Positions 1 through 64,000 of a stretch of 64,000 bases of DNA are shown piece by piece. How positions within the stretch are numbered: the stretch's first letter is position 1; every line of letters starts with the position of its first letter. The notes under the pieces were generated by a model, which worked only from the letters and a program-made list of their open reading frames with translations, had not been told where the DNA came from and ran no database searches. The translations under genes and the position numbers were made by a program. This DNA comes from Acidimicrobiaceae bacterium (lineage in GTDB: Bacteria > Actinomycetota > Acidimicrobiia > Acidimicrobiales > RAAP-2). The stretch is from assembly GCA_003138815.1 (NCBI GenBank), contig PLHD01000010.1, forward strand, positions 62,308 to 126,307, read 5' to 3'.

Positions 1-525
1 ACCGGTGCGCGCCCCTATCGCCCGGCCCTCGAGCTGATGGGCGAGCCGGTGGTGCTCGACGCCTGGCAGGTGCTGCGCGGAGAGAGTCTCCCGGGCGGAC
101 ACGTGGTCGTGGTGGACTGGCGCGGGGACTGGACCGGCGTCGGCACCGCGCGCACGCTCGCGGCCCGGGGGCACCGGGTGACGCTCTGCGTGAACGGCTA
201 CGGCGCGGGCGAGTCGCTCCAGCAGTACGTGCGCGACGCGCAGCTCGCCGCCCTGCACCGCGAGCGCATCGAGGTGACCGCGCTGGTTCGACTGTTCGGC
301 GTCAATGGCGACAGCGTGTACCTCCAGCACGTGCTGACCGAAGAGCCGATCGTCCTCGAAGGGATCTCGGGCGTGGTGCTGGCGTGCGGCCACGAGTCGG
401 TGTCGGGACTGCTCACGGAACTGGAGGGGTCCGGGCTGCCCGCCGTGGGGGTGGGCGACTGCGTGGCCCCGCGAACGCTCGAAGAGGCGGTCCTCGAGGG
501 ACTGGTCGCCGCGAGTGAGATCTAG
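1..525 (+). CDS. C-terminal part of an NADH:flavin oxidoreductase / 2,4-dienoyl-CoA reductase family protein (5' end outside window)
   Basis: The reading frame is open from the first base, so the gene starts upstream of the window. The visible 174 residues begin with TGARPYRP, then a Rossmann-type stretch (VVVVDWRGDWTGVGTARTLAARG split over residues 26-50), and end with the GDCVAPRTLEEAV motif near the C-terminus. That GDC(V/x)APR ending is typical of the NAD(P)/FAD domain of old-yellow-enzyme fusions such as 2,4-dienoyl-CoA reductase and dimethylamine dehydrogenase. Those enzymes pass electrons from NAD(P)H through FAD, Fe-S and FMN to an unsaturated substrate. The N-terminal FMN barrel is not visible, so the substrate cannot be judged. 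Confidence 0.75.
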   Translation, partial: TGARPYRPALELMGEPVVLDAWQVLRGESLPGGHVVVVDWRGDWTGVGTARTLAARGHRVTLCVNGYGAGESLQQYVRDAQLAALHRERIEVTALVRLFGVNGDSVYLQHVLTEEPIVLEGISGVVLACGHESVSGLLTELEGSGLPAVGVGDCVAPRTLEEAVLEGLVAASEI

Positions 526-618
526 CGCGTCGGGCCGGCTCGCCGCGGTCGCCCGGCGCCGGATTTGAACATTGGTGCTCGCGTGGGCTGCAATGGAGGG
601 AGGCGAGAGGAGTCGCGG

Positions 619-2226
619 GTGTTGCCCAACGATGGCGAAGGCGCCGCTGAACTGATCACTGGGCCGCCGCGCGCCGATCGAACCGCCGACGAGGTCGACC
701 TCCGCGCCGGGCACGCAACGCTCGGTGGCGGCGTGGAAGCCGGGACGGCCGCGACGTTCCCGGGGTCCTGGGCGCGGGACTCGAGGCGCAGGCACCTCCC
801 GGTGGCGCTGCTGGTGGTGGCCTACGTCGTGTGGTTCAGCTACCTGAGCCTGAAGCTGTACAACGGCTACGGCGACCCGCCCTTCGACCTGGCGATCTTC
901 GACCAGGGCCTGTGGCTCATCACCCACTTCCACACGCCGTTCGTCACGGTCATGGGCCGCAACCTCTTCGGGGACCACACCTCCTTCATCCTCTTGCTCA
1001 TCGCACCCCTGTACCGGCTGTTCCCCGAGCCCCAGGGCATCCTGATCATCCAGACCGTCGCCCTCGGCGCGGCGGCGGTGCCCATCTACCTGGTTGCCAC
1101 GAAGCTCGTGAAAAGCACCACGGCCGCCACGTTGGTCGTGGCCGCGTACCTCCTGAACCCGGCCCTGCAGCAGGGCAACCTGGAGCAGTTCCACCCCGAG
1201 GCGCTCCAGGTCTTGATCATCAGCGTGGCGATCTACGCGGCGATCGAGTCGAGGCTCGTGCTGGCGTGCGTGATGGTCGCGCTGGCCCTGCTCGTCAAGG
1301 AGGACGCCGCCGTGCTGGTCGTGCCCCTCGGGCTCTGGGTGGCCTGGCGGCGCAACAGGAAGGTGGGACTCGGGATCGTCGGCGCGGGAGTGCTGTGGGC
1401 GTACGTGGCCAACGAGTTCATCATCCCGGGCTTCCTGGGGTCGAACACCTTCTACACCGGCCGGATCCCCTTCGGCGGCCTCGGGGGACTGCTGCGCACC
1501 ACCTTCGAGAGGCCCGCCCAGTTCTTCTCGTACATCTGGTCGGGCGGGCGGCCGTTCTACGTGTGGCAGATGAGCGCGTCCTTCGGATGGGCGTTCCTGC
1601 TGGCCCCCGAGGTCGCGGCGATCGCGTTCCTCGTGCTCCTGGAGAACGTCATGAGCAACGATCCCTACATGCACCAGATCTTGTACCACTACTCGATGCC
1701 GCTGGTGCCGGTCCTCGCCATGGGCACCGTCTTTGCGCTGGGCGCGGTGAAGAACGTCCAGCGTCGCACGCTGGTGGCGGTGTTCGTGGCGGCGAGCGCC
1801 TTCTGCTCGTGCGCGCTCTGGGGACTGGCGCCCTTCTCGCGTAACGCCATCGAGCCCGGCTGGAGCCCGAACAGCGCACTGGGCCGGGCCGTGACCTACG
1901 TCGAGCAGGCGCTGCCGGCGAACGCCGTCGTCTCGGCGTGGTACCCGTACGTTGCCCACGTCGACCATCGCACGCAGGTCTACGTGTGGCCCACGCCCTT
2001 CAGCGCGGCCAACTGGGGGCTGGGGACCGACACCGGGGCCCGCCTCCCCGTGGCGAGCCAGGTTCAATACCTGATGCTTCCCTATCCGCTCGACAGCAGC
2101 GAGAACCCGGATGTCTTCGGGTCGATATCGGTCGAGTATCGGGTGGTGCGAAGCAGGGACGGCGTGGCCCTCTACGAGAAGCTGCCGACGCTGGGATCGT
2201 CGACCCCTGGAGGATCGTCGTCGTGA
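619..2226 (+). CDS. DUF2079 family polytopic membrane protein
   Basis: A hydrophobic protein of about 535 residues. After a charged, non-hydrophobic N-terminus of about 55 residues come roughly ten membrane segments. The family signature lies in the first loop: LYNGYGDPPFDLAIFDQG followed by GDHTSF, as in DUF2079 proteins. These resemble lipid-linked glycosyltransferases of the GT-C fold, but their reaction is not established. The GTG at 619 is preferred over an upstream TTG at 565 because GAGAGGAG ends six bases before it. The extracytoplasmic C-terminal third follows the last helix. The specific function is unknown. Confidence 0.8.
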   Translation: MLPNDGEGAAELITGPPRADRTADEVDLRAGHATLGGGVEAGTAATFPGSWARDSRRRHLPVALLVVAYVVWFSYLSLKLYNGYGDPPFDLAIFDQGLWLITHFHTPFVTVMGRNLFGDHTSFILLLIAPLYRLFPEPQGILIIQTVALGAAAVPIYLVATKLVKSTTAATLVVAAYLLNPALQQGNLEQFHPEALQVLIISVAIYAAIESRLVLACVMVALALLVKEDAAVLVVPLGLWVAWRRNRKVGLGIVGAGVLWAYVANEFIIPGFLGSNTFYTGRIPFGGLGGLLRTTFERPAQFFSYIWSGGRPFYVWQMSASFGWAFLLAPEVAAIAFLVLLENVMSNDPYMHQILYHYSMPLVPVLAMGTVFALGAVKNVQRRTLVAVFVAASAFCSCALWGLAPFSRNAIEPGWSPNSALGRAVTYVEQALPANAVVSAWYPYVAHVDHRTQVYVWPTPFSAANWGLGTDTGARLPVASQVQYLMLPYPLDSSENPDVFGSISVEYRVVRSRDGVALYEKLPTLGSSTPGGSSS

Positions 2227-2325
2227 GCGGCGCACGGGCGCGAGGTCCGGCCGCACGGGAGCCGGAGCCCCTCGGGAGCCCGCGCCATTTCTTGCGGGCG
2301 CCCGACGCCCAAGTAGGATTGATGC

Positions 2326-3891
2326 ATGCCTTCACCTAAGCCCGCACCCCGTCGCGCCTCTGGGGCCGGACGACCACCGTCGGGTGGCCGCAGCGGAGCC
2401 GGTGCGCGGGGATCGGGTGGTACTCGCCAAGGCGCCGGGCAGGGCGGTGCACGCCGCGACCCGCGCGACGGGGCGGAACGGCGAATTGACCGAAGCGCAT
2501 CGGGTTCTTCGCGAACGGGGGCGCCGCGGCGTGACCGCGATGATGCGCCGCGCGCGCCGCGCCCTCCCTACGCCGGCGGGTCCTCGGACCGCTACGAGCG
2601 AAGCGACGCTGAGCGCCGTCCCCGTCCCGGCGGTTCGGGCCGTCCTCCCTACGCGGGAGGTCGTGACGCCCGGCCCTCGTCGGAGCGCAGAAACGAAGGT
2701 CGACCGAGCGACCGCTACGAGCGAAGCGACGCCGACCGGCGTCCTCGTCCTGGTGGGGCCCGCCCCTCGGTGCGTCCCGGCGGTCGTGACGCCCGGCCGT
2801 CCTCGGACCGACGCTACGAGACCCGATCGGGTGAGCGCGGCGAAAACGAGCGCTACCAGCGCACCGACCGGCGCCCGAGCGAGGCGCCGAGAGGGCAGCG
2901 AAGCACCCCGAGCGACCGCGGGCGATTCGCGGGCGGTCGCCCGTCGTCGCGACCGCCACGCGAGCTCACGCCCGAAGAGATTGAGCGCCGCAAGGCCGAC
3001 ACCCACGGCCAGAAGAAGGGCTGGGGTGGCGTCGCGCGCCGTGGTGCCGTCAGCATCCGCAGCGAAGGCCCGGCGATGGAGAGCACGCATTCCGCGGGCT
3101 TGACGCCGGACCCGCTCTCGGAGTGGGTCGAAGAGGTCCGTCCCACCAGGGCCGCCGCGCTCGCCACGGCCAAGCCGAAGGTCAAGTACGCCTTGCCCGG
3201 GGACGTGGCCGCCGAGGTGCGCAGGGCCTTCATCGGCACGGCGTACATGCGCGAGAAGATGGTCATGACCCTGACCAGGGCGGCCGAGGCCTACGACCGC
3301 AAGCGCTACGAGGAGGCCCTGCGGCTGGGACGGACCGTCGCCGACGCGACGCCCGGCGTGGCGTCGGTGCGCGAGCTCACCGGCCTCGCGGCCTACCGGG
3401 CGGAGCGCTGGAACATGGCCAAGATCCACCTGAGCGCCCACTTCACGATCACCGGCGATCCGGAGCACCTTCCGCTGGTGATGGACTGCGACCGGGCCAG
3501 TCGCCGCTACCGCGCGGTCGAAAAGAACTTCGCCTTGCTCGAGGAGAGCGAACCCACGGCTGAGGTCCTCATCGAAGGCCGCATCGTCATGGCCTCGGCC
3601 TGGGCTGACCAGCAGAAGTACGCCGAAGCCATAGAGCTGCTGACCCGGGCCGGGGGCACCAAGCAGCTGCGCAATCCGTCCTTTCGCCACGTTCGCCTCT
3701 GGTACGCGCTCGCGGACATCTTCGACCGCGCCGGCGACGTGACGAGCGCGCGCGAGCTCTTCGCGCGCGTGGTGATCGCCGAACCCGAGGCCTACGACGC
3801 GGCGGCCCGCCTGGCCGAGCTCGGTGCGGGCGCGCCGCGCAAGAACCGCAAGCGCCGCACGACGTCGGTGTCCAAGAAGAAGGTCGACTGA
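2326..3891 (+). CDS. TPR-repeat protein with long Arg/Gly/Pro-rich disordered N-terminus
   Basis: 521 residues in two halves. Residues 1-225 are low-complexity (Arg, Gly, Ser, Pro, Asp) with internal duplications, for example SDRYERSDA followed by (E/D)RRPRPGG occurring twice and GGRDARPSS twice. Residues 280-500 are helical and look like tetratricopeptide repeats (YEEALRLGR, YAEAIELL, SARELFARV). The C-terminus is strongly basic (RKNRKRRTTSVSKKK). A nucleic-acid- or protein-binding scaffold is plausible, but no specific function is recognised. The start is fixed by TAGGAT at 2314-2319 exactly six bases before ATG, a leaderless arrangement. The repetitive N-terminal DNA also gives long spurious ORFs on both strands. 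Confidence 0.75.
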   Translation: MPSPKPAPRRASGAGRPPSGGRSGAGARGSGGTRQGAGQGGARRDPRDGAERRIDRSASGSSRTGAPRRDRDDAPRAPRPPYAGGSSDRYERSDAERRPRPGGSGRPPYAGGRDARPSSERRNEGRPSDRYERSDADRRPRPGGARPSVRPGGRDARPSSDRRYETRSGERGENERYQRTDRRPSEAPRGQRSTPSDRGRFAGGRPSSRPPRELTPEEIERRKADTHGQKKGWGGVARRGAVSIRSEGPAMESTHSAGLTPDPLSEWVEEVRPTRAAALATAKPKVKYALPGDVAAEVRRAFIGTAYMREKMVMTLTRAAEAYDRKRYEEALRLGRTVADATPGVASVRELTGLAAYRAERWNMAKIHLSAHFTITGDPEHLPLVMDCDRASRRYRAVEKNFALLEESEPTAEVLIEGRIVMASAWADQQKYAEAIELLTRAGGTKQLRNPSFRHVRLWYALADIFDRAGDVTSARELFARVVIAEPEAYDAAARLAELGAGAPRKNRKRRTTSVSKKKVD

Positions 3892-4691
3892 ACTCCCGCG
3901 AGAGCGCCACGGCGGTCCCTCGTCTCGCCGCCGACGGTGCCTTCGCATGGGGTAGTTTCTCCACCGTCAATTGACTCTGGTCCCCGTCGAACACAAGCCA
4001 TCGGAATCGGGAGCGAACCCTGTCCGTGTGAGGCCTCGCGTTGGCCTCCTCCGCTGCTGAGCGGAGCGGGAGCACCAGGCTCGGCTTCTCGCACTTGATG
4101 CGGTCCGTTCGCCCGGACTGGCGCAGCTACCGACGGGTAGGTTGAGGTGTCTCGGGATGGAGGCATCGGACGGAGACCTGCGAGAAGTGCGGAGGGGTCG
4201 GGTTTCACGATTTTCGGATCGCCCACATATGCTCGGTCAGCCAATCCGTTTTCAGCCCCCAGAGATGTCCCCGTTGTGGGGGCTAAACCTTCCGGCCCAC
4301 GAGTGGTGTCCAATTCGATGGCAATCCGTTCTGCCTCTGCCAGGCGGCCAAGACGAGTGGAGTCACCGCCGAGGTGGGCGATGCCGGTCTCGACGCCTCG
4401 TCGGGCAATGATCCGGCCGGAGGAATCGGCGCAGGAGGCATCTGTGGCAAACGATTCCGTCTCGTGGGAGTGGCTGTCCAGAAAGGCCGATCCATCTTCC
4501 ACGAGAGAAACAAGTAACCAATCTGTCAACGAGCCGAGCCTCCCAATCGCGCCGGGCAGACTTCGTCCCAAAACCTCCTCGGAGAGGGCGATCATCCAGT
4601 GGTGCGAACGCGATTTCTCATCCGCCGTAGTGCCCGCGACCTTTCCTCGCCGGCGATGCTCGCCTCGAGGGCGACCGGCGCCGTCACGAAC
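3892..4691. other. 800-base stretch without a convincing gene
   Basis: No recognisable coding sequence is seen. Long frames exist on both strands. The most protein-like runs on the minus strand from ATG 4595 (start ATG-ATC-GCC-CTC) to about 4090, but no family is recognised, and no SD or -10 signal sits at that start. An eight-base perfect inverted repeat (AGCCCCCA 4254-4261, TGGGGGCT 4277-4284) with a 15-base loop lies in the middle. Base composition is lower in GC than the flanking genes. RNase P RNA, tmRNA and tRNA landmarks were looked for and not found. It may be a decayed gene or an unrecognised RNA. Confidence 0.35.
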
Positions 4692-5258
4692 CTACGAGGT
4701 CATGCCCGCCAGGCCGACCAGGGCACGAGCGTGCTCTATCTCGCCCATGTGGCGAAGCGCGTGCTGGTAGATCCAGCACTCCACGGCGTCGCTGCGGCTG
4801 ATGCCCGCCTCACCTGCGACCCGCGCGGAGAACGTGTTGGCGACGCTCGCGACGTAGGGGTAGGGAACGATGATGTCGCTGAAGCTCGTGGGATCGATCG
4901 CATCCACGAAGGTCTCGGTGGCTCGAAAGACCAGGCCCTGGAACTCCCGGAACGCCCCGTAGTCGCCGATACGCTGGCGCACCATCTCCTCGACCGGGCG
5001 TTCCTTTCCGTGGTCATTGATCGCGAGACCCATGCGCTGCGCCCACTGCTCGTCGAACTGCGGCAACGGCCCCCCGGCGAACACCACCGTCGCGTCTTCG
5101 ATCAGCACCTGGTGGACGAGTGAGAACGCGATCGGCAGGACCCCGGGCAGGGTGACCCGATTGACCTGCTCCAGGGTCATGGTGTCGCAGGCGTCCGCGT
5201 AGAGCGAGTGCACCGCGCGAAGGCGACGCAGGAGCGAGGAACGATACGCAAGGCCCAT
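4692..5258 (-). CDS. DinB-like four-helix protein
   Basis: 188 residues, all-helical by composition. Histidines sit at the DinB/YfiT-type positions: SLVHQVLIED near residue 50 and HALRHMGEIEHARAL near the C-terminus. DinB-superfamily proteins bind a divalent metal with three histidines. In actinobacteria many are thiol- (mycothiol-) dependent transferases or isomerases, but the substrate here is unknown. ATG 5258 was chosen because upstream codons in frame are low-complexity and non-homologous. The gene is divergent from the aldolase gene, with 80 bases between the starts. Confidence 0.7.
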   Translation of the reverse strand: MGLAYRSSLLRRLRAVHSLYADACDTMTLEQVNRVTLPGVLPIAFSLVHQVLIEDATVVFAGGPLPQFDEQWAQRMGLAINDHGKERPVEEMVRQRIGDYGAFREFQGLVFRATETFVDAIDPTSFSDIIVPYPYVASVANTFSARVAGEAGISRSDAVECWIYQHALRHMGEIEHARALVGLAGMTS

Positions 5259-5338
5259 GGTCGAAGTATTGCGCAACGACGCCCGGCGGCCCCGACCCGG
5301 CGCCCGGGAGCCGTTTGACCATCTTGTAGGATTGGTAG

Positions 5339-6388
<1,050 letters not shown>

Positions 6389-6400
6389 CCGCGCTCGGCC

Positions 6401-7012
6401 ATGAGCGCTGACGAGGTCGCCGACGCCGGTCCTTGGACGTGGCCGAACCTGGTCACGACCATTCGATTGGTCCTGCTGCCCGTCTTCGTCTGGCTCCTGT
6501 TCTCCACGGACCACCGCGCGATCGCGGCGTGGATGCTAGCCGCCCTCGGCGCCACCGACTGGGTCGATGGCTACCTGGCGCGCAGGCTGCACCAGGTCTC
6601 CAAGGTCGGCAAGATACTCGACCCGGTCGCGGACCGGCTGCTCGTCATGGTCGGTCTGCTGGCGGTGGCGGCCGCCGCCGGCGTGCCGTGGTGGTTCGCC
6701 ATCGCCACGCTGGCGCGCGAGCTGCTCGTCTCGGGCCTGACCCTCGCGTTGGCGGCCCTGGGAGCCGCCCGGATCGACGTGCTGTGGTGGGGCAAGGTGT
6801 CGACGTTCGTGCTGATGTCGTGCTACCCGATCTTCCTGCTCACGACCAATCCGCACCACGCGCCGCTCGCGACCTGGCAGCACGTCGTGCGTGACCTCAA
6901 CTGGGTCGCGGGGGTCTTCGGACTGGCGCTGGCCTGGCTGGTGCTCTTTGGCTACGTGAGGCCAGCGCTGGCGGCCCTGAGGTCCGGGCGCCAGGGTCGG
7001 AAAATCTTGTAG
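6401..7012 (+). CDS. pgsA: CDP-diacylglycerol--glycerol-3-phosphate 3-phosphatidyltransferase
   Basis: 203 residues with about five membrane helices. The complete CDP-alcohol phosphotransferase signature is visible: D53, D56-G57, A60-R61, G70, D74, D78. The enzyme makes phosphatidylglycerol phosphate from CDP-diacylglycerol and glycerol 3-phosphate at the inner membrane. Related enzymes in the family use inositol phosphate or other alcohols, so the acceptor is inferred from overall resemblance to PgsA. It follows the aldolase gene closely, and its TAG stop forms part of the -10 hexamer of gcvH. Mycobacteria also keep a pgsA paralog a few genes upstream of gcvH-garA. Confidence 0.85.
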   Translation: MSADEVADAGPWTWPNLVTTIRLVLLPVFVWLLFSTDHRAIAAWMLAALGATDWVDGYLARRLHQVSKVGKILDPVADRLLVMVGLLAVAAAAGVPWWFAIATLARELLVSGLTLALAALGAARIDVLWWGKVSTFVLMSCYPIFLLTTNPHHAPLATWQHVVRDLNWVAGVFGLALAWLVLFGYVRPALAALRSGRQGRKIL

Positions 7013-7021
7013 ATTTTCCCC

Positions 7022-7402
7022 ATGCACATTCCTGACGAACTTCGATACTCCAGTGACCACGAGTGGGCCAGGGCCACCGGTGAGATTGTCCGAGTCGGCA
7101 TCACGGATTACGCCCAGGACGCCCTCGGCGACGTCGTGTTCGTCGACCTGCCCACGATCGGTCTGGCGGTGAGCGCGGGTGGAACGCTCGGCGAGGTGGA
7201 ATCGACCAAGTCGGTTTCCGAGATCTACGCTCCGGTGTCGGGGACGGTCACGACCGTGAACGACGCGCTCACCGGTGCGCCGGAATTGGTCAACAGCGAC
7301 CCCTACGGCGGGGGCTGGATTTGCGAGATCACGACGTCGACGTCGGGCGATTTCGACGCCCTGCTCGACGCCACCGCGTACCAAACGCTCACGAATAATT
7401 AA
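7022..7402 (+). CDS. gcvH: Glycine cleavage system H protein
   Basis: 126 residues, the normal length. The lipoyl-lysine site is GEVESTKSVSE with K63, preceded by SSDHEW near the start. H protein carries the aminomethyl group from glycine decarboxylase (GcvP) to GcvT on its lipoamide arm. The partners gcvT, gcvPA and gcvPB are about 10 kb downstream on the same strand rather than adjacent. TAGATT at 7010-7015 ends six bases before ATG. No SD is present, so translation is probably leaderless. Confidence 0.95.
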   Translation: MHIPDELRYSSDHEWARATGEIVRVGITDYAQDALGDVVFVDLPTIGLAVSAGGTLGEVESTKSVSEIYAPVSGTVTTVNDALTGAPELVNSDPYGGGWICEITTSTSGDFDALLDATAYQTLTNN

Positions 7403-7440
7403 CTCAGACAGGCCCGTGGAAATTTCAGTAGGGTGATTCC

Positions 7441-7905
7441 GTGAACTGTCGACGATGCGGTGAAATCCTCAACGCCAACGCCAGCTTCTGTTGGTCGTGC
7501 GGGGCTCCGCAGTTCGACACCAGGTCGCCCGAGACGATTGCCGTACCGGTGATCAACACGCTCGAGGAGCTGCATCCCGAGGCGAACAAGAATCCAATGG
7601 GTGAACACCGTGACGAATTGGTGATCGCCTCGGGTACGCAGGCGGGCAGCCGGTTCGAGCTGAAGGACGAGATGACGACGGTGGGCCGGCACGAGGCAAG
7701 CGACATCCTGCTCGATGACGTCTCGGTCTCGCGTCGCCACGCCGTGTTCACCCGGACGGCCAGCGGACGGATCACGCTGCGCGACCTGAACTCGCTGAAC
7801 GGGACCTACGTGAACGGCGAGCGGGTCGAAGAGACGGTGCTGCACTCGGCTGACGAGGTGCAGATTGGCAAATTTAAGCTTGTTTTTTGGGGGGCAACGC
7901 TGTGA
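7441..7905 (+). CDS. Zinc-ribbon plus FHA domain protein (GarA/OdhI-like)
   Basis: 154 residues. Residues 1-22 hold a CxxC...CxxC zinc ribbon (C3, C6, C17, C20). An FHA domain occupies about 60-145, with its phosphothreonine-binding signature complete: G82-R83-H84, S95/S97-R98-R99-H100, and N117-S-L-N-G-T. In Mycobacterium the equivalent gene between gcvH and the MerR-type regulator is garA, a Ser/Thr-kinase-controlled regulator of the TCA cycle and glutamate metabolism. The usual GarA ETTS phosphosite is not seen; the nearest candidate is T32 in PETIAV. Start: TAGGGT 7429-7434, six bases before GTG. Its stop overlaps the next start (GTGA). Confidence 0.85.
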   Translation: MNCRRCGEILNANASFCWSCGAPQFDTRSPETIAVPVINTLEELHPEANKNPMGEHRDELVIASGTQAGSRFELKDEMTTVGRHEASDILLDDVSVSRRHAVFTRTASGRITLRDLNSLNGTYVNGERVEETVLHSADEVQIGKFKLVFWGATL

Positions 7906-8804
7906 GTGTGAACATAGGAACCATACGTATTGGACAAGTGCACTCGCTGCTGCGCAGGGACTACCCCAATATCGAGCTGTCGAAGATCCGCTACTACGAG
8001 GACAAGGGTCTGGTCCAGCCCGCCCGCAGCCGCAAGGGGTACCGCCTGTACTCCGAACGCGACGTTGCGTGCCTTCGTGAAGCGATTCGTCTGGCCCAGG
8101 AGGAGTTCGTGCCGCTGCGCGTGGTGCGCGTGCGGCTGATCGAGCAGGGACTCTTGGACGACGAGCCCACGTCGCCGTCGGTTCGTCAGGTCGCGCGCGA
8201 AGCCAGCGCCAACGCGGTCTCGATCGCGGTGCCCACCGCGACCACCACGACCACGACGACCAACCCGGCGTCTCGGCCGGCGCTGAAGGTGGTGCCTGCG
8301 GCCGTAGCGCCGCCGGTGGACCCCTCGCCGCCGGTGGACCCCTCGCCGCCGGTGGACCCCTCGCCGCCGGTGGACCCCTCGCCGCGGCCCGCGCACCCCT
8401 CGTCGCGGCCCGCGCACCCCGGAGGGCAGCACTGGTCCTTGGACGAGTTCCTGAAGACGACGAGACTCGACCACGCGCAGGTCACGCAGCTCGAGTCGCT
8501 GGGTCTGCTCGCGCCGGTCATGATTGCGCGCAAGCCGGCCTTCACCGCCCTGGACGTCCGGGTCGCCGGCGCGATTAGCGGGCTGCTCGGGCGCGGTGTT
8601 GACGTCCGACTGCTGGGGTCACTTCGCCGCAACGTCGAGCGCGAGATCGGCGTCATCGACGACCTCGCCCAGCCATTGCGCGTGCGGGTGCGCCAGGTTC
8701 GCGCCCGCGGGGCCAACGACGTGGCGGCCTCGGTGGCGACCGAGGTCGCGGTCCTGCGCTCGATTCTCATGGAGCGCGCCCTGGGCGAGTACCTGCGCGG
8801 TTGA
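7902..8804 (+). CDS. MerR-family transcriptional regulator, FtsR-like
   Basis: 300 residues. An N-terminal winged helix-turn-helix (LSKIRYYEDKGLVQPAR, then GYRLYSERDVACL) is followed by a flexible linker near residues 105-170 carrying a tandem VDPSPP repeat, then a second conserved helical domain (WSLDEFLKTTRLDHAQV to the C-terminus). The domain order and genomic place match mycobacterial Rv1828 and corynebacterial FtsR, which activates ftsZ expression. GTG 7902 is chosen because its GTGA overlaps the FHA stop, indicating translational coupling. A second in-frame GTG lies at 7908. Regulation of cell division here is inference from orthology. Confidence 0.8.
   Translation: MSVNIGTIRIGQVHSLLRRDYPNIELSKIRYYEDKGLVQPARSRKGYRLYSERDVACLREAIRLAQEEFVPLRVVRVRLIEQGLLDDEPTSPSVRQVAREASANAVSIAVPTATTTTTTTNPASRPALKVVPAAVAPPVDPSPPVDPSPPVDPSPPVDPSPRPAHPSSRPAHPGGQHWSLDEFLKTTRLDHAQVTQLESLGLLAPVMIARKPAFTALDVRVAGAISGLLGRGVDVRLLGSLRRNVEREIGVIDDLAQPLRVRVRQVRARGANDVAASVATEVAVLRSILMERALGEYLRG
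8308..8379 (+). repeat. Four perfect 18-bp tandem repeats inside the ftsR-like linker
   Basis: The unit CGCCGCCGGTGGACCCCT occurs four times head to tail (8308-8325, 8326-8343, 8344-8361, 8362-8379) and then continues in degenerate form to about 8418. It encodes Pro-Pro-Val-Asp-Pro-Ser. Copy-number change would lengthen or shorten the protein linker in six-residue steps without a frameshift. Confidence 0.95.
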
Positions 8805-8844
8805 CTCGCCCGCATTTCGCCCGCCCGAGGTCTAGGCTGGTTGC

Positions 8845-9369
8845 ATGGTTGAGGTGATACTGCGGGCGGTTCGGGTCGACGTAGGAACGTCGACACCTTT
8901 GTTGTTACTCGAAGAGGTCGGTGGCAGCCGGGTTCTGCCGATCTTCATCGGGGCTCCCGAGGCCACGGCCATCGCCTACGCGCTCGGGGGCGTCGCGACA
9001 CCGCGCCCGATGTCGCACGACCTCCTGGGCAACGTGATCGCCGCGCTCGGCGCGAAGGTGTTCGCCGTCGAGATCACCGAACTGAACGACAACACCTTCT
9101 TCGCGAACCTTCGCTTGCTTCGGTCCGGCGCCGAGATAAACGTGAGCGCGCGTCCCAGCGACGCGGTGGCGCTGGCGCTTCGCGTCGGCGCACCGATCCT
9201 GGTCAACGACGAGCTGATGGCCGCCGAGGGTCGGGTCATGAGCCTCGACGACGAGGATGAGGACGGCGACGAGGACCTGGACGAGGCAGAGGGGCGCTCG
9301 GAGGCGGATCTCGTGGCGGAGCTGCGCGATTTTCTTGACACGATCCGGCCCGAGGATTTCAACCAGTGA
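8845..9369 (+). CDS. Bifunctional nuclease family protein (DUF151)
   Basis: 174 residues. The DUF151 domain fills residues 1-130, with the typical opening (V-RVDVGTSTPLLLLEE), LPIFIGAPEA, and the SARPSDAVALALR motif. An acidic stretch and a short helical tail follow (DEDEDGDEDLDEAEG). Family members have been reported as DNase/RNase proteins; the mycobacterial counterpart Rv1829 lies in the same gene order after garA and the MerR regulator. Biological role here is unproven. TAGGCT 8833-8838 ends six bases before ATG, giving this gene its own leaderless promoter although it follows ftsR by only 40 bases. Confidence 0.85.
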   Translation: MVEVILRAVRVDVGTSTPLLLLEEVGGSRVLPIFIGAPEATAIAYALGGVATPRPMSHDLLGNVIAALGAKVFAVEITELNDNTFFANLRLLRSGAEINVSARPSDAVALALRVGAPILVNDELMAAEGRVMSLDDEDEDGDEDLDEAEGRSEADLVAELRDFLDTIRPEDFNQ

Positions 9370-9971
9370 GCAGAGCGCTGAAGTCGTTGGCAATCTTTTT
9401 CGCGTTCGTGGCGATCTACGCGCTGAGCCGCCACGCCCTCAGCCCGAGTTCGACCACCACGACCATTACCACGCCGGTCGGTTCCTCGACCTCGGTCACC
9501 ACCACCACGACGTCGTCCAAGGCCGCGTCCTGCGAGGGCAGCGACTTCAGCGCGACCTACAACGAAGGACAGGGTGCGGCGGGGACTATCACCGCGAGCG
9601 TCACGCTGACCAAGACGACGCCGGGCTCGTGCTCGATGAAGGGCTGGCCGATTCTCACGCTCCAGGACAAGACCGGCGCGCTGCTGCACTCGTCGACCGT
9701 CGACACCGCGGTGAACCCACCGGTGCAGTACCAGGCCACCCAGGCCAGCCAGGCGCCCGCGCTGCTGACGCTGCTGCACGGCTCGACCGCCTCGTTCTCC
9801 CTGGCCTACTCCGACGTACCGGCCGGCAACGAGACCTCGTGCCCGTCGGCGGTGACCCTGAGCGTGCAGATCGCCGCGGGCGGTTCGACCGTGACCCTCA
9901 CGCCCCAGTACTCCCTCCAGCCGTGCGACAACGGCCAAATCTACGCGAGCCCCTTCTACAAGGGCCTTTAG
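9366..9971 (+). CDS. Membrane-anchored DUF4232-type extracytoplasmic protein
   Basis: 201 residues. One N-terminal hydrophobic helix (about residues 7-22) is followed by a Thr/Ser-rich linker with long Thr runs (residues 28-52) and a beta-rich domain with paired cysteines (C56, C81 region and two later ones). This layout fits DUF4232 proteins of actinobacteria. No lipobox cysteine follows the helix, so it is probably an anchored or secreted protein rather than a lipoprotein. GTG 9366 overlaps the nuclease stop (GTGA), so the two are translationally coupled. Function unknown. Confidence 0.7.
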   Translation: MSRALKSLAIFFAFVAIYALSRHALSPSSTTTTITTPVGSSTSVTTTTTSSKAASCEGSDFSATYNEGQGAAGTITASVTLTKTTPGSCSMKGWPILTLQDKTGALLHSSTVDTAVNPPVQYQATQASQAPALLTLLHGSTASFSLAYSDVPAGNETSCPSAVTLSVQIAAGGSTVTLTPQYSLQPCDNGQIYASPFYKGL

Positions 9972-10094
9972 TCCCGAGGAATACGGAGCAGTAATCGCTG
10001 CGACGTGTCAATCTCCGCTATTTTCAGATGAAGTGATTTCGAGACGCTGACCAGTGCGTCGAAGATCGATCACCGATCGGTTCAAAGGGGAGCT

Positions 10095-11585
10095 ATGAGT
10101 GAAGGATTTACACCAGAATCATTAGGCGCGAAATTGGAGTTCGTCCCGGGCGAGCATGAGCGTCTCCGACGGGGAGTCCTTGGTCTCTTGGACATCGCCG
10201 CAGCGACCATGGCGAACATCGGTCCGGCGATGAGCTTCTACTTCGGATTCGGCTTCCTGGCGTACACCGCGGGCCTCGCCTCGCCGCTGACGATCATCGC
10301 GGCCGGTATCGCAATCCTCTTCCTCGGCAACACGCTTTCGGAGTTCACGAAGGTCATGCCGTCGACTGGAGGGTTCATCTCCTTCATCGGTAAGACGTTC
10401 GGCGCCCGCACCGGTGTCACGACCGCCATCCTCACGGGCGCCGGATACATCGCCGCCATGGCGTCGGTAATCGCGATCGTTGGAGGCTTCTTCCAAATAA
10501 TCCTTCAGAACTACAACGTCGGCGGACTGAAGAGCGTGCCGTGGATCATCTGGGTCATGATCTTCCTCGCCTTTGCCGCCTTCATGATGGTGCGAGGAAT
10601 CTCGATCTCCACGAAGCTGGCGGGGTTCTTCTTCGCCTTCGAGATGATCATCATGATCATCGTGAGCATCGTGTCGCTGGTCAAGTTCCACGCGCACATC
10701 AACTTCACCCCGTTCGAACCCAAGAACATCACTGGCGGCTTCAAGGGCCTCGCCGAAGGATTCCCACTGGCGATCTACCTCTTCATCGGGTGGGAGAATT
10801 CGGCGGCGCTCGCAGAAGAGACGGACAACCCCCGCAAGAACGTGCCCAAGGCGGTCTTCACCTCGATTGTCATCATGCTCGTGGCCTACACGTTCTTCGC
10901 GTTCTCGACCGTGGTCGGCTTCTCCGACAACGTGACGAAACTGTCGAATCCGAGCATCATTCCTTTTCTAACCGTGGCTCGTGAAGTCGCCGCGGTGCTC
11001 TTGTTCTTCGCGTTCCTGGCTGGGATGACCTCGACGCTTGGCGCCTTGATCGCAGGCACGAACTCCCAGGCCCGGCTTCTCTTCAATGCCGGGCGCGAGG
11101 GACTGCTGCCGAAGTTCATCGGCAAGGTCCACAGCACGCGCCGCACGCCGGTCAATGCGCTGTTTACCTTCCTCGGCCTGGGCCTCTTGATCATCGGTGT
11201 GTGGGGACTCGGACACATCATCGGTGGGCACCCGGAGTCGAGCCAGATGAGCGCGCTGACTATGTTCGTCGAATCGTCGACCTTCGGAACAATCCTCGTG
11301 CTGATCGTCTATGGACTCAGCAACCTGGCGTTGCCCTTCTACTACAAGAAGCACCACCCCGATAAGTTCAACGCCTTCCGCCACGGTGTCCTGCCGGGTC
11401 TCGGCATCATCGTGATCCTGGTGCCGCTCTACTACCTCGCCAAGCCCGGCCAGCCGACTCCCTTCAACTGGTACCCCTACATCGCGCTCGGCGTGTTGGT
11501 CTTGGCGTTCATCTACGCATCGGTGCTCGTGAAGCGCGACCCAGGCATCGGGGAGCGCGTGGGTTCGATCGTCGCCGACGAATAG
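10095..11585 (+). CDS. APC-family amino acid permease
   Basis: 496 residues with about twelve membrane helices. N-terminal helix 1 contains LDIAAATMANIGPAMSF, and the conserved segment IYLFIGWENSAALAEETDNPRKNVPKA (split across helix 6) is typical of APC transporters. The substrate is probably an amino acid or amine taken up with protons; it cannot be assigned. Unlike most genes nearby, this start has a strong Shine-Dalgarno (AAAGGGGAGCT directly before ATG), and a 123-base upstream region holds no -10 hexamer at leaderless distance. A strong hairpin follows the stop codon. Confidence 0.88.
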   Translation: MSEGFTPESLGAKLEFVPGEHERLRRGVLGLLDIAAATMANIGPAMSFYFGFGFLAYTAGLASPLTIIAAGIAILFLGNTLSEFTKVMPSTGGFISFIGKTFGARTGVTTAILTGAGYIAAMASVIAIVGGFFQIILQNYNVGGLKSVPWIIWVMIFLAFAAFMMVRGISISTKLAGFFFAFEMIIMIIVSIVSLVKFHAHINFTPFEPKNITGGFKGLAEGFPLAIYLFIGWENSAALAEETDNPRKNVPKAVFTSIVIMLVAYTFFAFSTVVGFSDNVTKLSNPSIIPFLTVAREVAAVLLFFAFLAGMTSTLGALIAGTNSQARLLFNAGREGLLPKFIGKVHSTRRTPVNALFTFLGLGLLIIGVWGLGHIIGGHPESSQMSALTMFVESSTFGTILVLIVYGLSNLALPFYYKKHHPDKFNAFRHGVLPGLGIIVILVPLYYLAKPGQPTPFNWYPYIALGVLVLAFIYASVLVKRDPGIGERVGSIVADE

Positions 11586-11602
11586 TTCAGCGAGCCAACG
11601 GC

Positions 11603-12589
11603 TCAGCCCGGGGTTGGATTCACCAGAATCCGGCCCCGGGTTTCGCCGTTCCTGATCGATTCGAGGGCCTCGGGAAGTTCCTCCAAGGTCACGACACGGT
11701 CGACCAAGGAGTCGAAATCGACCGAGGGGGCAACTTCGGCGAGCGCGGCCCAGACCCGCGCCCTCGTCGCGCTGGTGGCCTCGACCGAGTCGACGCCGAG
11801 CAGGCTCACCGCTCGTGTGATAAACGGGTAGATCGTCGTGGTGAGGTCGGTGCCCGCGATGAGTCCGCTGGCCGCGACGGCTCCTCCGTAGCGCAGCGAG
11901 CGCAGGATCTGGTGCAGGGTGTCGCCCCCGATGCAGTCGATGGCGCCCGACCAGCGCTCCGAGCCGAGCACTCGATCGGGCCGGTCGCTGATCTCGTCTC
12001 GGGCGATGATCCTCGTCGCGCCGAGTCCCTGGAGCCAGGCTGCTTCATCGGACGAGCCGGTCGAAGCGACGGGCCGGTACCCCTTGGCGGCGAGCAACGC
12101 CACCGCCAGCGATCCCACGCCTCCCGTCGCGCCGGTGACGAGCACCTCGCCCTCGTGGTCGAGCCCGTGGGCTTCGAGAGCGAGGACCGACTCCATGGCC
12201 GTGAAGCCGGCCGTGCCGATGATCATGGCGTCACGGGTGCTGAGTGCCGGGGCGAGGTGGCTGACCAACTGGGCGGTCGTGTAGACGAACTGGGCGAACC
12301 CGCCGTCGCGGCCAACACCCATGTCGCCGCCGTGCACGGCCACCCTTGCGCCGACCGGCAATGCGGGGTCCGACGACACGACGATGACCCCGGCGGCGTC
12401 GACGCCGCCCACGATGTGGGCCAATCGGCGCACGCGGCTGCGCGGTGTAGCGACGAGCGCGTCCTTGAAGTTGACGCCGCTGTAGTCCACCTGCACCAGG
12501 ATGTCCGTGGGGTCCTTCGGGGTCGGCTCGACCTCGTCGACCCCGCAACTGAGCACACCTTCAACTTCGCTAACTAGAAAGGCCTTCAT
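11603..12589 (-). CDS. Medium-chain dehydrogenase/reductase, acrylyl-CoA reductase (AcuI/YhdH) type
   Basis: 328 residues. The opening MKAFLVSE, the YSGVNFKDALV motif near residue 36, and the GATGGVGSLAVALL dinucleotide-binding motif near 150 match zinc-independent MDR proteins of the YhdH/AcuI group. These reduce acryloyl-CoA or related enoyl compounds with NADPH. Structural zinc cysteines are absent, as expected. The exact substrate is uncertain. Start: minus-strand TAACCT (12601-12596), six bases, then ATG. The gene diverges from the alpha/beta hydrolase gene with only 48 bases between the two start codons, both apparently leaderless. Confidence 0.82.
   Translation of the reverse strand: MKAFLVSEVEGVLSCGVDEVEPTPKDPTDILVQVDYSGVNFKDALVATPRSRVRRLAHIVGGVDAAGVIVVSSDPALPVGARVAVHGGDMGVGRDGGFAQFVYTTAQLVSHLAPALSTRDAMIIGTAGFTAMESVLALEAHGLDHEGEVLVTGATGGVGSLAVALLAAKGYRPVASTGSSDEAAWLQGLGATRIIARDEISDRPDRVLGSERWSGAIDCIGGDTLHQILRSLRYGGAVAASGLIAGTDLTTTIYPFITRAVSLLGVDSVEATSATRARVWAALAEVAPSVDFDSLVDRVVTLEELPEALESIRNGETRGRILVNPTPG
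11607..11643 (+). terminator. Hairpin terminator after the APC permease, overlapping the end of the convergent reductase gene
   Basis: A nested perfect stem: CCCGGGG (11607-11613) pairs with CCCCGGG (11634-11640), and GGATTC (11616-11621) with GAATCC (11626-11631). The loop is ACCA and the internal loop TT/GG; TTT follows. The short T-run makes it a modest intrinsic terminator for the plus strand, and it could also act on the minus strand. It lies within the last codons of the acuI-like gene. Confidence 0.6.
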
Positions 12590-12637
12590 ACCCGCAGGTT
12601 ACGGCGAGCGGGTGGCCAGCACCAATACCATTGGCTC
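12590..12637. promoter_or_regulatory. Divergent pair of leaderless promoters
   Basis: TAACCT on the minus strand (12601-12596) and TACCAT on the plus strand (12626-12631) each end six bases before their start codons (12589 and 12638). The two -10 elements are 24 bases apart, so RNA polymerase bound at one would hinder the other. Confidence 0.6.
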
Positions 12638-13414
12638 ATGACGACACTCGCGCTCAATGACCATCCCACCTGGGCCTCGATCAGCAAGAAGAAGCGCCCG
12701 ACGGTGGTGCTGCTGCACGGGGGAATGGACAGCAGCGCCGGCATGCTGGGCACGGTGGGTCCCCGGCTGGCGCGCAGCTTCCGGGTCTGCGCCTTCGACC
12801 GGCGCGGGCATGGCCGTACCGGCGACACGCCGGCCCCGTTCCATTACGACCTGATGGCCAGTGAGACGATCGCGTTCCTCGAGTACCTGGCCAAGCCGGC
12901 GCACCTGGTGGGCCACAGCGACGGCGCCATCGTGGCGCTGCTGGTGGCGATGCGCCGCCCCGACCTGGTGCGCCGCGTCGTCGCGGTCGGCGCGAACTAC
13001 CACTACCGCGCGTTAGGCCCGATCGACTCGTTCGAGGTCGAGGGACCATCGTTCGACAAGTGGTCTCGCCAGTACGCCAAGCAGTCGCCCGACGGCATCG
13101 CCCACGCACGCGTCGTCGTCGAGAAGACCCTCAAGATGTTCGCCACCGAGCCAACGCTCACGGTCGAAGACATGGCGTCGATCACCGCGCCGGTGCTCGT
13201 GATGGCCGGTGACGACGAGCCGATCGACCTGGCGCACACCTGCTCGATGTACGAGGCGATACCCGACGCCCAGCTGTGCATCGTGCCGGGCGCCTCGCAC
13301 GAGGTCCTGAGGGAGCGACCGAGGGAGAGCGGCCGCATCATCGGGCACTTCCTGCGGTCGCAACTCCCCCCAAAGACCTATATGCCGATCAGGCGAAAGC
13401 CTGACGACGACTGA
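12638..13414 (+). CDS. Alpha/beta-hydrolase fold protein
   Basis: 258 residues. LLHGGMDSS near residue 26 forms the oxyanion strand; the nucleophile elbow is GHSDG near residue 90; the C-terminal GASHEV supplies the catalytic histidine. Replacement of the usual small residue before Gly by Asp (GHSDG) is seen in several esterase/haloperoxidase-like members. Substrate unknown. TACCAT 12626-12631 lies six bases before ATG. It shares a compact divergent promoter region with the MDR reductase, which suggests joint regulation but does not prove a shared pathway. Confidence 0.8.
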   Translation: MTTLALNDHPTWASISKKKRPTVVLLHGGMDSSAGMLGTVGPRLARSFRVCAFDRRGHGRTGDTPAPFHYDLMASETIAFLEYLAKPAHLVGHSDGAIVALLVAMRRPDLVRRVVAVGANYHYRALGPIDSFEVEGPSFDKWSRQYAKQSPDGIAHARVVVEKTLKMFATEPTLTVEDMASITAPVLVMAGDDEPIDLAHTCSMYEAIPDAQLCIVPGASHEVLRERPRESGRIIGHFLRSQLPPKTYMPIRRKPDDD

Positions 13415-13486
13415 GGGCGCGCGCCTCCCTAGGCCGGGCGGGGGCCAAGCCGCGAAATTCCGGCCTCGGTCACTACACTTGATGCA

Positions 13487-14764
13487 ATGCTGGCGCGGCT
13501 CTCGAACGTGCGCACTCACGTCGTTCACCGGTGGGTAGCGCTGAACGGACTTGGCAGCGACGCCCTTCTCTACGCCGCCTCGGGCGTGTTCGCGCTGGTG
13601 CTGGGCTGGACGTCGGGCCAGGCGGCGCAGTGGCACTGGGGCTACCTGGCGGCGGGTCCCTACCTCGCCGTCGCCGCGGCCGCCTTCGTGCTCAGCCGGC
13701 TCAGGCTGCGTCGCGCGGCGATGGCGCGCCTCGCGCTCCTGACGCTCGTGGTACTGGGCGCGGTGGCGATCCCCCTGGGCCTCGAGGCCAGATGGCGCCA
13801 GGCCCAGCCCGAAGTGGCGGTGATCCAGCGCTCGGCCGCCTTGGTCAGCAAGGGTAAGGATCCCTACCGCGCCTACGTGAAGGACGGCCGCGTCGTCGAC
13901 GAGGTGCCCGGGCGGCCGGCGTACGAGTCGTTCTTCCCGTACTTCCCGCTGATGAGCGTCTTCGGGCTCCCTTCGGCGCTCACCCGCAAGCCCACCGAAC
14001 TCAGCGACGCGCGGATCGTGATGTCGTTGATGACGCTGCTGACCAGCGTTCTGGCCCTGGGGTTGCTGCGCGCATCGCGCAAGCAGAAGGTCCGCATCGC
14101 CCAGGTGCTGCTCGCGCTGCCCACCGGCGCCCTGTTCCTCGCGACCGGCGGCGACGACATGCCGATCCTCGCGCTGCTGCTGCTGGGGGTGGCGGGGCTG
14201 CAGCGTCGGTCGAACTACGTGGCCGGCGTGAGCATGGGGCTGGCCGCGGCGATGAAGCTGACGGCGTGGCCAATGGCCGCGGGGGCGCTGCTCGTGGCGC
14301 GCGAGCGTGACGGCCGCACGGCGTGGCGCAAGGTCGCCATTCTGATCACCGCCATCGTCGTGGTCACGGTCACGCCCTTCGTCCTGCACGCGCCGTGGGC
14401 CTTCGTCTCCAACGTCTTCGCCTTCCCGCTGGGCCTCGCCGGGGTGGCTTCGCCGGCCGCGAGCGCGCTGCCCGGGCACATCCTGACCACGTGGTGGTCT
14501 CCGCTGGGGCATATCCTCGCGCCGGTCACCTTCGTCTTCGGCGGCTACTTCGTGGCCAAGTACCTCCAGCGGCACTGGCCCCTCTCGCTTTCCCAGCTGC
14601 TGGGCCTCATGAGCCTGAGCTTCGCGGTGCTGATGTGCGTGGCGTCGGCGACGCGCATTGGCTACGTGATCTACCCCATCAACTTCGCGCTCTGGTCCTG
14701 GGTCTGTCGCGAGCCCGTGGCGTCACCGCCCGTGCCGGTTCAGATGGTCTCGGAGTTTTGGTAG
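13487..14764 (+). CDS. GT87/DUF2029-like polytopic glycosyltransferase
   Basis: 425 residues with about ten membrane helices. The extracytoplasmic loop after helix 3-4 contains GKDPYRAYV and YFPLMSVFGLP, and a later helix carries MKLTAWPMAAGALLVARERDGR. This pattern resembles polyprenyl-phosphate-mannose-dependent alpha-1,2-mannosyltransferases (GT87/DUF2029). A role in cell-envelope glycan assembly is plausible but not shown. Start: TACACT 13474-13479, seven bases before ATG. The last 25 bases overlap the convergent gene that ends at 14740. Confidence 0.7.
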   Translation: MLARLSNVRTHVVHRWVALNGLGSDALLYAASGVFALVLGWTSGQAAQWHWGYLAAGPYLAVAAAAFVLSRLRLRRAAMARLALLTLVVLGAVAIPLGLEARWRQAQPEVAVIQRSAALVSKGKDPYRAYVKDGRVVDEVPGRPAYESFFPYFPLMSVFGLPSALTRKPTELSDARIVMSLMTLLTSVLALGLLRASRKQKVRIAQVLLALPTGALFLATGGDDMPILALLLLGVAGLQRRSNYVAGVSMGLAAAMKLTAWPMAAGALLVARERDGRTAWRKVAILITAIVVVTVTPFVLHAPWAFVSNVFAFPLGLAGVASPAASALPGHILTTWWSPLGHILAPVTFVFGGYFVAKYLQRHWPLSLSQLLGLMSLSFAVLMCVASATRIGYVIYPINFALWSWVCREPVASPPVPVQMVSEFW

Positions 14765-15300
14765 ATCCGGTACGTCCAGTTCGAGCTGGACTTGGTGGAC
14801 GAGTTCACGGTGATCCCCACGATCCAGTAGAAGCCATCCGAGCCACCCTTCTGGAAGAGCGACTGGGGTGAGCCGTTGCTGGCGCCGGTCGAGAAGAGGT
14901 TCCAGCCGAGCGCCTCAAGGTGGGCGGCGTAGTAGGCCAGCAGCGTACTGGCGTTGGCCTGGGTGACGAGGGGGCGGTAGCAGTCGAAGTCGCCGGCGCC
15001 CTCGTTGGGCAGGACTGTGGGACCGGTGGAGTGCGTGCTCAGCGGCACGATCAGGGCGCGCACGATGTCCGAGGGCGGGTTGGCGGACTGGTGGCAGTTC
15101 TCCAGGACGGTGCTCGTCGCGTCGGTGCCGAGCCCTCCCACCACGACCGGGATGGTCGTCGAGGTCGTGGTTACTCCCTGATCAGAAATCATATTTATCG
15201 CCATGAACACGAAAAGCATCACCACCGCGAGGATCAGTACCGCCGCCGCTGGCCAGATGCTGGTGGTCGTCGTCAGGGGGGGCTTGATCTCGTCATTCAC
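14740..15300 (-). CDS. Small membrane-anchored extracytoplasmic protein of unknown function
   Basis: 186 residues. A short cytoplasmic N-terminus, one membrane helix (about residues 14-34), a Thr-rich linker, then an extracytoplasmic domain with two cysteines (LENCHQSA, DFDCYRP). GTG 15300 is favoured because its GTGA overlaps the thiD stop; a TAGGGT seven bases before the GTG sits inside the end of thiD and could also give a separate transcript. The family is not recognised. The composition suggests a surface sensor or lipoprotein-like domain; cotranscription with thiD does not by itself imply a thiamine role. Confidence 0.6.
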   Translation of the reverse strand: MNDEIKPPLTTTTSIWPAAAVLILAVVMLFVFMAINMISDQGVTTTSTTIPVVVGGLGTDATSTVLENCHQSANPPSDIVRALIVPLSTHSTGPTVLPNEGAGDFDCYRPLVTQANASTLLAYYAAHLEALGWNLFSTGASNGSPQSLFQKGGSDGFYWIVGITVNSSTKSSSNWTYRIYQNSETI

Positions 15301-16118
15301 TTGTTCCACCCTAGGTGGTCGATGGGCCCGTGCCCCGCGCCCAGTCGCCACGAGGCGCCGCCCAGGAGAGCGGCGAGCACGAACGACTTTGCGTCGCGGG
15401 TCGCGTCCTGCAGCGAACGGCCGAGCCCGAGCCCGGCGCAGATCGCCGCTGACAGCGAGCAGCCGGTGCCGTGGTCGTTCGACGTGCTCACGCGCTCAGC
15501 GTCGTAGACCACCACGTCGCCGGCGCCGACGAGGATGTCCGGGGCGCGCCGCTCGGTCAGAGTCGATTCGGCGAAGTGGCCCCCCTTGACTAGCACGTAC
15601 GTCGGACCGAAGGCCAGCAGGGTGGTGGCGAGCGCCACCATGTCGTCGTAGGTCGTGACGTCGCGCACGTCGACGCCACTCAGGACGCAGGCCTCGCGCA
15701 GGTTGGGTGTCGCGACCGTGGCGTAGGGGAGCAACGATTCGCGGTACGCCCTCGCGCCGCCGGCGTCCATGAGGGCGTGGCCGGTCGACGACACCAGCAC
15801 CGGATCGACGACGAGGTGGGGGAGGAGTCCCTCGCGGGCGAGCTCGGCCACGCGCTCGACGGTGGCCGGGCGGGCAAGCATCCCGGTCTTGACCGCCGTG
15901 ACCGCGAAGTCCTCCACCACGGCGCGCACCTGGGCCTCGACGAGCCCCGGGTCCACGGCGAGCACGTCGCTGACGCCGAGCGTGTTCTGGGCCGTGACGG
16001 CGGTAATCGCGCAGGTCCCGTGCACCTCGAACGCCGCGAACGTGCGCAGGTCGGCCTGGATGCCGGCACCTCCGCCGGAGTCGGACCCGGCGATGGTGAG
16101 GGCGACGATTGGTTCCAC
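15297..16118 (-). CDS. thiD: Hydroxymethylpyrimidine/phosphomethylpyrimidine kinase
   Basis: 273 residues, normal for ThiD. The N-terminus has [22 protein letters not shown] (in two pieces, residues 6-28), and the C-terminal ribokinase-fold anion hole is [12 protein letters not shown]. It phosphorylates HMP and HMP-phosphate to HMP-pyrophosphate in thiamine synthesis. GTG 16118 lies seven bases after minus-strand TAGGGT (16131-16126). It is divergent from thiG with only 47 bases between starts, which leaves no room for a TPP riboswitch on either side. Confidence 0.92.
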
Positions 16119-16165
16119 GCCGTCAACCCTACCGACGTCGCCGCGGGGGTTAGTACGCTGGGACC
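16119..16165. promoter_or_regulatory. Divergent thiD/thiG leaderless promoters
   Basis: Minus-strand TAGGGT (16131-16126) sits seven bases before thiD GTG, and plus-strand TACGCT (16154-16159) six bases before thiG GTG. The whole intergenic region is 47 bases, with no SD for either gene. No riboswitch-sized leader can exist here. Confidence 0.6.
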
Positions 16166-16945
16166 GTGGGAGAACTCTTTCAGGTCGGATCGATCAGCTC
16201 TACGTCACGGCTCGTGATGGGCACGGGCGGGTTCCGCTCCATGGACGTCCTCGACGCCTCGCTCGCGGTGTCGGGGGCGACCATCGCCACGGTGGCGCTT
16301 CGACGGGTGGACCCGAGCGTCGAAGGCTCGATCTACGACCTGCTCGAGCGCCGCAACGTCTCGCTGCTGCCCAACACGGCCGGCTGTTTCAGCGCGGGCG
16401 AGGCCGTGAAGGTCGCCGAGCTCGCCCGCGAGGCGTTCTCGACCAACGTGGTCAAGCTCGAGGTCATCGGCGACGACGTGACGCTGCTTCCCGACACGGC
16501 CGAGACGTTGGTCGCCGCCGAGCGGCTGGTGCGCTCGGGTTTCGAGGTCTGGGCGTACACGTCCGACGACCTCATCGCGGCGCTGCGCCTCGAGCAGCTC
16601 GGCTGCGTCGCGGTGATGCCGCTCGGCTCGCCGATCGGATCGGGTCTGGGCATCCGCAACCCCCACGCGATTTCCTTGATCGCCGAGCGCGTCAGCGTCC
16701 CGGTCCTGCTCGACGCGGGCGTCGGCACGGCCTCGGACGCCGCGTTGGCGATGGAGTTGGGATGCGACGGGGTGCTGGTCGCCTCGGCCATCAACCGCGC
16801 CCTGGACCCGGTGATGATGGCCGAGGCGATCCGCGACGCGGTCTGGAGTGGGTATTTGGCCCGGCGGGCCGGGCGAATCCCGCCCCGGCTGCAGGCGGAG
16901 GCCTCGTCGCCGTCGCTGGGCCGTCCAGATTTATTTGTGGAATAG
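16166..16945 (+). CDS. thiG: Thiazole synthase
   Basis: 259 residues. ThiG motifs are visible: MGTGGFRS near the N-terminus, [11 protein letters not shown], the Schiff-base lysine in [11 protein letters not shown] (K97), and [17 protein letters not shown] with [11 protein letters not shown] in the C-terminal half. It forms the thiazole phosphate from deoxyxylulose phosphate, dehydroglycine and ThiS thiocarboxylate. thiS and thiO/thiH are not adjacent. Start GTG with TACGCT (16154-16159) six bases upstream. It is followed after 70 bases by an independently expressed MerR regulator. Confidence 0.92.
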
Positions 16946-17015
16946 TCGGCCCGTAACTACAATCATGTAGTCTTTCGCGGTAATCTGGACCTGACTCGGT
17001 CGGGAGTGACCCCAT

Positions 17016-17474
17016 ATGACAGATTCTCCAACTGCTGGATTTAGTGGCCCTACGGTGTGCCGCCTCACGGGCGTGACCTACCGTCAGCTGGACTACTGGG
17101 CTCGCACGAACCTGGTCACACCCTCGATCACGGCGGCCAATGGCAGCGGCTCGAAGCGCGCCTACTCCTACGCCGACGTCCTGGAGGTGAAGGTCATCAA
17201 GTCGCTGCTCACCTCGGGCCTGTCGCTGGCCCGGGCCCGCCAGGCCGTTGAATGCCTGCGCGGATCGCTTGGCGCCGACCTCGCCTCCGCGAGCCTGGTC
17301 ATGAGCGACGCCGGATCGGTGCTCGCGCACAGTGACGGTGACCTCGTGGACCTGCTTCGCGGCGGCCAAGGCGTCTTCAACATCATCCCCCTGGCCGGCG
17401 TGGTCGCCGAACTTACGTCCACGATCCGTCAGGCGCAGCTCGCAACGTCGGAGAGGGAGTCGCTCACGGCGTGA
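17016..17474 (+). CDS. MerR-type DNA-binding regulator upstream of the glycine cleavage genes
   Basis: 152 residues. The N-terminal winged helix (VCRLTGVTYRQLDYWARTNLVTPSI, in two parts) is followed by SKRAYSYADVLEVKVIKSLLTSGLSL, typical of MerR-like regulators; no metal-binding C-terminal cysteines are seen. Mycobacterium has a comparable gene (Rv1830) between the DUF151 gene and the glycine decarboxylase gene. Probable leadered mRNA: TAATCT 16981-16986 and GGGAG nine bases before ATG. The GTGA overlap with the next gene indicates coupling. Regulation of the downstream gcv genes is inference from position. Confidence 0.75.
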   Translation: MTDSPTAGFSGPTVCRLTGVTYRQLDYWARTNLVTPSITAANGSGSKRAYSYADVLEVKVIKSLLTSGLSLARARQAVECLRGSLGADLASASLVMSDAGSVLAHSDGDLVDLLRGGQGVFNIIPLAGVVAELTSTIRQAQLATSERESLTA

Positions 17475-17869
17475 CCAATCCATTGTCGATCGATGAGTCT
17501 CGTCGTCGACACCCGAGCGGCTCGAGAGCCACGAGCGCTGTCTTCGCGAACCCGAGCGAGCGGGTCTTCGCGAACCTGCTCGACCTCTACGGGATTGAGT
17601 GGGTCTACGAGCCGATCGAGTTCCCCCTGGTGTGGAACGACGAGGGGGAACCGATCCGGGCCTTCCGTCCCGACTTCTACCTTCCCGAGCGCAATTTCTT
17701 CATCGAGCTCACCGTGCTCGAGCAGCGCAACGTCACTCGGAAGAACCGGAAGATCCGCCAGTTCCGGGTGCTCTACCCCGAGGTGAAGCTCCTCGTCGTC
17801 TACCAGCGGGGCTTCAACGAGCTGCTCGCGCGACACGGTTTGGATGGTCGCACGGGAGACGCAGCCTAG
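17471..17869 (+). CDS. Small PD-(D/E)XK-nuclease-like protein
   Basis: 132 residues. The central RPDFYLPERNFFIELTVLEQRN resembles the D...E core strand pair of PD-(D/E)XK or TnsA/DUF559-like folds, followed by conserved basic RKNRKIRQFR and a strand KLLVVYQRGF. The expected ExK lysine is replaced (IELT), so catalysis is doubtful. GTG 17471 overlaps the MerR stop (GTGA), and gcvT starts ten bases after its end but with its own -10 hexamer lying inside this stop region. Role unknown. Confidence 0.55.
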   Translation: MTNPLSIDESRRRHPSGSRATSAVFANPSERVFANLLDLYGIEWVYEPIEFPLVWNDEGEPIRAFRPDFYLPERNFFIELTVLEQRNVTRKNRKIRQFRVLYPEVKLLVVYQRGFNELLARHGLDGRTGDAA

Positions 17870-17879
17870 AGTTGGTCCC

Positions 17880-18932
17880 ATGAGTGATCGCCGTCCTTTT
17901 CTCTACCAGACGCACGTGGAACTGGGGGCCAGGATCGTCCCCTTCGGCGGCTGGGAGATGCCCCTGCAGTACGGTTCCGGGACGGTCAGCGAGCACCTGG
18001 CGTGCCGCCACGATGCGGTGGTCTTCGACGTCAGCCACCTCGGAACGGTGCGCTGCGACGGCCCGAACATGTTCCAGGCGCTCCAGGGCACCCTGACCAA
18101 CGACCTTCGCAAGATCGGTCCCGGGCGCGCGCAGTACACGCACCTGCTCAACGACGAGGGATTCGTCGTGGACGACATCATCGTGTGGTGGGTGGGCGAG
18201 AACGAGTTCGACGTCATGCCCAATGCCTCGAACACCTCGGGCGTGACCTCGGCGCTGCCGGGCGTCGACGTGACCTCCGAGCGCTGCATCCTCGCGGTTC
18301 AGGGACCCGAGGCGCGGGCGAAGGTCGCCGCAGTGGACCAGCGCTTCGCCGACGTCGGGCGCTTTCGTGTGACCCGGTTCGACTACCGGGGCGTCGAGGT
18401 GCGCGTGGCCGGCACCGGCTACACCGGCGAGGCGGGCCTGGAGATTGCCGTGCCCAACGATGCCGCCGACGCGCTGCTGCGGGCGCTGGTCGACGCGGGC
18501 ATCACGCCGGCCGGGCTGGGCGCGCGCGACACGCTGCGCCTCGAGGCGGCGCTGCCCCTCTACGGCCACGAGCTGACCCTCTCCTCGACCACCCTCGAGG
18601 CCCGCCTCGGCTGGGTGCTCGGCTGGGACAAGGAGACGTTCCGCGGACGCCGGGCGGTCGAGGAGGAGCGCGAGCGCGGTCCGCGACGGCTGCTGACGGG
18701 AGTGCTCGTCGACAGCCGCCAGCCGCTGCGCGACGGCGGCCAGGTGATGCTCGACGGCGCTTCGCTCGGCGAGCTCACTTCGGGGAACTTCTCACCGGTC
18801 CTCCAGAGGGGGATCGGCATGGGGCTGCTCGCCGGCGAGATCGAGGTCGGCACGCCGGTGTCGGTCTCGCTTCGCGGGCGCGAGATCCCTGCGACGGTGA
18901 CCCCCCTTCCCTTCGTTCGAAAGGTAAAGTGA
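17880..18932 (+). CDS. gcvT: Glycine cleavage system T protein (aminomethyltransferase)
   Basis: 350 residues. The N-terminal FGGWEMPLQY, FDVSHLGTVRC, the GYTGEAGLEI folate-binding loop near residue 180, and the C-terminal barrel with GELTSGNFSP all match GcvT. It transfers the methylene group from lipoyl-H protein to tetrahydrofolate, releasing ammonia. ATG 17880 is preferred to an in-frame GTG 36 bases upstream: TAGAGT 17867-17872 lies seven bases before it and the protein then begins like its relatives. No glycine riboswitch is possible in this arrangement. Confidence 0.93.
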   Translation: MSDRRPFLYQTHVELGARIVPFGGWEMPLQYGSGTVSEHLACRHDAVVFDVSHLGTVRCDGPNMFQALQGTLTNDLRKIGPGRAQYTHLLNDEGFVVDDIIVWWVGENEFDVMPNASNTSGVTSALPGVDVTSERCILAVQGPEARAKVAAVDQRFADVGRFRVTRFDYRGVEVRVAGTGYTGEAGLEIAVPNDAADALLRALVDAGITPAGLGARDTLRLEAALPLYGHELTLSSTTLEARLGWVLGWDKETFRGRRAVEEERERGPRRLLTGVLVDSRQPLRDGGQVMLDGASLGELTSGNFSPVLQRGIGMGLLAGEIEVGTPVSVSLRGREIPATVTPLPFVRKVK

Positions 18933-18933
18933 C

Positions 18934-20298
18934 GTGGCCGACTATCTACCCCACACCAGCGATGAGGTCGACGAGATGCTCTCGTTCCTCGGCATGGACT
19001 CGCTCGACCAGCTCTTCGCGCACATTCCCGCCGCGGTGCGACTCTCCCAGGGCCTGGACCTGCCCGACGGCATGAGCGAGCCCGACGTCGCCGAGGTGTT
19101 CGCACGCTTCAGCGCGGCCAACCAGGCCAAGTCCCCCGAGATGCTCTGCTTCGCCGGCGCGGGCGCCTACGACCACGAGGTGCCCGCCGTCGTGAAGGCG
19201 CTCGCGGGACGTTCGGAGTTCGTGACGGCCTACACGCCCTACCAGCCCGAGGTGGCCCAGGGGGTGCTCCAGGCCATCTTCGAGTACCAGACGATGGTCT
19301 CGCGGCTCAGCGGCCTGCCGATCGCCAACGCCTCGCTCTACGACGGCTCGGCGGCGCTGGTCGAGGCGCTCAACATGGCTTCGGGCGCGACCGGTCGCCA
19401 GCGGATGCTGGTCTCGGCCGGAGTGCACCCGCACTGGCGCGCCGTGGCGCGCACCTTCGCCGTGGGCACGGGACACGAGATCGTCGAGGTCCCGCTGAAG
19501 GACGGCGTCACCGACTGGGGGAGCGTGGTCGCCGCCGGTGCCGCCGCCGTAGTCGGCGCCTACCCGAACTACCTGGGCGTGATGGAGGACATGGGTGGCG
19601 CCAAGAGGCTGGCCGTCGCCAACGAGGCGCTCTTCGTGCTGGCGTGCGACCCCGTGGCCGCGGGGGTGCTGAAGACGGCGGGCCAGTGGGGCGCCGACGT
19701 CTTCGTGGGCGAGGGACAGGCCTTCGGCACGTCCGTGTCGTTCGGGGGTCCGTACCTGGGACTCTTCGCCTGCAGCCTCGAACTGATCCGCCGCCTGCCC
19801 GGACGGATCGTCGGCGAGACGGTCGACTCGAACGACCGCCGGGCCTTCGTGACGACGCTGCGCGCGCGCGAACAGGACATCCGCCGAGAGAAGGCGACGT
19901 CGAACGTCTGCACGAACCAGACGCTGATGGCGGTCACCGCCGCGATACAGCTCGGCTGGCTCGGTACGTACGGCCTGCGCGAGGTCGCCACGCGCTGCGC
20001 GCAGGGCGCGCACTTCCTGTTCGACGAGGTCACCAAGATCAAGGGCGTCGAGCCGGTCTCGTCTCAGCCCTTCTTCCGCGAGTTCGCGATCCGCGTGCCC
20101 AAGAAGGCGTCGAAGGTCCTGTCGCGCATGGCCGACCGGGGCATCCTCGGTGGCCTCTCGGACGCGGCGCTCAACGCCGGCGGCGCCATGGACGCGGTCG
20201 CCAACAGCGAGCGCGTCATACTCGTCAGCGCCACCGAGCGTCGAACGAGGTCCGATATCGAGCAGTACGTCAAGGCGCTTCGAAAGGCGGTCGACTGA
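18934..20298 (+). CDS. gcvPA: Glycine dehydrogenase (decarboxylating) subunit 1
   Basis: 454 residues. YLPHTSDEVDEML at the start, TAYTPYQPEVAQG near residue 95 and the EYQTM/LSGLPIANASLYDG segment near 115-130 are typical of the alpha subunit of the two-subunit P protein. It pairs with GcvPB to decarboxylate glycine. GTG 18934 lies one base after the gcvT stop, and its own stop overlaps the gcvPB ATG (TGATG), so gcvT-PA-PB is one translationally linked unit. Confidence 0.93.
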   Translation: MADYLPHTSDEVDEMLSFLGMDSLDQLFAHIPAAVRLSQGLDLPDGMSEPDVAEVFARFSAANQAKSPEMLCFAGAGAYDHEVPAVVKALAGRSEFVTAYTPYQPEVAQGVLQAIFEYQTMVSRLSGLPIANASLYDGSAALVEALNMASGATGRQRMLVSAGVHPHWRAVARTFAVGTGHEIVEVPLKDGVTDWGSVVAAGAAAVVGAYPNYLGVMEDMGGAKRLAVANEALFVLACDPVAAGVLKTAGQWGADVFVGEGQAFGTSVSFGGPYLGLFACSLELIRRLPGRIVGETVDSNDRRAFVTTLRAREQDIRREKATSNVCTNQTLMAVTAAIQLGWLGTYGLREVATRCAQGAHFLFDEVTKIKGVEPVSSQPFFREFAIRVPKKASKVLSRMADRGILGGLSDAALNAGGAMDAVANSERVILVSATERRTRSDIEQYVKALRKAVD

Positions 20299-21812
20299 TG
20301 TCTAGCAATGCTCTGCCCGGCGGACGCGCCGCGTCGGCTCCGATCCTCGGCCACGAGATCGAGCCGACGGTGTTCGAGATGTCCGTGGCCGGACGCTCGG
20401 CCTACCAGCTGCGAACGACCGGCGTCCCGGCGACGCCGCTCGACGAGCTCGTCCCCGCGGCCCATCTCAACCCCGAGGTCGTCGCGCTCGCCGAGGTCTC
20501 CGAGCGCGACCTGGTCGCGCACTACACGCGCCTGACTCACCGCCAGTTCTCGGTAGACCTCGGCGCCTACCCGCTGGGTTCGTGCACCATGAAGTACAAC
20601 CCGAAGTTCTGTGATGCGGTCGCCGCCGACCCCGGGCTCAACTCGGTGCACCCCGGCGCTCCCGCCGAGCTGACCCAGGGCTGGCTCGAGCTGCTCGTGA
20701 CCCTCGAGGAGAAGCTCTGCGCCGTCACCGGAATGGCGGCCGCGACGCTGCAGCCCTCGGCCGGGGCGGCCGGCGAGCTCACGGGACTGCTGCTCATGCG
20801 CGCGTTCCACAACGCCAACGGCGACCCGCGCTCGCGCGTCCTGATCCCCGACTCGGCCCACGGCACGAACCCGGCGTCGGTGACGCTGGGCGGCTACGAG
20901 GTGACGACCATCCCCTCCAACGACCGCGGCCTGGTCGACCTCGCGGCCCTGAAGGCGGCGCTTGGACCCGACGTGGCGGGCATCATGCTCACCAACCCCA
21001 ACACCGTGGGCCTCTTCGAAGAGGAGATCACCGAGATCGCCGCGGCGGTGCACGACGCCGGCGGCTTGCTGTACTACGACGGCGCGAACCTGAACGCCAT
21101 CCTCGGCGTCGTTCGCCCCGGCGACATGGGCTTCGACATCGTGCACATGAACCTCCACAAGACCTTCGCCACGCCCCACGGCGGGGGAGGACCGGGCGCC
21201 GGACCGGTGGCGGTCTCGGCGCGTCTCGCCCAGTTCCTGCCTGGGCCCAAGGCCACGCGCGTCGAGAAGGACTGGTACGACTGGGTCAAGCCCGCCAAGT
21301 CGATCGGACGCGTGCACGCCTGGCACGGCAACGCCATGGTGCTCGCCAGGGCGCTCGCGTACATCGAGGTGCACGGCGGCGACGGGCTGACCCGGGTGGC
21401 CCAGCGCGCGGTGCTCAACGCGAACTGGCTCCGCAGCCGCCTGAGCGCAACCTTGCCCGCCGCCTACGACCGTGTCTGCATGCACGAGTGCGTGCTGACC
21501 GCGGCGCCGCTGAAGGCCAAGTACGGCGTACGCGGACTGGACGTCGCCAAGGGCCTGCTCGAAGAGGGCTTCCATTCGCCGACCGTCTACTTCCCGTTGA
21601 TCGTCGACGAGGCGCTGATGTTCGAGCCGACCGAGACCGAGAGCCTCCAAACCCTCGAAGCGCTCGCCGAGGCGATCGAGCGAATCGAGAAGAGGGCCAG
21701 CAACGATCCCGAGTCGCTGCATCGTGCGCCCCAGACCACGCCCGTCTCAAGGGTCGACGAAGCGCGCGCGGCGCGCCACTTGATTCCTACGGAGGACGCG
21801 GCTTCTCGGTAG
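20298..21812 (+). CDS. gcvPB: Glycine dehydrogenase (decarboxylating) subunit 2
   Basis: 504 residues. YPLGSCTMKYNPK near residue 95, PDSAHGTNPASV near 195 and the PLP-lysine segment NLHKTFATPHGGGGPG (K288) are diagnostic of the P-protein beta subunit. It binds pyridoxal phosphate and decarboxylates glycine onto H-protein lipoamide. The ATG overlaps the gcvPA stop by one base. The last 40 residues or so are hydrophilic and less conserved. It marks the end of the ordinary chromosome before the low-GC accessory region. Confidence 0.94.
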   Translation: MSSNALPGGRAASAPILGHEIEPTVFEMSVAGRSAYQLRTTGVPATPLDELVPAAHLNPEVVALAEVSERDLVAHYTRLTHRQFSVDLGAYPLGSCTMKYNPKFCDAVAADPGLNSVHPGAPAELTQGWLELLVTLEEKLCAVTGMAAATLQPSAGAAGELTGLLLMRAFHNANGDPRSRVLIPDSAHGTNPASVTLGGYEVTTIPSNDRGLVDLAALKAALGPDVAGIMLTNPNTVGLFEEEITEIAAAVHDAGGLLYYDGANLNAILGVVRPGDMGFDIVHMNLHKTFATPHGGGGPGAGPVAVSARLAQFLPGPKATRVEKDWYDWVKPAKSIGRVHAWHGNAMVLARALAYIEVHGGDGLTRVAQRAVLNANWLRSRLSATLPAAYDRVCMHECVLTAAPLKAKYGVRGLDVAKGLLEEGFHSPTVYFPLIVDEALMFEPTETESLQTLEALAEAIERIEKRASNDPESLHRAPQTTPVSRVDEARAARHLIPTEDAASR

Positions 21813-21876
21813 AGCTTGGCCCACTCTCGGCAGGCTCCAGACACGATCGACTGTCGTGTTGGTTGCGGGTTCACAT

Positions 21877-21919
21877 GAGGGGCCCGACGCAACATCGCTG
21901 CCACCTTCCCCTGGCGACG
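21877..21919 (+). repeat. Dispersed accessory-region repeat, copy A
   Basis: GGGGCCCGACGCAAC is followed after five bases by TGCCACCTTCCCCTGGCG. Both halves match copy D (24239-24280). GTTGCG (21862-21867) and CGCAAC (21888-21893) form an inverted repeat around the left half. It sits between gcvPB and the first orphan gene of the island. Confidence 0.6.
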
Positions 21920-22038
21920 TGACGGCGTGCGCGACTGGGGGACATCCTGCGTCGGAATGACTCCGCGCGACCAAGCGCAAGGTTCACAGCTCGCCCTTGT
22001 AGGAAGAAGGCCCTTGGCGTGGAGCCGAGTTGGAAGAC

Positions 22039-22641
22039 CTATTTCATTCGCTCGCGACCTGGCAATCGAGGAGGACCTTGAAGCCGACCCAGCACAGCAC
22101 CATTCTCGTCGCTTGCCTCGATTGCGTACGGCGCCCATTCATCAAGGCAAACGATCCATGCACCATAATGACCGGTGGCCGGAGCAGTGAGCTTGAATCC
22201 CCGTTGAATGACTGAAATATCCTTCACATCCGGCGAGTGGCGCCCCGAGATGACGATTGCCGGTGCGTCACTCTTCGGCTGATCCGTGAATTGGCCACCA
22301 CCCGCCCCAATTGCTTGAGCGTCGAGATCCGCGAGCGAATCCGGGTTTGTGATCGGATCATGGGACCATCCCGATCCGGACCAGTGGTGCAGAGGCTTCC
22401 AATTCTGTCGCTCACGACGGAAGGCTCCTCGAATCACCACGGGCGTCAAGGTTCCGTCGTCGTTCGTCGAATAACGAAGGAAGAGAACCGCTCCGCAGTG
22501 CGAATCCTTCCAGTAAGCGAGGGGGGTAACGGAACTTGAGTCGAGCGGCATCGGCATTTCCGCAAGACCTTCGGCCAACACCTTGAGCCCGTTCACGGCC
22601 ATGTTGGAAAAATCGAAGATCGACTCGTCCGCAATGTTCAT
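22039..22641 (-). CDS. Hypothetical protein of the low-GC region
   Basis: 200 residues, no family recognised. It is acidic, with Trp-rich segments (NWKPLHHWSGSGWSHDP near residue 85) and an Ile/Val-rich C-terminal half containing VDISVIQRGF-like and WAPYAIEASDENG segments. No signal peptide or membrane helix is seen. Support for expression: minus-strand TAGCGT (22653-22648) lies exactly six bases before ATG, the same leaderless geometry as neighbouring housekeeping genes. Codon use is less GC-biased than in the flanking chromosome, suggesting acquisition. Confidence 0.6.
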   Translation of the reverse strand: MNIADESIFDFSNMAVNGLKVLAEGLAEMPMPLDSSSVTPLAYWKDSHCGAVLFLRYSTNDDGTLTPVVIRGAFRRERQNWKPLHHWSGSGWSHDPITNPDSLADLDAQAIGAGGGQFTDQPKSDAPAIVISGRHSPDVKDISVIQRGFKLTAPATGHYGAWIVCLDEWAPYAIEASDENGAVLGRLQGPPRLPGRERMK

Positions 22642-22692
22642 CTCTTCACGCTAACGCCAGTTCCTGCGATTCGCAGGTTGAACCTCGCTGAT

Positions 22693-22727
22693 GTCGGAGG
22701 CTCGACTTGAAAGAAATGCCACCTTGG
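22693..22727 (+). repeat. Dispersed repeat, copy B1
   Basis: GTCGGAGGCTCGAC followed by TTGAAAGAAATGCCACCTTG; the ATGCCACC half is shared with copies A and D. It lies directly upstream of copy B2. Confidence 0.5.
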
Positions 22728-22757
22728 ATTGACTGTGCCACTGAAGGCCTGACCAGA

Positions 22758-22796
22758 GGCGGAGGCCCGACGTAACAGACATCACCATGCATCGGC
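22758..22796 (+). repeat. Dispersed repeat, copy B2
   Basis: GCGGAGGCCCGACGTAAC, then CACCATGCATCGGCG, matching copy D with a two-base deletion. An ATG inside it (22787) opens a frame into the following phosphotransferase gene, but a downstream GTG is a better start. Confidence 0.6.
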
Positions 22797-22882
22797 GATT
22801 GCCCTCGTCTGTGGTCGAGTTAGCGGCAGTACGTCTGACTCAGCTCGTGGAGGGAATCGACCATGGAGGTAGGGTTTGTGGG

Positions 22883-23419
22883 GTGCATACAGACGTGGTT
22901 GTCCTCAACGGCGGGTCGAGCGCGGGCAAGTCGATGATCGCCAGCTCCCTGCAAGCCCTTCTGGCCAAGCCGTGGTTGACGCTTGGAGTTGACAACCTCA
23001 TAGATGCTTTGGGGCCCGCTGCGACGGGATCGGGTTCGGTGATCACCTTTAGCCCTGACGGTGGGGTCGACGCCGGCGAGCTATTCCGTCAAGCCGAGGA
23101 CGCTTGGTATCAAGGCCTGGCAGCGATTGCTCGATCGGGCACCGGAGTCATCATCGACGAAGCGTTCCTGGGCGGCGGAGCATCCCAGTTTCGGTTGAGT
23201 TCGGCGCTTGGCGATCTAAAGGTGCTCTGGGTAGGTGTTCATTGCGACCCGGAGATCGCATCATCGCGAGAGCTGTCTCGCCCGAATCGCGTAAGGGGGA
23301 TGGCGAGGACCCAGTCGAGCCTCGTACACGAAGGAGTGAACTACGACGTCGAAGTTGACACTTCTGACACGTCTGCGATTGAGTGCGCCCACTTGATCCT
23401 GGCTCGGATGAACCTCTGA
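22883..23419 (+). CDS. Chloramphenicol-phosphotransferase-like P-loop kinase
   Basis: 178 residues from GTG 22883. The N-terminus VVVLNGGSSAGKS is a P-loop, and the later IIDEAFLGGG and LWVGVHCDPEIASSRE segments follow the chloramphenicol 3-O-phosphotransferase family. Family members phosphorylate small hydroxylated compounds; the substrate here is unknown, and antibiotic resistance cannot be assumed. GTG 22883 is chosen over ATG 22787: TAGGGT 22870-22875 ends seven bases before it, the protein then begins right at the P-loop strand, and the length equals that of the Streptomyces venezuelae enzyme. It stands alone between copies B2 and C of the repeat. Confidence 0.75.
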   Translation: MHTDVVVLNGGSSAGKSMIASSLQALLAKPWLTLGVDNLIDALGPAATGSGSVITFSPDGGVDAGELFRQAEDAWYQGLAAIARSGTGVIIDEAFLGGGASQFRLSSALGDLKVLWVGVHCDPEIASSRELSRPNRVRGMARTQSSLVHEGVNYDVEVDTSDTSAIECAHLILARMNL

Positions 23420-23589
23420 CTGCTCTTGCCGGCGACTCCTGAAGTCGATGTTCGACATCTTGGTGAACGTTCCAGCGAACTCAGTTTCGCCGGCGGTCTC
23501 CAGGTCATTTCGACTGACAAATTGATCCAAAGGTCGCACGTCTCGGTTGTCGATGATGCCCGACTCATTGGGCCGTCCTGTGTTCGGGT

Positions 23590-23608
23590 GTCGGAGGCCC
23601 GACGCAGC
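23590..23608 (+). repeat. Dispersed repeat, copy C
   Basis: GTCGGAGGCCCGACGCAGC, the fullest version of the left half, with a five-base stem GTCGG/CCGAC around AGGC. The right half is not clearly conserved. The 170 bases between the phosphotransferase stop and this copy hold only an unconvincing frame beginning at 23426. Confidence 0.6.
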
Positions 23609-23643
23609 AAGTCTTGTGCTCGACACCGGCGCATGGTCAATCG

Positions 23644-23919
23644 CTATTTCTCGTGACCCACGTGCCACTTGGCGCACGTGCCGCATCGATAGACACTCAT
23701 TGGCGCACCGTCTCGCTTCATCAATAGCCGAGCACGCCCCTCAGCCTCGTCGCGATTCGCGTAGCCCATCTTGGACTGACCACTCATCGTTGTGTGCGCA
23801 CGCGGACCGCGGCGAAGTGAGGTTCCGGCCCCTCTTCCTCGACCTCCGTAACGGCTTGACCAAGAGAAGACGAGAACTAGCAACGCTAGGGCGGCAATCA
23901 GCACGCCGACGGTGCTCAT
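23644..23919 (-). CDS. Small membrane-anchored protein with C-terminal zinc-finger-like motif
   Basis: 91 residues. One N-terminal membrane helix (VGVLIAALALLVLVFSW, residues 4-20), a basic linker, then a conserved-looking C-terminal module beginning MGYANRDEAEGRARLLMKRDG and ending YRCGTCAKWHVGH, a Cys-x2-Cys-x3-His-x2-His arrangement. Similar small modules with YRCxxCxxWHxxx occur widely in phage and bacterial proteins of unknown function. No clear ribosome site or -10 hexamer was identified at the ATG. Confidence 0.55.
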   Translation of the reverse strand: MSTVGVLIAALALLVLVFSWSSRYGGRGRGAGTSLRRGPRAHTTMSGQSKMGYANRDEAEGRARLLMKRDGAPMSVYRCGTCAKWHVGHEK

Positions 23920-24268
23920 GACTGCTCAGCCCACAAGTGACATCGCGCGCACGAGACGGTTGCGCGATTATCGGCTTCCGAACGAAAAAGTTGCATACCG
24001 CTCTCCCTTCGCTCTCACCACACCACCGGCTCGTGCTTCTGCAGGTGAGTTCATCATCCTGGGCTCTCTGAAAAATCTAGCTTCGGAATGAACGCCTTCA
24101 AACTTGGAGCCGGGGCTCAATGGATGGGAACGTAAAGCGAAAGCCCCTCCAGTAGGAAAGCTTCGGAGACCGAATTGGCGCTGGACACTGCCAACCAGTT
24201 GTTTGACGGTGACGGCTGCCTGACTTCGGAGGCTCGTATCGGAGGCCCGACGCAGCCAGAATGCCACC
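23920..24268. other. Gap between orphan genes holding repeat copies D1 and D2
   Basis: No convincing gene is seen. A minus-strand frame covers 23968-24270, but its first residues are simply the translated repeat. GGCTGC (24214-24219) and GCAGCC (24252-24257) form an inverted repeat enclosing both repeat copies. Confidence 0.4.
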
Positions 24269-24280
24269 ATGCACTGGCGG
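24225..24280 (+). repeat. Dispersed repeat, copies D1 and D2
   Basis: D1 is TTCGGAGGCTCG (24225-24236). D2 is TCGGAGGCCCGACGCAGC (24239-24256), followed after five bases by TGCCACCATGCACTGGCGG. This is the most complete copy and the reference for the right half. The ATG at 24269 inside it starts a 26-residue frame. Confidence 0.65.
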
Positions 24281-24349
24281 ATCGGAAAAGGTCAATATCC
24301 CGAACGAGGTGTGCGGTTGGCGTCGGAGAGTTCTGGTCTACTGAACTGA
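24269..24349 (+). CDS. Possible 26-residue leader peptide upstream of an orphan gene
   Basis: The frame starts at the ATG inside repeat copy D2 (MHWRIGKGQYP...) and ends with TGA at 24347-24349, whose last base is the A of the next gene's ATG (TGATG). Such one-base overlap is typical of translational coupling. CAGAAT, close to a -10 hexamer, lies six bases before the ATG. Too short to judge coding potential; it may be coincidental. Confidence 0.3.
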   Translation: MHWRIGKGQYPERGVRLASESSGLLN

Positions 24350-24717
24350 TGCGAACGCAACCAGGACTCCCTAAGGGCTGGTCGTTCCCGATCGAGTCGT
24401 CAGACGTTGAGGAGTATTTTCCGGGAGTCGGCTACACCAACTGGGTCCCCAGCACAGCAGGACTCAAGGATTGGGTCCCTCGTCACCCACCATGTCTTAG
24501 CGTTGCACGGGAACCCCGTACTGCTGTGCCTCGGTACGTCCTGACCGTCCGGGCCGGGCCGTCCGAGCATCGAGCCGGCATTCGAAAGTGGATAGACGAA
24601 GAGGTCGGTCTGGAAGCGCGCGCGTGGATGCAATCGCTGGAGTCTCAAAGCCCTACCTGGCTTAACCATGGGCACGGTATGCATTGGTTTTGGCATCCAG
24701 AATCCGATTCAGACTGA
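24349..24717 (+). CDS. Hypothetical protein of the low-GC region
   Basis: 122 residues, no family recognised. Tryptophan- and proline-rich (GWSFPIESSDVEEYF near the start, YTNWVP, LKDWVPRHPP) with a C-terminal NHGHGMHWFWHP. No signal peptide or membrane helix. The start overlaps the stop of a possible 26-residue leader frame; no SD is clear. It sits between repeat copies D and E. Confidence 0.5.
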   Translation: MRTQPGLPKGWSFPIESSDVEEYFPGVGYTNWVPSTAGLKDWVPRHPPCLSVAREPRTAVPRYVLTVRAGPSEHRAGIRKWIDEEVGLEARAWMQSLESQSPTWLNHGHGMHWFWHPESDSD

Positions 24718-24863
24718 CGCGCTGACGCGACACCTGCCGCTGAGCCAGTGGCAATGAATGCGGATTGGCTGCCATCCCTTTTTCACAGCAGACGCAAGCC
24801 GCATCGAAGGACACCGGGCGCCTCAATTGCCGTTGTATCGCCGCAGTTACGGAGCAGGAGATT

Positions 24864-25190
24864 GTGGCTGCAGAGACCTATTGGATCTGCAACTTTGCAT
24901 TGGCACCTAATTGGGTGAAGAACCCTTACGGACCTTTCCAATTTCGTGTAACAATTCGATGCGTGAACTTCTCCGCAGAGTGGCAGCCCGCAGTCAAGGT
25001 TTTGGGGACAGATACCGAAGCACGCGAAAGCGGGCGAAATACGTTTGCAAAGTGGTTGCGTGATCGAGAAATTGACTTCAACGAGCTCAAAGTTGCTGAT
25101 TTCAGAATTGATTCCGCAAGGACACCGGACGGTCCTGGACTTATGTTTAGCGTCAAGAAGACTCTGCTGGATAAGGCAGGGCCAGTTTGA
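24864..25190 (+). CDS. Hypothetical protein of the low-GC region
   Basis: 108 residues. It begins VAAETYWICNFALAPNW and has mixed alpha/beta character, with KWLRDREIDFNELKVADFRID in the middle and VKKTLLDK at the C-terminus. No family recognised. GTG 24864 is chosen because GCAGGAGATT places an AGGAG just before it; the frame remains open upstream to 24765, but those codons look non-coding. It lies between repeat copies D and E with no partner gene. Confidence 0.5.
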   Translation: MAAETYWICNFALAPNWVKNPYGPFQFRVTIRCVNFSAEWQPAVKVLGTDTEARESGRNTFAKWLRDREIDFNELKVADFRIDSARTPDGPGLMFSVKKTLLDKAGPV

Positions 25191-25241
25191 TTTGAATCGA
25201 TGCCGCGCGCTCGGCGAAGTTGAAGATGTGTCGGCTTCCTA

Positions 25242-25260
25242 GCGTCGGAGGGCCGACGTC
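25242..25260 (+). repeat. Dispersed repeat, copy E
   Basis: GCGTCGGAGGGCCGACGTC: only the palindromic left half is kept (six-base stem CGTCGG/CCGACG around AGGG). It marks the end of the run of orphan genes; the following 200 bases before the GGDEF-EAL gene hold nothing recognised. Confidence 0.5.
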
Positions 25261-25458
25261 CACAATCTAATGGTGACTTGCAGCGTGGCACGTGCACGGT
25301 GGACCAGACTAATCAGGTGGAGAAGATTCCGGCCGTCGGCCAAGAGGTTCTTGACGTTCGTTCAGCCTTCGGAGTCCGGAATCAGTCCCGGAACGAGAAG
25401 GGGGTCGAGTGCCCTGCCTGGAGTGTGTCGATGGCCGGCAGTACCACCGTCGAACCCA

Positions 25459-27834
25459 TCACACGGCCGCGATGCCGGGGTCGCGTTCAACCGCCGATCG
25501 TAGTGGGTCCGCAATCGTCACTGTGTCCCGAGCCACCTCGTTGAGAAGGAAGACGTCGAGTTCAGCGCTGGTGAGCGGATAAGCGACGAAGTTTCCTTGG
25601 ATGACGTCTGCGCCGACACTGCTCAGCGAATCGAAGGATCGCGAAGACTCGATGCCCTCGGCGACTACGGTAAGGCCAAGGGCGCGTGCCATCTCGATCA
25701 TGGAACGAATGAGAGAGATCGCTCGGCTGTCAGTGTCGAGGGCCAAGACGAACGACTTGTCAATCTTAAGTTCGTCCACTGACAGTTCCAGAAGCTGTGA
25801 CATCGACGAATATCCGACCCCGAAGTCATCAATGGAGATCTTGATCCCTAAGGATCTGAGCCTCTCGAGACTCCTCTTCGCCAGAGCTGGGTCTTGGGTC
25901 AGGCTTGACTCGGTGACCTCTAGGACTAATCGGTCCGCGGGGAGGCGGAACCACTCGAGCATGCGAGAGATCGAGTCGGGCAACTGCGGATCGATCAGGT
26001 CCCAGCGCGAGATGTTCACGCTCATCTGAAGCGCATGTCCGTTTCGATGAAGGCGGGCTAGTTCGTGGATTGCCAGGTCGAGCACCGCCCGGGTCAGCGG
26101 CGAGATGAGACCAGCTCTCTCGGCGAGCGGTATGAAGTCGTCCGGTTGGAGAAGACCTAGTGTCGGATGCTGCCATCTCACGAGCGCCTCCACCCCGTGC
26201 ACTGACCCGGTCAGCACGTGGCGAGTCGGTTGGAACTGCAAAATCAGACTGCGACGGTCGATCGCGGTTCGCAGATCGTTGATCACTGTCAGGCGTTCCC
26301 TGGTGTTGTCGTCTATGCCATCGCTGTAGACGCGCACAGCGTCTCGGCTGCGCTTCGCCTCGTACATTGCGACATCGGCACTGCGAAGAAGATCAACGTG
26401 CGTCGTGCCGTGCTGGGGCCAGACGGCGACCCCGATGCTCGCGCTCACGCGCACCTTGGTTCCGTCGACCGCCACCGGGTCGGCCAGTGCTTTCGCCAGT
26501 TCAGTGGCGATCGCGATCGGGTCCGACTCGGCCTCGATCATCAGAGTGCAGGCGAATTCGTCGCCCCCTATGCGAGCCATCGGTCCTCGGTTACCGATCT
26601 TCTTGGCGAAGCGGCGGCCGATGATCTTTAAGAGCTCGTCGCCTTTCGCGTGACCCAACGAGTCGTTCACCTCCTTGAATCCGTCGAGGTCGACCAATAC
26701 GATGGCGAGTTGTTCATCCGGCCGGAGTGAGGCGAGCTTCGACTCACCATCTTCCAGGAAGTCCCGACGATTGGACAGACCAGTGACGTGGTCGGTCCGC
26801 GCATCGACGAAGTGCGAACGTCCGAGCTGGCGCACCTCACTCTGAGTCATGACCATACGAAAAATCACCAAGACCAGTGACCCAAGCGCCATGAACGTCG
26901 TCGCCTTGGAGGTCGTTCGGTGGACGGCGTTGGCGAGTATGGCAATCGACAGGGCTCCGAAGATGACGGGAATAAGGTTCAAACCCCAAGGGGAAACAAG
27001 TCTCTCCCGTGACTCGCCTCGACGGTCGACCCTGGGCCACGCCGCCAACGCCAGGCAACACATCCCAATCGGGCGTGACGAGGTGACCAAAGAGTCCACG
27101 AAGTGGGACATCGTCGCAACCTGGTTGAGTTCCACGAAGTCACCGAGGCCGATCGAGATGAGTCCGATGATGAGCCAAACGGTGGGCCTGTTGGGGCGGA
27201 AGTGACTCGGCATGAGTCCAGCGAAGAGTAGGACCAGGAGGACGATCACCAGTATCGGATTGAAGATGTTCAGCTCGGAGACCAACGGCCGGCCACTGAC
27301 CTCGATGTACTGGCGGAACCAATACGTTGACGCCAAGGCGGCAAGTGCCAGGCCAGCGATGAGCCCGTCGAGACGGACGCTGATAGCTCGAGGGCCGAAG
27401 GACTGTTGCATGACGACGGCGACGGCGACGGCGACGGCGAAGTAGGACAGGACGAGAACGGCGTCACGAGTTGTAGAGGTCGAGAACGGGGTCACGCCCG
27501 CGAGGCTCAGTAGTCGGAGAACGTCGGCGAGGTCGAAGAGCAGGATGCCCAGACCCATCAGGAGCCAGGCACCACGTAGCGCAGAGTAGTTCTTCAGGCG
27601 AGTCAGAATCGGAACGACCGGCGCCATGAGGGCGAGGCACTCCAACCAGCTGTACAACGACACCGAGTCGATTGAGTAAGGGAGACGAACGGTGAGGAGC
27701 AGTGTCACGTACGTGACCACTACGAGGATCGCCGCCAATTCCGAAGTGAACTGGAATAGGTCGGACGACGCACGTCGAAGATAGCGATGTACCTTTGCCG
27801 GCGCAGTCACGTTGGGGGATCCCGCGATCGTCAT
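25459..27834 (-). CDS. Membrane GGDEF-EAL protein (diguanylate cyclase / c-di-GMP phosphodiesterase)
   Basis: 791 residues. Residues 30-320 form about nine or ten membrane helices of an uncharacterised sensor region. A GGDEF domain follows (about 345-505) with intact RIGGDEFA, then an EAL domain (about 520-765) with VEALVRW, NISRWDL, VTESSL, IDDFGVGYSS, DELKIDKSF and VVAEGIES. Both active sites look complete, so it may make or degrade cyclic di-GMP at the membrane; the dominant activity cannot be told. QGNFVAYPL replaces the commoner QGY(L/x) ending. ATG 27834 lacks a clear SD or -10. It is the only large gene in the low-GC region. Confidence 0.88.
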   Translation of the reverse strand: MTIAGSPNVTAPAKVHRYLRRASSDLFQFTSELAAILVVVTYVTLLLTVRLPYSIDSVSLYSWLECLALMAPVVPILTRLKNYSALRGAWLLMGLGILLFDLADVLRLLSLAGVTPFSTSTTRDAVLVLSYFAVAVAVAVVMQQSFGPRAISVRLDGLIAGLALAALASTYWFRQYIEVSGRPLVSELNIFNPILVIVLLVLLFAGLMPSHFRPNRPTVWLIIGLISIGLGDFVELNQVATMSHFVDSLVTSSRPIGMCCLALAAWPRVDRRGESRERLVSPWGLNLIPVIFGALSIAILANAVHRTTSKATTFMALGSLVLVIFRMVMTQSEVRQLGRSHFVDARTDHVTGLSNRRDFLEDGESKLASLRPDEQLAIVLVDLDGFKEVNDSLGHAKGDELLKIIGRRFAKKIGNRGPMARIGGDEFACTLMIEAESDPIAIATELAKALADPVAVDGTKVRVSASIGVAVWPQHGTTHVDLLRSADVAMYEAKRSRDAVRVYSDGIDDNTRERLTVINDLRTAIDRRSLILQFQPTRHVLTGSVHGVEALVRWQHPTLGLLQPDDFIPLAERAGLISPLTRAVLDLAIHELARLHRNGHALQMSVNISRWDLIDPQLPDSISRMLEWFRLPADRLVLEVTESSLTQDPALAKRSLERLRSLGIKISIDDFGVGYSSMSQLLELSVDELKIDKSFVLALDTDSRAISLIRSMIEMARALGLTVVAEGIESSRSFDSLSSVGADVIQGNFVAYPLTSAELDVFLLNEVARDTVTIADPLRSAVERDPGIAAV

Positions 27835-28586
27835 TACGGACTATCAGTGATAGTTAGGCGCGCGCCAAGATTCTGACGAGGAGGTGTGGACGTCACTAAA
27901 CCATCGACTCTATTCTTGACCACCCTATTTGTTGTAGATCTATCGACCATGATTCATACGCTTCTGCCCTTCGGAAAGCGATGTGCACGCGAAGACCTAT
28001 TCCGCACATGTCACTTGATGTTCGAAATCAACTGCTGACATCGTCGATCGAAGTCCCTAGAGACGTGAATCGATCTTCCATTGTCGCCTCATATGGCCGT
28101 CGAGTTGTCAACATCGTCACAATTACATGACATAATCCGCTCGGTCGCGTTGTATTCGTTCCAAAATAGAAGACCATTGCTTGGTTGCGACAGCGTTACA
28201 GGATGTGGTCTCGCCTCAGCCGATCGGCGTCACACGGATCTGTAAGCGCATTGGACGTGGCCATTCTTCTGTTGCGCGGCAGTTGCTGGTCTTCACAGTT
28301 GATCCCACGCAAGAAGAGCCAGCATCGAGCGACCCGGTGTCGGAGGCCATATGACGCCACTGTCAAGTCTCACCGCACGACACCTGCATCTGATCTCATC
28401 GCTTTCGCTAAGACGTTCGTCGCTCGCGTATCCTGATCGCTGTTGAGTTGATGAGATGAATTCTGGGGCGTGTGCGGAGTGGGCGGCGTGACGTGCCATA
28501 CCCTTTAGGAATGCGACCACGCACCGGCCATTGAACTAGACCGTGCGGGTTCTGCTCTGTGGCCCGACGTGAACCCGCACGCACCG
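27835..28586. other. AT-richer gap with two degenerate repeat copies
   Basis: About 750 bases with no recognisable gene; a plus-strand frame at 28185-28436 is Arg/Ser-rich and unconvincing. Degenerate copies of the dispersed repeat are GTGTCGGAGGCC (28337-28348) and GGCCCGACGTGAAC (28561-28574). The GC content is clearly below that of the rest of the window. Confidence 0.4.
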
Positions 28587-29150
28587 TCATGCCGTATCGG
28601 TCCCCAGGATGTTCGAAGGCAGACTAACCGGCTCGTCGACCGCGCTGATTTGGCCGAGTACGAGGCGTAATAGCCGTGCCAGTTCACGTTGCTCGGTAGG
28701 GGTGAGTGCGCCGACGGCGAGTGTCTCGTGGCGATTGAACTGGGGAAACAGCGTCTCGATTTGACGCTCGCCGGCCTTGGTGAGCTTGATCGAAACCCGA
28801 CGTTTGTCGTCGCGGTGGGGGATGCGACGAATCAATCGACGCGAATGAAGAGTCTTGATCACTCCGGGGAGGGTGCCCTTGGTGATGCCGGCTTCAGATG
28901 CAACGTGGCCGGTCTCCTGGGTGCCCCATATCCAAAGGACCCACAGCACAGTGAAGGCCGCCCAACTGAGGTCGTAGTCGCTCAGCACTGAGCGCTCCAT
29001 GTGGTTGCGGATCGCTGACCCGGAGCGCTAGATGTTTGACACTGCGCTCATGGCCGTGAAGTCGAGCTCGTGATCGCTGAGGCGGCTGCGTATATCCTGC
29101 TCAGCCGTAGAGACGACCGAGGCACGAGAACTGGCGATCTTCTTGGACAT
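28587..29150 (-). pseudogene. MarR-family regulator interrupted by an in-frame amber codon
   Basis: The frame from ATG 29150 (MSKKIASSRAS...) reads 40 codons, meets TAG at 29030-29028 (codon 41), and continues in the same frame through RSGSAIRNHMERSVLSDYDLSW to the end of a complete MarR winged helix (ASEAGITKGTLPGVIKTL, then the RIPHRDDKRRVSIKLT wing). MarR proteins normally carry this N-terminal dimerisation helix, so the part beginning at ATG 29000 alone is truncated. The amber most likely replaced a tyrosine codon (NI-stop-RSG). It could be a true pseudogene, a sequencing error or, less likely, read-through. It overlaps the decayed P450 gene. Confidence 0.7.
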
Positions 29151-29494
29151 CTATAGGCTTCGAGCGTTCGGCCGCCGGCGAAGGTGGTGCCCACCGATCG
29201 AAAGTACCCGCCGATTAGCTCGTGTGGGGCAATCTCCATCATCGTGCGCCGGGCCTCGGTCTCCTCCTCGTCCGTGTCCTCGAGACGGGTGCCCTGTCGG
29301 CTGGAGAAGATCTCGCTGTGACGGCCCGCGAAGACGACGTCCTCGTGCTTGGTGAGGCTCCAGAAACCCCGACCGCCGTCGATTTCCTCGGTCCAATGCA
29401 CGGGGTCATTGGCGCGAAGGTAGGCGAACGTTTCGTGGGGCACGCCGTCGACGTACGTGTCGTGCGAAGTGATGTCTCTCAGCGGTTCTGTCAT
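29048..29494 (-). pseudogene. Cytochrome P450, N-terminal fragment
   Basis: About the first 85 residues match bacterial P450s: YVDGVPHETFAYLRANDPVHW, GFWSLTKHEDVV, SRQGTRLED and RRTMMEI. Intact P450s are near 400 residues and carry ExxR and the heme-cysteine loop; none of this remains. After TMMEI the expected D-PPEH segment is lost and the rest of the frame runs unrelated into the MarR gene. ATG 29494 has a good SD (GAGGGAG). A deletion remnant. Confidence 0.75.
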
Positions 29495-29580
29495 GGGGCT
29501 CCCTCGAGCAAAGCCTCTGTTTGCTTCCAAAGGATTGTGCTATTACGGCACATTGGGGCCGCGGCCCGTACTATGGCCAC

Positions 29581-30309
29581 ATGGCCAAACCCCTAATCGG
29601 CATTTCCGGGCGCAGGCTGCCAGCGACGCTCCTGGGGTCGCACCTGCCGGCGGCGATGAGCTCGCTGCGCTTCGACCTGCACTTCGCGGACTATCCGAGG
29701 TCGATTGCCGCCGCCGGGGGACTGCCGGTCGAGTTGGCCCGCGACGCGGACGTCGACGGAATCGTCGATCGCCTCGACGGGCTGGTGCTGAGCGGGGGAG
29801 CGGACCTGGATCCGTCCCTCTACGGTCGCGAGTCCCACCCCAATCTCGGATCTCTCGAACGTGAGCGCGACGAGTGGGAACTGGCGCTGCTGATGGCGGC
29901 GCGAAAGAGTGACCTGCCCGTGCTGGCGATCTGTCGGGGATTCCAGCTGGTGAACGTGGCCTTCGGCGGCACGTTGCACCAGCACGTCGAGCTCGAGGAG
30001 GGGTCCGGCCACCCGCAGTGGGACGTCGACGGGCGAACCGCCACCCACGAGGTGAAGGTCCTGGCCGGCACAATGACCTCGAAGCTCCTGCCCGAGCAGT
30101 GGCCGGTGAACTCGCTGCACCACCAGACGGTCGACACGATCGGCGAGGGCCTGACCGTTTCGGCCACCGCACCCGACGGCGTGGTGGAGGGTCTCGAGAC
30201 GCCCGACGGGAATCTGCTCGCGGTCCAGTGGCACCCCGAACTCCTCGAAGCGCCCGACCCAATGTTCGTATGGCTCGTGCGCGAAGCCGGTATTCGTCTC
30301 AGGAAATGA
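29581..30309 (+). CDS. Class I glutamine-amidotransferase-like hydrolase, PuuD type (gamma-glutamyl-GABA hydrolase family, C26)
   Basis: 242 residues. SGGADLDPSLYG near residue 71, catalytic Cys118 in LAICRGFQLVNVAFGG, and His218/Glu220 in VQWHPE give a complete catalytic triad. Family members hydrolyse gamma-glutamyl linkages, as in putrescine degradation by PuuD; the true substrate is not known. ATG 29581 is chosen because TACTAT 29569-29574 lies exactly six bases before it. Downstream is the remnant of an APC permease, so an uptake-plus-hydrolysis pair may have existed. Confidence 0.85.
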   Translation: MAKPLIGISGRRLPATLLGSHLPAAMSSLRFDLHFADYPRSIAAAGGLPVELARDADVDGIVDRLDGLVLSGGADLDPSLYGRESHPNLGSLERERDEWELALLMAARKSDLPVLAICRGFQLVNVAFGGTLHQHVELEEGSGHPQWDVDGRTATHEVKVLAGTMTSKLLPEQWPVNSLHHQTVDTIGEGLTVSATAPDGVVEGLETPDGNLLAVQWHPELLEAPDPMFVWLVREAGIRLRK

Positions 30310-30390
30310 CTCGACGTAGGTCGTTTGACCCCGTACGGCTTCGCAACGGCTGAAGCCAGACGGGGCGGATCAGAATCAAATCGGGGGACA

Positions 30391-30504
30391 ATGACGGATA
30401 GCAAGACGACGAAAACGTCGCTGGGCGGCAAGTGAAAGCTGACGCTGCTCGACACGATCGCATAGTCCGACGGACTGATGGGTCCGATCTTTTCGATCGC
30501 TTAA
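30391..30504 (+). pseudogene. APC permease, N-terminal remnant with three in-frame stops
   Basis: ATG 30391 follows TCGGGGGACA (SD-like). The frame reads MTDSKTTKTSLGGK, TGA (30433), KLTLLDTIA, TAG (30463), SDGLMGPIFSIA, TAA (30502). Ignoring the stops, this is the start of an amino-acid permease (LLDTIA...GLMGPIFSIA is the usual first helix of APC transporters). The rest is missing and the crcB gene abuts it tail to tail. The fragment lies 81 bases after the PuuD-like gene. Confidence 0.65.
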
Positions 30505-30860
30505 TGGGCGAGTCCCATGCCGACGGCGAAGGCTCCGGCGCAGAGCAGTGGGGTAGTGACCACCAGGGCCACCGAGTAACCCAGGTGGTGCTCGCGCTGG
30601 AGGAGGGCGGGGATCGCCAGGGCCGACGAGAACGTGGTCAGTCCCCCGCAGAAACCCGTGATTACAATCTCGTGAAGATGTAGGTCACTGTTTCCGATCA
30701 ATCTGTACGCGGCCCATCCGGCGATGCCGCTGCCGACCGCGTTGGCGGCAACCGTCGCCCACGGGCGCAGCGTGGGATGGTGGCGACGCACGCCGTACTC
30801 CGAGACAAAGCGGACGACGCATCCAGCCGCGCCGGCGACGGCGATGAGGAGCAGGGTCAT
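30501..30860 (-). CDS. crcB: CrcB/Fluc fluoride channel subunit (second of a pair)
   Basis: 119 residues with four membrane helices. Conserved Fluc features are present: GCVVRF near residue 13, TVAANAVGSGIAG near 40 (Asn lining the pore), and GFCGGLTTFSSA near 67. Fluc proteins work as dual-topology dimers that export fluoride. Tandem genes usually encode the two oppositely oriented subunits of a heterodimer. ATG 30860 overlaps the stop of the other subunit (ATGA). Confidence 0.9.
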   Translation of the reverse strand: MTLLLIAVAGAAGCVVRFVSEYGVRRHHPTLRPWATVAANAVGSGIAGWAAYRLIGNSDLHLHEIVITGFCGGLTTFSSALAIPALLQREHHLGYSVALVVTTPLLCAGAFAVGMGLAH

Positions 30861-31273
30861 CGCGCACGCCGCCACAGCCCGAGCCACGCGGCGAACACGC
30901 CGCTCAGGATCGCCATGAGGGCCATGAAAATGCTCCCGAGTACTGACACGTGCCAGATGGCCGCGAGGTCAACGAAGAGGCTCGAATAGGACGTGAAGCC
31001 GCCGAAAAGGCCTGTGATCAGGAGAAGTCGTGTGAGGTTGTTGGGATCATGGTGGCGCAGCGGCCCGCGCAGGAGCCTCGTGGCGACGTAGACGCCCACG
31101 AGGTTGATCGCGAGCAAGACCCAGGGAATCCTGTCGACCCAGTCCGGTCCGACGGCCTGCGGCTCGAGTTTCAAGAGCAGGTCGCGGGCGATCGTTCCGG
31201 CCGCGCCGCCGCAAGCGACGGCGAGCACTGCGAGCGCCAGCTGCTTGGGACTGAGAGTTGTGTGGGCGCGCAT
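30857..31273 (-). CDS. crcB: CrcB/Fluc fluoride channel subunit (first of a pair)
   Basis: 138 residues. AVACGGAAGTIARD near residue 19, LLAINLVGVYVATRLL near 53 and ITGLFGGFTSYSSLFVD near 84 are the Fluc motifs. It probably forms a heterodimer with the downstream coupled subunit. ATG 31273 is chosen over upstream codons because it precedes the conserved part; TAGTTT lies ten bases upstream, a little far for a leaderless start. No fluoride-riboswitch consensus was found between this gene and the divergent secreted-protein gene. Confidence 0.9.
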   Translation of the reverse strand: MRAHTTLSPKQLALAVLAVACGGAAGTIARDLLLKLEPQAVGPDWVDRIPWVLLAINLVGVYVATRLLRGPLRHHDPNNLTRLLLITGLFGGFTSYSSLFVDLAAIWHVSVLGSIFMALMAILSGVFAAWLGLWRRAR

Positions 31274-31405
31274 CGGTACTTCAAAACTACTGGAGCCGGA
31301 AAAGTGGGAGATGGGCTCCGGATCGATCGACCTCACGATCTCGAGATGTCTCTGTGTGACTTTACATAACGTACATTATCGGCGTCACAGATGGAGGGCG
31401 GTAAC

Positions 31406-31417
31406 TATAATGTTCAT
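31406..31417 (+). promoter_or_regulatory. Perfect-consensus -10 box, leaderless spacing
   Basis: TATAAT at 31406-31411 is followed by exactly six bases and then the ATG of the secreted-protein gene. It is the only exact TATAAT among the leaderless -10 boxes recognised in the window. No convincing -35 is seen. Confidence 0.7.
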
Positions 31418-31822
31418 ATGCGTCGAGCTCTCTACGCTGCCTTGTTGGCAGTCTCCTCAATCGGCTTCTTTGCCAGTCCGGCGGGAGCCGACATCGTTGG
31501 TTCCGGATCGGTGAGCAGTTCACTTTCTTTTGATTACAGCAATAATTCCAACGCCGCCTCGGCTAGTGGCGGACCGTTCGACATCATCGTCAATGTGCTG
31601 CCTGGGGGCTCCTCGGGTGCCATCCGGATTGTCGCGGTGGCACCGAACGGCTCTGGCGTCTCGAACCTCGTCTGCGGATACCGCGAGATACAGAAGAGCC
31701 ATGCGGAGTGCGCGTTCAACTTCACAGCCGATGGTGTGTGGTCCATTCACGCCCAGATGGCTGGTGCCGACCGGTCTAACGTGATCGCCACCGCCATAAC
31801 GAATCTGCGCGTCGTCAACTGA
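31418..31822 (+). CDS. Small secreted protein of unknown function
   Basis: 134 residues. A clear signal peptide (MRRALYAALLAVSSIGFFASPAGA, cleaved after AGA near residue 24) is followed by a Ser/Gly/Asn-rich beta-type domain of about 110 residues with two cysteines (NLVCGYREIQKSHAECAF) that could form a disulfide. No family recognised. The promoter has the consensus TATAAT, suggesting strong expression of an exported product. A 58-residue gene follows after two bases. Confidence 0.7.
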   Translation: MRRALYAALLAVSSIGFFASPAGADIVGSGSVSSSLSFDYSNNSNAASASGGPFDIIVNVLPGGSSGAIRIVAVAPNGSGVSNLVCGYREIQKSHAECAFNFTADGVWSIHAQMAGADRSNVIATAITNLRVVN

Positions 31823-31824
31823 TC

Positions 31825-32001
31825 GTGAGCCCCATCGAACCGGTCCTTTTCCGGGTTCTGTGGGGTGACCCCTTCAAGGGGCTGACCCAGGGGGTCATTC
31901 TGGCGCACGACACCGACGAGGCACTCGTAGCGGCCCACGAGCTGCGTCCGGACCTGCCCCGGCCCCGGACCGCCTTCCTGGTGGTCGAGACCAGCGGCTA
32001 G
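31825..32001 (+). CDS. Small 58-residue protein coupled to the secreted-protein gene
   Basis: GTG 31825 lies two bases after the preceding TGA. The product (MSPIEPVLFRVLWGDPFKG...) is compact, without signal peptide or helix, and keeps the GC-rich third positions of a real gene. It contains LTQGVILAHDTDEALVAAHELRPDLPRP and ends FLVVETSG. No family is recognised. The stop TAG at 31999-32001 precedes the -10 box of the SDR gene. Confidence 0.5.
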   Translation: MSPIEPVLFRVLWGDPFKGLTQGVILAHDTDEALVAAHELRPDLPRPRTAFLVVETSG

Positions 32002-32021
32002 CGCTGCTCTACACTTCGGCT

Positions 32022-32789
32022 ATGAATCCTCTCTTCGACGTCTCAGGCAAGGTCGTACTCGTCACGGGAGGCAGCCGCGGCATCGGCGAGATGATCGCGC
32101 GAGGCTTCGTAGCGGCCGGTGCCAAGGTCTACATCTCGTCGCGCAAGGCCGACGCGTGCGACTTGCTGGCGGCCGAGTTGTCCAAAAGCGGTGCGTGCGT
32201 ATCCCTGCCCGCTGACCTCTCCACCGAGGCCGAGTGCCGTCGCCTCGCGGGCGAGGTCGCCTCGCGCGAAAGCCGCCTCGACGTGCTCGTTAACAATGCT
32301 GGGGCGACGTGGGGCGCTCCGATGGCCGACTACGACGAGGCCGCCTTCGAGCGTGTCCTGGCGCTCAACGTGAAGGCGGTCTTTCACGTGACCAAGTTCC
32401 TGCGGCCCTTGCTCGAGGCGGCTGGCAGTCCAGAGAGCCCGGCTCGGGTCATCAACATCGGCTCAATCGACGGACTGCACGTGCCGGCGCTGGAGACCTA
32501 CGCCTACTCGGCGTCCAAGGCCGCCGTGCACCAGCTGACGCGCCACCTCGCCAAGTTCATGGCACCGGACGTCACCGTGAACGCGATCGCTCCGGGCCCC
32601 TTCGAGTCCAAGATGATGCGAGCGACGCTCGACGCCTTCGGCGACCAGATCGCCGCCAGTGCGCCGATGAAGAGAATCGGCCGCCCTTCGGACATGGCCG
32701 GCGCCGCAATATTCCTCGCCTCACCGGCGGCGAGCTACATCACCGGGGCGGTACTTCCCGTCGACGGTGGCATCTCGACGCTCGCCTAG
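32022..32789 (+). CDS. Short-chain dehydrogenase/reductase
   Basis: 255 residues, classical SDR. TGGSRGIG (residues 15-22) binds the dinucleotide, followed by NNAG (91-94) and the catalytic set Ser148, Tyr162 and Lys166 (YSASK). ISSRKADA after strand 2 favours NADP(H). Substrate unknown; it resembles 3-oxoacyl-ACP reductase-like and gluconate-type SDRs. TACACT 32010-32015 lies six bases before ATG. The TAG stop shares CTAG (32786-32789) with the stop of the convergent HtrA gene. Confidence 0.87.
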   Translation: MNPLFDVSGKVVLVTGGSRGIGEMIARGFVAAGAKVYISSRKADACDLLAAELSKSGACVSLPADLSTEAECRRLAGEVASRESRLDVLVNNAGATWGAPMADYDEAAFERVLALNVKAVFHVTKFLRPLLEAAGSPESPARVINIGSIDGLHVPALETYAYSASKAAVHQLTRHLAKFMAPDVTVNAIAPGPFESKMMRATLDAFGDQIAASAPMKRIGRPSDMAGAAIFLASPAASYITGAVLPVDGGISTLA

Positions 32790-34141
32790 CTCGACGGCTG
32801 CGTGCCCAGCGCAATGTGCAGGGTGAGGTGCTTGGTGCCGCGCACGATCAGCAGGGTGATCCGGTCGCCCGGGTGCATACCCGATAGCACGCTTGTGAGG
32901 TCCTGAGCGCCGCTGATGGTGGTTCCGTTGATGCCGATGATGACGTCACCCTGCTTGACGCCGCCGGTCGCCGCGCCCGTTCCGGCGATGACGCTCATGA
33001 CCACCGCGCCGGTGGAGAGGCTAAAGCCGTACTCCGCCTGGAGCGCAGGGGTATTCGACATAATCTCGACCCCGATGAACGCGTGGTGGTTCACCACGCT
33101 CTCGCCGGCCATCAGCGACTTGAGGAGTGACTGTACTGTTGCGGCGGGAATGGCAAAGCCGATGTTCTGAGCACTCGTGCCGTCGGGCAGCGTGCCGGCG
33201 ACGGCGGTGTTCATCCCGATGACGTCACCCTCCGAGTCGAGCAGCGGCCCTCCCGAGTTGCCGGGGTTGATCGCCGCGTCGGTCTGGATCATGTTGTTGA
33301 GGGTCTCGGTGGTGGTGCTGGTGCCGGCCGTCACGGTGCGGCCCAGCGCCGAGACGATCCCCTGGGTCACCGTCGGCGTGCCGGCGGCGAGGCCGAGCGC
33401 GTTGCCTATCGCGACCACGGCATCACCGGCCACGAGCGCGTTGGAGTTGCCGAACGTGATCGTGGGGAGCTTCGACGCTCCGTTGATTCGAATGAGAGCG
33501 ACGTCATCGATGGGATTGGTCCCGACCAGCGTGGCCGGGAGGCTCTTGGTGGACCCCGAGCGTGTCACGGTGATCGTGCCGCCGCCGACTGCCGCGGCGA
33601 TCACGTGGTTGTTGGTGATTACGAGACCAGCTTTCGTGATGATCATGCCGGTGCCCTGGTCCTCGGATCCCCCGCCGGTGACGTCGATGGAGACGACTGA
33701 AGGCAGCAGCTTCTGCACGAGGGCAGGAATGCTCATTCCGCTGGGCAGGACCGCCGCGCCCGGTGCGTTGGTGACGGCGTTGATCGTCACGCCACCGGGG
33801 CCGCTCGAGGACGGGGCCGCGTAGTGCCCGGCGAGCCCGCCGACCAAGGCCGCGATTAGTAGCAAAGAAATACGTCCTGACCAGGGAATCCGCGAAGGAC
33901 GACCTTGAGAGGAGAGCGGCGTTGCGTCTACCATCGGCGCAGCGGAATCATGGACCGCCGACTCCTGCTCCGCCTCGTGGGCACTCCCCTGGTCTGCGCC
34001 CGACCAGTGCGGCGTCGCGCTCAACTGCCGGTCGCCTTCCAGCGACACCTCGGGAGGGTGGACCTCGTGGACCGAGTCCGATATTTCAGAGGATTCCACT
34101 TGGGGCGTGCTGTCAGGGCTCTCAATTGGGATATCGCTCAC
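32786..34141 (-). CDS. HtrA/DegP-type serine protease with PDZ domain
   Basis: 451 residues. An acidic cytoplasmic N-terminus (1-88), one membrane helix (91-108), a trypsin-like domain (about 135-335) with H179 (TNNHV), D213 (IDDVALI) and S296 (NPGNSGGP), and one PDZ domain (about 345-445). It is an envelope protease/chaperone that degrades misfolded exported proteins. Start: minus-strand TAATAT (34153-34148), exactly six bases before GTG. Convergent with the SDR gene, sharing four bases at the stops. Confidence 0.92.
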   Translation of the reverse strand: MSDIPIESPDSTPQVESSEISDSVHEVHPPEVSLEGDRQLSATPHWSGADQGSAHEAEQESAVHDSAAPMVDATPLSSQGRPSRIPWSGRISLLLIAALVGGLAGHYAAPSSSGPGGVTINAVTNAPGAAVLPSGMSIPALVQKLLPSVVSIDVTGGGSEDQGTGMIITKAGLVITNNHVIAAAVGGGTITVTRSGSTKSLPATLVGTNPIDDVALIRINGASKLPTITFGNSNALVAGDAVVAIGNALGLAAGTPTVTQGIVSALGRTVTAGTSTTTETLNNMIQTDAAINPGNSGGPLLDSEGDVIGMNTAVAGTLPDGTSAQNIGFAIPAATVQSLLKSLMAGESVVNHHAFIGVEIMSNTPALQAEYGFSLSTGAVVMSVIAGTGAATGGVKQGDVIIGINGTTISGAQDLTSVLSGMHPGDRITLLIVRGTKHLTLHIALGTQPSS

Positions 34142-34226
34142 GACGACATATTAGGTCCCCAACGTAAATTTGATCTAAATGTGCGTGAAATTTCTCGCCG
34201 TAGCCCAGCGACTAGATTGGAAACCT

Positions 34227-35645
34227 ATGTCTCGCCGAATTGAGATCGAAATCACTAGCCTGCAGGGCGACGTCGCAACGTGGCGCGCCGCGGGCGCAAA
34301 ACTCCCTAAGGGAGTGCTCAGCGCATCCCTGGTGCCCGGAGGCCCGGTCGTGGGCAACGTGTATCGGGCCGATATCGAACAGATGATGGAGGGCATCGAG
34401 ATCCTCTCGGTGATGGCGCCCAAGACCGCGTCTCCCCTCGACCCCCGCAACGAACGCATCGAACTCATTCCGACCGTCAAGACCGGCCCGGACGTGATCG
34501 TGACCTACGCGCCCAAGGGACGGGGCGGCGCGCGCCGTGACGGCGAGCGACGAGACGGCGAAGGCCGCCGTGACGGCGCCAAGCGCCCCTCCAGTCGTCC
34601 GGCTTCGAAGGATCGCCCCGCCTCGGCGGACCGACCCGATCGCGGGCCCCGCGCCGAAGGCACCGAGCGCGGACCACGTCCAGAGCGAACCGAGCGCGGA
34701 CCACGCGCCGAAGGCACCGAGCGCGGACCGCGTCCAGAGCGAACCGAGCGCGGACCACGCAGTGATAGCGCCGGACGCGGCGGACCACGCGTCGAGACCG
34801 GACGCGGCGGACCTCGCAGCGAGCACGCCGGGCGCACTGGCCGACCAGGCCGAGGCGAGCGTCCCAACGGGCCCACCCAGCCGCCGATGACGACGACCCA
34901 TCGCAACGCACTCCTCGCCACCCTCTCTCCAGAGCAGTTGCCCGTCGCCGAGCAGCTGCTGCGCGGCGGCATGCCTGCCGTTCGTGCGGCCGTCGCCGAG
35001 CAGAATAAGAACGCCACCGCCCAGGGCCGCACGACCATTGATCCGGCGACCATTGACCGGATCGCGGAAGACCTGCTCGGCAGGACGACTCTGGCGCTCT
35101 GGAAGGACCGCGCGTCCGGCGCCGTCGGTGCCGGGAAGGAACTTCGTCTGAGGGACCTGCGCGCCGTCGTGACGTCGGCCAAGACCGTCTCGTTGGACGA
35201 GGAGTCACGCGCCCAGCTGAAGGAACTGCAGGCGGCGTTGACGATGCGTCTCGAAGCGCTGCGGGTCCAGTGGAACGAGCGCCTCGAGACCGCCATCAGC
35301 TCCAAGAACGTTCCCGAGGCTCTGCGACTGGTGGCGAGTCCGCCGGACATGTCGACCCGCGTCAGCGGCGAGATGGCGACCCGGGTCGTCGCCTTGACCT
35401 CTGAGGCCCTCACGGGTGAGCAGGACGTCGCTCTGTGGAAGGAAATCGTGACCTTGGCGGTCGACACGTCGATTCGTCGAAACGTGAAGCCGCAAGGCAT
35501 CCCGGCCGACGAGTCCTGCAAAGCTCTCGCGGTCAAGAACGCAGGAGCCATACCCGAACTGGCGAAGCTCTTGGGCATGAAAGTGCCACCGCCACCGCCT
35601 CCGACGCGACCGCCGCGTCGTGCGGTTACTCGCCGCGCATCGTAA
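34227..35645 (+). CDS. Unknown protein with central Arg/Gly repeat region (DUF349-like helical C-terminus possible)
   Basis: 472 residues in three parts. Residues 1-100 are a compact domain (RRIEIEITSLQGDVATWRAAGAK...). Residues 105-225 are low-complexity Arg/Gly/Glu with an 18-residue unit repeated twice (GPRAEGTERGPRPERTER). Residues 230-472 are helical and charged (RTTLALWKDRASG, LRDLRAVVTSAKTV, AALTMRLEALRVQW), reminiscent of RNA-associated DUF349-type helices, ending in a Pro/Arg tail. RNA binding is a guess from composition. ATG 34227 is chosen: TAGATT (34213-34218) lies eight bases upstream. The 3' end overlaps the convergent GNAT gene by 20 bases. Confidence 0.65.
   Translation: MSRRIEIEITSLQGDVATWRAAGAKLPKGVLSASLVPGGPVVGNVYRADIEQMMEGIEILSVMAPKTASPLDPRNERIELIPTVKTGPDVIVTYAPKGRGGARRDGERRDGEGRRDGAKRPSSRPASKDRPASADRPDRGPRAEGTERGPRPERTERGPRAEGTERGPRPERTERGPRSDSAGRGGPRVETGRGGPRSEHAGRTGRPGRGERPNGPTQPPMTTTHRNALLATLSPEQLPVAEQLLRGGMPAVRAAVAEQNKNATAQGRTTIDPATIDRIAEDLLGRTTLALWKDRASGAVGAGKELRLRDLRAVVTSAKTVSLDEESRAQLKELQAALTMRLEALRVQWNERLETAISSKNVPEALRLVASPPDMSTRVSGEMATRVVALTSEALTGEQDVALWKEIVTLAVDTSIRRNVKPQGIPADESCKALAVKNAGAIPELAKLLGMKVPPPPPPTRPPRRAVTRRAS
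34647..34760 (+). repeat. 54-bp tandem duplication coding for Arg-rich repeats
   Basis: A 54-base unit beginning GCGCCGAAGGCACCGAGCGC and continuing through CGTCCAGAGCGAACCGAGCGC appears twice in tandem, with a third partial unit. It encodes GPRAEGTERGPRPERTER. The TPR protein near the start of the window has a comparable but unrelated Arg-rich repeat region. Confidence 0.8.
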
Positions 35646-36039
35646 GAAGCCGCGCCTTCCAGCCAACGGACTCGTAGAGCGACTTGGTCGCCCTGTCCCC
35701 CGGCAGCGCGAGGCCGTCGACGGGAGGGTTGTCGCTGCGAGCGAGCGTGGTCAGAATTGCGCGAGCGATTCCCTGGCGTCGATGCGCGCGATCAACGTGC
35801 AGCAGCTCGATGAGGCCGCCGCGGCAGAGGGCGAAACCCAGGAGCGCGCCGTGCTCGTCGCGGGCCACCCACACATCGCGTGCCGCTACCAGCTGCTCGG
35901 CTCGCTCGTCATCGGACTGACCCTCGCGAATCGATTCGACGACCTCTCGCCCGCCGCGCCACTTGACCGTCTCGCCGAGCGCCCGGTTCCACAGGACCAG
36001 GAAGTCGGGCGTGGCTTGCGTGGCGACGCTCACGATCAC
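35626..36039 (-). CDS. GNAT-family N-acetyltransferase
   Basis: 137 residues. The acetyl-CoA-binding motif is HVDRAHRRQGIARAIL (RxxGxA form) with preceding strand LIELLHV, and the C-terminal SLYESVGWKARL is the usual final GNAT motif. Substrate unknown. GTG 36039 is chosen because it lies just after the DUF4193 gene stop on the same strand; upstream codons in frame lie in that gene. Probably cotranscribed with DUF4193. Confidence 0.8.
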   Translation of the reverse strand: MIVSVATQATPDFLVLWNRALGETVKWRGGREVVESIREGQSDDERAEQLVAARDVWVARDEHGALLGFALCRGGLIELLHVDRAHRRQGIARAILTTLARSDNPPVDGLALPGDRATKSLYESVGWKARLLTMRGE

Positions 36040-36065
36040 GCGTGACGTTCCGTGGCGACTAGCGG

Positions 36066-36482
36066 TCACACACAGTCGCGGCAGAGCGTCTTGGCGCGGT
36101 TCGCGAGCTGACTCGTCTTCTTCAGGAGCCGGCACGAGGAGCAGCGGAACTCGTCGTCCTGCTTGGGCAGGATGGTCTCGGCCGCGTCGACGGTGGTGTC
36201 GACCTCGCCGATGATCTCGTCGTCGTCTTCGGGGGTGCTGGTGCGACGGATGGTCTCGGCCAGGACCTCGTCCAGGGCCAACTCGACGTCGGCGTCGTCG
36301 GGGACGTCCTCCTCCTCTTCGGGCACCGCGACCTCGACGAGGACCTCCTCGTCGTCGACCTCGATCACGTCGTCGCCCTCGGCATCGGCGTCTACGAGCT
36401 CTTCCTCGATAACAATTTCCTCGTCGAAGCCCTCCGCGAGCTCTTCCTCGTCGAACGCTTCATCTCTGTCGCCATCACTCAT
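36066..36482 (-). CDS. DUF4193 family zinc-ribbon protein
   Basis: 138 residues. A very acidic N-terminal region (over half Asp/Glu in residues 1-75) precedes a C-terminal zinc ribbon with FRCSSCRLLKKTSQLA and LCRDCV. DUF4193 is an actinobacterial family of unknown function. The start at ATG 36482 has an AAGGA ribosome site, and a -10 TACAAT about 25 bases upstream, so this mRNA has a leader. The GNAT gene follows. Confidence 0.82.
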   Translation of the reverse strand: MSDGDRDEAFDEEELAEGFDEEIVIEEELVDADAEGDDVIEVDDEEVLVEVAVPEEEEDVPDDADVELALDEVLAETIRRTSTPEDDDEIIGEVDTTVDAAETILPKQDDEFRCSSCRLLKKTSQLANRAKTLCRDCV

Positions 36483-36573
36483 CTTCAAATTCCTTCTTAG
36501 TAGCGCAGGCATTGTAGGCCGATTTGACCGACCGCCAAGCATATTTGCCCCAAAGAGTGACTAAATACCTTTT

Positions 36574-38184
36574 TTATTCCCGATTGAGGCGATTTCGCTC
36601 CGATGCGCGCTCGGCTTCGAGCCTCTCCAGGTCGGTGTCGGAAAAGTCCACGAACCGCATGGCGCCGGCGATCGCTGCGTGGCCGGCCTCGTCGCGGATG
36701 AGCCTCGCCATCTCGTGGGCCACGCGGCGGTAGCTGGGGTGACCCTGGGGGCCCGATCGCAGCTCGATCAGGTGCATGGCCTCGCGGGCGTTCATCTGCA
36801 TGACGTAGCGGATCCGGTAGGCCAGCGCCACGACGTATTGGCTCTGCTCGGGGAACTCGGTGCGCATGTCGACGAACAGCTCGCCCGACCGGGCCAGCGA
36901 CTCCTCGTAGCGCGCGGCCAGGCCGGCCTCGCGGATGACCTCGGGCACGTCGTAGCCGAGTTCCACGGTCAGCGGCTGCCATTCGATGGTGAGCATCCGA
37001 TGTCGCTGCAGATCCCGGAAGGCCCCGTAGTCGGTCACGAGCTCGAAGCGGTAGTCGGTGCGCTCGAACGCCCGACCCGGTCGGTGGCGGCGGTTCGTGC
37101 GCTCGCCCACGTAGGTGGACAGCAGCGCGCCGCGCTGCGCGCCATCCATCGCCGCGACGCGCGCCACCGCCTCGTCGTTCGACATCGAGGAGTTCCCGAA
37201 GACGATCGCCTCCAGCACTCGCTGCTCACCCTGGGCGTCGTAGGCGACGAGGCGCACGTGCTCGCCCGGCTCGCCGGCGGCGACGTCGGGCCACATCGAC
37301 TCGATGAGGCGGTGCGTGGCGATCTTGGTGCTGGCGAGGTAGTGGCTCCACGCCACTCCCCTTTCGGCGACCTCCACGCGCTTCAGGAACGAAGGGATGA
37401 CCTTGACCAGTTCGTCCAGCATCATGGTGGCGTACTCGCGCACCTCGGGCAGCGGGTGGGCGCGCATGCGCAGCAGCAGTGCCTCGTAGGCCTGGCCCGA
37501 GGCGTAGATGCCAAGGTTGGAGAGGGCGCTGGCGGGTAGCAGTCCCCGCACGGCATCGAGGGCCTTGGCCCGGATGGCCTGACGGTAGACGAAGTCGGTG
37601 TCGTCGGGGGTCTTCGGGAACTTCTTGGCCAGCCAGTCAGTCAGCTCGGGCAGCAGCTCGGCGTACGTATCGAACATCCGGTCCATCTCGCCGATGTAGC
37701 GGGCGCCGAAGCGCGATTCCAGGACGTCGTTGTCGCGGTAGAAGCGGTAGTGTCCGTTGCCGAGGCGCCGGTCGTAGCCGAGGTAACGGGTCGACTGCTC
37801 CAGGTAGCTCATCAGGCGGCCCCGTTCGAGCACCTTGGTGAGGACGTTGCTCGCCTGCTCGCAGGCCAGGTGCACGCCGCCGAGCTGAGCGACGGAGTCG
37901 TCGCCGTACTCGTAGAAGATCCGCTGGTAGAGCTCGTCGGCCCGGTCCAGGCCAACCGTCGCGTCGATGCTCGCGTCGCCGGTCAGGTCGAGGTCGCCCA
38001 CGAACTCGTCCAGGAACAGCCGCCGCAGGCTCTTCGAGGAGCGTGAATATCGTGCGAAGAGGGCCCCCTTCACCACTTCGGGCAGGTTCACCAGGGCGAA
38101 GACGGGACCTTCGAGATTCGTGAAGTAGCGCCGAAGCACGGCCACCTCAGCATCGGTGAACTCTTCGGCGACGTAGGGGTGCAT
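36574..38184 (-). CDS. Double-domain ThyX-like protein (FAD-dependent thymidylate synthase homolog)
   Basis: 536 residues, about twice the length of ThyX. Each half has ThyX features: the N-half has RGRLMSYLEQSTRYLGYD near residue 120, and the C-half has LQRHRMLTIEWQPLTVELGYD near 385, with MNAREAMHLIELRSGPQGHPSYR near 470. The ThyX motif RHRxxSxxxQSxR is split: the first half keeps S...QSxR but has RGR, the second keeps RHR but lacks the serine and SxR. ThyX methylates dUMP with FAD and methylene-THF. Whether this double protein does so is unknown. It lies 12 bases after the helicase gene. Confidence 0.8.
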   Translation of the reverse strand: MHPYVAEEFTDAEVAVLRRYFTNLEGPVFALVNLPEVVKGALFARYSRSSKSLRRLFLDEFVGDLDLTGDASIDATVGLDRADELYQRIFYEYGDDSVAQLGGVHLACEQASNVLTKVLERGRLMSYLEQSTRYLGYDRRLGNGHYRFYRDNDVLESRFGARYIGEMDRMFDTYAELLPELTDWLAKKFPKTPDDTDFVYRQAIRAKALDAVRGLLPASALSNLGIYASGQAYEALLLRMRAHPLPEVREYATMMLDELVKVIPSFLKRVEVAERGVAWSHYLASTKIATHRLIESMWPDVAAGEPGEHVRLVAYDAQGEQRVLEAIVFGNSSMSNDEAVARVAAMDGAQRGALLSTYVGERTNRRHRPGRAFERTDYRFELVTDYGAFRDLQRHRMLTIEWQPLTVELGYDVPEVIREAGLAARYEESLARSGELFVDMRTEFPEQSQYVVALAYRIRYVMQMNAREAMHLIELRSGPQGHPSYRRVAHEMARLIRDEAGHAAIAGAMRFVDFSDTDLERLEAERASERNRLNRE

Positions 38185-38196
38185 GGAGTTACGAGA

Positions 38197-40338
38197 TTAG
38201 AGCGGAAACTGGTCGCGCGGGTGGACGCTGGAGGCGCCCGCCACGACGCTGCGCAGGACCGCCTCGCGGGCCTCTCCGGCGATGGCGGCCACCTCGGTCA
38301 GGTGGCTCATCCGCGAGAGCTGCTCGCAAAGATCGGCCACCTGCTTGGCGTTTCGCACGAAATCCCCTGGTGAAGTCTGGCCGACCTCCACGTCGGCCAG
38401 GTCCAGGACGGTGCTCAGCGACGCCCCCCTCGCCCAGGCCGCGATGGTGGTGGCGAACTTGCCGTCGGGTTCTTTGGCGTGGGGCACCCCGAAGCGGTCC
38501 TCGACCTCTCGAATCGTGGCCGCGGTGACCGTGATCGCGCGCAGGCGCTCGTTGATGCTCCCGCGACGCTCCTGGCCCAGGCGGTCGTTGAGCGACCGGC
38601 GCTTCTTCGTGGTGACCTGCTTGGCGGCGTTCGAGGTACGAGACGCCCGCTTGGACTCGAAGACGAAGCACGACAGCAGACCGGCCAGCTGGGCGGCCTC
38701 GAGGCCCTCGAACGCCCCCGAGGTAATCGACTCGGCGATCAGCAGGTCGCACTCGTGGTAGATCGACCGCAGCAGCTGGCCCTGGCGGTTGAGCGTCCAG
38801 CCCTCGGCGTAGCCGAGCTCCTCGAGCACGCGGTGGCGCGCGACCATCTGCTCGCCGAGTGGCCGCTTGGAACCGGCGGGACGCCGGTCGGTCTCGAACT
38901 GGGCGTAGGAACGCTGCACCACCTCGAGGGCGGTGTCGAACTTGAAGTGATTGATCAGGTTCGCCGTGAAGTTGTAGGTGGGCCGAAACGAGGAGTGCAG
39001 GTCCGACGGGGCCGCGAGGGCGACCCGTCCCACGTCGTGCAGGGCGACCTCGTTGGCGAAGCAGACGATCGCGTGGCCCTCGTCGTCGAGGCCTCGGCGA
39101 CCCGCCCGTCCGGTCATCTGGGAGAACTCGCCGCTGGTCAGGAACTTGCGCCCGGCGTCGGAGTACTTGGAGAACCTCTCGAGGGCCACCGAGCGCGCCG
39201 GCATGTTGACTCCGAGCGCCAGGGTCTCGGTGGCGAAGACGACCGCGAGGAGGTTGCGCTCGAAGCAGATCTCGACGATCTCTCGAAAGGCCGGCACCAT
39301 CCCGGCGTGGTGGGCGGACAGCCCTCGTCGCAGGCAGTCGATGAAGTCGGCGTACTCCAGCGCCTGGAGGTCGTCGTCGGTGAATCCCGTCAGCCGCGAC
39401 AGCGCTATCGACTCGATCTCGCGGCGCTGCTCGGGGGTGGTGAAGAGCAGGCCGTCGCGGCGGCACTGGTGCATGGCGTCGTCGCAGGCCGCGCGAGAGA
39501 AGATGAAGACGATGACCGGCAGCAGGTCGTCGCGCTCGAGCGCCAGGAGCAACTCGCTGCGCCGGGGCGCGCGAAACGGCGGCGGCGGGGCGCTGGACTT
39601 CGGGCCCTGCCACCTCGGGCCCGGACGGAACCGCCGGGTGGCCTTCATCATGTTGTCGATGCGGCGCGAATCGTCCGACAGCCGCTGGCCGTCGAGCAGG
39701 TCCAGGATGTCGGCGCTGGTGTGGCCGCGCTTCACGACGGCGAGGTGGTTGTGCAGCTCGATCGGGCGGTTCTCCTCGACGACGATGCTGGTGGGCCCGC
39801 GCACGGCCGCGAACCACTCCCCCACGAACTTGGCGTTGCCGATGGTGGCCGAGAGCGCCACGAACCTCACCGCGGGAGGCGTCAGGATGAGGACCTCCTC
39901 CCAGACGCCGCCGCGGAACGGGTCCTGGAGATAGTGCACCTCGTCGAGCACCACTAGCCCCAGCGTCATCAGCTGCTGGGACTCGGTGAGCAGCATGTTG
40001 CGCAGCACCTCGGTGGTCATCACGATGATGTCGGCGTCGCGGTTGAACGAAATGTCCCCGGTCAGCAGCCCCACGCGCTGCTCGCCGAACAGCGCGCTCA
40101 GCTCGTGGAACTTCTGGTTCGACAGGGCCTTGAGCGGCGTCGTGTAGAAGGCGCGCTCGCCGCGCTCGAGGACGCGCCCGATGGCGTAGTTCGCGATCAG
40201 CGTCTTGCCCGAACCGGTAGGGGCGCTGACCAGCACGTTCACGTGCTGGTCGATGGCCTCGATGGCGTCGATCTGGAAGTCGTCGGGACCGAACCCGAGG
40301 GCGTCAATGAACTGGGTGCGGTAGTCGCTGATGGTCAT
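38197..40338 (-). CDS. Ski2-like DEAD/DEAH-box helicase
   Basis: 713 residues. Helicase motifs in order: Q-motif region FGPDDFQIDAI, Walker A SAPTGSGKT, LSNQKF, DEVHY (motif II), SATIGN (III), VIFIFSR, FATETLALGVNMPAR (V) and QMTGRAGRRG (VI), followed by a long helical C-terminal domain as in Ski2/Mtr4-related bacterial helicases (HelY type). Probably RNA unwinding or turnover. ATG 40338 overlaps the tatC stop (ATGA) and is preferred to an upstream in-frame codon inside tatC. Confidence 0.88.
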   Translation of the reverse strand: MTISDYRTQFIDALGFGPDDFQIDAIEAIDQHVNVLVSAPTGSGKTLIANYAIGRVLERGERAFYTTPLKALSNQKFHELSALFGEQRVGLLTGDISFNRDADIIVMTTEVLRNMLLTESQQLMTLGLVVLDEVHYLQDPFRGGVWEEVLILTPPAVRFVALSATIGNAKFVGEWFAAVRGPTSIVVEENRPIELHNHLAVVKRGHTSADILDLLDGQRLSDDSRRIDNMMKATRRFRPGPRWQGPKSSAPPPPFRAPRRSELLLALERDDLLPVIVFIFSRAACDDAMHQCRRDGLLFTTPEQRREIESIALSRLTGFTDDDLQALEYADFIDCLRRGLSAHHAGMVPAFREIVEICFERNLLAVVFATETLALGVNMPARSVALERFSKYSDAGRKFLTSGEFSQMTGRAGRRGLDDEGHAIVCFANEVALHDVGRVALAAPSDLHSSFRPTYNFTANLINHFKFDTALEVVQRSYAQFETDRRPAGSKRPLGEQMVARHRVLEELGYAEGWTLNRQGQLLRSIYHECDLLIAESITSGAFEGLEAAQLAGLLSCFVFESKRASRTSNAAKQVTTKKRRSLNDRLGQERRGSINERLRAITVTAATIREVEDRFGVPHAKEPDGKFATTIAAWARGASLSTVLDLADVEVGQTSPGDFVRNAKQVADLCEQLSRMSHLTEVAAIAGEAREAVLRSVVAGASSVHPRDQFPL

Positions 40339-41063
40339 TTCTTGCACAGCTTGCCGACGCCGATGGCCATGAAGTAGAAGATGGTCAGCGGGACTGCGAG
40401 GGCCAGCATCGAAAGGGGGTCACCGCTCGGAGTGAACACGGCCGCCGCGACGGTGATCGCGATGATGGCGTAACGCCACGATCTGAGCAGCTGCTTGGGC
40501 GTCACGATCCCCGCCAGTTCGAGGGCGACTAGGACGACGGGGAACTCGAAGGTCAAGCCGAAGATGAACATCATCAGCATGAAGAGGCTGAGGTACTGGT
40601 TGGGGTTGTAGAAGGTGACCAGCTCCTTGCCGCCGATGGACTCCAGGAAGCGGATCGCGTGGCCGAAGCTGTAGTACGCGATGGCAACGCCGGCCGCGAA
40701 GAAGAGTATCGACGAGCTGACGAAGGGAATGGCGTACTTGCGCTCGCGGGCCTTCATCCCCGGGGTGATGAATCGCCAGCACTGCCACAGGAGCACGGGC
40801 AACGAGAAGAAGAAGCCCCCGTAGAAGGCGATCTTGACGCGAAGCGTCAGCCCGTCGAGCGGGTTGGTGACCAGGAAGGTGCAGCGCTTGGGAGTGGCGC
40901 GGCAGTAGGGCTCCTGGAGCAGGTGCAGGATGTTCGGATAGAAGATGAACGAGAGGACCGCGAGCGCGAGCACCGTGGCCGTCGAGACGAAGAACCGGTA
41001 GCGAGCCTCGGCCAGGTGCTCGGCCAAGGTCATGCCGGTCGCGGCTTTTCGGAATCTAGACAC
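40335..41063 (-). CDS. tatC: Sec-independent protein translocase TatC
   Basis: 242 residues with six membrane helices. MTLAEHLAEARYRFF at the N-terminus and the periplasmic loop and helix FYGGFFFSLPVLLWQCWRFITPG are TatC hallmarks. It forms the twin-arginine signal receptor with TatA/B. GTG 41063 is used (an ATG lies ten codons further in); GGGGAT in the spacer after the tatA/B stop serves as SD. Cotranscribed with tatA/B upstream and the helicase downstream. Confidence 0.95.
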   Translation of the reverse strand: MSRFRKAATGMTLAEHLAEARYRFFVSTATVLALAVLSFIFYPNILHLLQEPYCRATPKRCTFLVTNPLDGLTLRVKIAFYGGFFFSLPVLLWQCWRFITPGMKARERKYAIPFVSSSILFFAAGVAIAYYSFGHAIRFLESIGGKELVTFYNPNQYLSLFMLMMFIFGLTFEFPVVLVALELAGIVTPKQLLRSWRYAIIAITVAAAVFTPSGDPLSMLALAVPLTIFYFMAIGVGKLCKK

Positions 41064-41070
41064 TGATCCC

Positions 41071-41487
41071 CTAGTTCAGAGAGGGGTCGGGCGGTGGGGG
41101 CGCGTAGTCCGTTCGCACGGACAGCGGTGGCGGCGGCGGCCCGGGAGGGAGGGGGCCGGGCGGACTCTCGCCAGTCTCATCGTCGGTCACCGGGGGCTCG
41201 GGCGCGTCAGTGCTCGCCTGAGCCGCCACCGCGTCGCGGGCCTCGGCCATGTTGGCCAGCTGGTTGAGCATGTTCACGGGGCTGCGCGCGATGCGTACGA
41301 GGTCGCTCGAACTGGGCAGATCGGGGATCGCCTCGCGGACCTCGGCTTCGACCTTCTCCTGGAGCTGCTTGAAGGCCCTCCAAGTCGAACCCAGTTTGTG
41401 GGCAACCTCCGGGAGCTTGTCTGGCCCTAGCAATAACAACGCCACGGCGACAACCACCATGATCTTTATTGGGCTAAGACTGAGCAC
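41071..41487 (-). CDS. TatA/TatB family twin-arginine translocase subunit
   Basis: 138 residues. One N-terminal helix (residues 6-20, KIMVVVAVALLLLGP) is followed by the conserved PDKLPEVAHKLGS and an amphipathic helix (WRAFKQLQEKVEAEVREA), then an acidic, Pro-rich tail. The long tail and Glu-rich second helix lean towards TatB, but a single TatA/B protein serving both roles is common in related bacteria. GTG 41487 is fixed by minus-strand TACAAT (41499-41494), exactly six bases before it. Confidence 0.88.
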   Translation of the reverse strand: MLSLSPIKIMVVVAVALLLLGPDKLPEVAHKLGSTWRAFKQLQEKVEAEVREAIPDLPSSSDLVRIARSPVNMLNQLANMAEARDAVAAQASTDAPEPPVTDDETGESPPGPLPPGPPPPPLSVRTDYAPPPPDPSLN

Positions 41488-41499
41488 GCTCCCATTGTA
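41488..41499 (-). promoter_or_regulatory. -10 box of the tat operon
   Basis: TACAAT on the minus strand at 41499-41494, one mismatch from consensus, six bases before the GTG of tatA/B. GGGAG in the spacer could also aid ribosome binding if transcription begins further upstream. Confidence 0.6.
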
Positions 41500-41522
41500 G
41501 GTGGGGTTGGTGGGCGGACTGC

Positions 41523-42152
41523 CTAGAGGAAGCCAAATCTTGACAGTGGCCAGATCCTCACGAAGGCCTTGCCAATCAGGTTCTTCTTGGGCACGGTGCC
41601 CCACATGCGGCTGTCGCAGGAGTTGTTGTGGTCGTCGCCCATCATGAAGTACTGGCCGGCCGGCACGGTGACGTGCCCGATCGGCGGACCTAGCGGCTCG
41701 GTGTGGGGCCACTTCTCGTCAAGTGCCTGGAAGGTGGTGCTGCCCGGCGTCTTGATGTAGATGGTGTTGCCTTTCGAGGTCAACTGGTCGCCCGGGGTTC
41801 CGATGACGCGCTTGACGAAGACCGTGACGCCGGGCGAAGTGCACTGCTGCAGCGCGATGGCGGGCGCCCTGAAGACCACGATGTCCCCCGTGTGGATCGT
41901 GCCGAAGTCGATGCTGAGCTTGTCAACAATGATGCGGTCGCCGATCATGAGGGTCGGCTCCATCGAGCCCGACGGGATGACGTAGGTCTGGAAGAGGAAT
42001 GTTCGCACCACGAACGACGCCACCACCGCGATGACGATGATCATGCCCCACTCGAGCACGGCCCGGCGCCGGTGCTTCACGGGCCGCGGGTTCGGGGTCG
42101 ATTCGTCCGGCGGGGTGTCGCCGAGTAGGTCGTCAGGAGTCGAATCAGTCAC
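41523..42152 (-). CDS. lepB: Signal peptidase I
   Basis: 209 residues. A cytoplasmic N-terminus of about 30 residues, one membrane helix (36-52), the catalytic serine in PSGSMEPTL (S63), the lysine in VFVKRVIGTPGD (K114), and GDDHNNSCDSR near the C-terminus. It removes signal peptides on the outer face of the membrane. Start: minus-strand TAGGGT (42164-42159), six bases before GTG. It lies between pafA and the tat genes, so export machinery is grouped here. Confidence 0.95.
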   Translation of the reverse strand: MTDSTPDDLLGDTPPDESTPNPRPVKHRRRAVLEWGMIIVIAVVASFVVRTFLFQTYVIPSGSMEPTLMIGDRIIVDKLSIDFGTIHTGDIVVFRAPAIALQQCTSPGVTVFVKRVIGTPGDQLTSKGNTIYIKTPGSTTFQALDEKWPHTEPLGPPIGHVTVPAGQYFMMGDDHNNSCDSRMWGTVPKKNLIGKAFVRIWPLSRFGFL

Positions 42153-42173
42153 CCGGCAACCCTAGCCGCGCCG

Positions 42174-43541
42174 CTAGTGACGCTCGAGCGAGGCCAGGAG
42201 CTTCTGGAATCTCTCGTCATTGTTCTTGAAGGGGTCCTTGAGCAGCACGGTGCGCTGCATCTCGTCGTTCAGCTTCAGGTGCACCCAGTCGACGGTGTAG
42301 TCGCGGCGCCACTCCTTGGCGGCCTTGATGAAGGTGCCACGCATGTGGGCCCTGGTCGTCGCGGGAGGCGTCTGGGATGCGGTCGCGATGTCCTCGTCGG
42401 TGACCGCGCGCCGGAAGTGCCCCCGCGCCTGGCGGCGGTAGTAGAGGCCGCGTTCGTAGTTGGTGTCGTGGTAGAGCAGGTCGATGAGGGCTATCTTCGG
42501 ATCGCTCAACTCGAGCCCCCGGCGCTCGCGCTCGCGCTCGATGATCTGGAGCTTGGCGATCCAATCGACGCGGTCGGCGAGGCCCATCGGATCGGTCCGG
42601 TACTGCTCGATCACCTCGTGCCAGAGCCGCACGGCGTGGACCTGGTCGGCGGGCAGATCGTGGTTCTGGATGAACAGCTCCGCGCGCCCGCAGAGGTCCT
42701 CCTGGATCTCGAGCGCCGTCATGTCACGCCCGCTCGTGAGCTTCACGGGCTCCTTGCTCCACAGGTCGTAGGAGATGTCGCGCAGCGCGTTGATGGGCGA
42801 CGCCATGTTGTAGTCGCGCAGCACGGTCGTCTTGTCCTCGATCATCGCCAGCACGACCGACGCGGTGCCCAGCTTCAGGTAGGTGGCGAACTCGCTCATG
42901 TTCGAGTCGCCAACGATCACGTGCAGCCGCCGATACTTCTCGGGGTCGGCGTGGGGCTCGTCGCGCGTGTTGATGATGGGTCGGCTGCGGGTGGTGGCCG
43001 ACGAGATCGACTCCCAGATGTGTTCGGCGCGCTGGCTCATCGAGTACGCCGTGCCCTTGGCGTTGGTGACGACCTTCCCGGCGCCGGCGAAGATCTGGCG
43101 ACTGATCAGGTACGGGATGAAGACCTGCTCGAGTCGGCTCAGGTCGTCGATTCGCTCGATGCAGTAGTTCTCGTGGCAGCCGTAGGAGTTGCCCGATGAG
43201 TCGGTGTTGTTCTTGAACAGGAAGATGTCGCCGCGGATCCCCTCGTCGGACAGCTGGCCTTGGGCGTAGTCGACGAGCTCGCGCAGGATGGCCTCGCCGG
43301 CCTTGTCCTGGGCCACCACGTCGCGCAGCGAATCGCATTCGGCCGTGGCGTACTCGGGGTGACTGCCGACGTCGAGGTAGAGGCGACTGCCGTTCTCGAG
43401 AAAGACGTTGCTCGAGCGTCCCCACGCGACCACCTTGCGGAAGAGGAACCGCGAGACCTCGTCGGGGCTGAGCCGGCGCTGCCCGCGGAGAGAAAAGGTG
43501 ATTCCGTACTCGGTCTCGATCCCGTAGATGCGCCGCAGCAT
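42174..43541 (-). CDS. pafA: Pup--protein ligase
   Basis: 455 residues. The N-terminal RRIYGIETEYGI is the ATP/Mg loop of the Pup ligase/Dop family; HPEYATAECDS and NTDSSGNSYGCHENY follow, and the C-terminus DEMQRTVLLKDPF is PafA-specific. It joins the C-terminal Glu of Pup to target lysines, marking them for the proteasome. It lies 18 bases after prcA with AAGGGGAT as SD, at the end of the proteasome operon. It lacks the Dop loop insertion seen in the paralog at 45236. Confidence 0.96.
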   Translation of the reverse strand: MLRRIYGIETEYGITFSLRGQRRLSPDEVSRFLFRKVVAWGRSSNVFLENGSRLYLDVGSHPEYATAECDSLRDVVAQDKAGEAILRELVDYAQGQLSDEGIRGDIFLFKNNTDSSGNSYGCHENYCIERIDDLSRLEQVFIPYLISRQIFAGAGKVVTNAKGTAYSMSQRAEHIWESISSATTRSRPIINTRDEPHADPEKYRRLHVIVGDSNMSEFATYLKLGTASVVLAMIEDKTTVLRDYNMASPINALRDISYDLWSKEPVKLTSGRDMTALEIQEDLCGRAELFIQNHDLPADQVHAVRLWHEVIEQYRTDPMGLADRVDWIAKLQIIERERERRGLELSDPKIALIDLLYHDTNYERGLYYRRQARGHFRRAVTDEDIATASQTPPATTRAHMRGTFIKAAKEWRRDYTVDWVHLKLNDEMQRTVLLKDPFKNNDERFQKLLASLERH

Positions 43542-43559
43542 GGTGAGTTGCCGATCCCC

Positions 43560-44237
43560 TTAGCTCAAAAGCTCGTCAATTTGCTCATCGGTGAGGCGCA
43601 CGAACGTGCGCCGGTTCCCGCGGTCCTCCAGGATCCCCACCTCGAGGTCGGACGTCGGCAGGGTGCGCTCGGGTCCGGCCAGCGCCGCCACCGCGTCCTT
43701 CAGCGTGCGCGCGAGCGGCTGGACCGTCTCGTCCGCCTCGGCGAAGCGCGCCTTGATGGTCTCGGCGTCGCCGCCCAGGATCGCGAAGCGGGGCTCGTCG
43801 GCGATCGTTCCCTCGTAGGCGATGCGGTACAGCTTGGTGGGGCGCAGGTTGCTGCCGAGCTGGGCGACCAGGATCTCGACCTCGAGAGGCTTCTGGCCCT
43901 CGGTGAACATGTCGCCGAGGTGCTGGGCGTAGTAGTTGGCCAGGGCCCTCGCGTCGACGTCCTCGCGAGAGTAGGTGAATCCCGTGCCGTCGGCCCAGCG
44001 GATGCCGGCCTCGCGGAGTCGGTCGAACTCGTTGTACTTGCCGACACCGGCGAAGGCGATGCGGTCGTAGATCTCTGAGATCTTGTAGAGCGACGCCGAC
44101 GGATTCTCCGCCACCAGCAGCACGCCGCGGTCGTAGATCGCCGCGACCATCGATCGTCCCCGGGCGATGCCCTTCTGGGCGAACTCCGCGCGGTCCTTGA
44201 TGAGCTGCTCGGGCGAGACGTAGAACGGCATGGTCAT
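43560..44237 (-). CDS. prcA: 20S proteasome alpha subunit
   Basis: 225 residues. MTMPFYVSPEQLIKDRAEFAQKGIARG matches the actinobacterial alpha N-terminus, which includes the gating peptide and the H0 helix region. The rest has the Ntn-hydrolase fold without a catalytic threonine (LLVAENPS, YDRIAFAGVGKYNEFDRLR). Alpha rings dock Mpa. ATG 44237 overlaps the prcB stop (ATGA), ensuring balanced synthesis with beta. Confidence 0.95.
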   Translation of the reverse strand: MTMPFYVSPEQLIKDRAEFAQKGIARGRSMVAAIYDRGVLLVAENPSASLYKISEIYDRIAFAGVGKYNEFDRLREAGIRWADGTGFTYSREDVDARALANYYAQHLGDMFTEGQKPLEVEILVAQLGSNLRPTKLYRIAYEGTIADEPRFAILGGDAETIKARFAEADETVQPLARTLKDAVAALAGPERTLPTSDLEVGILEDRGNRRTFVRLTDEQIDELLS

Positions 44238-45028
44238 CGCAACGTGCCTCCCGCGATCCCCCCGGACTGGGTCCGTCGATCATTGATGACGCGAAAGCGG
44301 CTCGCGACCTCGTCGGTGGTCAGCTCCTGGAAGCCATTTTCGCTAACCGTGACCATCATCGGGAAGAGGTTGCGAACGAAGTCCGGGCCGGCAGTGCTCG
44401 GGTCGTTGTCGCCGGCCTCGTAGAGGGCGAGCGCCCCGAGGTCGAGTGCCCCGTCGAGGTCGAGGTCGCTCCGGAAGCCGAGTCGTAGGGTGCTCTCGGC
44501 GAACGGTGACCCTGATCCGATGGTGGCGAAGTCGAGGCGTTCGTAACACCCGCCCGCCCCGTCGTACTCGAAGATGCGGCCCTCCTGGTGGCTGGGGTCC
44601 CAGCCCGCGAGCATCGGAATCACCAGCAGCGGCGTTGTGAGGTTGTTGCGCTGGACGATCGGCGAGAGGTAGTTGGCCTTGCCCTCGAGGCTGAGCGCGG
44701 AGTCGGTCATCTTCTCGTAGTGCTCGAAGGACAGCTGGGCCATCCGGATGAACTCGATGCCTCGCGCGGCGGTGCCCGAGATGGCCAGTGCGGTGTAGAA
44801 GTCCGCCGGCTCGATCTTGCGGACGTCCCGGCTCGCAATGTAGTTGCTGGTGGCCTGGCGGTCGCCGACCATCACGACGCCGCCGACGTAGCGCACGGCG
44901 ATGACCGTCGTGGCGTGGGCGGAATCATGTTCGCCGAGCCCGACCTGGGTGGTCAGCCCGGCCTTCTCGGCGTAGTGGAAGAAAGACGGCCCCGGGTCAG
45001 AGTGAGCGCTGAAGAGGGGCAGCCCCAT
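44234..45028 (-). CDS. prcB: 20S proteasome beta subunit
   Basis: 264 residues. A propeptide of 39 residues precedes the mature N-terminus: the nucleophile is Thr40 in SAHA-TTVIAVRY, with VMVGDRQAT following. The residue before Thr is Ala, not the usual Gly; this is conservative. Beta subunits form the proteolytic chambers of the core particle. ATG 45028 lies two bases after the pup stop, and its end overlaps prcA by four bases. Confidence 0.96.
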   Translation of the reverse strand: MGLPLFSAHSDPGPSFFHYAEKAGLTTQVGLGEHDSAHATTVIAVRYVGGVVMVGDRQATSNYIASRDVRKIEPADFYTALAISGTAARGIEFIRMAQLSFEHYEKMTDSALSLEGKANYLSPIVQRNNLTTPLLVIPMLAGWDPSHQEGRIFEYDGAGGCYERLDFATIGSGSPFAESTLRLGFRSDLDLDGALDLGALALYEAGDNDPSTAGPDFVRNLFPMMVTVSENGFQELTTDEVASRFRVINDRRTQSGGIAGGTLR

Positions 45029-45030
45029 CG

Positions 45031-45225
45031 CTACTCCCCGCCCTTTTGGATGTAGTTGCGGACAAACTCCTCCGCGTTCTCCTCGAGGACCTCGTCAATC
45101 TCGTCGAGCAGGTCGTCCAGGTCTGCCTTCAGCTGGTCGCCCTTGGTCACGTCCACCGAGACGTCATCGTGCACCGGGGCGGCACGCTCGGTGCGCTGTT
45201 TTTGGATTCGCTCTTGTTCAGTCAT
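45031..45225 (-). CDS. pup: Prokaryotic ubiquitin-like protein Pup
   Basis: 64 residues, the standard length. Charged and helical (DDLLDEIDEVLEENAEEFVRNY) with C-terminal IQKGGE. Pup of Mycobacterium ends in Gln and must be deamidated by Dop; here the encoded residue is already Glu, so it can be ligated directly. The central helix binds the Mpa coiled coil. It begins ten bases after dop and is followed by prcB after two bases. Confidence 0.97.
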   Translation of the reverse strand: MTEQERIQKQRTERAAPVHDDVSVDVTKGDQLKADLDDLLDEIDEVLEENAEEFVRNYIQKGGE

Positions 45226-45235
45226 ATATTCAGTT

Positions 45236-46723
45236 CTACCTGTCTAGCCTCTCGAGAAGATCATCAGCCGTCGGACTCGTTTCTAGCAAGTCTTTGGTCA
45301 GTGCGGCGGTACCCCGCAGCGGGTCCATCATCGGGACCCTCTGCAGCGGACCCTGGCCGAGGTCAAAGACCACAGAATCCCAATTGGCGGCCACGATCTG
45401 GTCGGGGTAGCGCGCCACGCACTGGCCCCGGAAATAGGCCCTCGTCGAGGAGGGCGGATTGTGAACTGCTTCACGAACCTCGTCGGGATCGAAGAGGGAG
45501 CGAAGGCCCACGCGCTGGGCCAAAGACCGTTCGGCGCGCAGGTCGTGGTACTGCAGGTCGATCGCGCGCAGCTTCGCGTCACCCTCGCCGAGCTCGTAAC
45601 GCCCCTGGTAGCCGTGGAGTATTCGCAGCTTCGCCACCCAGTCCACGCGGTCGGCCACGGCGTCGGCGTCGTCGCGCACGCCATCGAGCATCTCGCGCCA
45701 CTGCACCAGGATGACTCGGACCTCGTCCTCGGCGGCGACCGCCTGGCCGCCGTAGAGATGGGCGTAGTCGTTGGCCAGGTGCCAGAGCTCGTCCTGGAAG
45801 TCCCAGGCGCTGCGTTGTCGCCCGTCCTCGCAGGGCACGGTCCGGGTCAGCGTGGTGTCCAGGGCGAAGGCTCGCACCGCCTGGACCGGATGACGCGGAG
45901 GGCTCGGAAAGACGTCGGGCCCGCGGTCCTCGAGCACGCTGAGCAGCAGCGCGGTGGCGCCGAGCTTGACCATGGTGGCGACCTGGCTCATGTTGGCGTC
46001 GCCGATGATGACGTGCAGCCGGCGGAAGCGTTCGGCGTCGGCGTGGGGCTCGTCGCGGGTATTGATGATGGGGCGCTTAAGCGTCGTCTCGAGTCCGACG
46101 ATCTCTTCGAAGAACTCGGCCCGTTGGCTCAGCTGGAACGCGGGGTCGCTCTCGAGGCCGTACTTCGTTTCGGCACCGACCTTGCCCGCGCCCACGACTA
46201 TCTGGCGCGACACGAAATGCGGCACCATGGCGCGAACGACGTGGCCGAACTCCACAGTGCGCGTCAGCAGGTAGTTCTCGTGCGTGCCGTACGAGTTGCC
46301 CTTGCCGTCGGAGTTGTTCTTGTAGAGGGTGATCGCCTGGTGGGTCGGCAGCGACTCGTTGGCGACCAGCAGGGCGCGGCGCATGACCTCCTCGCCCGCT
46401 GCGTCGTACAGCGTGGCCTCGAAGGGCGTGCGGCACTCCGGCGAGGAGTACTCGGGGTGCGCGTGGTCCACGTAGAGGCGCGCGCCGTTGGTGAGGACAG
46501 TGTTGGCCAAGTGGGTTTCGACAATCGGCGCGAACGACGTGAGGCTGGGAAGCCCCCGAGCGTCGAGTTCGGGGGTTTCTCCCTCGAAGTCCCAGTTGAC
46601 CCTGGTGCGGCCCCGCTGGGCGTAGGCGTTGACGATGATGCTCGACGCCATGATCGGGTCCAACTCCGGGCCTCCCGCGATGCCGTACTCGGTCTCGATG
46701 CCGAGCACCTTGGGGATGGCCAT
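45236..46723 (-). CDS. dop: Depupylase/deamidase Dop
   Basis: 495 residues. The N-terminus PKVLGIETEYGIAGGPELDPI includes the Dop-type loop that is absent from PafA; HPEYSSPECR, YKNNSDGKGNSYGTHENY and the C-terminal half follow the family. It removes Pup from substrates. Because Pup here already ends in Glu, the deamidase role may be dispensable. It lies four bases after mpa and ten before pup, in one operon. Confidence 0.95.
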   Translation of the reverse strand: MAIPKVLGIETEYGIAGGPELDPIMASSIIVNAYAQRGRTRVNWDFEGETPELDARGLPSLTSFAPIVETHLANTVLTNGARLYVDHAHPEYSSPECRTPFEATLYDAAGEEVMRRALLVANESLPTHQAITLYKNNSDGKGNSYGTHENYLLTRTVEFGHVVRAMVPHFVSRQIVVGAGKVGAETKYGLESDPAFQLSQRAEFFEEIVGLETTLKRPIINTRDEPHADAERFRRLHVIIGDANMSQVATMVKLGATALLLSVLEDRGPDVFPSPPRHPVQAVRAFALDTTLTRTVPCEDGRQRSAWDFQDELWHLANDYAHLYGGQAVAAEDEVRVILVQWREMLDGVRDDADAVADRVDWVAKLRILHGYQGRYELGEGDAKLRAIDLQYHDLRAERSLAQRVGLRSLFDPDEVREAVHNPPSSTRAYFRGQCVARYPDQIVAANWDSVVFDLGQGPLQRVPMMDPLRGTAALTKDLLETSPTADDLLERLDR

Positions 46724-46727
46724 CGAT

Positions 46728-48473
46728 CTACAGGTACTGACCGGTGCCGACGTGCTGGATCGATCGTCCGCCCTTGACGTCGGTCTCTTCTCGATTTATC
46801 AGGGTGCGGATGAAGATGATGCGCTCGCCCTTCTTGCCCGAGATCCGGGCCCAGTCGTCGGGGTTCGTGGTGTTGGGCAGGTCCTCGTTCTCGCGGAACT
46901 CCTGGCGGATCGACTCGGTGAGGTCGGCGCTGCGAAGGCCGCGTCCCTGGTCGATGATCTCGCGCTTCACCGCGAGCTTCTTGGCGCGACGCACGATGTT
47001 CTCGATCATGGCGCCCGACGCGAAGTCCTTGAAGTAGAGGATCTCCTTGTCGCCGCCCTGGTAGGTGACCTCCAGGAAGCGGTTCTCGTCGTCGACGCGG
47101 TACATCGTCGCGACGGTCTCTTCGATCATGGCGACGATTGCCTTGTGGCGGTCTCCCCCGCCGAACTCGTTCACGAACTCCTGATCGATCGGCAGATCGG
47201 CGTGCAGGTACCGCTGGAAGATCTGCGCCGCGGCCTCGGCGTTGGGACGCTCGATCTTGATCTTCACGTCGAGGCGACCCGGACGCAGGATCGCCGGATC
47301 GATCAAGTCTTCGCGGTTGGTTGCGCCGATGACGATGACGTCGCGCAGCGACTCGACCCCGTCGATCTCCGCGAGCAGCTGGGGCACGATGGTCGACTCC
47401 ATGTCCGAGCTGATGCCGGTGCCCCGAGTGCGAAACAACGAGTCCATCTCGTCGAAGAAGATGATGACCGGCATGCCCTCCTCGGCCTTCTCTCGCGCGC
47501 GCTGGAAGACGATGCGGATCTGCCGCTCCGTTTCGCCCACGTACTTGTTGAGAAGCTCCGGACCCTTGATGTTCAGGAAGTACGAGCGGACGTTGCGGTT
47601 GCCCGAGAGCTCGGCGACCTTCTGGGACAACGAATTCGCGACGGCCTTGGCGATCAGGGTCTTGCCGCAGCCCGGTGGGCCGTAGAGCAGTATGCCCTTG
47701 GGGGCGGGAAGCTCGTAGTCCGAGAAGAGCGCGCGGTGCAGGTACGGCAGCTCCACGGCGTCGGTGATCGACTCGATCTGGGCGTCGAGCCCCCCGACGT
47801 CCGCGTAGGTGATGTCGGGCACTTCCTCGAGGACGAGTTCCTCGGCCTCTTGGCGCACGAGCTTCTCGACGAGCAGGCCGGAGCGCAGGTCGAGCAGCAG
47901 CGCATCGCCGCTTCGCAGCTTGACGTCGCGAAGCGCGTCGGCGAGCTCCACCACGCGCTCCTCGTCGGCGCGGCCGTAGACCAGCACGCGACGCTCGTCG
48001 AGCACTTCCTTCACGGTCACCACCTCGCCCTGACCGTCGGCGACCCGCACGCCGATCACGGTGAAGGACTCGTTGAGCACGACCTCGTTGCCGCGCTCGA
48101 TCTGGCCGGGGTCGAGCGCCGGATGCAAGGCCACGCGCATCTTGCGCCCCGAGGCGAAGATGTCAACCGAACCGTCGTCGTTGAAGTCGATGAACGTGCC
48201 GTAGACCGCCGGTGGCTGGGTGAGTTTCTCCACCTCGTCGCGCAGCGCGCCGATCTGATCGCGCGTCTGCTGGATCGTGATGGTGAGTTTCTCGTTGTTG
48301 GACCGAGTCTGGGCGATCTGGCCTCGGGCCTCGAGCAGCTGCTCCTCGAGCATCTCGATGCGCCGCGCGGCGTGTTCGGCGTCGATCGCGGCGTGCTCGC
48401 GCCGGGGACTGACGACGATCTGGTCGTCGTTGTCCTGGCCTTCAGACTCAGGGTTTCGTTCTGAATGCTCCAT
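46728..48473 (-). CDS. arc: Proteasome-associated AAA ATPase Mpa/ARC
   Basis: 581 residues. An N-terminal coiled coil (about 20-70) for Pup binding, tandem OB domains (about 75-225), then the AAA module with Walker [14 protein letters not shown] near residue 268, Walker [12 protein letters not shown] and arginine fingers near RPGRLDVKI. The C-terminus GTGQYL is the docking tail that inserts into the 20S alpha ring. It unfolds pupylated proteins. Start: minus-strand TAGGGT (48485-48480), exactly six bases before ATG; this is the main promoter of the proteasome operon. Confidence 0.96.
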
Positions 48474-48479
48474 AACCTC

Positions 48480-48485
48480 ACCCTA
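48480..48485 (-). promoter_or_regulatory. -10 box of the proteasome operon
   Basis: TAGGGT on the minus strand, six bases upstream of the arc ATG. Spacings of 2-18 bases or overlaps through dop, pup, prcB, prcA and pafA suggest one transcript, with lepB having its own -10. Confidence 0.55.
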
Positions 48486-48571
48486 GTGAGAAGGGGCCAG
48501 CGGCGAAAGTCACGAACCCGGGTTCCCTCCCGCTAAAGTCAAAGGACCAGTTAGGCCACGGAGGCGAGCAC

Positions 48572-48808
48572 ATGAAGGTTTGGATCGACCAGGATCTTTG
48601 TACTGGTGACGGCCTGTGCGAAGAAATCTGCCCCACCGTCTTCACCCTCCTCGACGACGGGCTCGCCTACGTCAAAGAGGGCACCGAAGTCAAGAGTTCC
48701 CCCGGCGGGGCCGAGGGACTGGCGTTCGTGGCGCCCGAGTTCGAAGACGCCGTCATCGAGGCCTCCGAGGAGTGCCCCGGCGAGTGCATCTTCATCGAGC
48801 GCGACTAG
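48572..48808 (+). CDS. Small low-potential ferredoxin (single cluster)
   Basis: 78 residues. Cys10-x5-Cys16-x3-Cys20-Pro is the half-binding motif of [3Fe-4S]/[4Fe-4S] ferredoxins, with the last ligand in EECPGECIFIE. Only one cluster is possible. It resembles ferredoxins that serve P450s and other oxygenases in actinobacteria. Transcription has a leader: TAAAGT near 48534 and GGAGG before ATG. Its TAG stop shares CTAG (48805-48808) with the convergent trmI stop. Confidence 0.85.
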   Translation: MKVWIDQDLCTGDGLCEEICPTVFTLLDDGLAYVKEGTEVKSSPGGAEGLAFVAPEFEDAVIEASEECPGECIFIERD

Positions 48809-49590
48809 TCGGACTCGAGCCGGCCGACCAGTCGCCGGGCTGAGGTCAAGAAGCCGGTGTGGGCGACCATCCGGTGGTCGGGGCGAACGGACCGGCCGTC
48901 GATATGCCAGGTGCGCCGTAGGATCTCGACCGTCTCTTCCATCCCGAAGGAGTGCTGGCGCAGGGTCTCGCGCAGGAGTTGGGTCTGGTTGATCGTCGGG
49001 AGGTAGGCCAGGAGTATCCCGCCGGGCCGCAAGGCGGACTCCGCGTGCTTGACCACCGCCGACGGTTCGGGCATATCGAGGATGATCCGATCGAGGTCGA
49101 CCTCGTCGATGCCCAGGGTCACGTCGCGGATCTGGATGTCGTAGGCGACGTCCGTGCCGAGCATGTCGTGGACGTTCTTGATCGCCTGTTGGGCGAAGTC
49201 CTCGCGGATCTCGTACCCGGTGATGATCGCTCCGGCCCGCAGCAGGGTCATCGAGAGGGCGCCGGATCCGATGCCGGCCTCCAATACGCGCATGCCGGGC
49301 CCGATATCGGCCTGCATGAGGATCGTTCCCAGGTCCTTGGGATAGATGACCTGGGCGCCCCGGGGCATCTTCAGCACGACGTCGGAAAGGGTCGGGCGTA
49401 GCGCCAGGAAGCTGCGCTCAGTGCTGCCCTTGATGAGCGAGCCCTCGCTGGCTCCGATGACGTCGTCGTGCTGGATTATGCCCGCGTGGGTGTGGAACGC
49501 GGCGCCTTCGCGCAGGGTAATCAGGTAGTGGCGGTCCTTCGCGTCGATCAGCATGATGCGCTCGCCGGCCCTCAGCTCCGCGGAGCTCAC
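48805..49590 (-). CDS. trmI: tRNA (adenine-58-N1)-methyltransferase
   Basis: 261 residues. An N-terminal beta domain (ERIMLIDAKDRHYLITL, FHTHAGIIQHDDVIG) is followed by a Rossmann methyltransferase fold with PKDLGTILMQADIGPGMRVLEAGIGSGALS (motif I in the last part) and ILDMPEP (motif IV). It methylates A58 in the T loop. In Mycobacterium the homologous gene (Rv2118c) also lies beside the proteasome genes. GTG 49590 is chosen because GTGA overlaps the stop of a 56-residue upstream gene. Confidence 0.92.
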   Translation of the reverse strand: MSSAELRAGERIMLIDAKDRHYLITLREGAAFHTHAGIIQHDDVIGASEGSLIKGSTERSFLALRPTLSDVVLKMPRGAQVIYPKDLGTILMQADIGPGMRVLEAGIGSGALSMTLLRAGAIITGYEIREDFAQQAIKNVHDMLGTDVAYDIQIRDVTLGIDEVDLDRIILDMPEPSAVVKHAESALRPGGILLAYLPTINQTQLLRETLRQHSFGMEETVEILRRTWHIDGRSVRPDHRMVAHTGFLTSARRLVGRLESD

Positions 49591-49757
49591 GTCGCCTTCC
49601 CGCCCTTGGCGCGCACGCCCGCCTTGGCCGCGCGCCGGTCGATGAGTCGCAAGAGGACCAGCGCGCCCGCGATCGAGAGCCACTTGGACGACTTCTGGGC
49701 CCAGGCGCGCCCGAGTGCCGACCAGGTGGCGATCCGCAAGATTCGTCGAAGGATCAA
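49587..49757 (-). CDS. 56-residue basic protein, coupled upstream of trmI
   Basis: TTG 49757 overlaps the stop of the preceding gene (TTGA), and the stop overlaps the trmI GTG (GTGA). The product starts ILRRILRIATWSALGRAW, continues with a hydrophobic stretch (LSIAGALVLLRLI) and ends in a basic tail (KAGVRAKGGKAT). It may be a small membrane-associated protein. No family recognised. The double overlap is the main support for it being real. Confidence 0.55.
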   Translation of the reverse strand: MILRRILRIATWSALGRAWAQKSSKWLSIAGALVLLRLIDRRAAKAGVRAKGGKAT

Positions 49758-49948
49758 CGTTTGCGCCCGGAACGAGAACGCCGACCCCGGAACCAGCCCC
49801 AGACGTAGCCGGTCATGAGGCCGCCGAGACCGACCGCCGCCACGGTGGGCGGCTGGGACTTGGCGGCTGAGCCGAGGCTCAACTCATCGGGCAAGAGCGA
49901 GCGAATGGATGCCTCGAGCTCGCGTCGTGTCGCGGACTGCTCGCTCAC
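49754..49948 (-). CDS. 64-residue small protein, DUF3618-like
   Basis: GTG 49948 overlaps the stop of the holin-like gene (GTGA). An N-terminal helix with SEQSATRRELEASIRSLLPDE is followed by one weak membrane helix (TVAAVGLGGLMTGYVWGWF) and a very basic tail. The arrangement next to a Phage_holin_3_6-type protein recalls DUF3618 partners in other actinobacteria. Function unknown. Confidence 0.6.
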   Translation of the reverse strand: MSEQSATRRELEASIRSLLPDELSLGSAAKSQPPTVAAVGLGGLMTGYVWGWFRGRRSRSGRKR

Positions 49949-50298
49949 TTGGTGACCTTCAGTCGGCGCTTGGCGGCACCGCTCACTATTCGCCACAGGG
50001 TGAACGCGATGACCCCGCACGCCAGCACGGCGACAATCACGTAGGGCAGCCACGAAAGAGTGCCGTCGAGGACCTTGAACTGCTCTTGGAGGAAGCGAAG
50101 CGCCGCCAGCAGCAAGAGGGTCGTGCCGAATCCGACGAAGAGGCTTCCGAGTGCGCCGTAGGCGGCGAATCGGCCGATGTCCTTGACGGGCTGGATCGTC
50201 TCCTCTTTGATGTAGCGCATGGCCAGGTCGCGGATCTCCTCGATGTCGCGCTGGAATGTGGCTCCTCGAAGGAACTTGCGCCAGGACTGGTTTTTCAC
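49945..50298 (-). CDS. Holin-superfamily-III-like membrane protein (Phage_holin_3_6 type)
   Basis: 117 residues. A helical N-terminus (residues 1-45) precedes two membrane helices (about 50-70 and 85-107) and a basic end. Chromosomal members in actinobacteria form small conserved clusters and are not necessarily lytic. Start: minus-strand TAGGCT (50310-50305), six bases before GTG; the hexamer contains the stop codon of the thioesterase gene. This promoter would drive a four-gene unit ending with trmI. Confidence 0.65.
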   Translation of the reverse strand: MKNQSWRKFLRGATFQRDIEEIRDLAMRYIKEETIQPVKDIGRFAAYGALGSLFVGFGTTLLLLAALRFLQEQFKVLDGTLSWLPYVIVAVLACGVIAFTLWRIVSGAAKRRLKVTK

Positions 50299-50307
50299 GT
50301 CCTCAGC

Positions 50308-50706
50308 CTACTCATCGCGCTCTTTTAGGAGGTACGAGGAACTGGCCGTGGCGACCAGGCGACCCTCTGCGTCGACGATCCGCCCCTCCAGGAACGAGAT
50401 GACTTTTCCGGACTTGAGCACCCGTGCGGTGCAGGTGAGCTCGGACCCTTCCTTGACCGGACGCAGGAAGGAGATCTTCATCTCGGTGTTGGCCACGCTG
50501 ATCTTGCGCTCCCCGGCCCCGGTTACGGCCGAGGCGCCCATGGCCGAGTCCAGCATCGCCGCGAGGAAGCCGCCCTGGACGATGCCGGCGGGATTGAGGA
50601 AACGCTCGTCGACGCGCATGGTCCACACCGTGGTGCCGGGCTCGGACTTGTCGATGCAATTCAGCCCCAGGGTGAGGTCACAGTTTGGCGGAATCTGCAG
50701 AGCCAT
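50308..50706 (-). CDS. PaaI-type hotdog thioesterase
   Basis: 132 residues. The hotdog motif RFLNPAGIVQGGFLAAMLDSAMG lies near residue 45; the rest (KISFLRPVKEGSELTCTARVL) is the standard PaaI/YbgC-like fold. It hydrolyses small aromatic or short-chain acyl-CoA thioesters; substrate unknown. Start: minus-strand TAGCCT (50718-50713), six bases before ATG. It diverges from tkt with 59 bases between start codons. Confidence 0.82.
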   Translation of the reverse strand: MALQIPPNCDLTLGLNCIDKSEPGTTVWTMRVDERFLNPAGIVQGGFLAAMLDSAMGASAVTGAGERKISVANTEMKISFLRPVKEGSELTCTARVLKSGKVISFLEGRIVDAEGRLVATASSSYLLKERDE

Positions 50707-50765
50707 GGTCCAAGGCTACTGCCACCTCCCCGAGCCCCGGGTGCGGATTCAGTACTGTCGTAGCC
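50707..50765. promoter_or_regulatory. Divergent thioesterase/tkt leaderless promoters
   Basis: Minus-strand TAGCCT (50718-50713) is six bases before the thioesterase ATG; plus-strand TACTGT (50753-50758) is seven bases before the tkt ATG. Confidence 0.55.
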
Positions 50766-52763
50766 ATGGTCGACGACTTATTCAATGGTGCGAGCGAACT
50801 CGAAGGGCGGGCGATCCGCGAGATCTCGGCGCTGGCAATGGACGCTCCCGCGGCGGCCAAATCTGGCCACAGCGGCACCGCCATGGCGCTGGCGCCGCTC
50901 GGGGTCATGCTGTTCTCGCGCGTGCTGCGCCACGATCCCTCCGACCCGCTGTGGAGCGACCGGGACCGTTTCATCTTGAGCTGCGGGCACGCCTCGATCC
51001 TGCAGTACGGACTCGCCCACGTCTTCGGCTACGACGTGCAGCCCGAGGACCTCAGGGCCTTTCGACAGGCGCACTCGCGCACGCCGGGCCACCCCGAGAA
51101 GGGCGTCACCGCCACCGTTGAGGTGACCACGGGCCCCCTGGGTCAGGGGATCGCCAACGGAGTGGGCATGGCGATCGGCGAACGGATACTTCGCAGCGAC
51201 TTCGGCCCCGACCTGGTGAACCACCGGACCTGGGTCATCGCGGGTGACGGCTGCCTCGAGGAGGGTATTAGCCACGAGGCGGGCTCGCTCGCTGGCTCAC
51301 TTGGCTTGGACCGCCTCACGGTCTTCTACGACGACAACCACATCACCATCGATGGGCCGACCGAACTGGCGCTGCACGACGACCCCGCCGCGCGCTTCGC
51401 CGCCTACGGGTGGCACGTGATCAACGTCGCCGAGAGCGCCAACGACGTCGACGTCCTGGAGCGGGCCGTTCGCTCGGCGATCGAAGAAACGGACCGGCCG
51501 ACCCTGATAATCGTCCGTTCCCACATCGGCTTTCCCTCGCCCGAGATGATGGACCGGCGCGAAGCCCACGGCTCGCCCTTCAGCGCGTCGGCGATCGAGG
51601 CAGCGAAGGCGATCCTCGGTGTCCCGAACGAGGCCTTCCACCTGGACCCGGAACTTCCCCATCGCATGGTCGAGGCGCTCGGCGCTCGCCGCGCCGAGCG
51701 CCTGGCTTGGGAGGTGCGCGTCGCCGCGGCGGGCGCCGAGGGTGCTCATCTACTCGAGCAACTGGACTCGAATGGTGCGGCGCAGGTCACGCGGAGGGCC
51801 GCCGCGTTCGACGAGGGCACTTCGGTCGCGACCCGAAAGGCGATGCAGCGGGCCATGGACAGCTACTTCACCCAGGCACGCGGAATCACCGCGGGCTCGG
51901 CGGACCTGACCGACAACACGGGCGTGGTGCTGTCGGGCTCGACTGCCCAGTCCGCCCAGAACCCCGGGGGACGCCAGATCTACTACGGGGTCCGCGAGTT
52001 CGCGATGGGAGCGATCATGGTGGGCCAGGCCTTGCACGGAGGACTCCGTCCGATTGGATCGACGTTCTTCGTGTTCAGCGACTACGAGCGGCCCGCGATT
52101 CGTCTGGCGTCGCTCAGCGGTGCGGGAGTCCTGTTCGTCTTCACGCACGACTCAGTGGGCGTGGGCGAGGACGGACCGACCCATCAGCCGGTCGAGCATC
52201 TGATGGCCCTTCGGGCCATGCCGCGCCTGCACGTGGTGCGCCCGTCGGACGCCAACGAGACGCTCGACCTCGTGGAGCAGTTCCTCAGCGCCCACGAGCC
52301 TCCGACCACGGCCCTGATCCTCTCGCGCCAGGACATGCCCGTCCTGGGCGGCGAGGACGCCGAGGCCTCCGCCGTGGGCGCGCGCAGCGGCGGCTACGTG
52401 CTGCGCGAACGGGCCGACGCCGTCTTCACCCTGATGGGGACCGGGTCCGAGGTGGCCCACTGCCTGAGCGCCCACGACGAGCTGATGGCCAAGGGCATCG
52501 TGACACGAGTCGTGGCGCTGCCGTGCTGGAGATGCTTCGACGCGCAGACCCCGGACTACCGGACGGGCGTACTTCGCCGCGACCTGCCATCGGTCTCGAT
52601 CGAGGCCGGCGCGACGCTTGGATGGACCAAGTACGTCGACCAGGCGATCGGCATCGACTCCTTCGGGCTCTCCGCACCGGGCGGTTACGTGTTCGACTAC
52701 TTCCACATCGCTCCCTCGACGCTGGTCTCGCACGTCGAGCAGGTGCTGGAAGGGTCCACGTGA
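50766..52763 (+). CDS. tkt: Transketolase
   Basis: 665 residues, full length. The TPP-binding GDGCLEEGISHEA ... DDNHITIDG motif is near residues 160-200, the C-terminal TLMGTGSEV and FTHDSVGVGEDGPTHQPVEHL segment near 460-480. It transfers two-carbon units in the pentose phosphate pathway. ATG 50766 is chosen over an upstream in-frame codon: TACTGT 50753-50758 lies seven bases before it and the protein then begins like other transketolases. tal follows with a GTGA overlap. Confidence 0.94.
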   Translation: MVDDLFNGASELEGRAIREISALAMDAPAAAKSGHSGTAMALAPLGVMLFSRVLRHDPSDPLWSDRDRFILSCGHASILQYGLAHVFGYDVQPEDLRAFRQAHSRTPGHPEKGVTATVEVTTGPLGQGIANGVGMAIGERILRSDFGPDLVNHRTWVIAGDGCLEEGISHEAGSLAGSLGLDRLTVFYDDNHITIDGPTELALHDDPAARFAAYGWHVINVAESANDVDVLERAVRSAIEETDRPTLIIVRSHIGFPSPEMMDRREAHGSPFSASAIEAAKAILGVPNEAFHLDPELPHRMVEALGARRAERLAWEVRVAAAGAEGAHLLEQLDSNGAAQVTRRAAAFDEGTSVATRKAMQRAMDSYFTQARGITAGSADLTDNTGVVLSGSTAQSAQNPGGRQIYYGVREFAMGAIMVGQALHGGLRPIGSTFFVFSDYERPAIRLASLSGAGVLFVFTHDSVGVGEDGPTHQPVEHLMALRAMPRLHVVRPSDANETLDLVEQFLSAHEPPTTALILSRQDMPVLGGEDAEASAVGARSGGYVLRERADAVFTLMGTGSEVAHCLSAHDELMAKGIVTRVVALPCWRCFDAQTPDYRTGVLRRDLPSVSIEAGATLGWTKYVDQAIGIDSFGLSAPGGYVFDYFHIAPSTLVSHVEQVLEGST

Positions 52764-53866
52764 CGACGCTGCACGCCCTGTTCGACGAGTACGGCCAAAG
52801 TCCCTGGATCGACAACATCCGTCGGGACTGGCTCAGCGACGGTACCCTGGCCCGCCTCGTGTCCCAGGGCGTGCGCGGGGTGACGTCCAATCCGGCCATC
52901 TTCGCCAAGGCCTTCGCCACCAGCTCGGCCTACGACGAACACCTCGTGGACCTGCGGGGCGCCGACCCTGAGGAGGTCTTCGAGGCCCTGGCGGTTGGCG
53001 ACGTGCGCGATGCGTGCGATGTGCTGGGCGCGGTGCACGAGGGCTCTCGCGACGAGTTCCGTTCGGGTAGGCGCCGCTACTGCGATGGCTACGTTTCGCT
53101 CGAGGTGTCGCCCCGGCTCGCGCGCGACGGCGACGCCACCGTCGAGGCGGCGAGGCGACTGGCGACCTCGGTCGGCCGGGCGAATGTCATGATAAAGATT
53201 CCCGCCACCAAGGAGGGCCTCCCCGCGGTCACCCAGGTACTCGGCTCAGGGATCAACGTCAACGTGACCCTGATCTTCTCGATCGAGCGCTACGACGAGG
53301 TCATCACGGCCTGGCTGGACGGGCTGCAGCTGGCCCAGCGCAACGGCCACGACCTCGGCTCGATTGCGAGCGTCGCCTCGTTCTTCGTGTCGCGCGTCGA
53401 CGCCGCCGTCGACGCCCTGCTTCCCGAAGGAGATCCGCGCAGGGGTACGACGGCCAACGCGCAGGTCGCGGCGGCGTACCGGCTCTACCGTGAACGCATG
53501 GGCAGCCCGCGAACCGAGTCGCTGCTGTGGGCGGGAGCGCAGGTGCAGCGTCCGCTTTGGGCCTCGACCTCGACGAAGAACCCCTCGTACTACGACCTGC
53601 TCTACGTCGACTACATCGTGGGCGACGAGACCGTCAACACGATGCCCGACGTCACCCTGGCCGGCGTGCTCGACCACGGGAACTTCCGCTCGTCGCTGCT
53701 GGCGAGCGCGTCCGCGATCGACGCCGCCGCCGCGCGGCTGAACGAGCTGCCGGCCGAGGTGCCACTTCGCGCGGTGACCGACAAGCTGGAGTTCGACGGC
53801 GTGTCGTCGTTCGTCGACTCCTACGAGGAGCTCCTCGCCACGGTTTCCGCCAAGCTCGAGAGCTAG
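52760..53866 (+). CDS. tal: Transaldolase
   Basis: 368 residues. Typical actinobacterial Tal: SPWIDNIRRDWL near the start, GVTSNPAIFAKA, Schiff-base K146 in MIKIPATKEGLPA, and NVTLIFSIERYDEV. It transfers dihydroxyacetone units in the pentose phosphate pathway. In several relatives this protein is fused to glucose-6-phosphate isomerase; here it ends with TAG, and a broken pgi-like remnant follows at once. Coupled to tkt by GTGA. Confidence 0.93.
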   Translation: MTTLHALFDEYGQSPWIDNIRRDWLSDGTLARLVSQGVRGVTSNPAIFAKAFATSSAYDEHLVDLRGADPEEVFEALAVGDVRDACDVLGAVHEGSRDEFRSGRRRYCDGYVSLEVSPRLARDGDATVEAARRLATSVGRANVMIKIPATKEGLPAVTQVLGSGINVNVTLIFSIERYDEVITAWLDGLQLAQRNGHDLGSIASVASFFVSRVDAAVDALLPEGDPRRGTTANAQVAAAYRLYRERMGSPRTESLLWAGAQVQRPLWASTSTKNPSYYDLLYVDYIVGDETVNTMPDVTLAGVLDHGNFRSSLLASASAIDAAAARLNELPAEVPLRAVTDKLEFDGVSSFVDSYEELLATVSAKLES

Positions 53867-53874
53867 GCCTAGGC

Positions 53875-54302
53875 GTGGCCGGCGACGAGGTCGCACGGCG
53901 ACTCTTGGCCGGCGACGTCAGCTTGGTCGAGGGGCCGACGGCGTCGCACTCGCTGGGATGGCTGCGCGACCCCGAGCGTTACCTCGGTGGCTGGCTCGAC
54001 GTAGAGCGTGCTTCAGGCCTACGGGCCCCCGCCGAGGCGGCGAACCTCGCCGCGCTGCGTGAGCCAGTGGGTGAATTCTATGCCAACACCACCGCGAGCC
54101 TCGCCCGCGCTCCCTGCACTCGACGGGCCAGCTGCACCAAGGCGGCCCCGCCGACGTGGCCGCCCTGGTGCAGATCATCCAGCGCCCGCAGAGCGACCCG
54201 ATTCGCATCTCGGGTCGGCGCTGTACGTTCCACGATCTGCGCATGACCCAGGCCGCGAGCGCCTTCGACGCCATGAACCGCGCCGGCCGCCGGGCGCGGT
54301 GA
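53875..54302 (+). pseudogene. Glucose-6-phosphate isomerase remnant after tal
   Basis: From GTG 53875 the frame gives VAGDEVARRLLAGDVSL...LGWLRDPE, resembling the start of the Pgi part of Tal-Pgi proteins, then GEFYANTTASLARA. Near 54110 the match jumps to another frame: LHSTGQLHQGGPADVAALVQI...GRRCTFHDLRMTQAASAFDAMNRAGRRAR, the usual C-terminal end of Pgi (LH(S/A)TGQLHxGGP). About 400 residues of the enzyme are missing between them. It is best read as a deletion plus frameshift of a pgi that followed tal. Confidence 0.7.
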
Positions 54303-54365
54303 CTGATCGTCGACGACCTCGCCGACGCGGCACAGGTTCTTCTCCCCTAGGCCTAGGATGCTGAA

Positions 54366-56627
54366 ATGACCAAGCCCGCGGGTGCTGCCACCATGTCCGA
54401 ACTCCTCCACGAGCCGCTGGAGGAGTTGGCGCGAGCCGCCTTCGCCCAGGCGCGCCGGGCCAACGGCTACGTGGTCACCTACTCGCCGAAGGTATTTATC
54501 CCGCTGACGAAGCTCTGCCGCGACCGCTGTGGCTACTGCACCTTCGCCCAGGCCCCGGCCCACGTCGCCGCCCCGTACATGAGCCTCGACGAGGTGATGG
54601 CCGTCGCCCAGGCGGGCTTGGCGGCCGGATGCACCGAGGCGCTCTTCACGCTCGGGGAGCGACCCGAGCTCCGCTATGACGAGGCCGCCCGCTGGCTGGC
54701 CGCGCGCGGCTACCAGTCGACCGTCGACTACGTCGCCAGCGCCGCCCAGATGGTCCTGGAGTCGACCGGACTGCTCCCCCACGTCAACGCCGGGGCCCTC
54801 TATCGCCACGAACTCGAGCAGCTCCGCGCGGTGTCGGCGTCGCAAGGGATGATGCTCGAGTCGTTGGCGGACCTGCCCGCCCACCGCCTCGCACCGGACA
54901 AGGACCCCGAACGTCGTCTCGACACGCTGCGCTTCGCGGGAGAGCTGCGGATACCCTTCACCACGGGCCTGCTCGTCGGCATCGGCGAGACCCGTCAGGA
55001 CCGGCTCGACACGCTCGAAGCGATCCGCGCGTCACACGAGGAGTTCGCCCACGTGCAGGAAGTGATAATCCAGAACTTCCTGCCCAAGGCCCGTACCGCC
55101 ATGGCCAACGAGCCAGCGCCGTCGGACGAGGAGTTCCACTGGACCATCGCGGCGGCCCGACTGATCCTGCCTGATTCGATTCACCTGCAGGCTCCGCCGA
55201 ACCTCAGTGACGATCCCACGCGGCTCCTCGCCTACGGCATCGACGACTTCGGTGGCATCTCGCCGGTCACCGCCGATCACGTGAACCCTGAGCGGGCGTG
55301 GCCGGCGCTGGACGTGCTGGGCGACGAGTGCGATGCTCGCGGCTTCACGCTGGCTCCCCGGCTCACCGTGTACCCGCGGTTCGTCGAGGCCACGCCGGAC
55401 TTCCTGGACGAGAAGGTGCGTCCCGCGGTCCTGGCGCACGCCGACTCGACGTCGCTGGCTCGCGACGACCAGTGGTTCTCGGGTTCGGACGTCGCCCCGC
55501 CGGATCGCCCCACGTCCCAGGTCAGGACCAGCGAGGTGTCGTCGATCCTGGCGCGCTACACGCCGGGCTACGAGTTCGCCCGCGACGAGCTCGTCACGCT
55601 CTTTCGCGCGCGCGGCGCCGATTTCAACGCCGTCGCGGACCTCGCGGACGGTGTGCGCCAGGACCTGGTCGGTGACGCGGTCACCTTCGTGATCAACCGG
55701 AACATCAACTACACGAACGTGTGCACCTTCAAGTGCCGTTTCTGCGCCTTCTCCAAGGGCCCACTCTCGCTCAACCTTCGAGGCGATCCCTACCTCCTGA
55801 CGCTTGACGAGATCAGCGAGCGCGTTCGCGAGGCCGAGGCGCTCGGCGCGACGGAGGTCTGCCTCCAGGGCGGCATCCATCCGAAGTTCGACGGCGACTA
55901 CTACATCGACGTGGTCGCCGCGGTGCGCGCCGGATCGCCCTCGATCCACATCCACGCCTTCAGCGCCCTCGAGGTCTTCGAAGGGGCGCGCCGGTCCGAG
56001 CAGGACCTCACGACCTATCTGACGCGCCTCAAGGAGGCCGGGCTGAAGACGCTGCCGGGCACCGCGGCGGAGATACTCGACGACCGGGTGAGGACGGTGC
56101 TCTGCCCCGACAAGATCAACTCGGACCAGTGGCTCGAGGTGCACCGCGCCGCGCACGCCGTGGGACTGCATTCGAACATCACCATCATGTTCGGCGCCGT
56201 CGAAGGGGTCGACGAGTGGGCCACGCACCTGCTTCGCACGCGCGACCTGCAAAAGGAGACCGGCGGGTTCACCGAATTCGTGCCGTTGCCCTTCGTGCAC
56301 ATGGCGACGCCAATCTTCCTGAAGGGCCGCTCGCGTCGCGGACCGACCTTCCGCGAGGCGGTGCTCATGCACTCGGTCGCCCGGCTCCACTACGCGACGT
56401 TGATCGACAACATCCAGGTCAGCTGGGTGAAGATGGGCATTGCCGGATCACGGCGGATACTCCAGGCGGGGGCCAATGACCTGGGCGGGACGCTGATGGA
56501 CGAGAACATCTCGCGCGCGGCCGGCGCCACCCACGGCCAGGCGATGGACGTCGAGACGCTGCGCTCCCTGGTCGAGCCGCTGGGTCGGCCCCTGCACCAA
56601 CGCAGCACCCTGTACCAGACCCTGTGA
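54366..56627 (+). CDS. fbiC: FO synthase (CofG-CofH fusion) for coenzyme F420
   Basis: 753 residues. Two radical-SAM halves: CofG-like with CRDRCGYC (C51, C55, C58), and CofH-like with CTFKCRFC near residue 455. Together they build 7,8-didemethyl-8-hydroxy-5-deazariboflavin from tyrosine and a diaminouracil, the chromophore of F420. The fused form is usual in actinobacteria. TAGGAT 54354-54359 lies six bases before ATG. Its GTGA overlap couples it to the LOG-family gene. Confidence 0.95.
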   Translation: MTKPAGAATMSELLHEPLEELARAAFAQARRANGYVVTYSPKVFIPLTKLCRDRCGYCTFAQAPAHVAAPYMSLDEVMAVAQAGLAAGCTEALFTLGERPELRYDEAARWLAARGYQSTVDYVASAAQMVLESTGLLPHVNAGALYRHELEQLRAVSASQGMMLESLADLPAHRLAPDKDPERRLDTLRFAGELRIPFTTGLLVGIGETRQDRLDTLEAIRASHEEFAHVQEVIIQNFLPKARTAMANEPAPSDEEFHWTIAAARLILPDSIHLQAPPNLSDDPTRLLAYGIDDFGGISPVTADHVNPERAWPALDVLGDECDARGFTLAPRLTVYPRFVEATPDFLDEKVRPAVLAHADSTSLARDDQWFSGSDVAPPDRPTSQVRTSEVSSILARYTPGYEFARDELVTLFRARGADFNAVADLADGVRQDLVGDAVTFVINRNINYTNVCTFKCRFCAFSKGPLSLNLRGDPYLLTLDEISERVREAEALGATEVCLQGGIHPKFDGDYYIDVVAAVRAGSPSIHIHAFSALEVFEGARRSEQDLTTYLTRLKEAGLKTLPGTAAEILDDRVRTVLCPDKINSDQWLEVHRAAHAVGLHSNITIMFGAVEGVDEWATHLLRTRDLQKETGGFTEFVPLPFVHMATPIFLKGRSRRGPTFREAVLMHSVARLHYATLIDNIQVSWVKMGIAGSRRILQAGANDLGGTLMDENISRAAGATHGQAMDVETLRSLVEPLGRPLHQRSTLYQTL

Positions 56628-57607
56628 GCGTCGACGAGCTGATCGAGCAGTTCCTCGCCGAACTCGCCACGCGCTCGGCGCAGTCTCCGGCGCAGCTGGA
56701 GCAGTTGCGTCGGCTGCTGACGCGCGTGGCCCGGCTCGCCGAGGTCGGCTCGGATGTGCTGGGGGTGGCGGTCGCGGCCTCGGCCCTCGACGAGTTGCTC
56801 GAGGCGTCGGCCGTGTTCGCGCCGTTTGTCGACCGGACCAAGGTAACGGTCTTCGGGTCGGCTCGCACCAAGCCCGACAACCCCCTCTACGAGATGGCCC
56901 GCCGGCTGGGCGAGGTGATGGCGCACCAGGGCTGGATCACCGTCTCGGGAGCCGGCCCGGGAATCATGGAGGCGTCGGCCAAGGGCGCCGGAAGAGAGCA
57001 CACGCTGGGGGTGAACATCGACCTCCCCTTCGAGCAGAACTCGAACCTGTACATCGATACCGAGACCATGTTGGTGGACATGAAGTACTTCTTCACCCGC
57101 AAGGTGGCCATGACGAGGGCGTCGGGGGCCTTCGTCATCTTCCCCGGCGGACTGGGCACGATGGACGAGACGTTCGAGGTGCTGACGCTGCTGCACACCG
57201 GCAAGACCGACCCGGTGCCCGTCGTCCTCGTGGACACCGCCGCGGGGACGTTCTGGGAGAAGTGGATGACGTTCGTCCAGAGCGCGATCGCCGCCGACGA
57301 CTACATCGGGGTCGACGACATGTGCCTGGTGCACACCTGTCACAGCGTCGAGGCGGCCGTGGAGGAGATCGACCGGTTCTACTCGAACTACGTGTCCTTC
57401 GAGATCGTTGACGGCCGGGGGCGCCTGAGCGTGCGCCAACTCCCCTCCGCGGATCAGTTGGCTGCCCTGGTCGCCCTCGCGCCGGGCTTCGCCGCTGGCG
57501 AGGGCTTCCGGGTGGAGCAGGACGGCGTCATCACCTTCGACTTCGAGGGCCGGAACTTCGTCAACCTTCGCCTGGTGATCAACGAGACGAACCGCTGGGT
57601 CTCCTAG
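56624..57607 (+). CDS. LOG-family (TIGR00730) nucleotide-phosphate hydrolase-like protein
   Basis: 327 residues. The Rossmann core starts at VTVFGSARTKPDN near 72, and the active-site motif PGGLGTMDETFEVLT lies near residue 174. A helical N-terminal extension and about 80 extra C-terminal residues make it longer than cytokinin-type LOG enzymes. The family hydrolyses nucleoside 5'-monophosphates to free bases and sugar phosphate; the substrate is unknown here. GTG 56624 overlaps fbiC. Its stop shares CTAG with the convergent small gene. Confidence 0.82.
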   Translation: MSVDELIEQFLAELATRSAQSPAQLEQLRRLLTRVARLAEVGSDVLGVAVAASALDELLEASAVFAPFVDRTKVTVFGSARTKPDNPLYEMARRLGEVMAHQGWITVSGAGPGIMEASAKGAGREHTLGVNIDLPFEQNSNLYIDTETMLVDMKYFFTRKVAMTRASGAFVIFPGGLGTMDETFEVLTLLHTGKTDPVPVVLVDTAAGTFWEKWMTFVQSAIAADDYIGVDDMCLVHTCHSVEAAVEEIDRFYSNYVSFEIVDGRGRLSVRQLPSADQLAALVALAPGFAAGEGFRVEQDGVITFDFEGRNFVNLRLVINETNRWVS

Positions 57608-57801
57608 TCCTCGTTGGCACCCCGCAGCAGCGTCTCGGCCTTCTGCAGGCTCCGGCGGACCTTCGCGAGCCGTCGCTCCAGCTCCTTGGCCTCGTCGGCC
57701 TTGCTGTCGCGCAACTGGGCGCGCAGCGCGTCGAACATGATGTCCGACACCCGGTTCTGCACGCTGGCGATCTCGTCGGCCAGGTCGCCCAGGGACTCCA
57801 C
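57604..57801 (-). CDS. 65-residue coiled-coil protein after the acyl-CoA ligase
   Basis: MESLGDLADEIASVQNRVSDIMFDALRAQ..., an almost wholly helical, charged protein with heptad-like spacing (LAKVRRSLQKAETLL). No family recognised. GTG 57801 overlaps the stop of the ligase gene by one base (TAGTG), so it is translationally coupled. The stop overlaps that of the LOG gene (CTAG). Confidence 0.6.
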   Translation of the reverse strand: MESLGDLADEIASVQNRVSDIMFDALRAQLRDSKADEAKELERRLAKVRRSLQKAETLLRGANED

Positions 57802-59417
57802 TAGCCGAGGACGATGACGTCGAGCAGGTCATCGTGATACTGGGCGCGCAGCACCTTCTTGTCGAACTTGCCGACGCTGGTCTTCGGTATTGCCTCGATG
57901 AACGTCCAGCGCTCGGGCAGCCACCACTTGGCGACGCGCTGGGCCAGGAAGTCGCGCAGCTGCGCCGCGGTGGCCTGGGCTTCGGGTCGCAGCACCACGC
58001 AGCAGAGCGGCCTCTCCTGCCACTTCTCGTCAGGCACCGCAATGACCGCGGCCTCGAAGACGGCCGAGTGGGCCATGACGGTGTTCTCGAGCTCGACGGA
58101 GCTTATCCACTCGCCTCCCGACTTGATGACGTCCTTGGTGCGGTCGCTGATGACCATGAAGCCCTCTCCGTCGAGGGTGCCGATGTCGCCGCTGCGCAGC
58201 CAGCCGTCACGGAACTTGTCGGGCGCGTCGACCCCGAAGTACGAGCCGGTGATCCACGGGCCGCGGAGCTCGAACTCGCCCACCGTGCGGCCGTCCTTGG
58301 GCAGCACGGTGCCGTCGTCGGCGGTGAGGCGCAACTCGACGCCGCCGACGACCCGGCCGGCCTTCACGCGGTAGTCGATCTCGAGGTCCTTGGGGGTGCC
58401 GGCCGGCGGGATCGCGACCGCGGCCAGCGGGCTCGTCTCGGTCATCCCCCAGCCCTGCATCACTTCGATGCCGTACTTGTCACGGTACGCCTCGATCATC
58501 ACGCGGGGCACGGCCGATCCGCCCGCGAGAATTCCGCGCAGGCTTGAGAAATCGGCGTCGGGGTTGTTCTCGGCCGCGCGCAGCACGTCGTTCCAGATCG
58601 TCGGCACGCCGAGCGATATGGTCGGGCGCAGATCCTTGATCATCTTGAGGATGGGCTCCCCCTGCAGGTACATCTGGGGCATGATCAGCTCCGTGCCGCA
58701 GAAAAACGCCGTGAACGCGGCGCCCCACGCGTTGACGTGGAACATGGGCACGATGAGCAGGCAACGGTCGCGCTCGCTGAGCCCGATCGAGTTCGCCGAG
58801 GTCGAGGCCATCGAGTGCAGCCACGTGGAGCGGTGCGAGTACACGACGCCCTTGGGGTCGCCGGTGGTGCCCGAGGTGTAGCACATGATCGCCGCCGAGC
58901 GCTCGTCGAGCCGGGGCCAGTCGTAGCCCGGCTCCTCGGCGCTGACCAGGGTCTCGTAGTCGAGCGTGTCGCCCAGGACGCCGGTCTCGTCGTGGCCGTT
59001 GACGATGATGTACTCGACCGACGGGATCTGGTCGCGCACCTTGGCCAGCAGCGGCATCAGCGTGTTGTCCACGATGATGACCCGGTCTTCGGCGTGGTTG
59101 ATGATGAAGGCGAGCTGCTCGGGGAAGAGCCGGATGTTGAGCGTGTGCAGCACCGCGCCCATGCAGGGAATGGCGACGTAGGCCTCCATGTGGGACTGGT
59201 TATTCCACATGAAGGTGGCCACGCGGTCGCCGTTGCGGATGCCGATGCGCTCGAGCGCCGAGGCCAGTTGCTCCGCGCGCTTGGCCACCTGGAAGAACGT
59301 CGCCTCGTTCACCCCTTCGGGGGTCACCGTGAACACCTTCTTGTTGCCGTAGACCCACTCACCGTGACGGATTATCCCGCTGATCAGTAGCGGTGCGTCT
59401 TGCATGGTGCTCTTCAT
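57801..59417 (-). CDS. Acyl-CoA ligase (AMP-binding, FadD-like)
   Basis: 538 residues. The AMP-binding P-loop is YTSGTTGDPKGV near residue 180, followed by GWGMTETSP near 320, DGWLRSGDIG near 410 and the C-terminal lysine region KTSVGKFDKKVLRA. It activates a fatty or related acid to the acyl-AMP and then the CoA ester. Chain length cannot be told. The start ATG 59417 has AGGGGGAACC as a strong SD, so it is leadered. A small coiled-coil gene is coupled downstream. Confidence 0.88.
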   Translation of the reverse strand: MKSTMQDAPLLISGIIRHGEWVYGNKKVFTVTPEGVNEATFFQVAKRAEQLASALERIGIRNGDRVATFMWNNQSHMEAYVAIPCMGAVLHTLNIRLFPEQLAFIINHAEDRVIIVDNTLMPLLAKVRDQIPSVEYIIVNGHDETGVLGDTLDYETLVSAEEPGYDWPRLDERSAAIMCYTSGTTGDPKGVVYSHRSTWLHSMASTSANSIGLSERDRCLLIVPMFHVNAWGAAFTAFFCGTELIMPQMYLQGEPILKMIKDLRPTISLGVPTIWNDVLRAAENNPDADFSSLRGILAGGSAVPRVMIEAYRDKYGIEVMQGWGMTETSPLAAVAIPPAGTPKDLEIDYRVKAGRVVGGVELRLTADDGTVLPKDGRTVGEFELRGPWITGSYFGVDAPDKFRDGWLRSGDIGTLDGEGFMVISDRTKDVIKSGGEWISSVELENTVMAHSAVFEAAVIAVPDEKWQERPLCCVVLRPEAQATAAQLRDFLAQRVAKWWLPERWTFIEAIPKTSVGKFDKKVLRAQYHDDLLDVIVLG

Positions 59418-59479
59418 GGTTCCCCCTGATGGATGGCGCTCACGACGATGCTACAAAGTTGTGCCGCCTCGGGGGCGCA

Positions 59480-60902
59480 CTACCACGAAAGGCTGTACGG
59501 CGCGACGGGCGCCGGCAGCGTTGAGGGCCTGGCGCTCAGGTGCGCGTCCAGCGCGCTGGCCGCGCTGCGGCCCTCCGCGATGGCCCACACGATCAGGCTC
59601 TGGCCACGCACGGCGTCACCGCAGGCGAACACCGGCGTCGGCCCGGCGAGCGCCTCGAGTAGCCAGTTCGCCGACACCGACAGCGTCGAACGGGCCGTCA
59701 CCAGCTCGGCGCCGTCCAGGCCGATGCGACCGAGCTCGGGACCCAGGAAGCCGGCCGCGATCAGCACGAGGTCGACCGGCACGTGGACGACCTCGCCGCT
59801 CGAGTTGTCGCGAAGCACTATCTCGCTCACGCGGCCGTCGCCTCGGAACTCCAGGGTTTCGGTGGAGAATCGCCGCTCGCCGCCTTCTTCGTGCGCGGGG
59901 GTGGTCTTGAAGATCCTCGCCATCATGGGCCAGGGCTGGTCCGTCGGCCGCACCACCGGCGGGCAGTCCATGATCTCGATCTGCAGGACCGAGGCGGCCC
60001 CCTGGCGATGCGCCGTTCCCAGGCAGTCCGCGCCGGTATCGCCGCCGCCCAGGATCACCACGTGGCGTCCACCGGCGTCGATTGGCGACACGCCGGCGCC
60101 GGCCACGGCCCGGTTGGCGGCCTCGAGGTAGGTCATAGCCGGGTACACGCCCTCGAGCTCGGCGCCGGGAACGTCGATGAGCCGCGGCACCGTGGCGCCG
60201 ATGGCCAGCAGCACGGCGTCGAAGTCGCGGCGCAGCTCGTCGAGCGGTGTGCCGTCGGCCCCCACGGTCGCGCTGGTGCGGAACACGACGCCCGAGCTCC
60301 TCATCACCTCGATGCGCCGATCGAGCACCGCCTTCTCCAGCTTGAACTCGGGGATGCCGTAGCGCAGCAGCCCGCCGACGGCGTCACTCCGCTCATAGAC
60401 AGTGACGTCGTGGCCGACGCTGCGCAACTGGGCGGCCGCCGCCAGTCCGGCGGGGCCCGATCCGACGACCGCCACCCGCCTACCAGTCTCGCTCGCGGGG
60501 AACCGTGCGACGTCGAAGCCCATGGAAAAGGCGTGCTCGGCCACCTCGTACTCAATGCGCTCGATGGTCACCGGATCGCTCGCGATGCCGAGGACGCAGG
60601 CCGACTCGCAGGGAGCGGGACAGAGCCGACCGGTGAACTCCGGGAAGTTGTTGGTTCGAAACAGCGCGGCCGCGGCCTGCTCCCACCTGGCCTTGTAGAC
60701 GTGATCGTTGAAGGCCGGGATCGGGTTGCCGAGCGGGCAGCCCTGCATGCAGAAGGGAATACCGCAGTCCATGCACCGCGCGCCCTGCTGGGCGACGGCC
60801 GCGTCGTCCTGGGGTTCGTACACCTCGCGCCAGTCGCGCAGGCGCACCGGCACGGGTCGGTACACGGGCCCCCGGCGCTCGAACTCGAGGAAACCGGTGG
60901 GC

Positions 60903-60910
<8 letters not shown>
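59480..60910 (-). CDS. gltD: Glutamate synthase small (beta) subunit
   Basis: 476 residues. N-terminal Cys clusters bind [4Fe-4S] centres: [18 protein letters not shown] and [10 protein letters not shown]. Then come FAD and NADPH Rossmann motifs ([13 protein letters not shown] near residue 150 and GGGDTGADC near 290) and [18 protein letters not shown]. It supplies electrons from NADPH to GltB. GTG 60910 overlaps the end of gltB by eight bases. Confidence 0.95.

Positions 60911-64000
<3,090 letters not shown>

Follow-up and report, generated by a model that had tools for sequence, protein, structure and literature searches.

Integrons are the textbook platform for single-gene capture and work through folded single-stranded sites and an enzyme of the tyrosine recombinase class. 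Integron and CALIN systems are associated with the tyrosine recombinase IntI, attI and attC. Serine integrases are known for the one-way insertion of large elements, and phages and ICEs of the phiC31, Bxb1 and TP901-1 type have palindromic attP and attB sites of ~40–50 bp. The pdif/Xer modules of Acinetobacter plasmids contain XerCD (tyrosine) sites in opposite orientation. Both tandem and recombinase-less pseudo-SCC elements exist. SCC/SCCmec and the Enterococcus cassette chromosome (ECC) rely on the large serine recombinases CcrAB and lie at the rlmH 3′ end, one described ECC being 32 kb long (PMC6222049). Here we describe a region within a 64,000-nucleotide window (the whole stretch of DNA analysed) that is likely to be an array of mobile short, in many cases single-gene, cassettes made by site-specific recombination of large serine recombinases (LSRs). 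The best reading is that these cassettes are mobilised in trans by tRNA-Leu-targeting LSRs, pairing an integron-like way of working with an SCC-like class of enzyme. Titles and abstract openings searched gave no description of an LSR-based short-cassette array, though most subscription papers and all preprints lay outside that scope.

Resemblance to described systems

The array shares with integrons and CALINs its short cassettes, one same-orientation site per junction, exchange at exact borders, an anchor site at one end and the occurrence of arrays without a nearby integrase, and a short-cassette array with exact border exchange, an integron criterion, is present. Unlike an integron, the array has a core corresponding to the tRNA-Leu 3′ end, arms that match those of serine-recombinase attP sites, cassette ORFs in either direction and a recombinase gene that rides as a unit. 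The integron integrase model (TIGR02249) exceeded its cut-off in none of the 99 genus genomes, the array's own genome included; sub-threshold matches occurred in all 99 and likewise in 14 of 14 control genomes. The attC R′′/R′ boxes (RYYYAAC / GTTRRRY) were absent by eye only, without an attC model or fold. Membership as an integron or CALIN with degenerate attC sites was rejected for want of IntI, and only the analogy is retained.

Features in common with SCC elements are an enzyme of the large serine recombinase class, integration where a conserved gene has its 3′ end, and att repeats on the flanks; borders formed by LSR att sites and tandem units without a recombinase also follow the SCC pattern by sequence, the activity being inferred. 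However, the units are mostly 0.2–1.6 kb long and single-armed, not islands of many kb, and the targets are tRNA-Leu and tRNA-like anchors, with up to 74 core matches per genome. In NCBIfam the LSRs matched CcrB (3.3e-36) and CcrA (6.1e-27) best, with XisF close behind, all far below cut-off; the LSRs therefore do not qualify for the Ccr group (CcrB, CcrA and CcrC at 62–125 bits versus cut-offs of 700–900), and the target is not rlmH but the tRNA-Leu(GAG) 3′ end or a similar anchor. LSR domain order is shared with serine-integrase phages and ICEs, but those carry many genes plus the integrase and use up attB, whereas here an array is built and the anchor kept. By analogy of layout, pdif/Xer modules likewise place small sets of genes between short sites for recombination, but differ in their XerCD (tyrosine) sites and opposite site orientation.

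Repeat sites and gene content of the window

The repeat proved genuine, and its copies are clustered and share a direction. All eight same-orientation copies listed in the initial annotation were recovered in a whole-window core scan, which added a weak same-strand match without an arm (20378–20395, within ORF 19644–21812) and a single opposite-strand match at 29247. The full consensus (≤3 mismatches) gave one match in the window versus none expected from 100 shuffles, and its 18-base version (≤2 mismatches) gave 25 in the array's own genome versus none for a reversed control, although some two-mismatch places (e.g. on C10, C18 and C64) are without the flanking pattern and could have arisen by chance. 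The low-GC island also held up, with 57–61% G+C at 22–29 kb versus 58–73% (mostly 64–71%) in the remaining window. Searched viral contigs contained no matches, and an Rfam scan of six array loci at gathering thresholds returned tRNAs only.

The array spans 21861–28580 and is enclosed by the halves of a single palindromic attB-like site (Table 1). The anchor is a tRNA-Leu T-arm mimic and corresponds to a copy at 28561 that had been called degraded: present, but in fact one half of the attB-like palindrome. At the far border, where B′ lies, a P1 arm and core half are followed by GTGAACCCGCA, an arrangement also found in L076 and L097, and the inverted repeat around the neighbouring site A is explained by this other palindrome half and the arm. 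The right core half of site A has diverged, giving 7/18 mismatches overall. Two copies had been described as left halves only: that at 25242 proved to have a P3-like arm, and its core shows the CGTCGGCCC variant that characterises type 3, while that at 23590 indeed has no classifiable arm. The sites at 22690 and 22755 lie only 65 bp apart with an empty unit between them, and a partial extra core half (24226–24235) adjoins the site at 24235. The product of the chloramphenicol phosphotransferase-like gene scored 220 bits against NF033114, under the cut-off of 250.

Table 1 Features of the cassette array, in window coordinates.
Feature	Position	Strand	Details
Distal half B′ of attB-like palindrome, far array border	21861..21877	-	GTGAACCCGCAACC on minus strand
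Site A (distal): P1 arm (GGTGGCAGCGATGTTG) + left core half	21872..21914	-	core 21872-21889
Cassette ORF, 200 aa	22039..22641	-	no family match
Site: P1 arm + core (3 mismatches)	22690..22726	-	core 22690-22707
Site: P1-like arm + core (3 mismatches)	22755..22795	-	core 22755-22772
Cassette gene, 210 aa, chloramphenicol phosphotransferase-like	22787..23419	+	PF07931 CPT, E=4.4e-52
Site: perfect 18-base core	23587..23604	-	arm not recognisable as P1 or P3
Cassette ORF, 91 aa	23644..23919	-	no family match
Site: P1 arm (GGTGGCATTCTGGCTG) + core (2 mismatches)	24235..24275	-	core 24235-24252
Cassette ORF, 122 aa	24349..24717	+	no family match
Cassette ORF, 141 aa	24765..25190	+	no family match; same cassette as ORF 24349..24717
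Site: P3-like arm (AGATTGTGGA) + core (3 mismatches)	25241..25275	-	core 25241-25258
Anchor-proximal cassette gene, 791 aa, GGDEF-EAL protein	25459..27834	-	PF00563, E=4.7e-70; PF00990, E=3.1e-35
Degenerate site (3 mismatches, all in left half)	28336..28353	-	no arm
Anchor: attB-like palindrome B half (GTGCGGGTTCA) + core half (CGTCGGGCC)	28552..28580	-	core 28552-28569; GTGCGGGTTCACGTCGGGCC on minus strand

A passive origin, in which REP-like, terminator-like or other gene-end palindromes are shuffled by homologous recombination, would fit a core that is palindromic and largely intergenic. However, of 40 multi-site loci, 37 keep every site on the same strand, unlike the opposed pairs of REP/BIME elements, and outside the genus the repeat was seen within the order only as isolated matches at about control level; the REP-like scatter at operon ends that would have refuted a cassette array was not what we found. 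Together with the tRNA-derived core, the arms that fit LSR types and the LSR genes that end in sites, these patterns leave the passive explanation barely credible. REP/BIME and terminator elements were rejected on the one-strand arrays, core origin and arms, without a terminator scan and with REP-associated transposases outside the search.

The tRNA-Leu core, its arms and large serine recombinase genes

In reverse complement, the repeat core coincides with the tRNA-Leu(GAG) gene at its 3′ end (GCCTCCGACACC). Array units directly follow tRNA-Leu(GAG) in L071 and, in L100 and L197, a tRNA-like 3′ end that ARAGORN does not call. On one side of the core, the arm matches the attachment-site arm of LSRs inserted at tRNA-Leu(GAG) in related genomes: among 202 array sites from 57 loci, 107 matched the arm of LSR type 1 and 15 that of type 3, with no overlap between the two sets and 80 sites matching neither. 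A match required at least 10 of 14 positions, reached by 0.14% (type 1) and 0.1% (type 3) of random positions, although the reference arms were picked after the resemblance had been noticed. Core position 8 goes with arm type (C in 104/107 type 1 sites, G in 12/15 type 3 sites), and the crossover-adjacent base fits the host tRNA, with 126 C and 7 T in C-type genomes and 7 C and 69 T in T-type genomes, uncorrected for phylogeny. When the right halves were sorted into classes, V1 and V3 resembled LSR arms and V2 a tRNA-like arm, V4 having no assignment, and an interpretation of V1–V4 as hairpin variants was dropped on these resemblances. The classes leave most sites as ‘other’, and we therefore claim no conserved right arm.

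Four LSRs from relatives contain Resolvase, Recombinase and zinc-ribbon domains (PF00239, PF07508 and PF13408), the zinc ribbon of the L238 protein falling just below cut-off. Across 93 loci, a C-terminus was present in 32 LSR genes or gene fragments, of which 24 end <100 bp from a core (13 from a site, 11 from a tRNA-type core); tblastn matches of P0002, the type 1 LSR of L251, from residue 470 onwards, which represent antisense tRNA gene, were excluded from this count. The platform in L251 comprises, in order, tRNA-Leu, an LSR gene and cassette sites, while in L239 the half-site seen at the window's anchor lies immediately 5′ of an intact LSR gene, with similar anchor–LSR arrangements in L253 and L256. 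These comparisons demonstrate LSR genes ending in array sites, an arm match by LSR type and a split attB in the window; LSR catalysis at the sites, the sufficiency of half-sites and a circular free form are inferred. Phage collections contained only distant LSRs (all 463 matching records <60% identity), and plasmid collections likewise among the matches listed (at least 5000 records, those listed all <60%).

LSR counts do not follow site counts, as long LSR matches (E<1e-50) occurred in 5 of 23 genomes with ≥10 sites versus 14 of 76 with fewer (hand count), which argues against a simple rule of enzyme present, sites many. Counts of tyrosine recombinases per genome, judged by eye, likewise do not follow site counts. 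The mismatch between LSR presence and number of sites weighs against the LSR reading, as does the array's own genome, which contains only two LSR fragments and no PF07508 match.

Cassette exchange and the proposed mechanism

The initial annotation suspected a mobile-cassette array that would be supported by turnover at exact repeat borders, and such turnover was found in three cassettes. Of 492 cross-genome alignments, three had all four ends at sites (both ends ≤45 bp from sites in both genomes, different species), versus none in 200 circular shifts of site positions. These cassettes were 92.4% identical between L066 and L240 (chromosomes beside the tRNA, 65%), 91.5% between L063 and L073 (78% chromosomal) and 83% between L067 and L071 (71%), the last with one border site detected only at a relaxed four-mismatch level. 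The L066 cassette retains the T base though it resides in a C-type genome. In a further 136 alignments the two genomes shared a single site-bounded end, versus a mean of 0.97 in the shifts, although many end at the tRNA itself. Empty units of 63–70 bp recur (14 of 121 segments). All genomes are drafts, in which binning errors can mimic transfer. The analysis demonstrates the site anatomy, one-way arrays and exact core-to-core cassettes across species.

The cassette idea thus stands, while the mechanism proposed here (tRNA-Leu-derived core, serine-recombinase arms and split attB) had no place in the initial annotation. The natural attB of the LSR would be the 3′ end of tRNA-Leu(GAG), with tRNA-like palindromic attB copies elsewhere in the chromosome (anchor GTGCGGGTTCACGTCGG..) also serving. 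A typical cassette would bear one LSR attP half-site (arm and core) at one end, so that recombination of the circular cassette with the anchor at the core would leave the B arm on the anchor side and the cassette's P arm on the far side. As the B arm stays at the anchor side, the anchor would be regenerated for the next cassette, comparable to attI × attC recombination in integrons. The LSR gene itself may be carried as one unit, beside the tRNA or anchor or within the array, and cassettes without one would be moved in trans. We tentatively entertain, as a possibility short of an even chance, that this constitutes a ‘serine integron’, an active chromosomal platform at which a tRNA-Leu-targeting LSR inserts short cassettes with single attP half-sites at a renewed anchor, the LSR gene being a cassette too, and thereby a second, independent integron-like solution. 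LSRs are generally known to need a full attP and attB, which counts against the LSR-built cassette array as a whole, as most cassettes have only one recognisable arm.

Arrays could alternatively be scars, as in pseudo-SCC, with whole LSR elements inserted serially at tRNA-Leu or attB-like sites and then reduced to single genes between leftover att sites. LSR C-terminal fragments at many sites, one intact LSR mid-array, the lack of a long LSR match in 18 of 23 site-rich genomes (the array's own included) and tyrosine-integrase elements inserted at the same tRNA are all consistent with such accretion and decay. Against this stand the recurrent empty units and the LSR-less 0.5–1.3 kb units common to species, with core-to-core borders and 83–92% identity; repeated exact short units are not expected from decay alone, and we regard this history as unlikely, though not negligible. 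A tyrosine recombinase, either IntI-like or a tRNA integrase, could also act on the sites as in an unusual integron or CALIN. The array anatomy is integron-like, all 61 genus genomes scanned contain Phage_integrase-family genes (counting host XerC/D), and each of seven loci inspected has a PF00589 element that uses the same tRNA (one just below the Pfam cut-off), the element of L188 being flanked by two tRNA copies, past the second of which array sites follow. However, these elements have other sequence after the tRNA end, while the cassette arms match two LSR types, and no genus genome passed the integron integrase cut-off, making this explanation very improbable.

If the serine-recombinase platform is real, cassette capture has evolved more than once, and integron-like gene capture in uncultured soil bacteria proceeds on a different enzyme, accounting for accessory gene traffic in a genus in which no integron integrase was detected (0/99 genomes). 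In L238 and L236 a two-arm site lies beside the LSR gene; most cassettes show one arm only. The platform would also raise the testable biochemical question of whether an LSR can recombine a hybrid site with attB repeatedly.

Core and taxonomic range of the repeat

All eight copies of a dispersed repeat reported in the initial annotation were recovered, in a single orientation, in a scan of the window, and the low-GC island described around them was likewise borne out (57–61% G+C at 22–29 kb; the window is mostly 64–71%). The full consensus had one match with none expected, and an 18-base version occurred in 25 places of the draft genome that contains the window (2.53 Mb, 75 contigs; ≤2 mismatches; reversed control 0). 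These copies are mainly clustered, on contigs C8, C34, C46 (the window's contig, with two clusters) and C67, and a few of the two-mismatch places look like chance matches. The reverse complement of the core is CGTCGGGCCTCCGACACCA and the 3′ end of the tRNA-Leu(GAG) gene is AGTCCCGCCTCCGACACCA; by this sequence match, the core is the end of that gene. ARAGORN called tRNA-Leu(GAG) in loci L067, L071, L078 and L086. In L071 an array unit directly follows this gene, and in L100/L197 one directly follows a tRNA-like end at which ARAGORN makes no call; L196 and L200 have their first site 0.6–1.1 kb downstream of the tRNA. With ≤3 mismatches allowed, 81 of 99 genomes matched a 28-base tRNA-end pattern, which at that level also matches other tRNAs and some sites.

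Across GTDB species genomes, the exact longer pattern occurred in 55 DNA stretches, labelled Acidimicrobiaceae (50), Acidimicrobiales (1), Actinomycetes (1) and other (3), and those with palsa, bog or fen isolate names presumably belong to the permafrost series of Stordalen Mire. No match to the repeat pattern occurred among viral contigs. At ≤2 mismatches the core was present in 75 of the 99 genomes of the genus RAAP-2, with up to 74 places per genome (reversed control 0–2 per strand). Order-wide, at ≤1 mismatch, it was found in 22 of 298 genomes (reversed control matched in 10), namely three of nine from the genus and 19 of 289 others; as the latter had only one or two isolated places each, the arrays are confined to the genus within the order sampled. 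Site-bearing records L109, L110 and L125 are labelled Acidobacteria, Saccharibacteria and Acidobacteriota, respectively; at least L125 looks mislabelled, its length matching that of G036:C77, a contig of a RAAP-2 genome.

Array anatomy and the island in the window

The anatomy and direction of the arrays were observed. Forty of the first 56 loci examined have at least two sites, all on one strand in 37 of the 40. The 121 site-to-site intervals below 6 kb comprise 15 of 63–78 bp (empty units), 73 of 0.16–1.6 kb and 33 longer, some of which perhaps conceal degenerate sites. Inter-site ORFs, taken by a longest-ORF rule without a gene finder, are mostly mutually unrelated and read in both directions. 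One side of many arrays is a tRNA-Leu or a tRNA-like half-site, GTGCGGGTTCACGTCGG. An anchor of the latter type immediately precedes an intact large serine recombinase (LSR) gene in L239, and similar anchors are so placed in L253 and L256. The platform was observed in L251, which runs from tRNA-Leu through the LSR to sites spaced 69 bp to about 1.4 kb (two of the six with four mismatches). L238 has an intact LSR in mid-array, accompanied by a two-arm site.

The island in the window is bracketed by an anchor half and its mirror half, which together make up a single palindromic attB-like site; L076 and L097 share this distal end. Outward from the anchor come a GGDEF-EAL gene, then a cassette of two ORFs, an ORF of 91 aa, a chloramphenicol phosphotransferase-like gene, an empty unit of 65 bp and lastly an ORF of 200 aa. 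In this genome, tRNA-like anchors terminate at least four site clusters or lone sites. PF07508 had no match in the genome, which holds two LSR fragments, one (C46:134477-134728) adjoining the second array of the window's contig. At its tRNA-Leu end (G000:C44:5513-5540) the core contains TTCGAC in place of TCCGAC, and the search for a site behind it gave none. At 24226-24252 of the window, a partial core (TCGGAGGCTCG) lies against the full core of 24239, an arrangement that looks like duplication of one half-site.

Features of the window array and cassettes shared between genomes
Feature	Position or length	Identity or match	Remark
Anchor half of attB-like site	28552-28580		
Mirror half of anchor (GTGAACCCGCAACC)	21861-21877		past last P1 (type 1) site
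GGDEF-EAL gene	25459-27834		nearest anchor
Chloramphenicol phosphotransferase-like gene		PF07931, 4.4e-52	
L063/L073 cassette	1277 bp	91.5% identical	species 78% alike beside tRNA
L066/L240 cassette	1243 bp	92.4% identical	species 65% alike
L067/L071 cassette	500 bp	83% identical	71% between species (342 bp compared); one border site at relaxed level only

Recombinase types and cassette transfer

In other relatives, LSR genes lie at the same tRNA with their 3′ ends entering the core (L086, L194, L202, L203, L251 and others). Two types were distinguished, P0001 (type 3) and P0002 (type 1), which carry Resolvase, Recombinase and zinc-ribbon domains. In NCBIfam they come closest to the models of the SCC recombinases CcrB and CcrA, followed narrowly by XisF, every match being far under cut-off; among solved structures, that of the TP901-1 integrase is nearest to P0001. 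The arm beside the core is CAGGTTTGCAACC in five loci and CAGTTATGCCACC in three (two from one genome) for type 1; for type 3 it is ACAATCTCCGACT in L239, and seven other loci have variants of this arm. As far as sequence comparison can tell, the conserved right half of the repeat is the LSR arm in mirror image. Type matching was observed across 202 array sites (≤1 mismatch, 57 loci; arms matched at ≥10 of 14 positions), of which 107 carry the type 1 arm, 15 type 3, none both and 80 neither; random positions matched at 0.14% and 0.1%, respectively, and the reference arms were picked only after the likeness had been noticed. The base at core position 8 is C for 104 of the 107 sites with a type 1 arm and G for 12 of the 15 with a type 3 arm. 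Right halves of a fourth class (TGACTCTCATAATGGTGAT), matching neither LSR arm, adjoin the core at L082:15625 and L072:5395.

The 93 loci contain 32 LSR genes or gene fragments that include a C-terminus; for 24 of them a core lies no more than 100 bp from the end, in 13 cases that of a site and in 11 a tRNA-type core. Four of the other eight are on contigs ending at the gene (L244, L247, L250, L257), and in L063, L095, L245 and L246 no core occurs within 1.8 kb of the LSR end. The contigs of L244, L247 and L250 (3129–3153 bp) carry little beyond the LSR gene and companion ORFs (352–421 aa and, in two, 127–150 aa) and are possibly small complete mobile elements. The companions L239:3818-4948 (376 aa) and L244:93-476 (127 aa), which had no Pfam match over cut-off and no NCBIfam match, are possible accessory or directionality factors.

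Exact borders were observed in comparisons between genomes. Of 492 alignments of at least 200 bp, three had a site no more than 45 bp from each of their four ends, an outcome that none of 200 circular shifts produced. In a further 136, one end coincided with a site in each of the two genomes (shifts: mean 0.97, largest 4), many of these stopping at the tRNA. The base beside the crossover agrees with that of the host tRNA-Leu (C-type genomes have 126 C against 7 T, T-type genomes 69 T against 7 C; Fisher 1.5e-38, ignoring relatedness, with types from the 28-base pattern search), so exchange is inferred to occur just beyond it. The L066 cassette adjoins an anchor in a C-type genome, yet its arm side still has the T-type base. 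L090 (G028:C57) and L093 (G008:C98), from two species' genomes, share stretches of 1640 and 1918 bp at 100% identity, among them a site carrying an LSR fragment; either the transfer was very recent or the binning was at fault.

Proposed exchange and comparison with other elements

The best supported reading is an LSR-catalysed exchange between the anchor and a cassette circle, with the reaction, the tolerance of half-sites and the circle all inferred. The LSR would exchange the anchor (B arm plus core) with the circle (P arm plus core), leaving the B arm in place and adding a P site past the new cassette, so that the anchor could be reused. Against this mechanism, known serine integrases require a two-armed attP, and the number of sites does not follow the presence of an LSR, a long LSR match being found in 5 of 23 genomes with at least ten sites versus 14 of 76 with fewer (hand count). 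The main rival, that the arrays are decayed stacked LSR elements, accounts for the LSR fragments but leaves the exact transfers of short units unexplained.

An anchor-based exchange of this kind works like an integron, although the defining integron enzyme was over cut-off in none of the 99 genus genomes. Its likeness to SCC lies in the class of enzyme and in 3′-end targeting, but the LSRs fall under the Ccr cut-offs and the target is not rlmH. No description of a serine-recombinase short-cassette array was found in the literature, of which coverage was incomplete.

The tRNA-Leu end is a general insertion hotspot, a single tRNA target common to tyrosine and serine elements. In L188:2075-11184 and L189:4506-14036 (flipped coordinates), two copies of the tRNA-Leu 3′ end enclose about 9–10 kb that has a Phage_integrase (PF00589) gene towards one end, and in L188 array sites lie beyond the second copy. 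Three Phage_integrase genes also stand in tandem in the window's genome (G000:C24:14603-16946, L025; frames of 332, 369 and 417 aa), a row resembling a recombinase-in-trio element.
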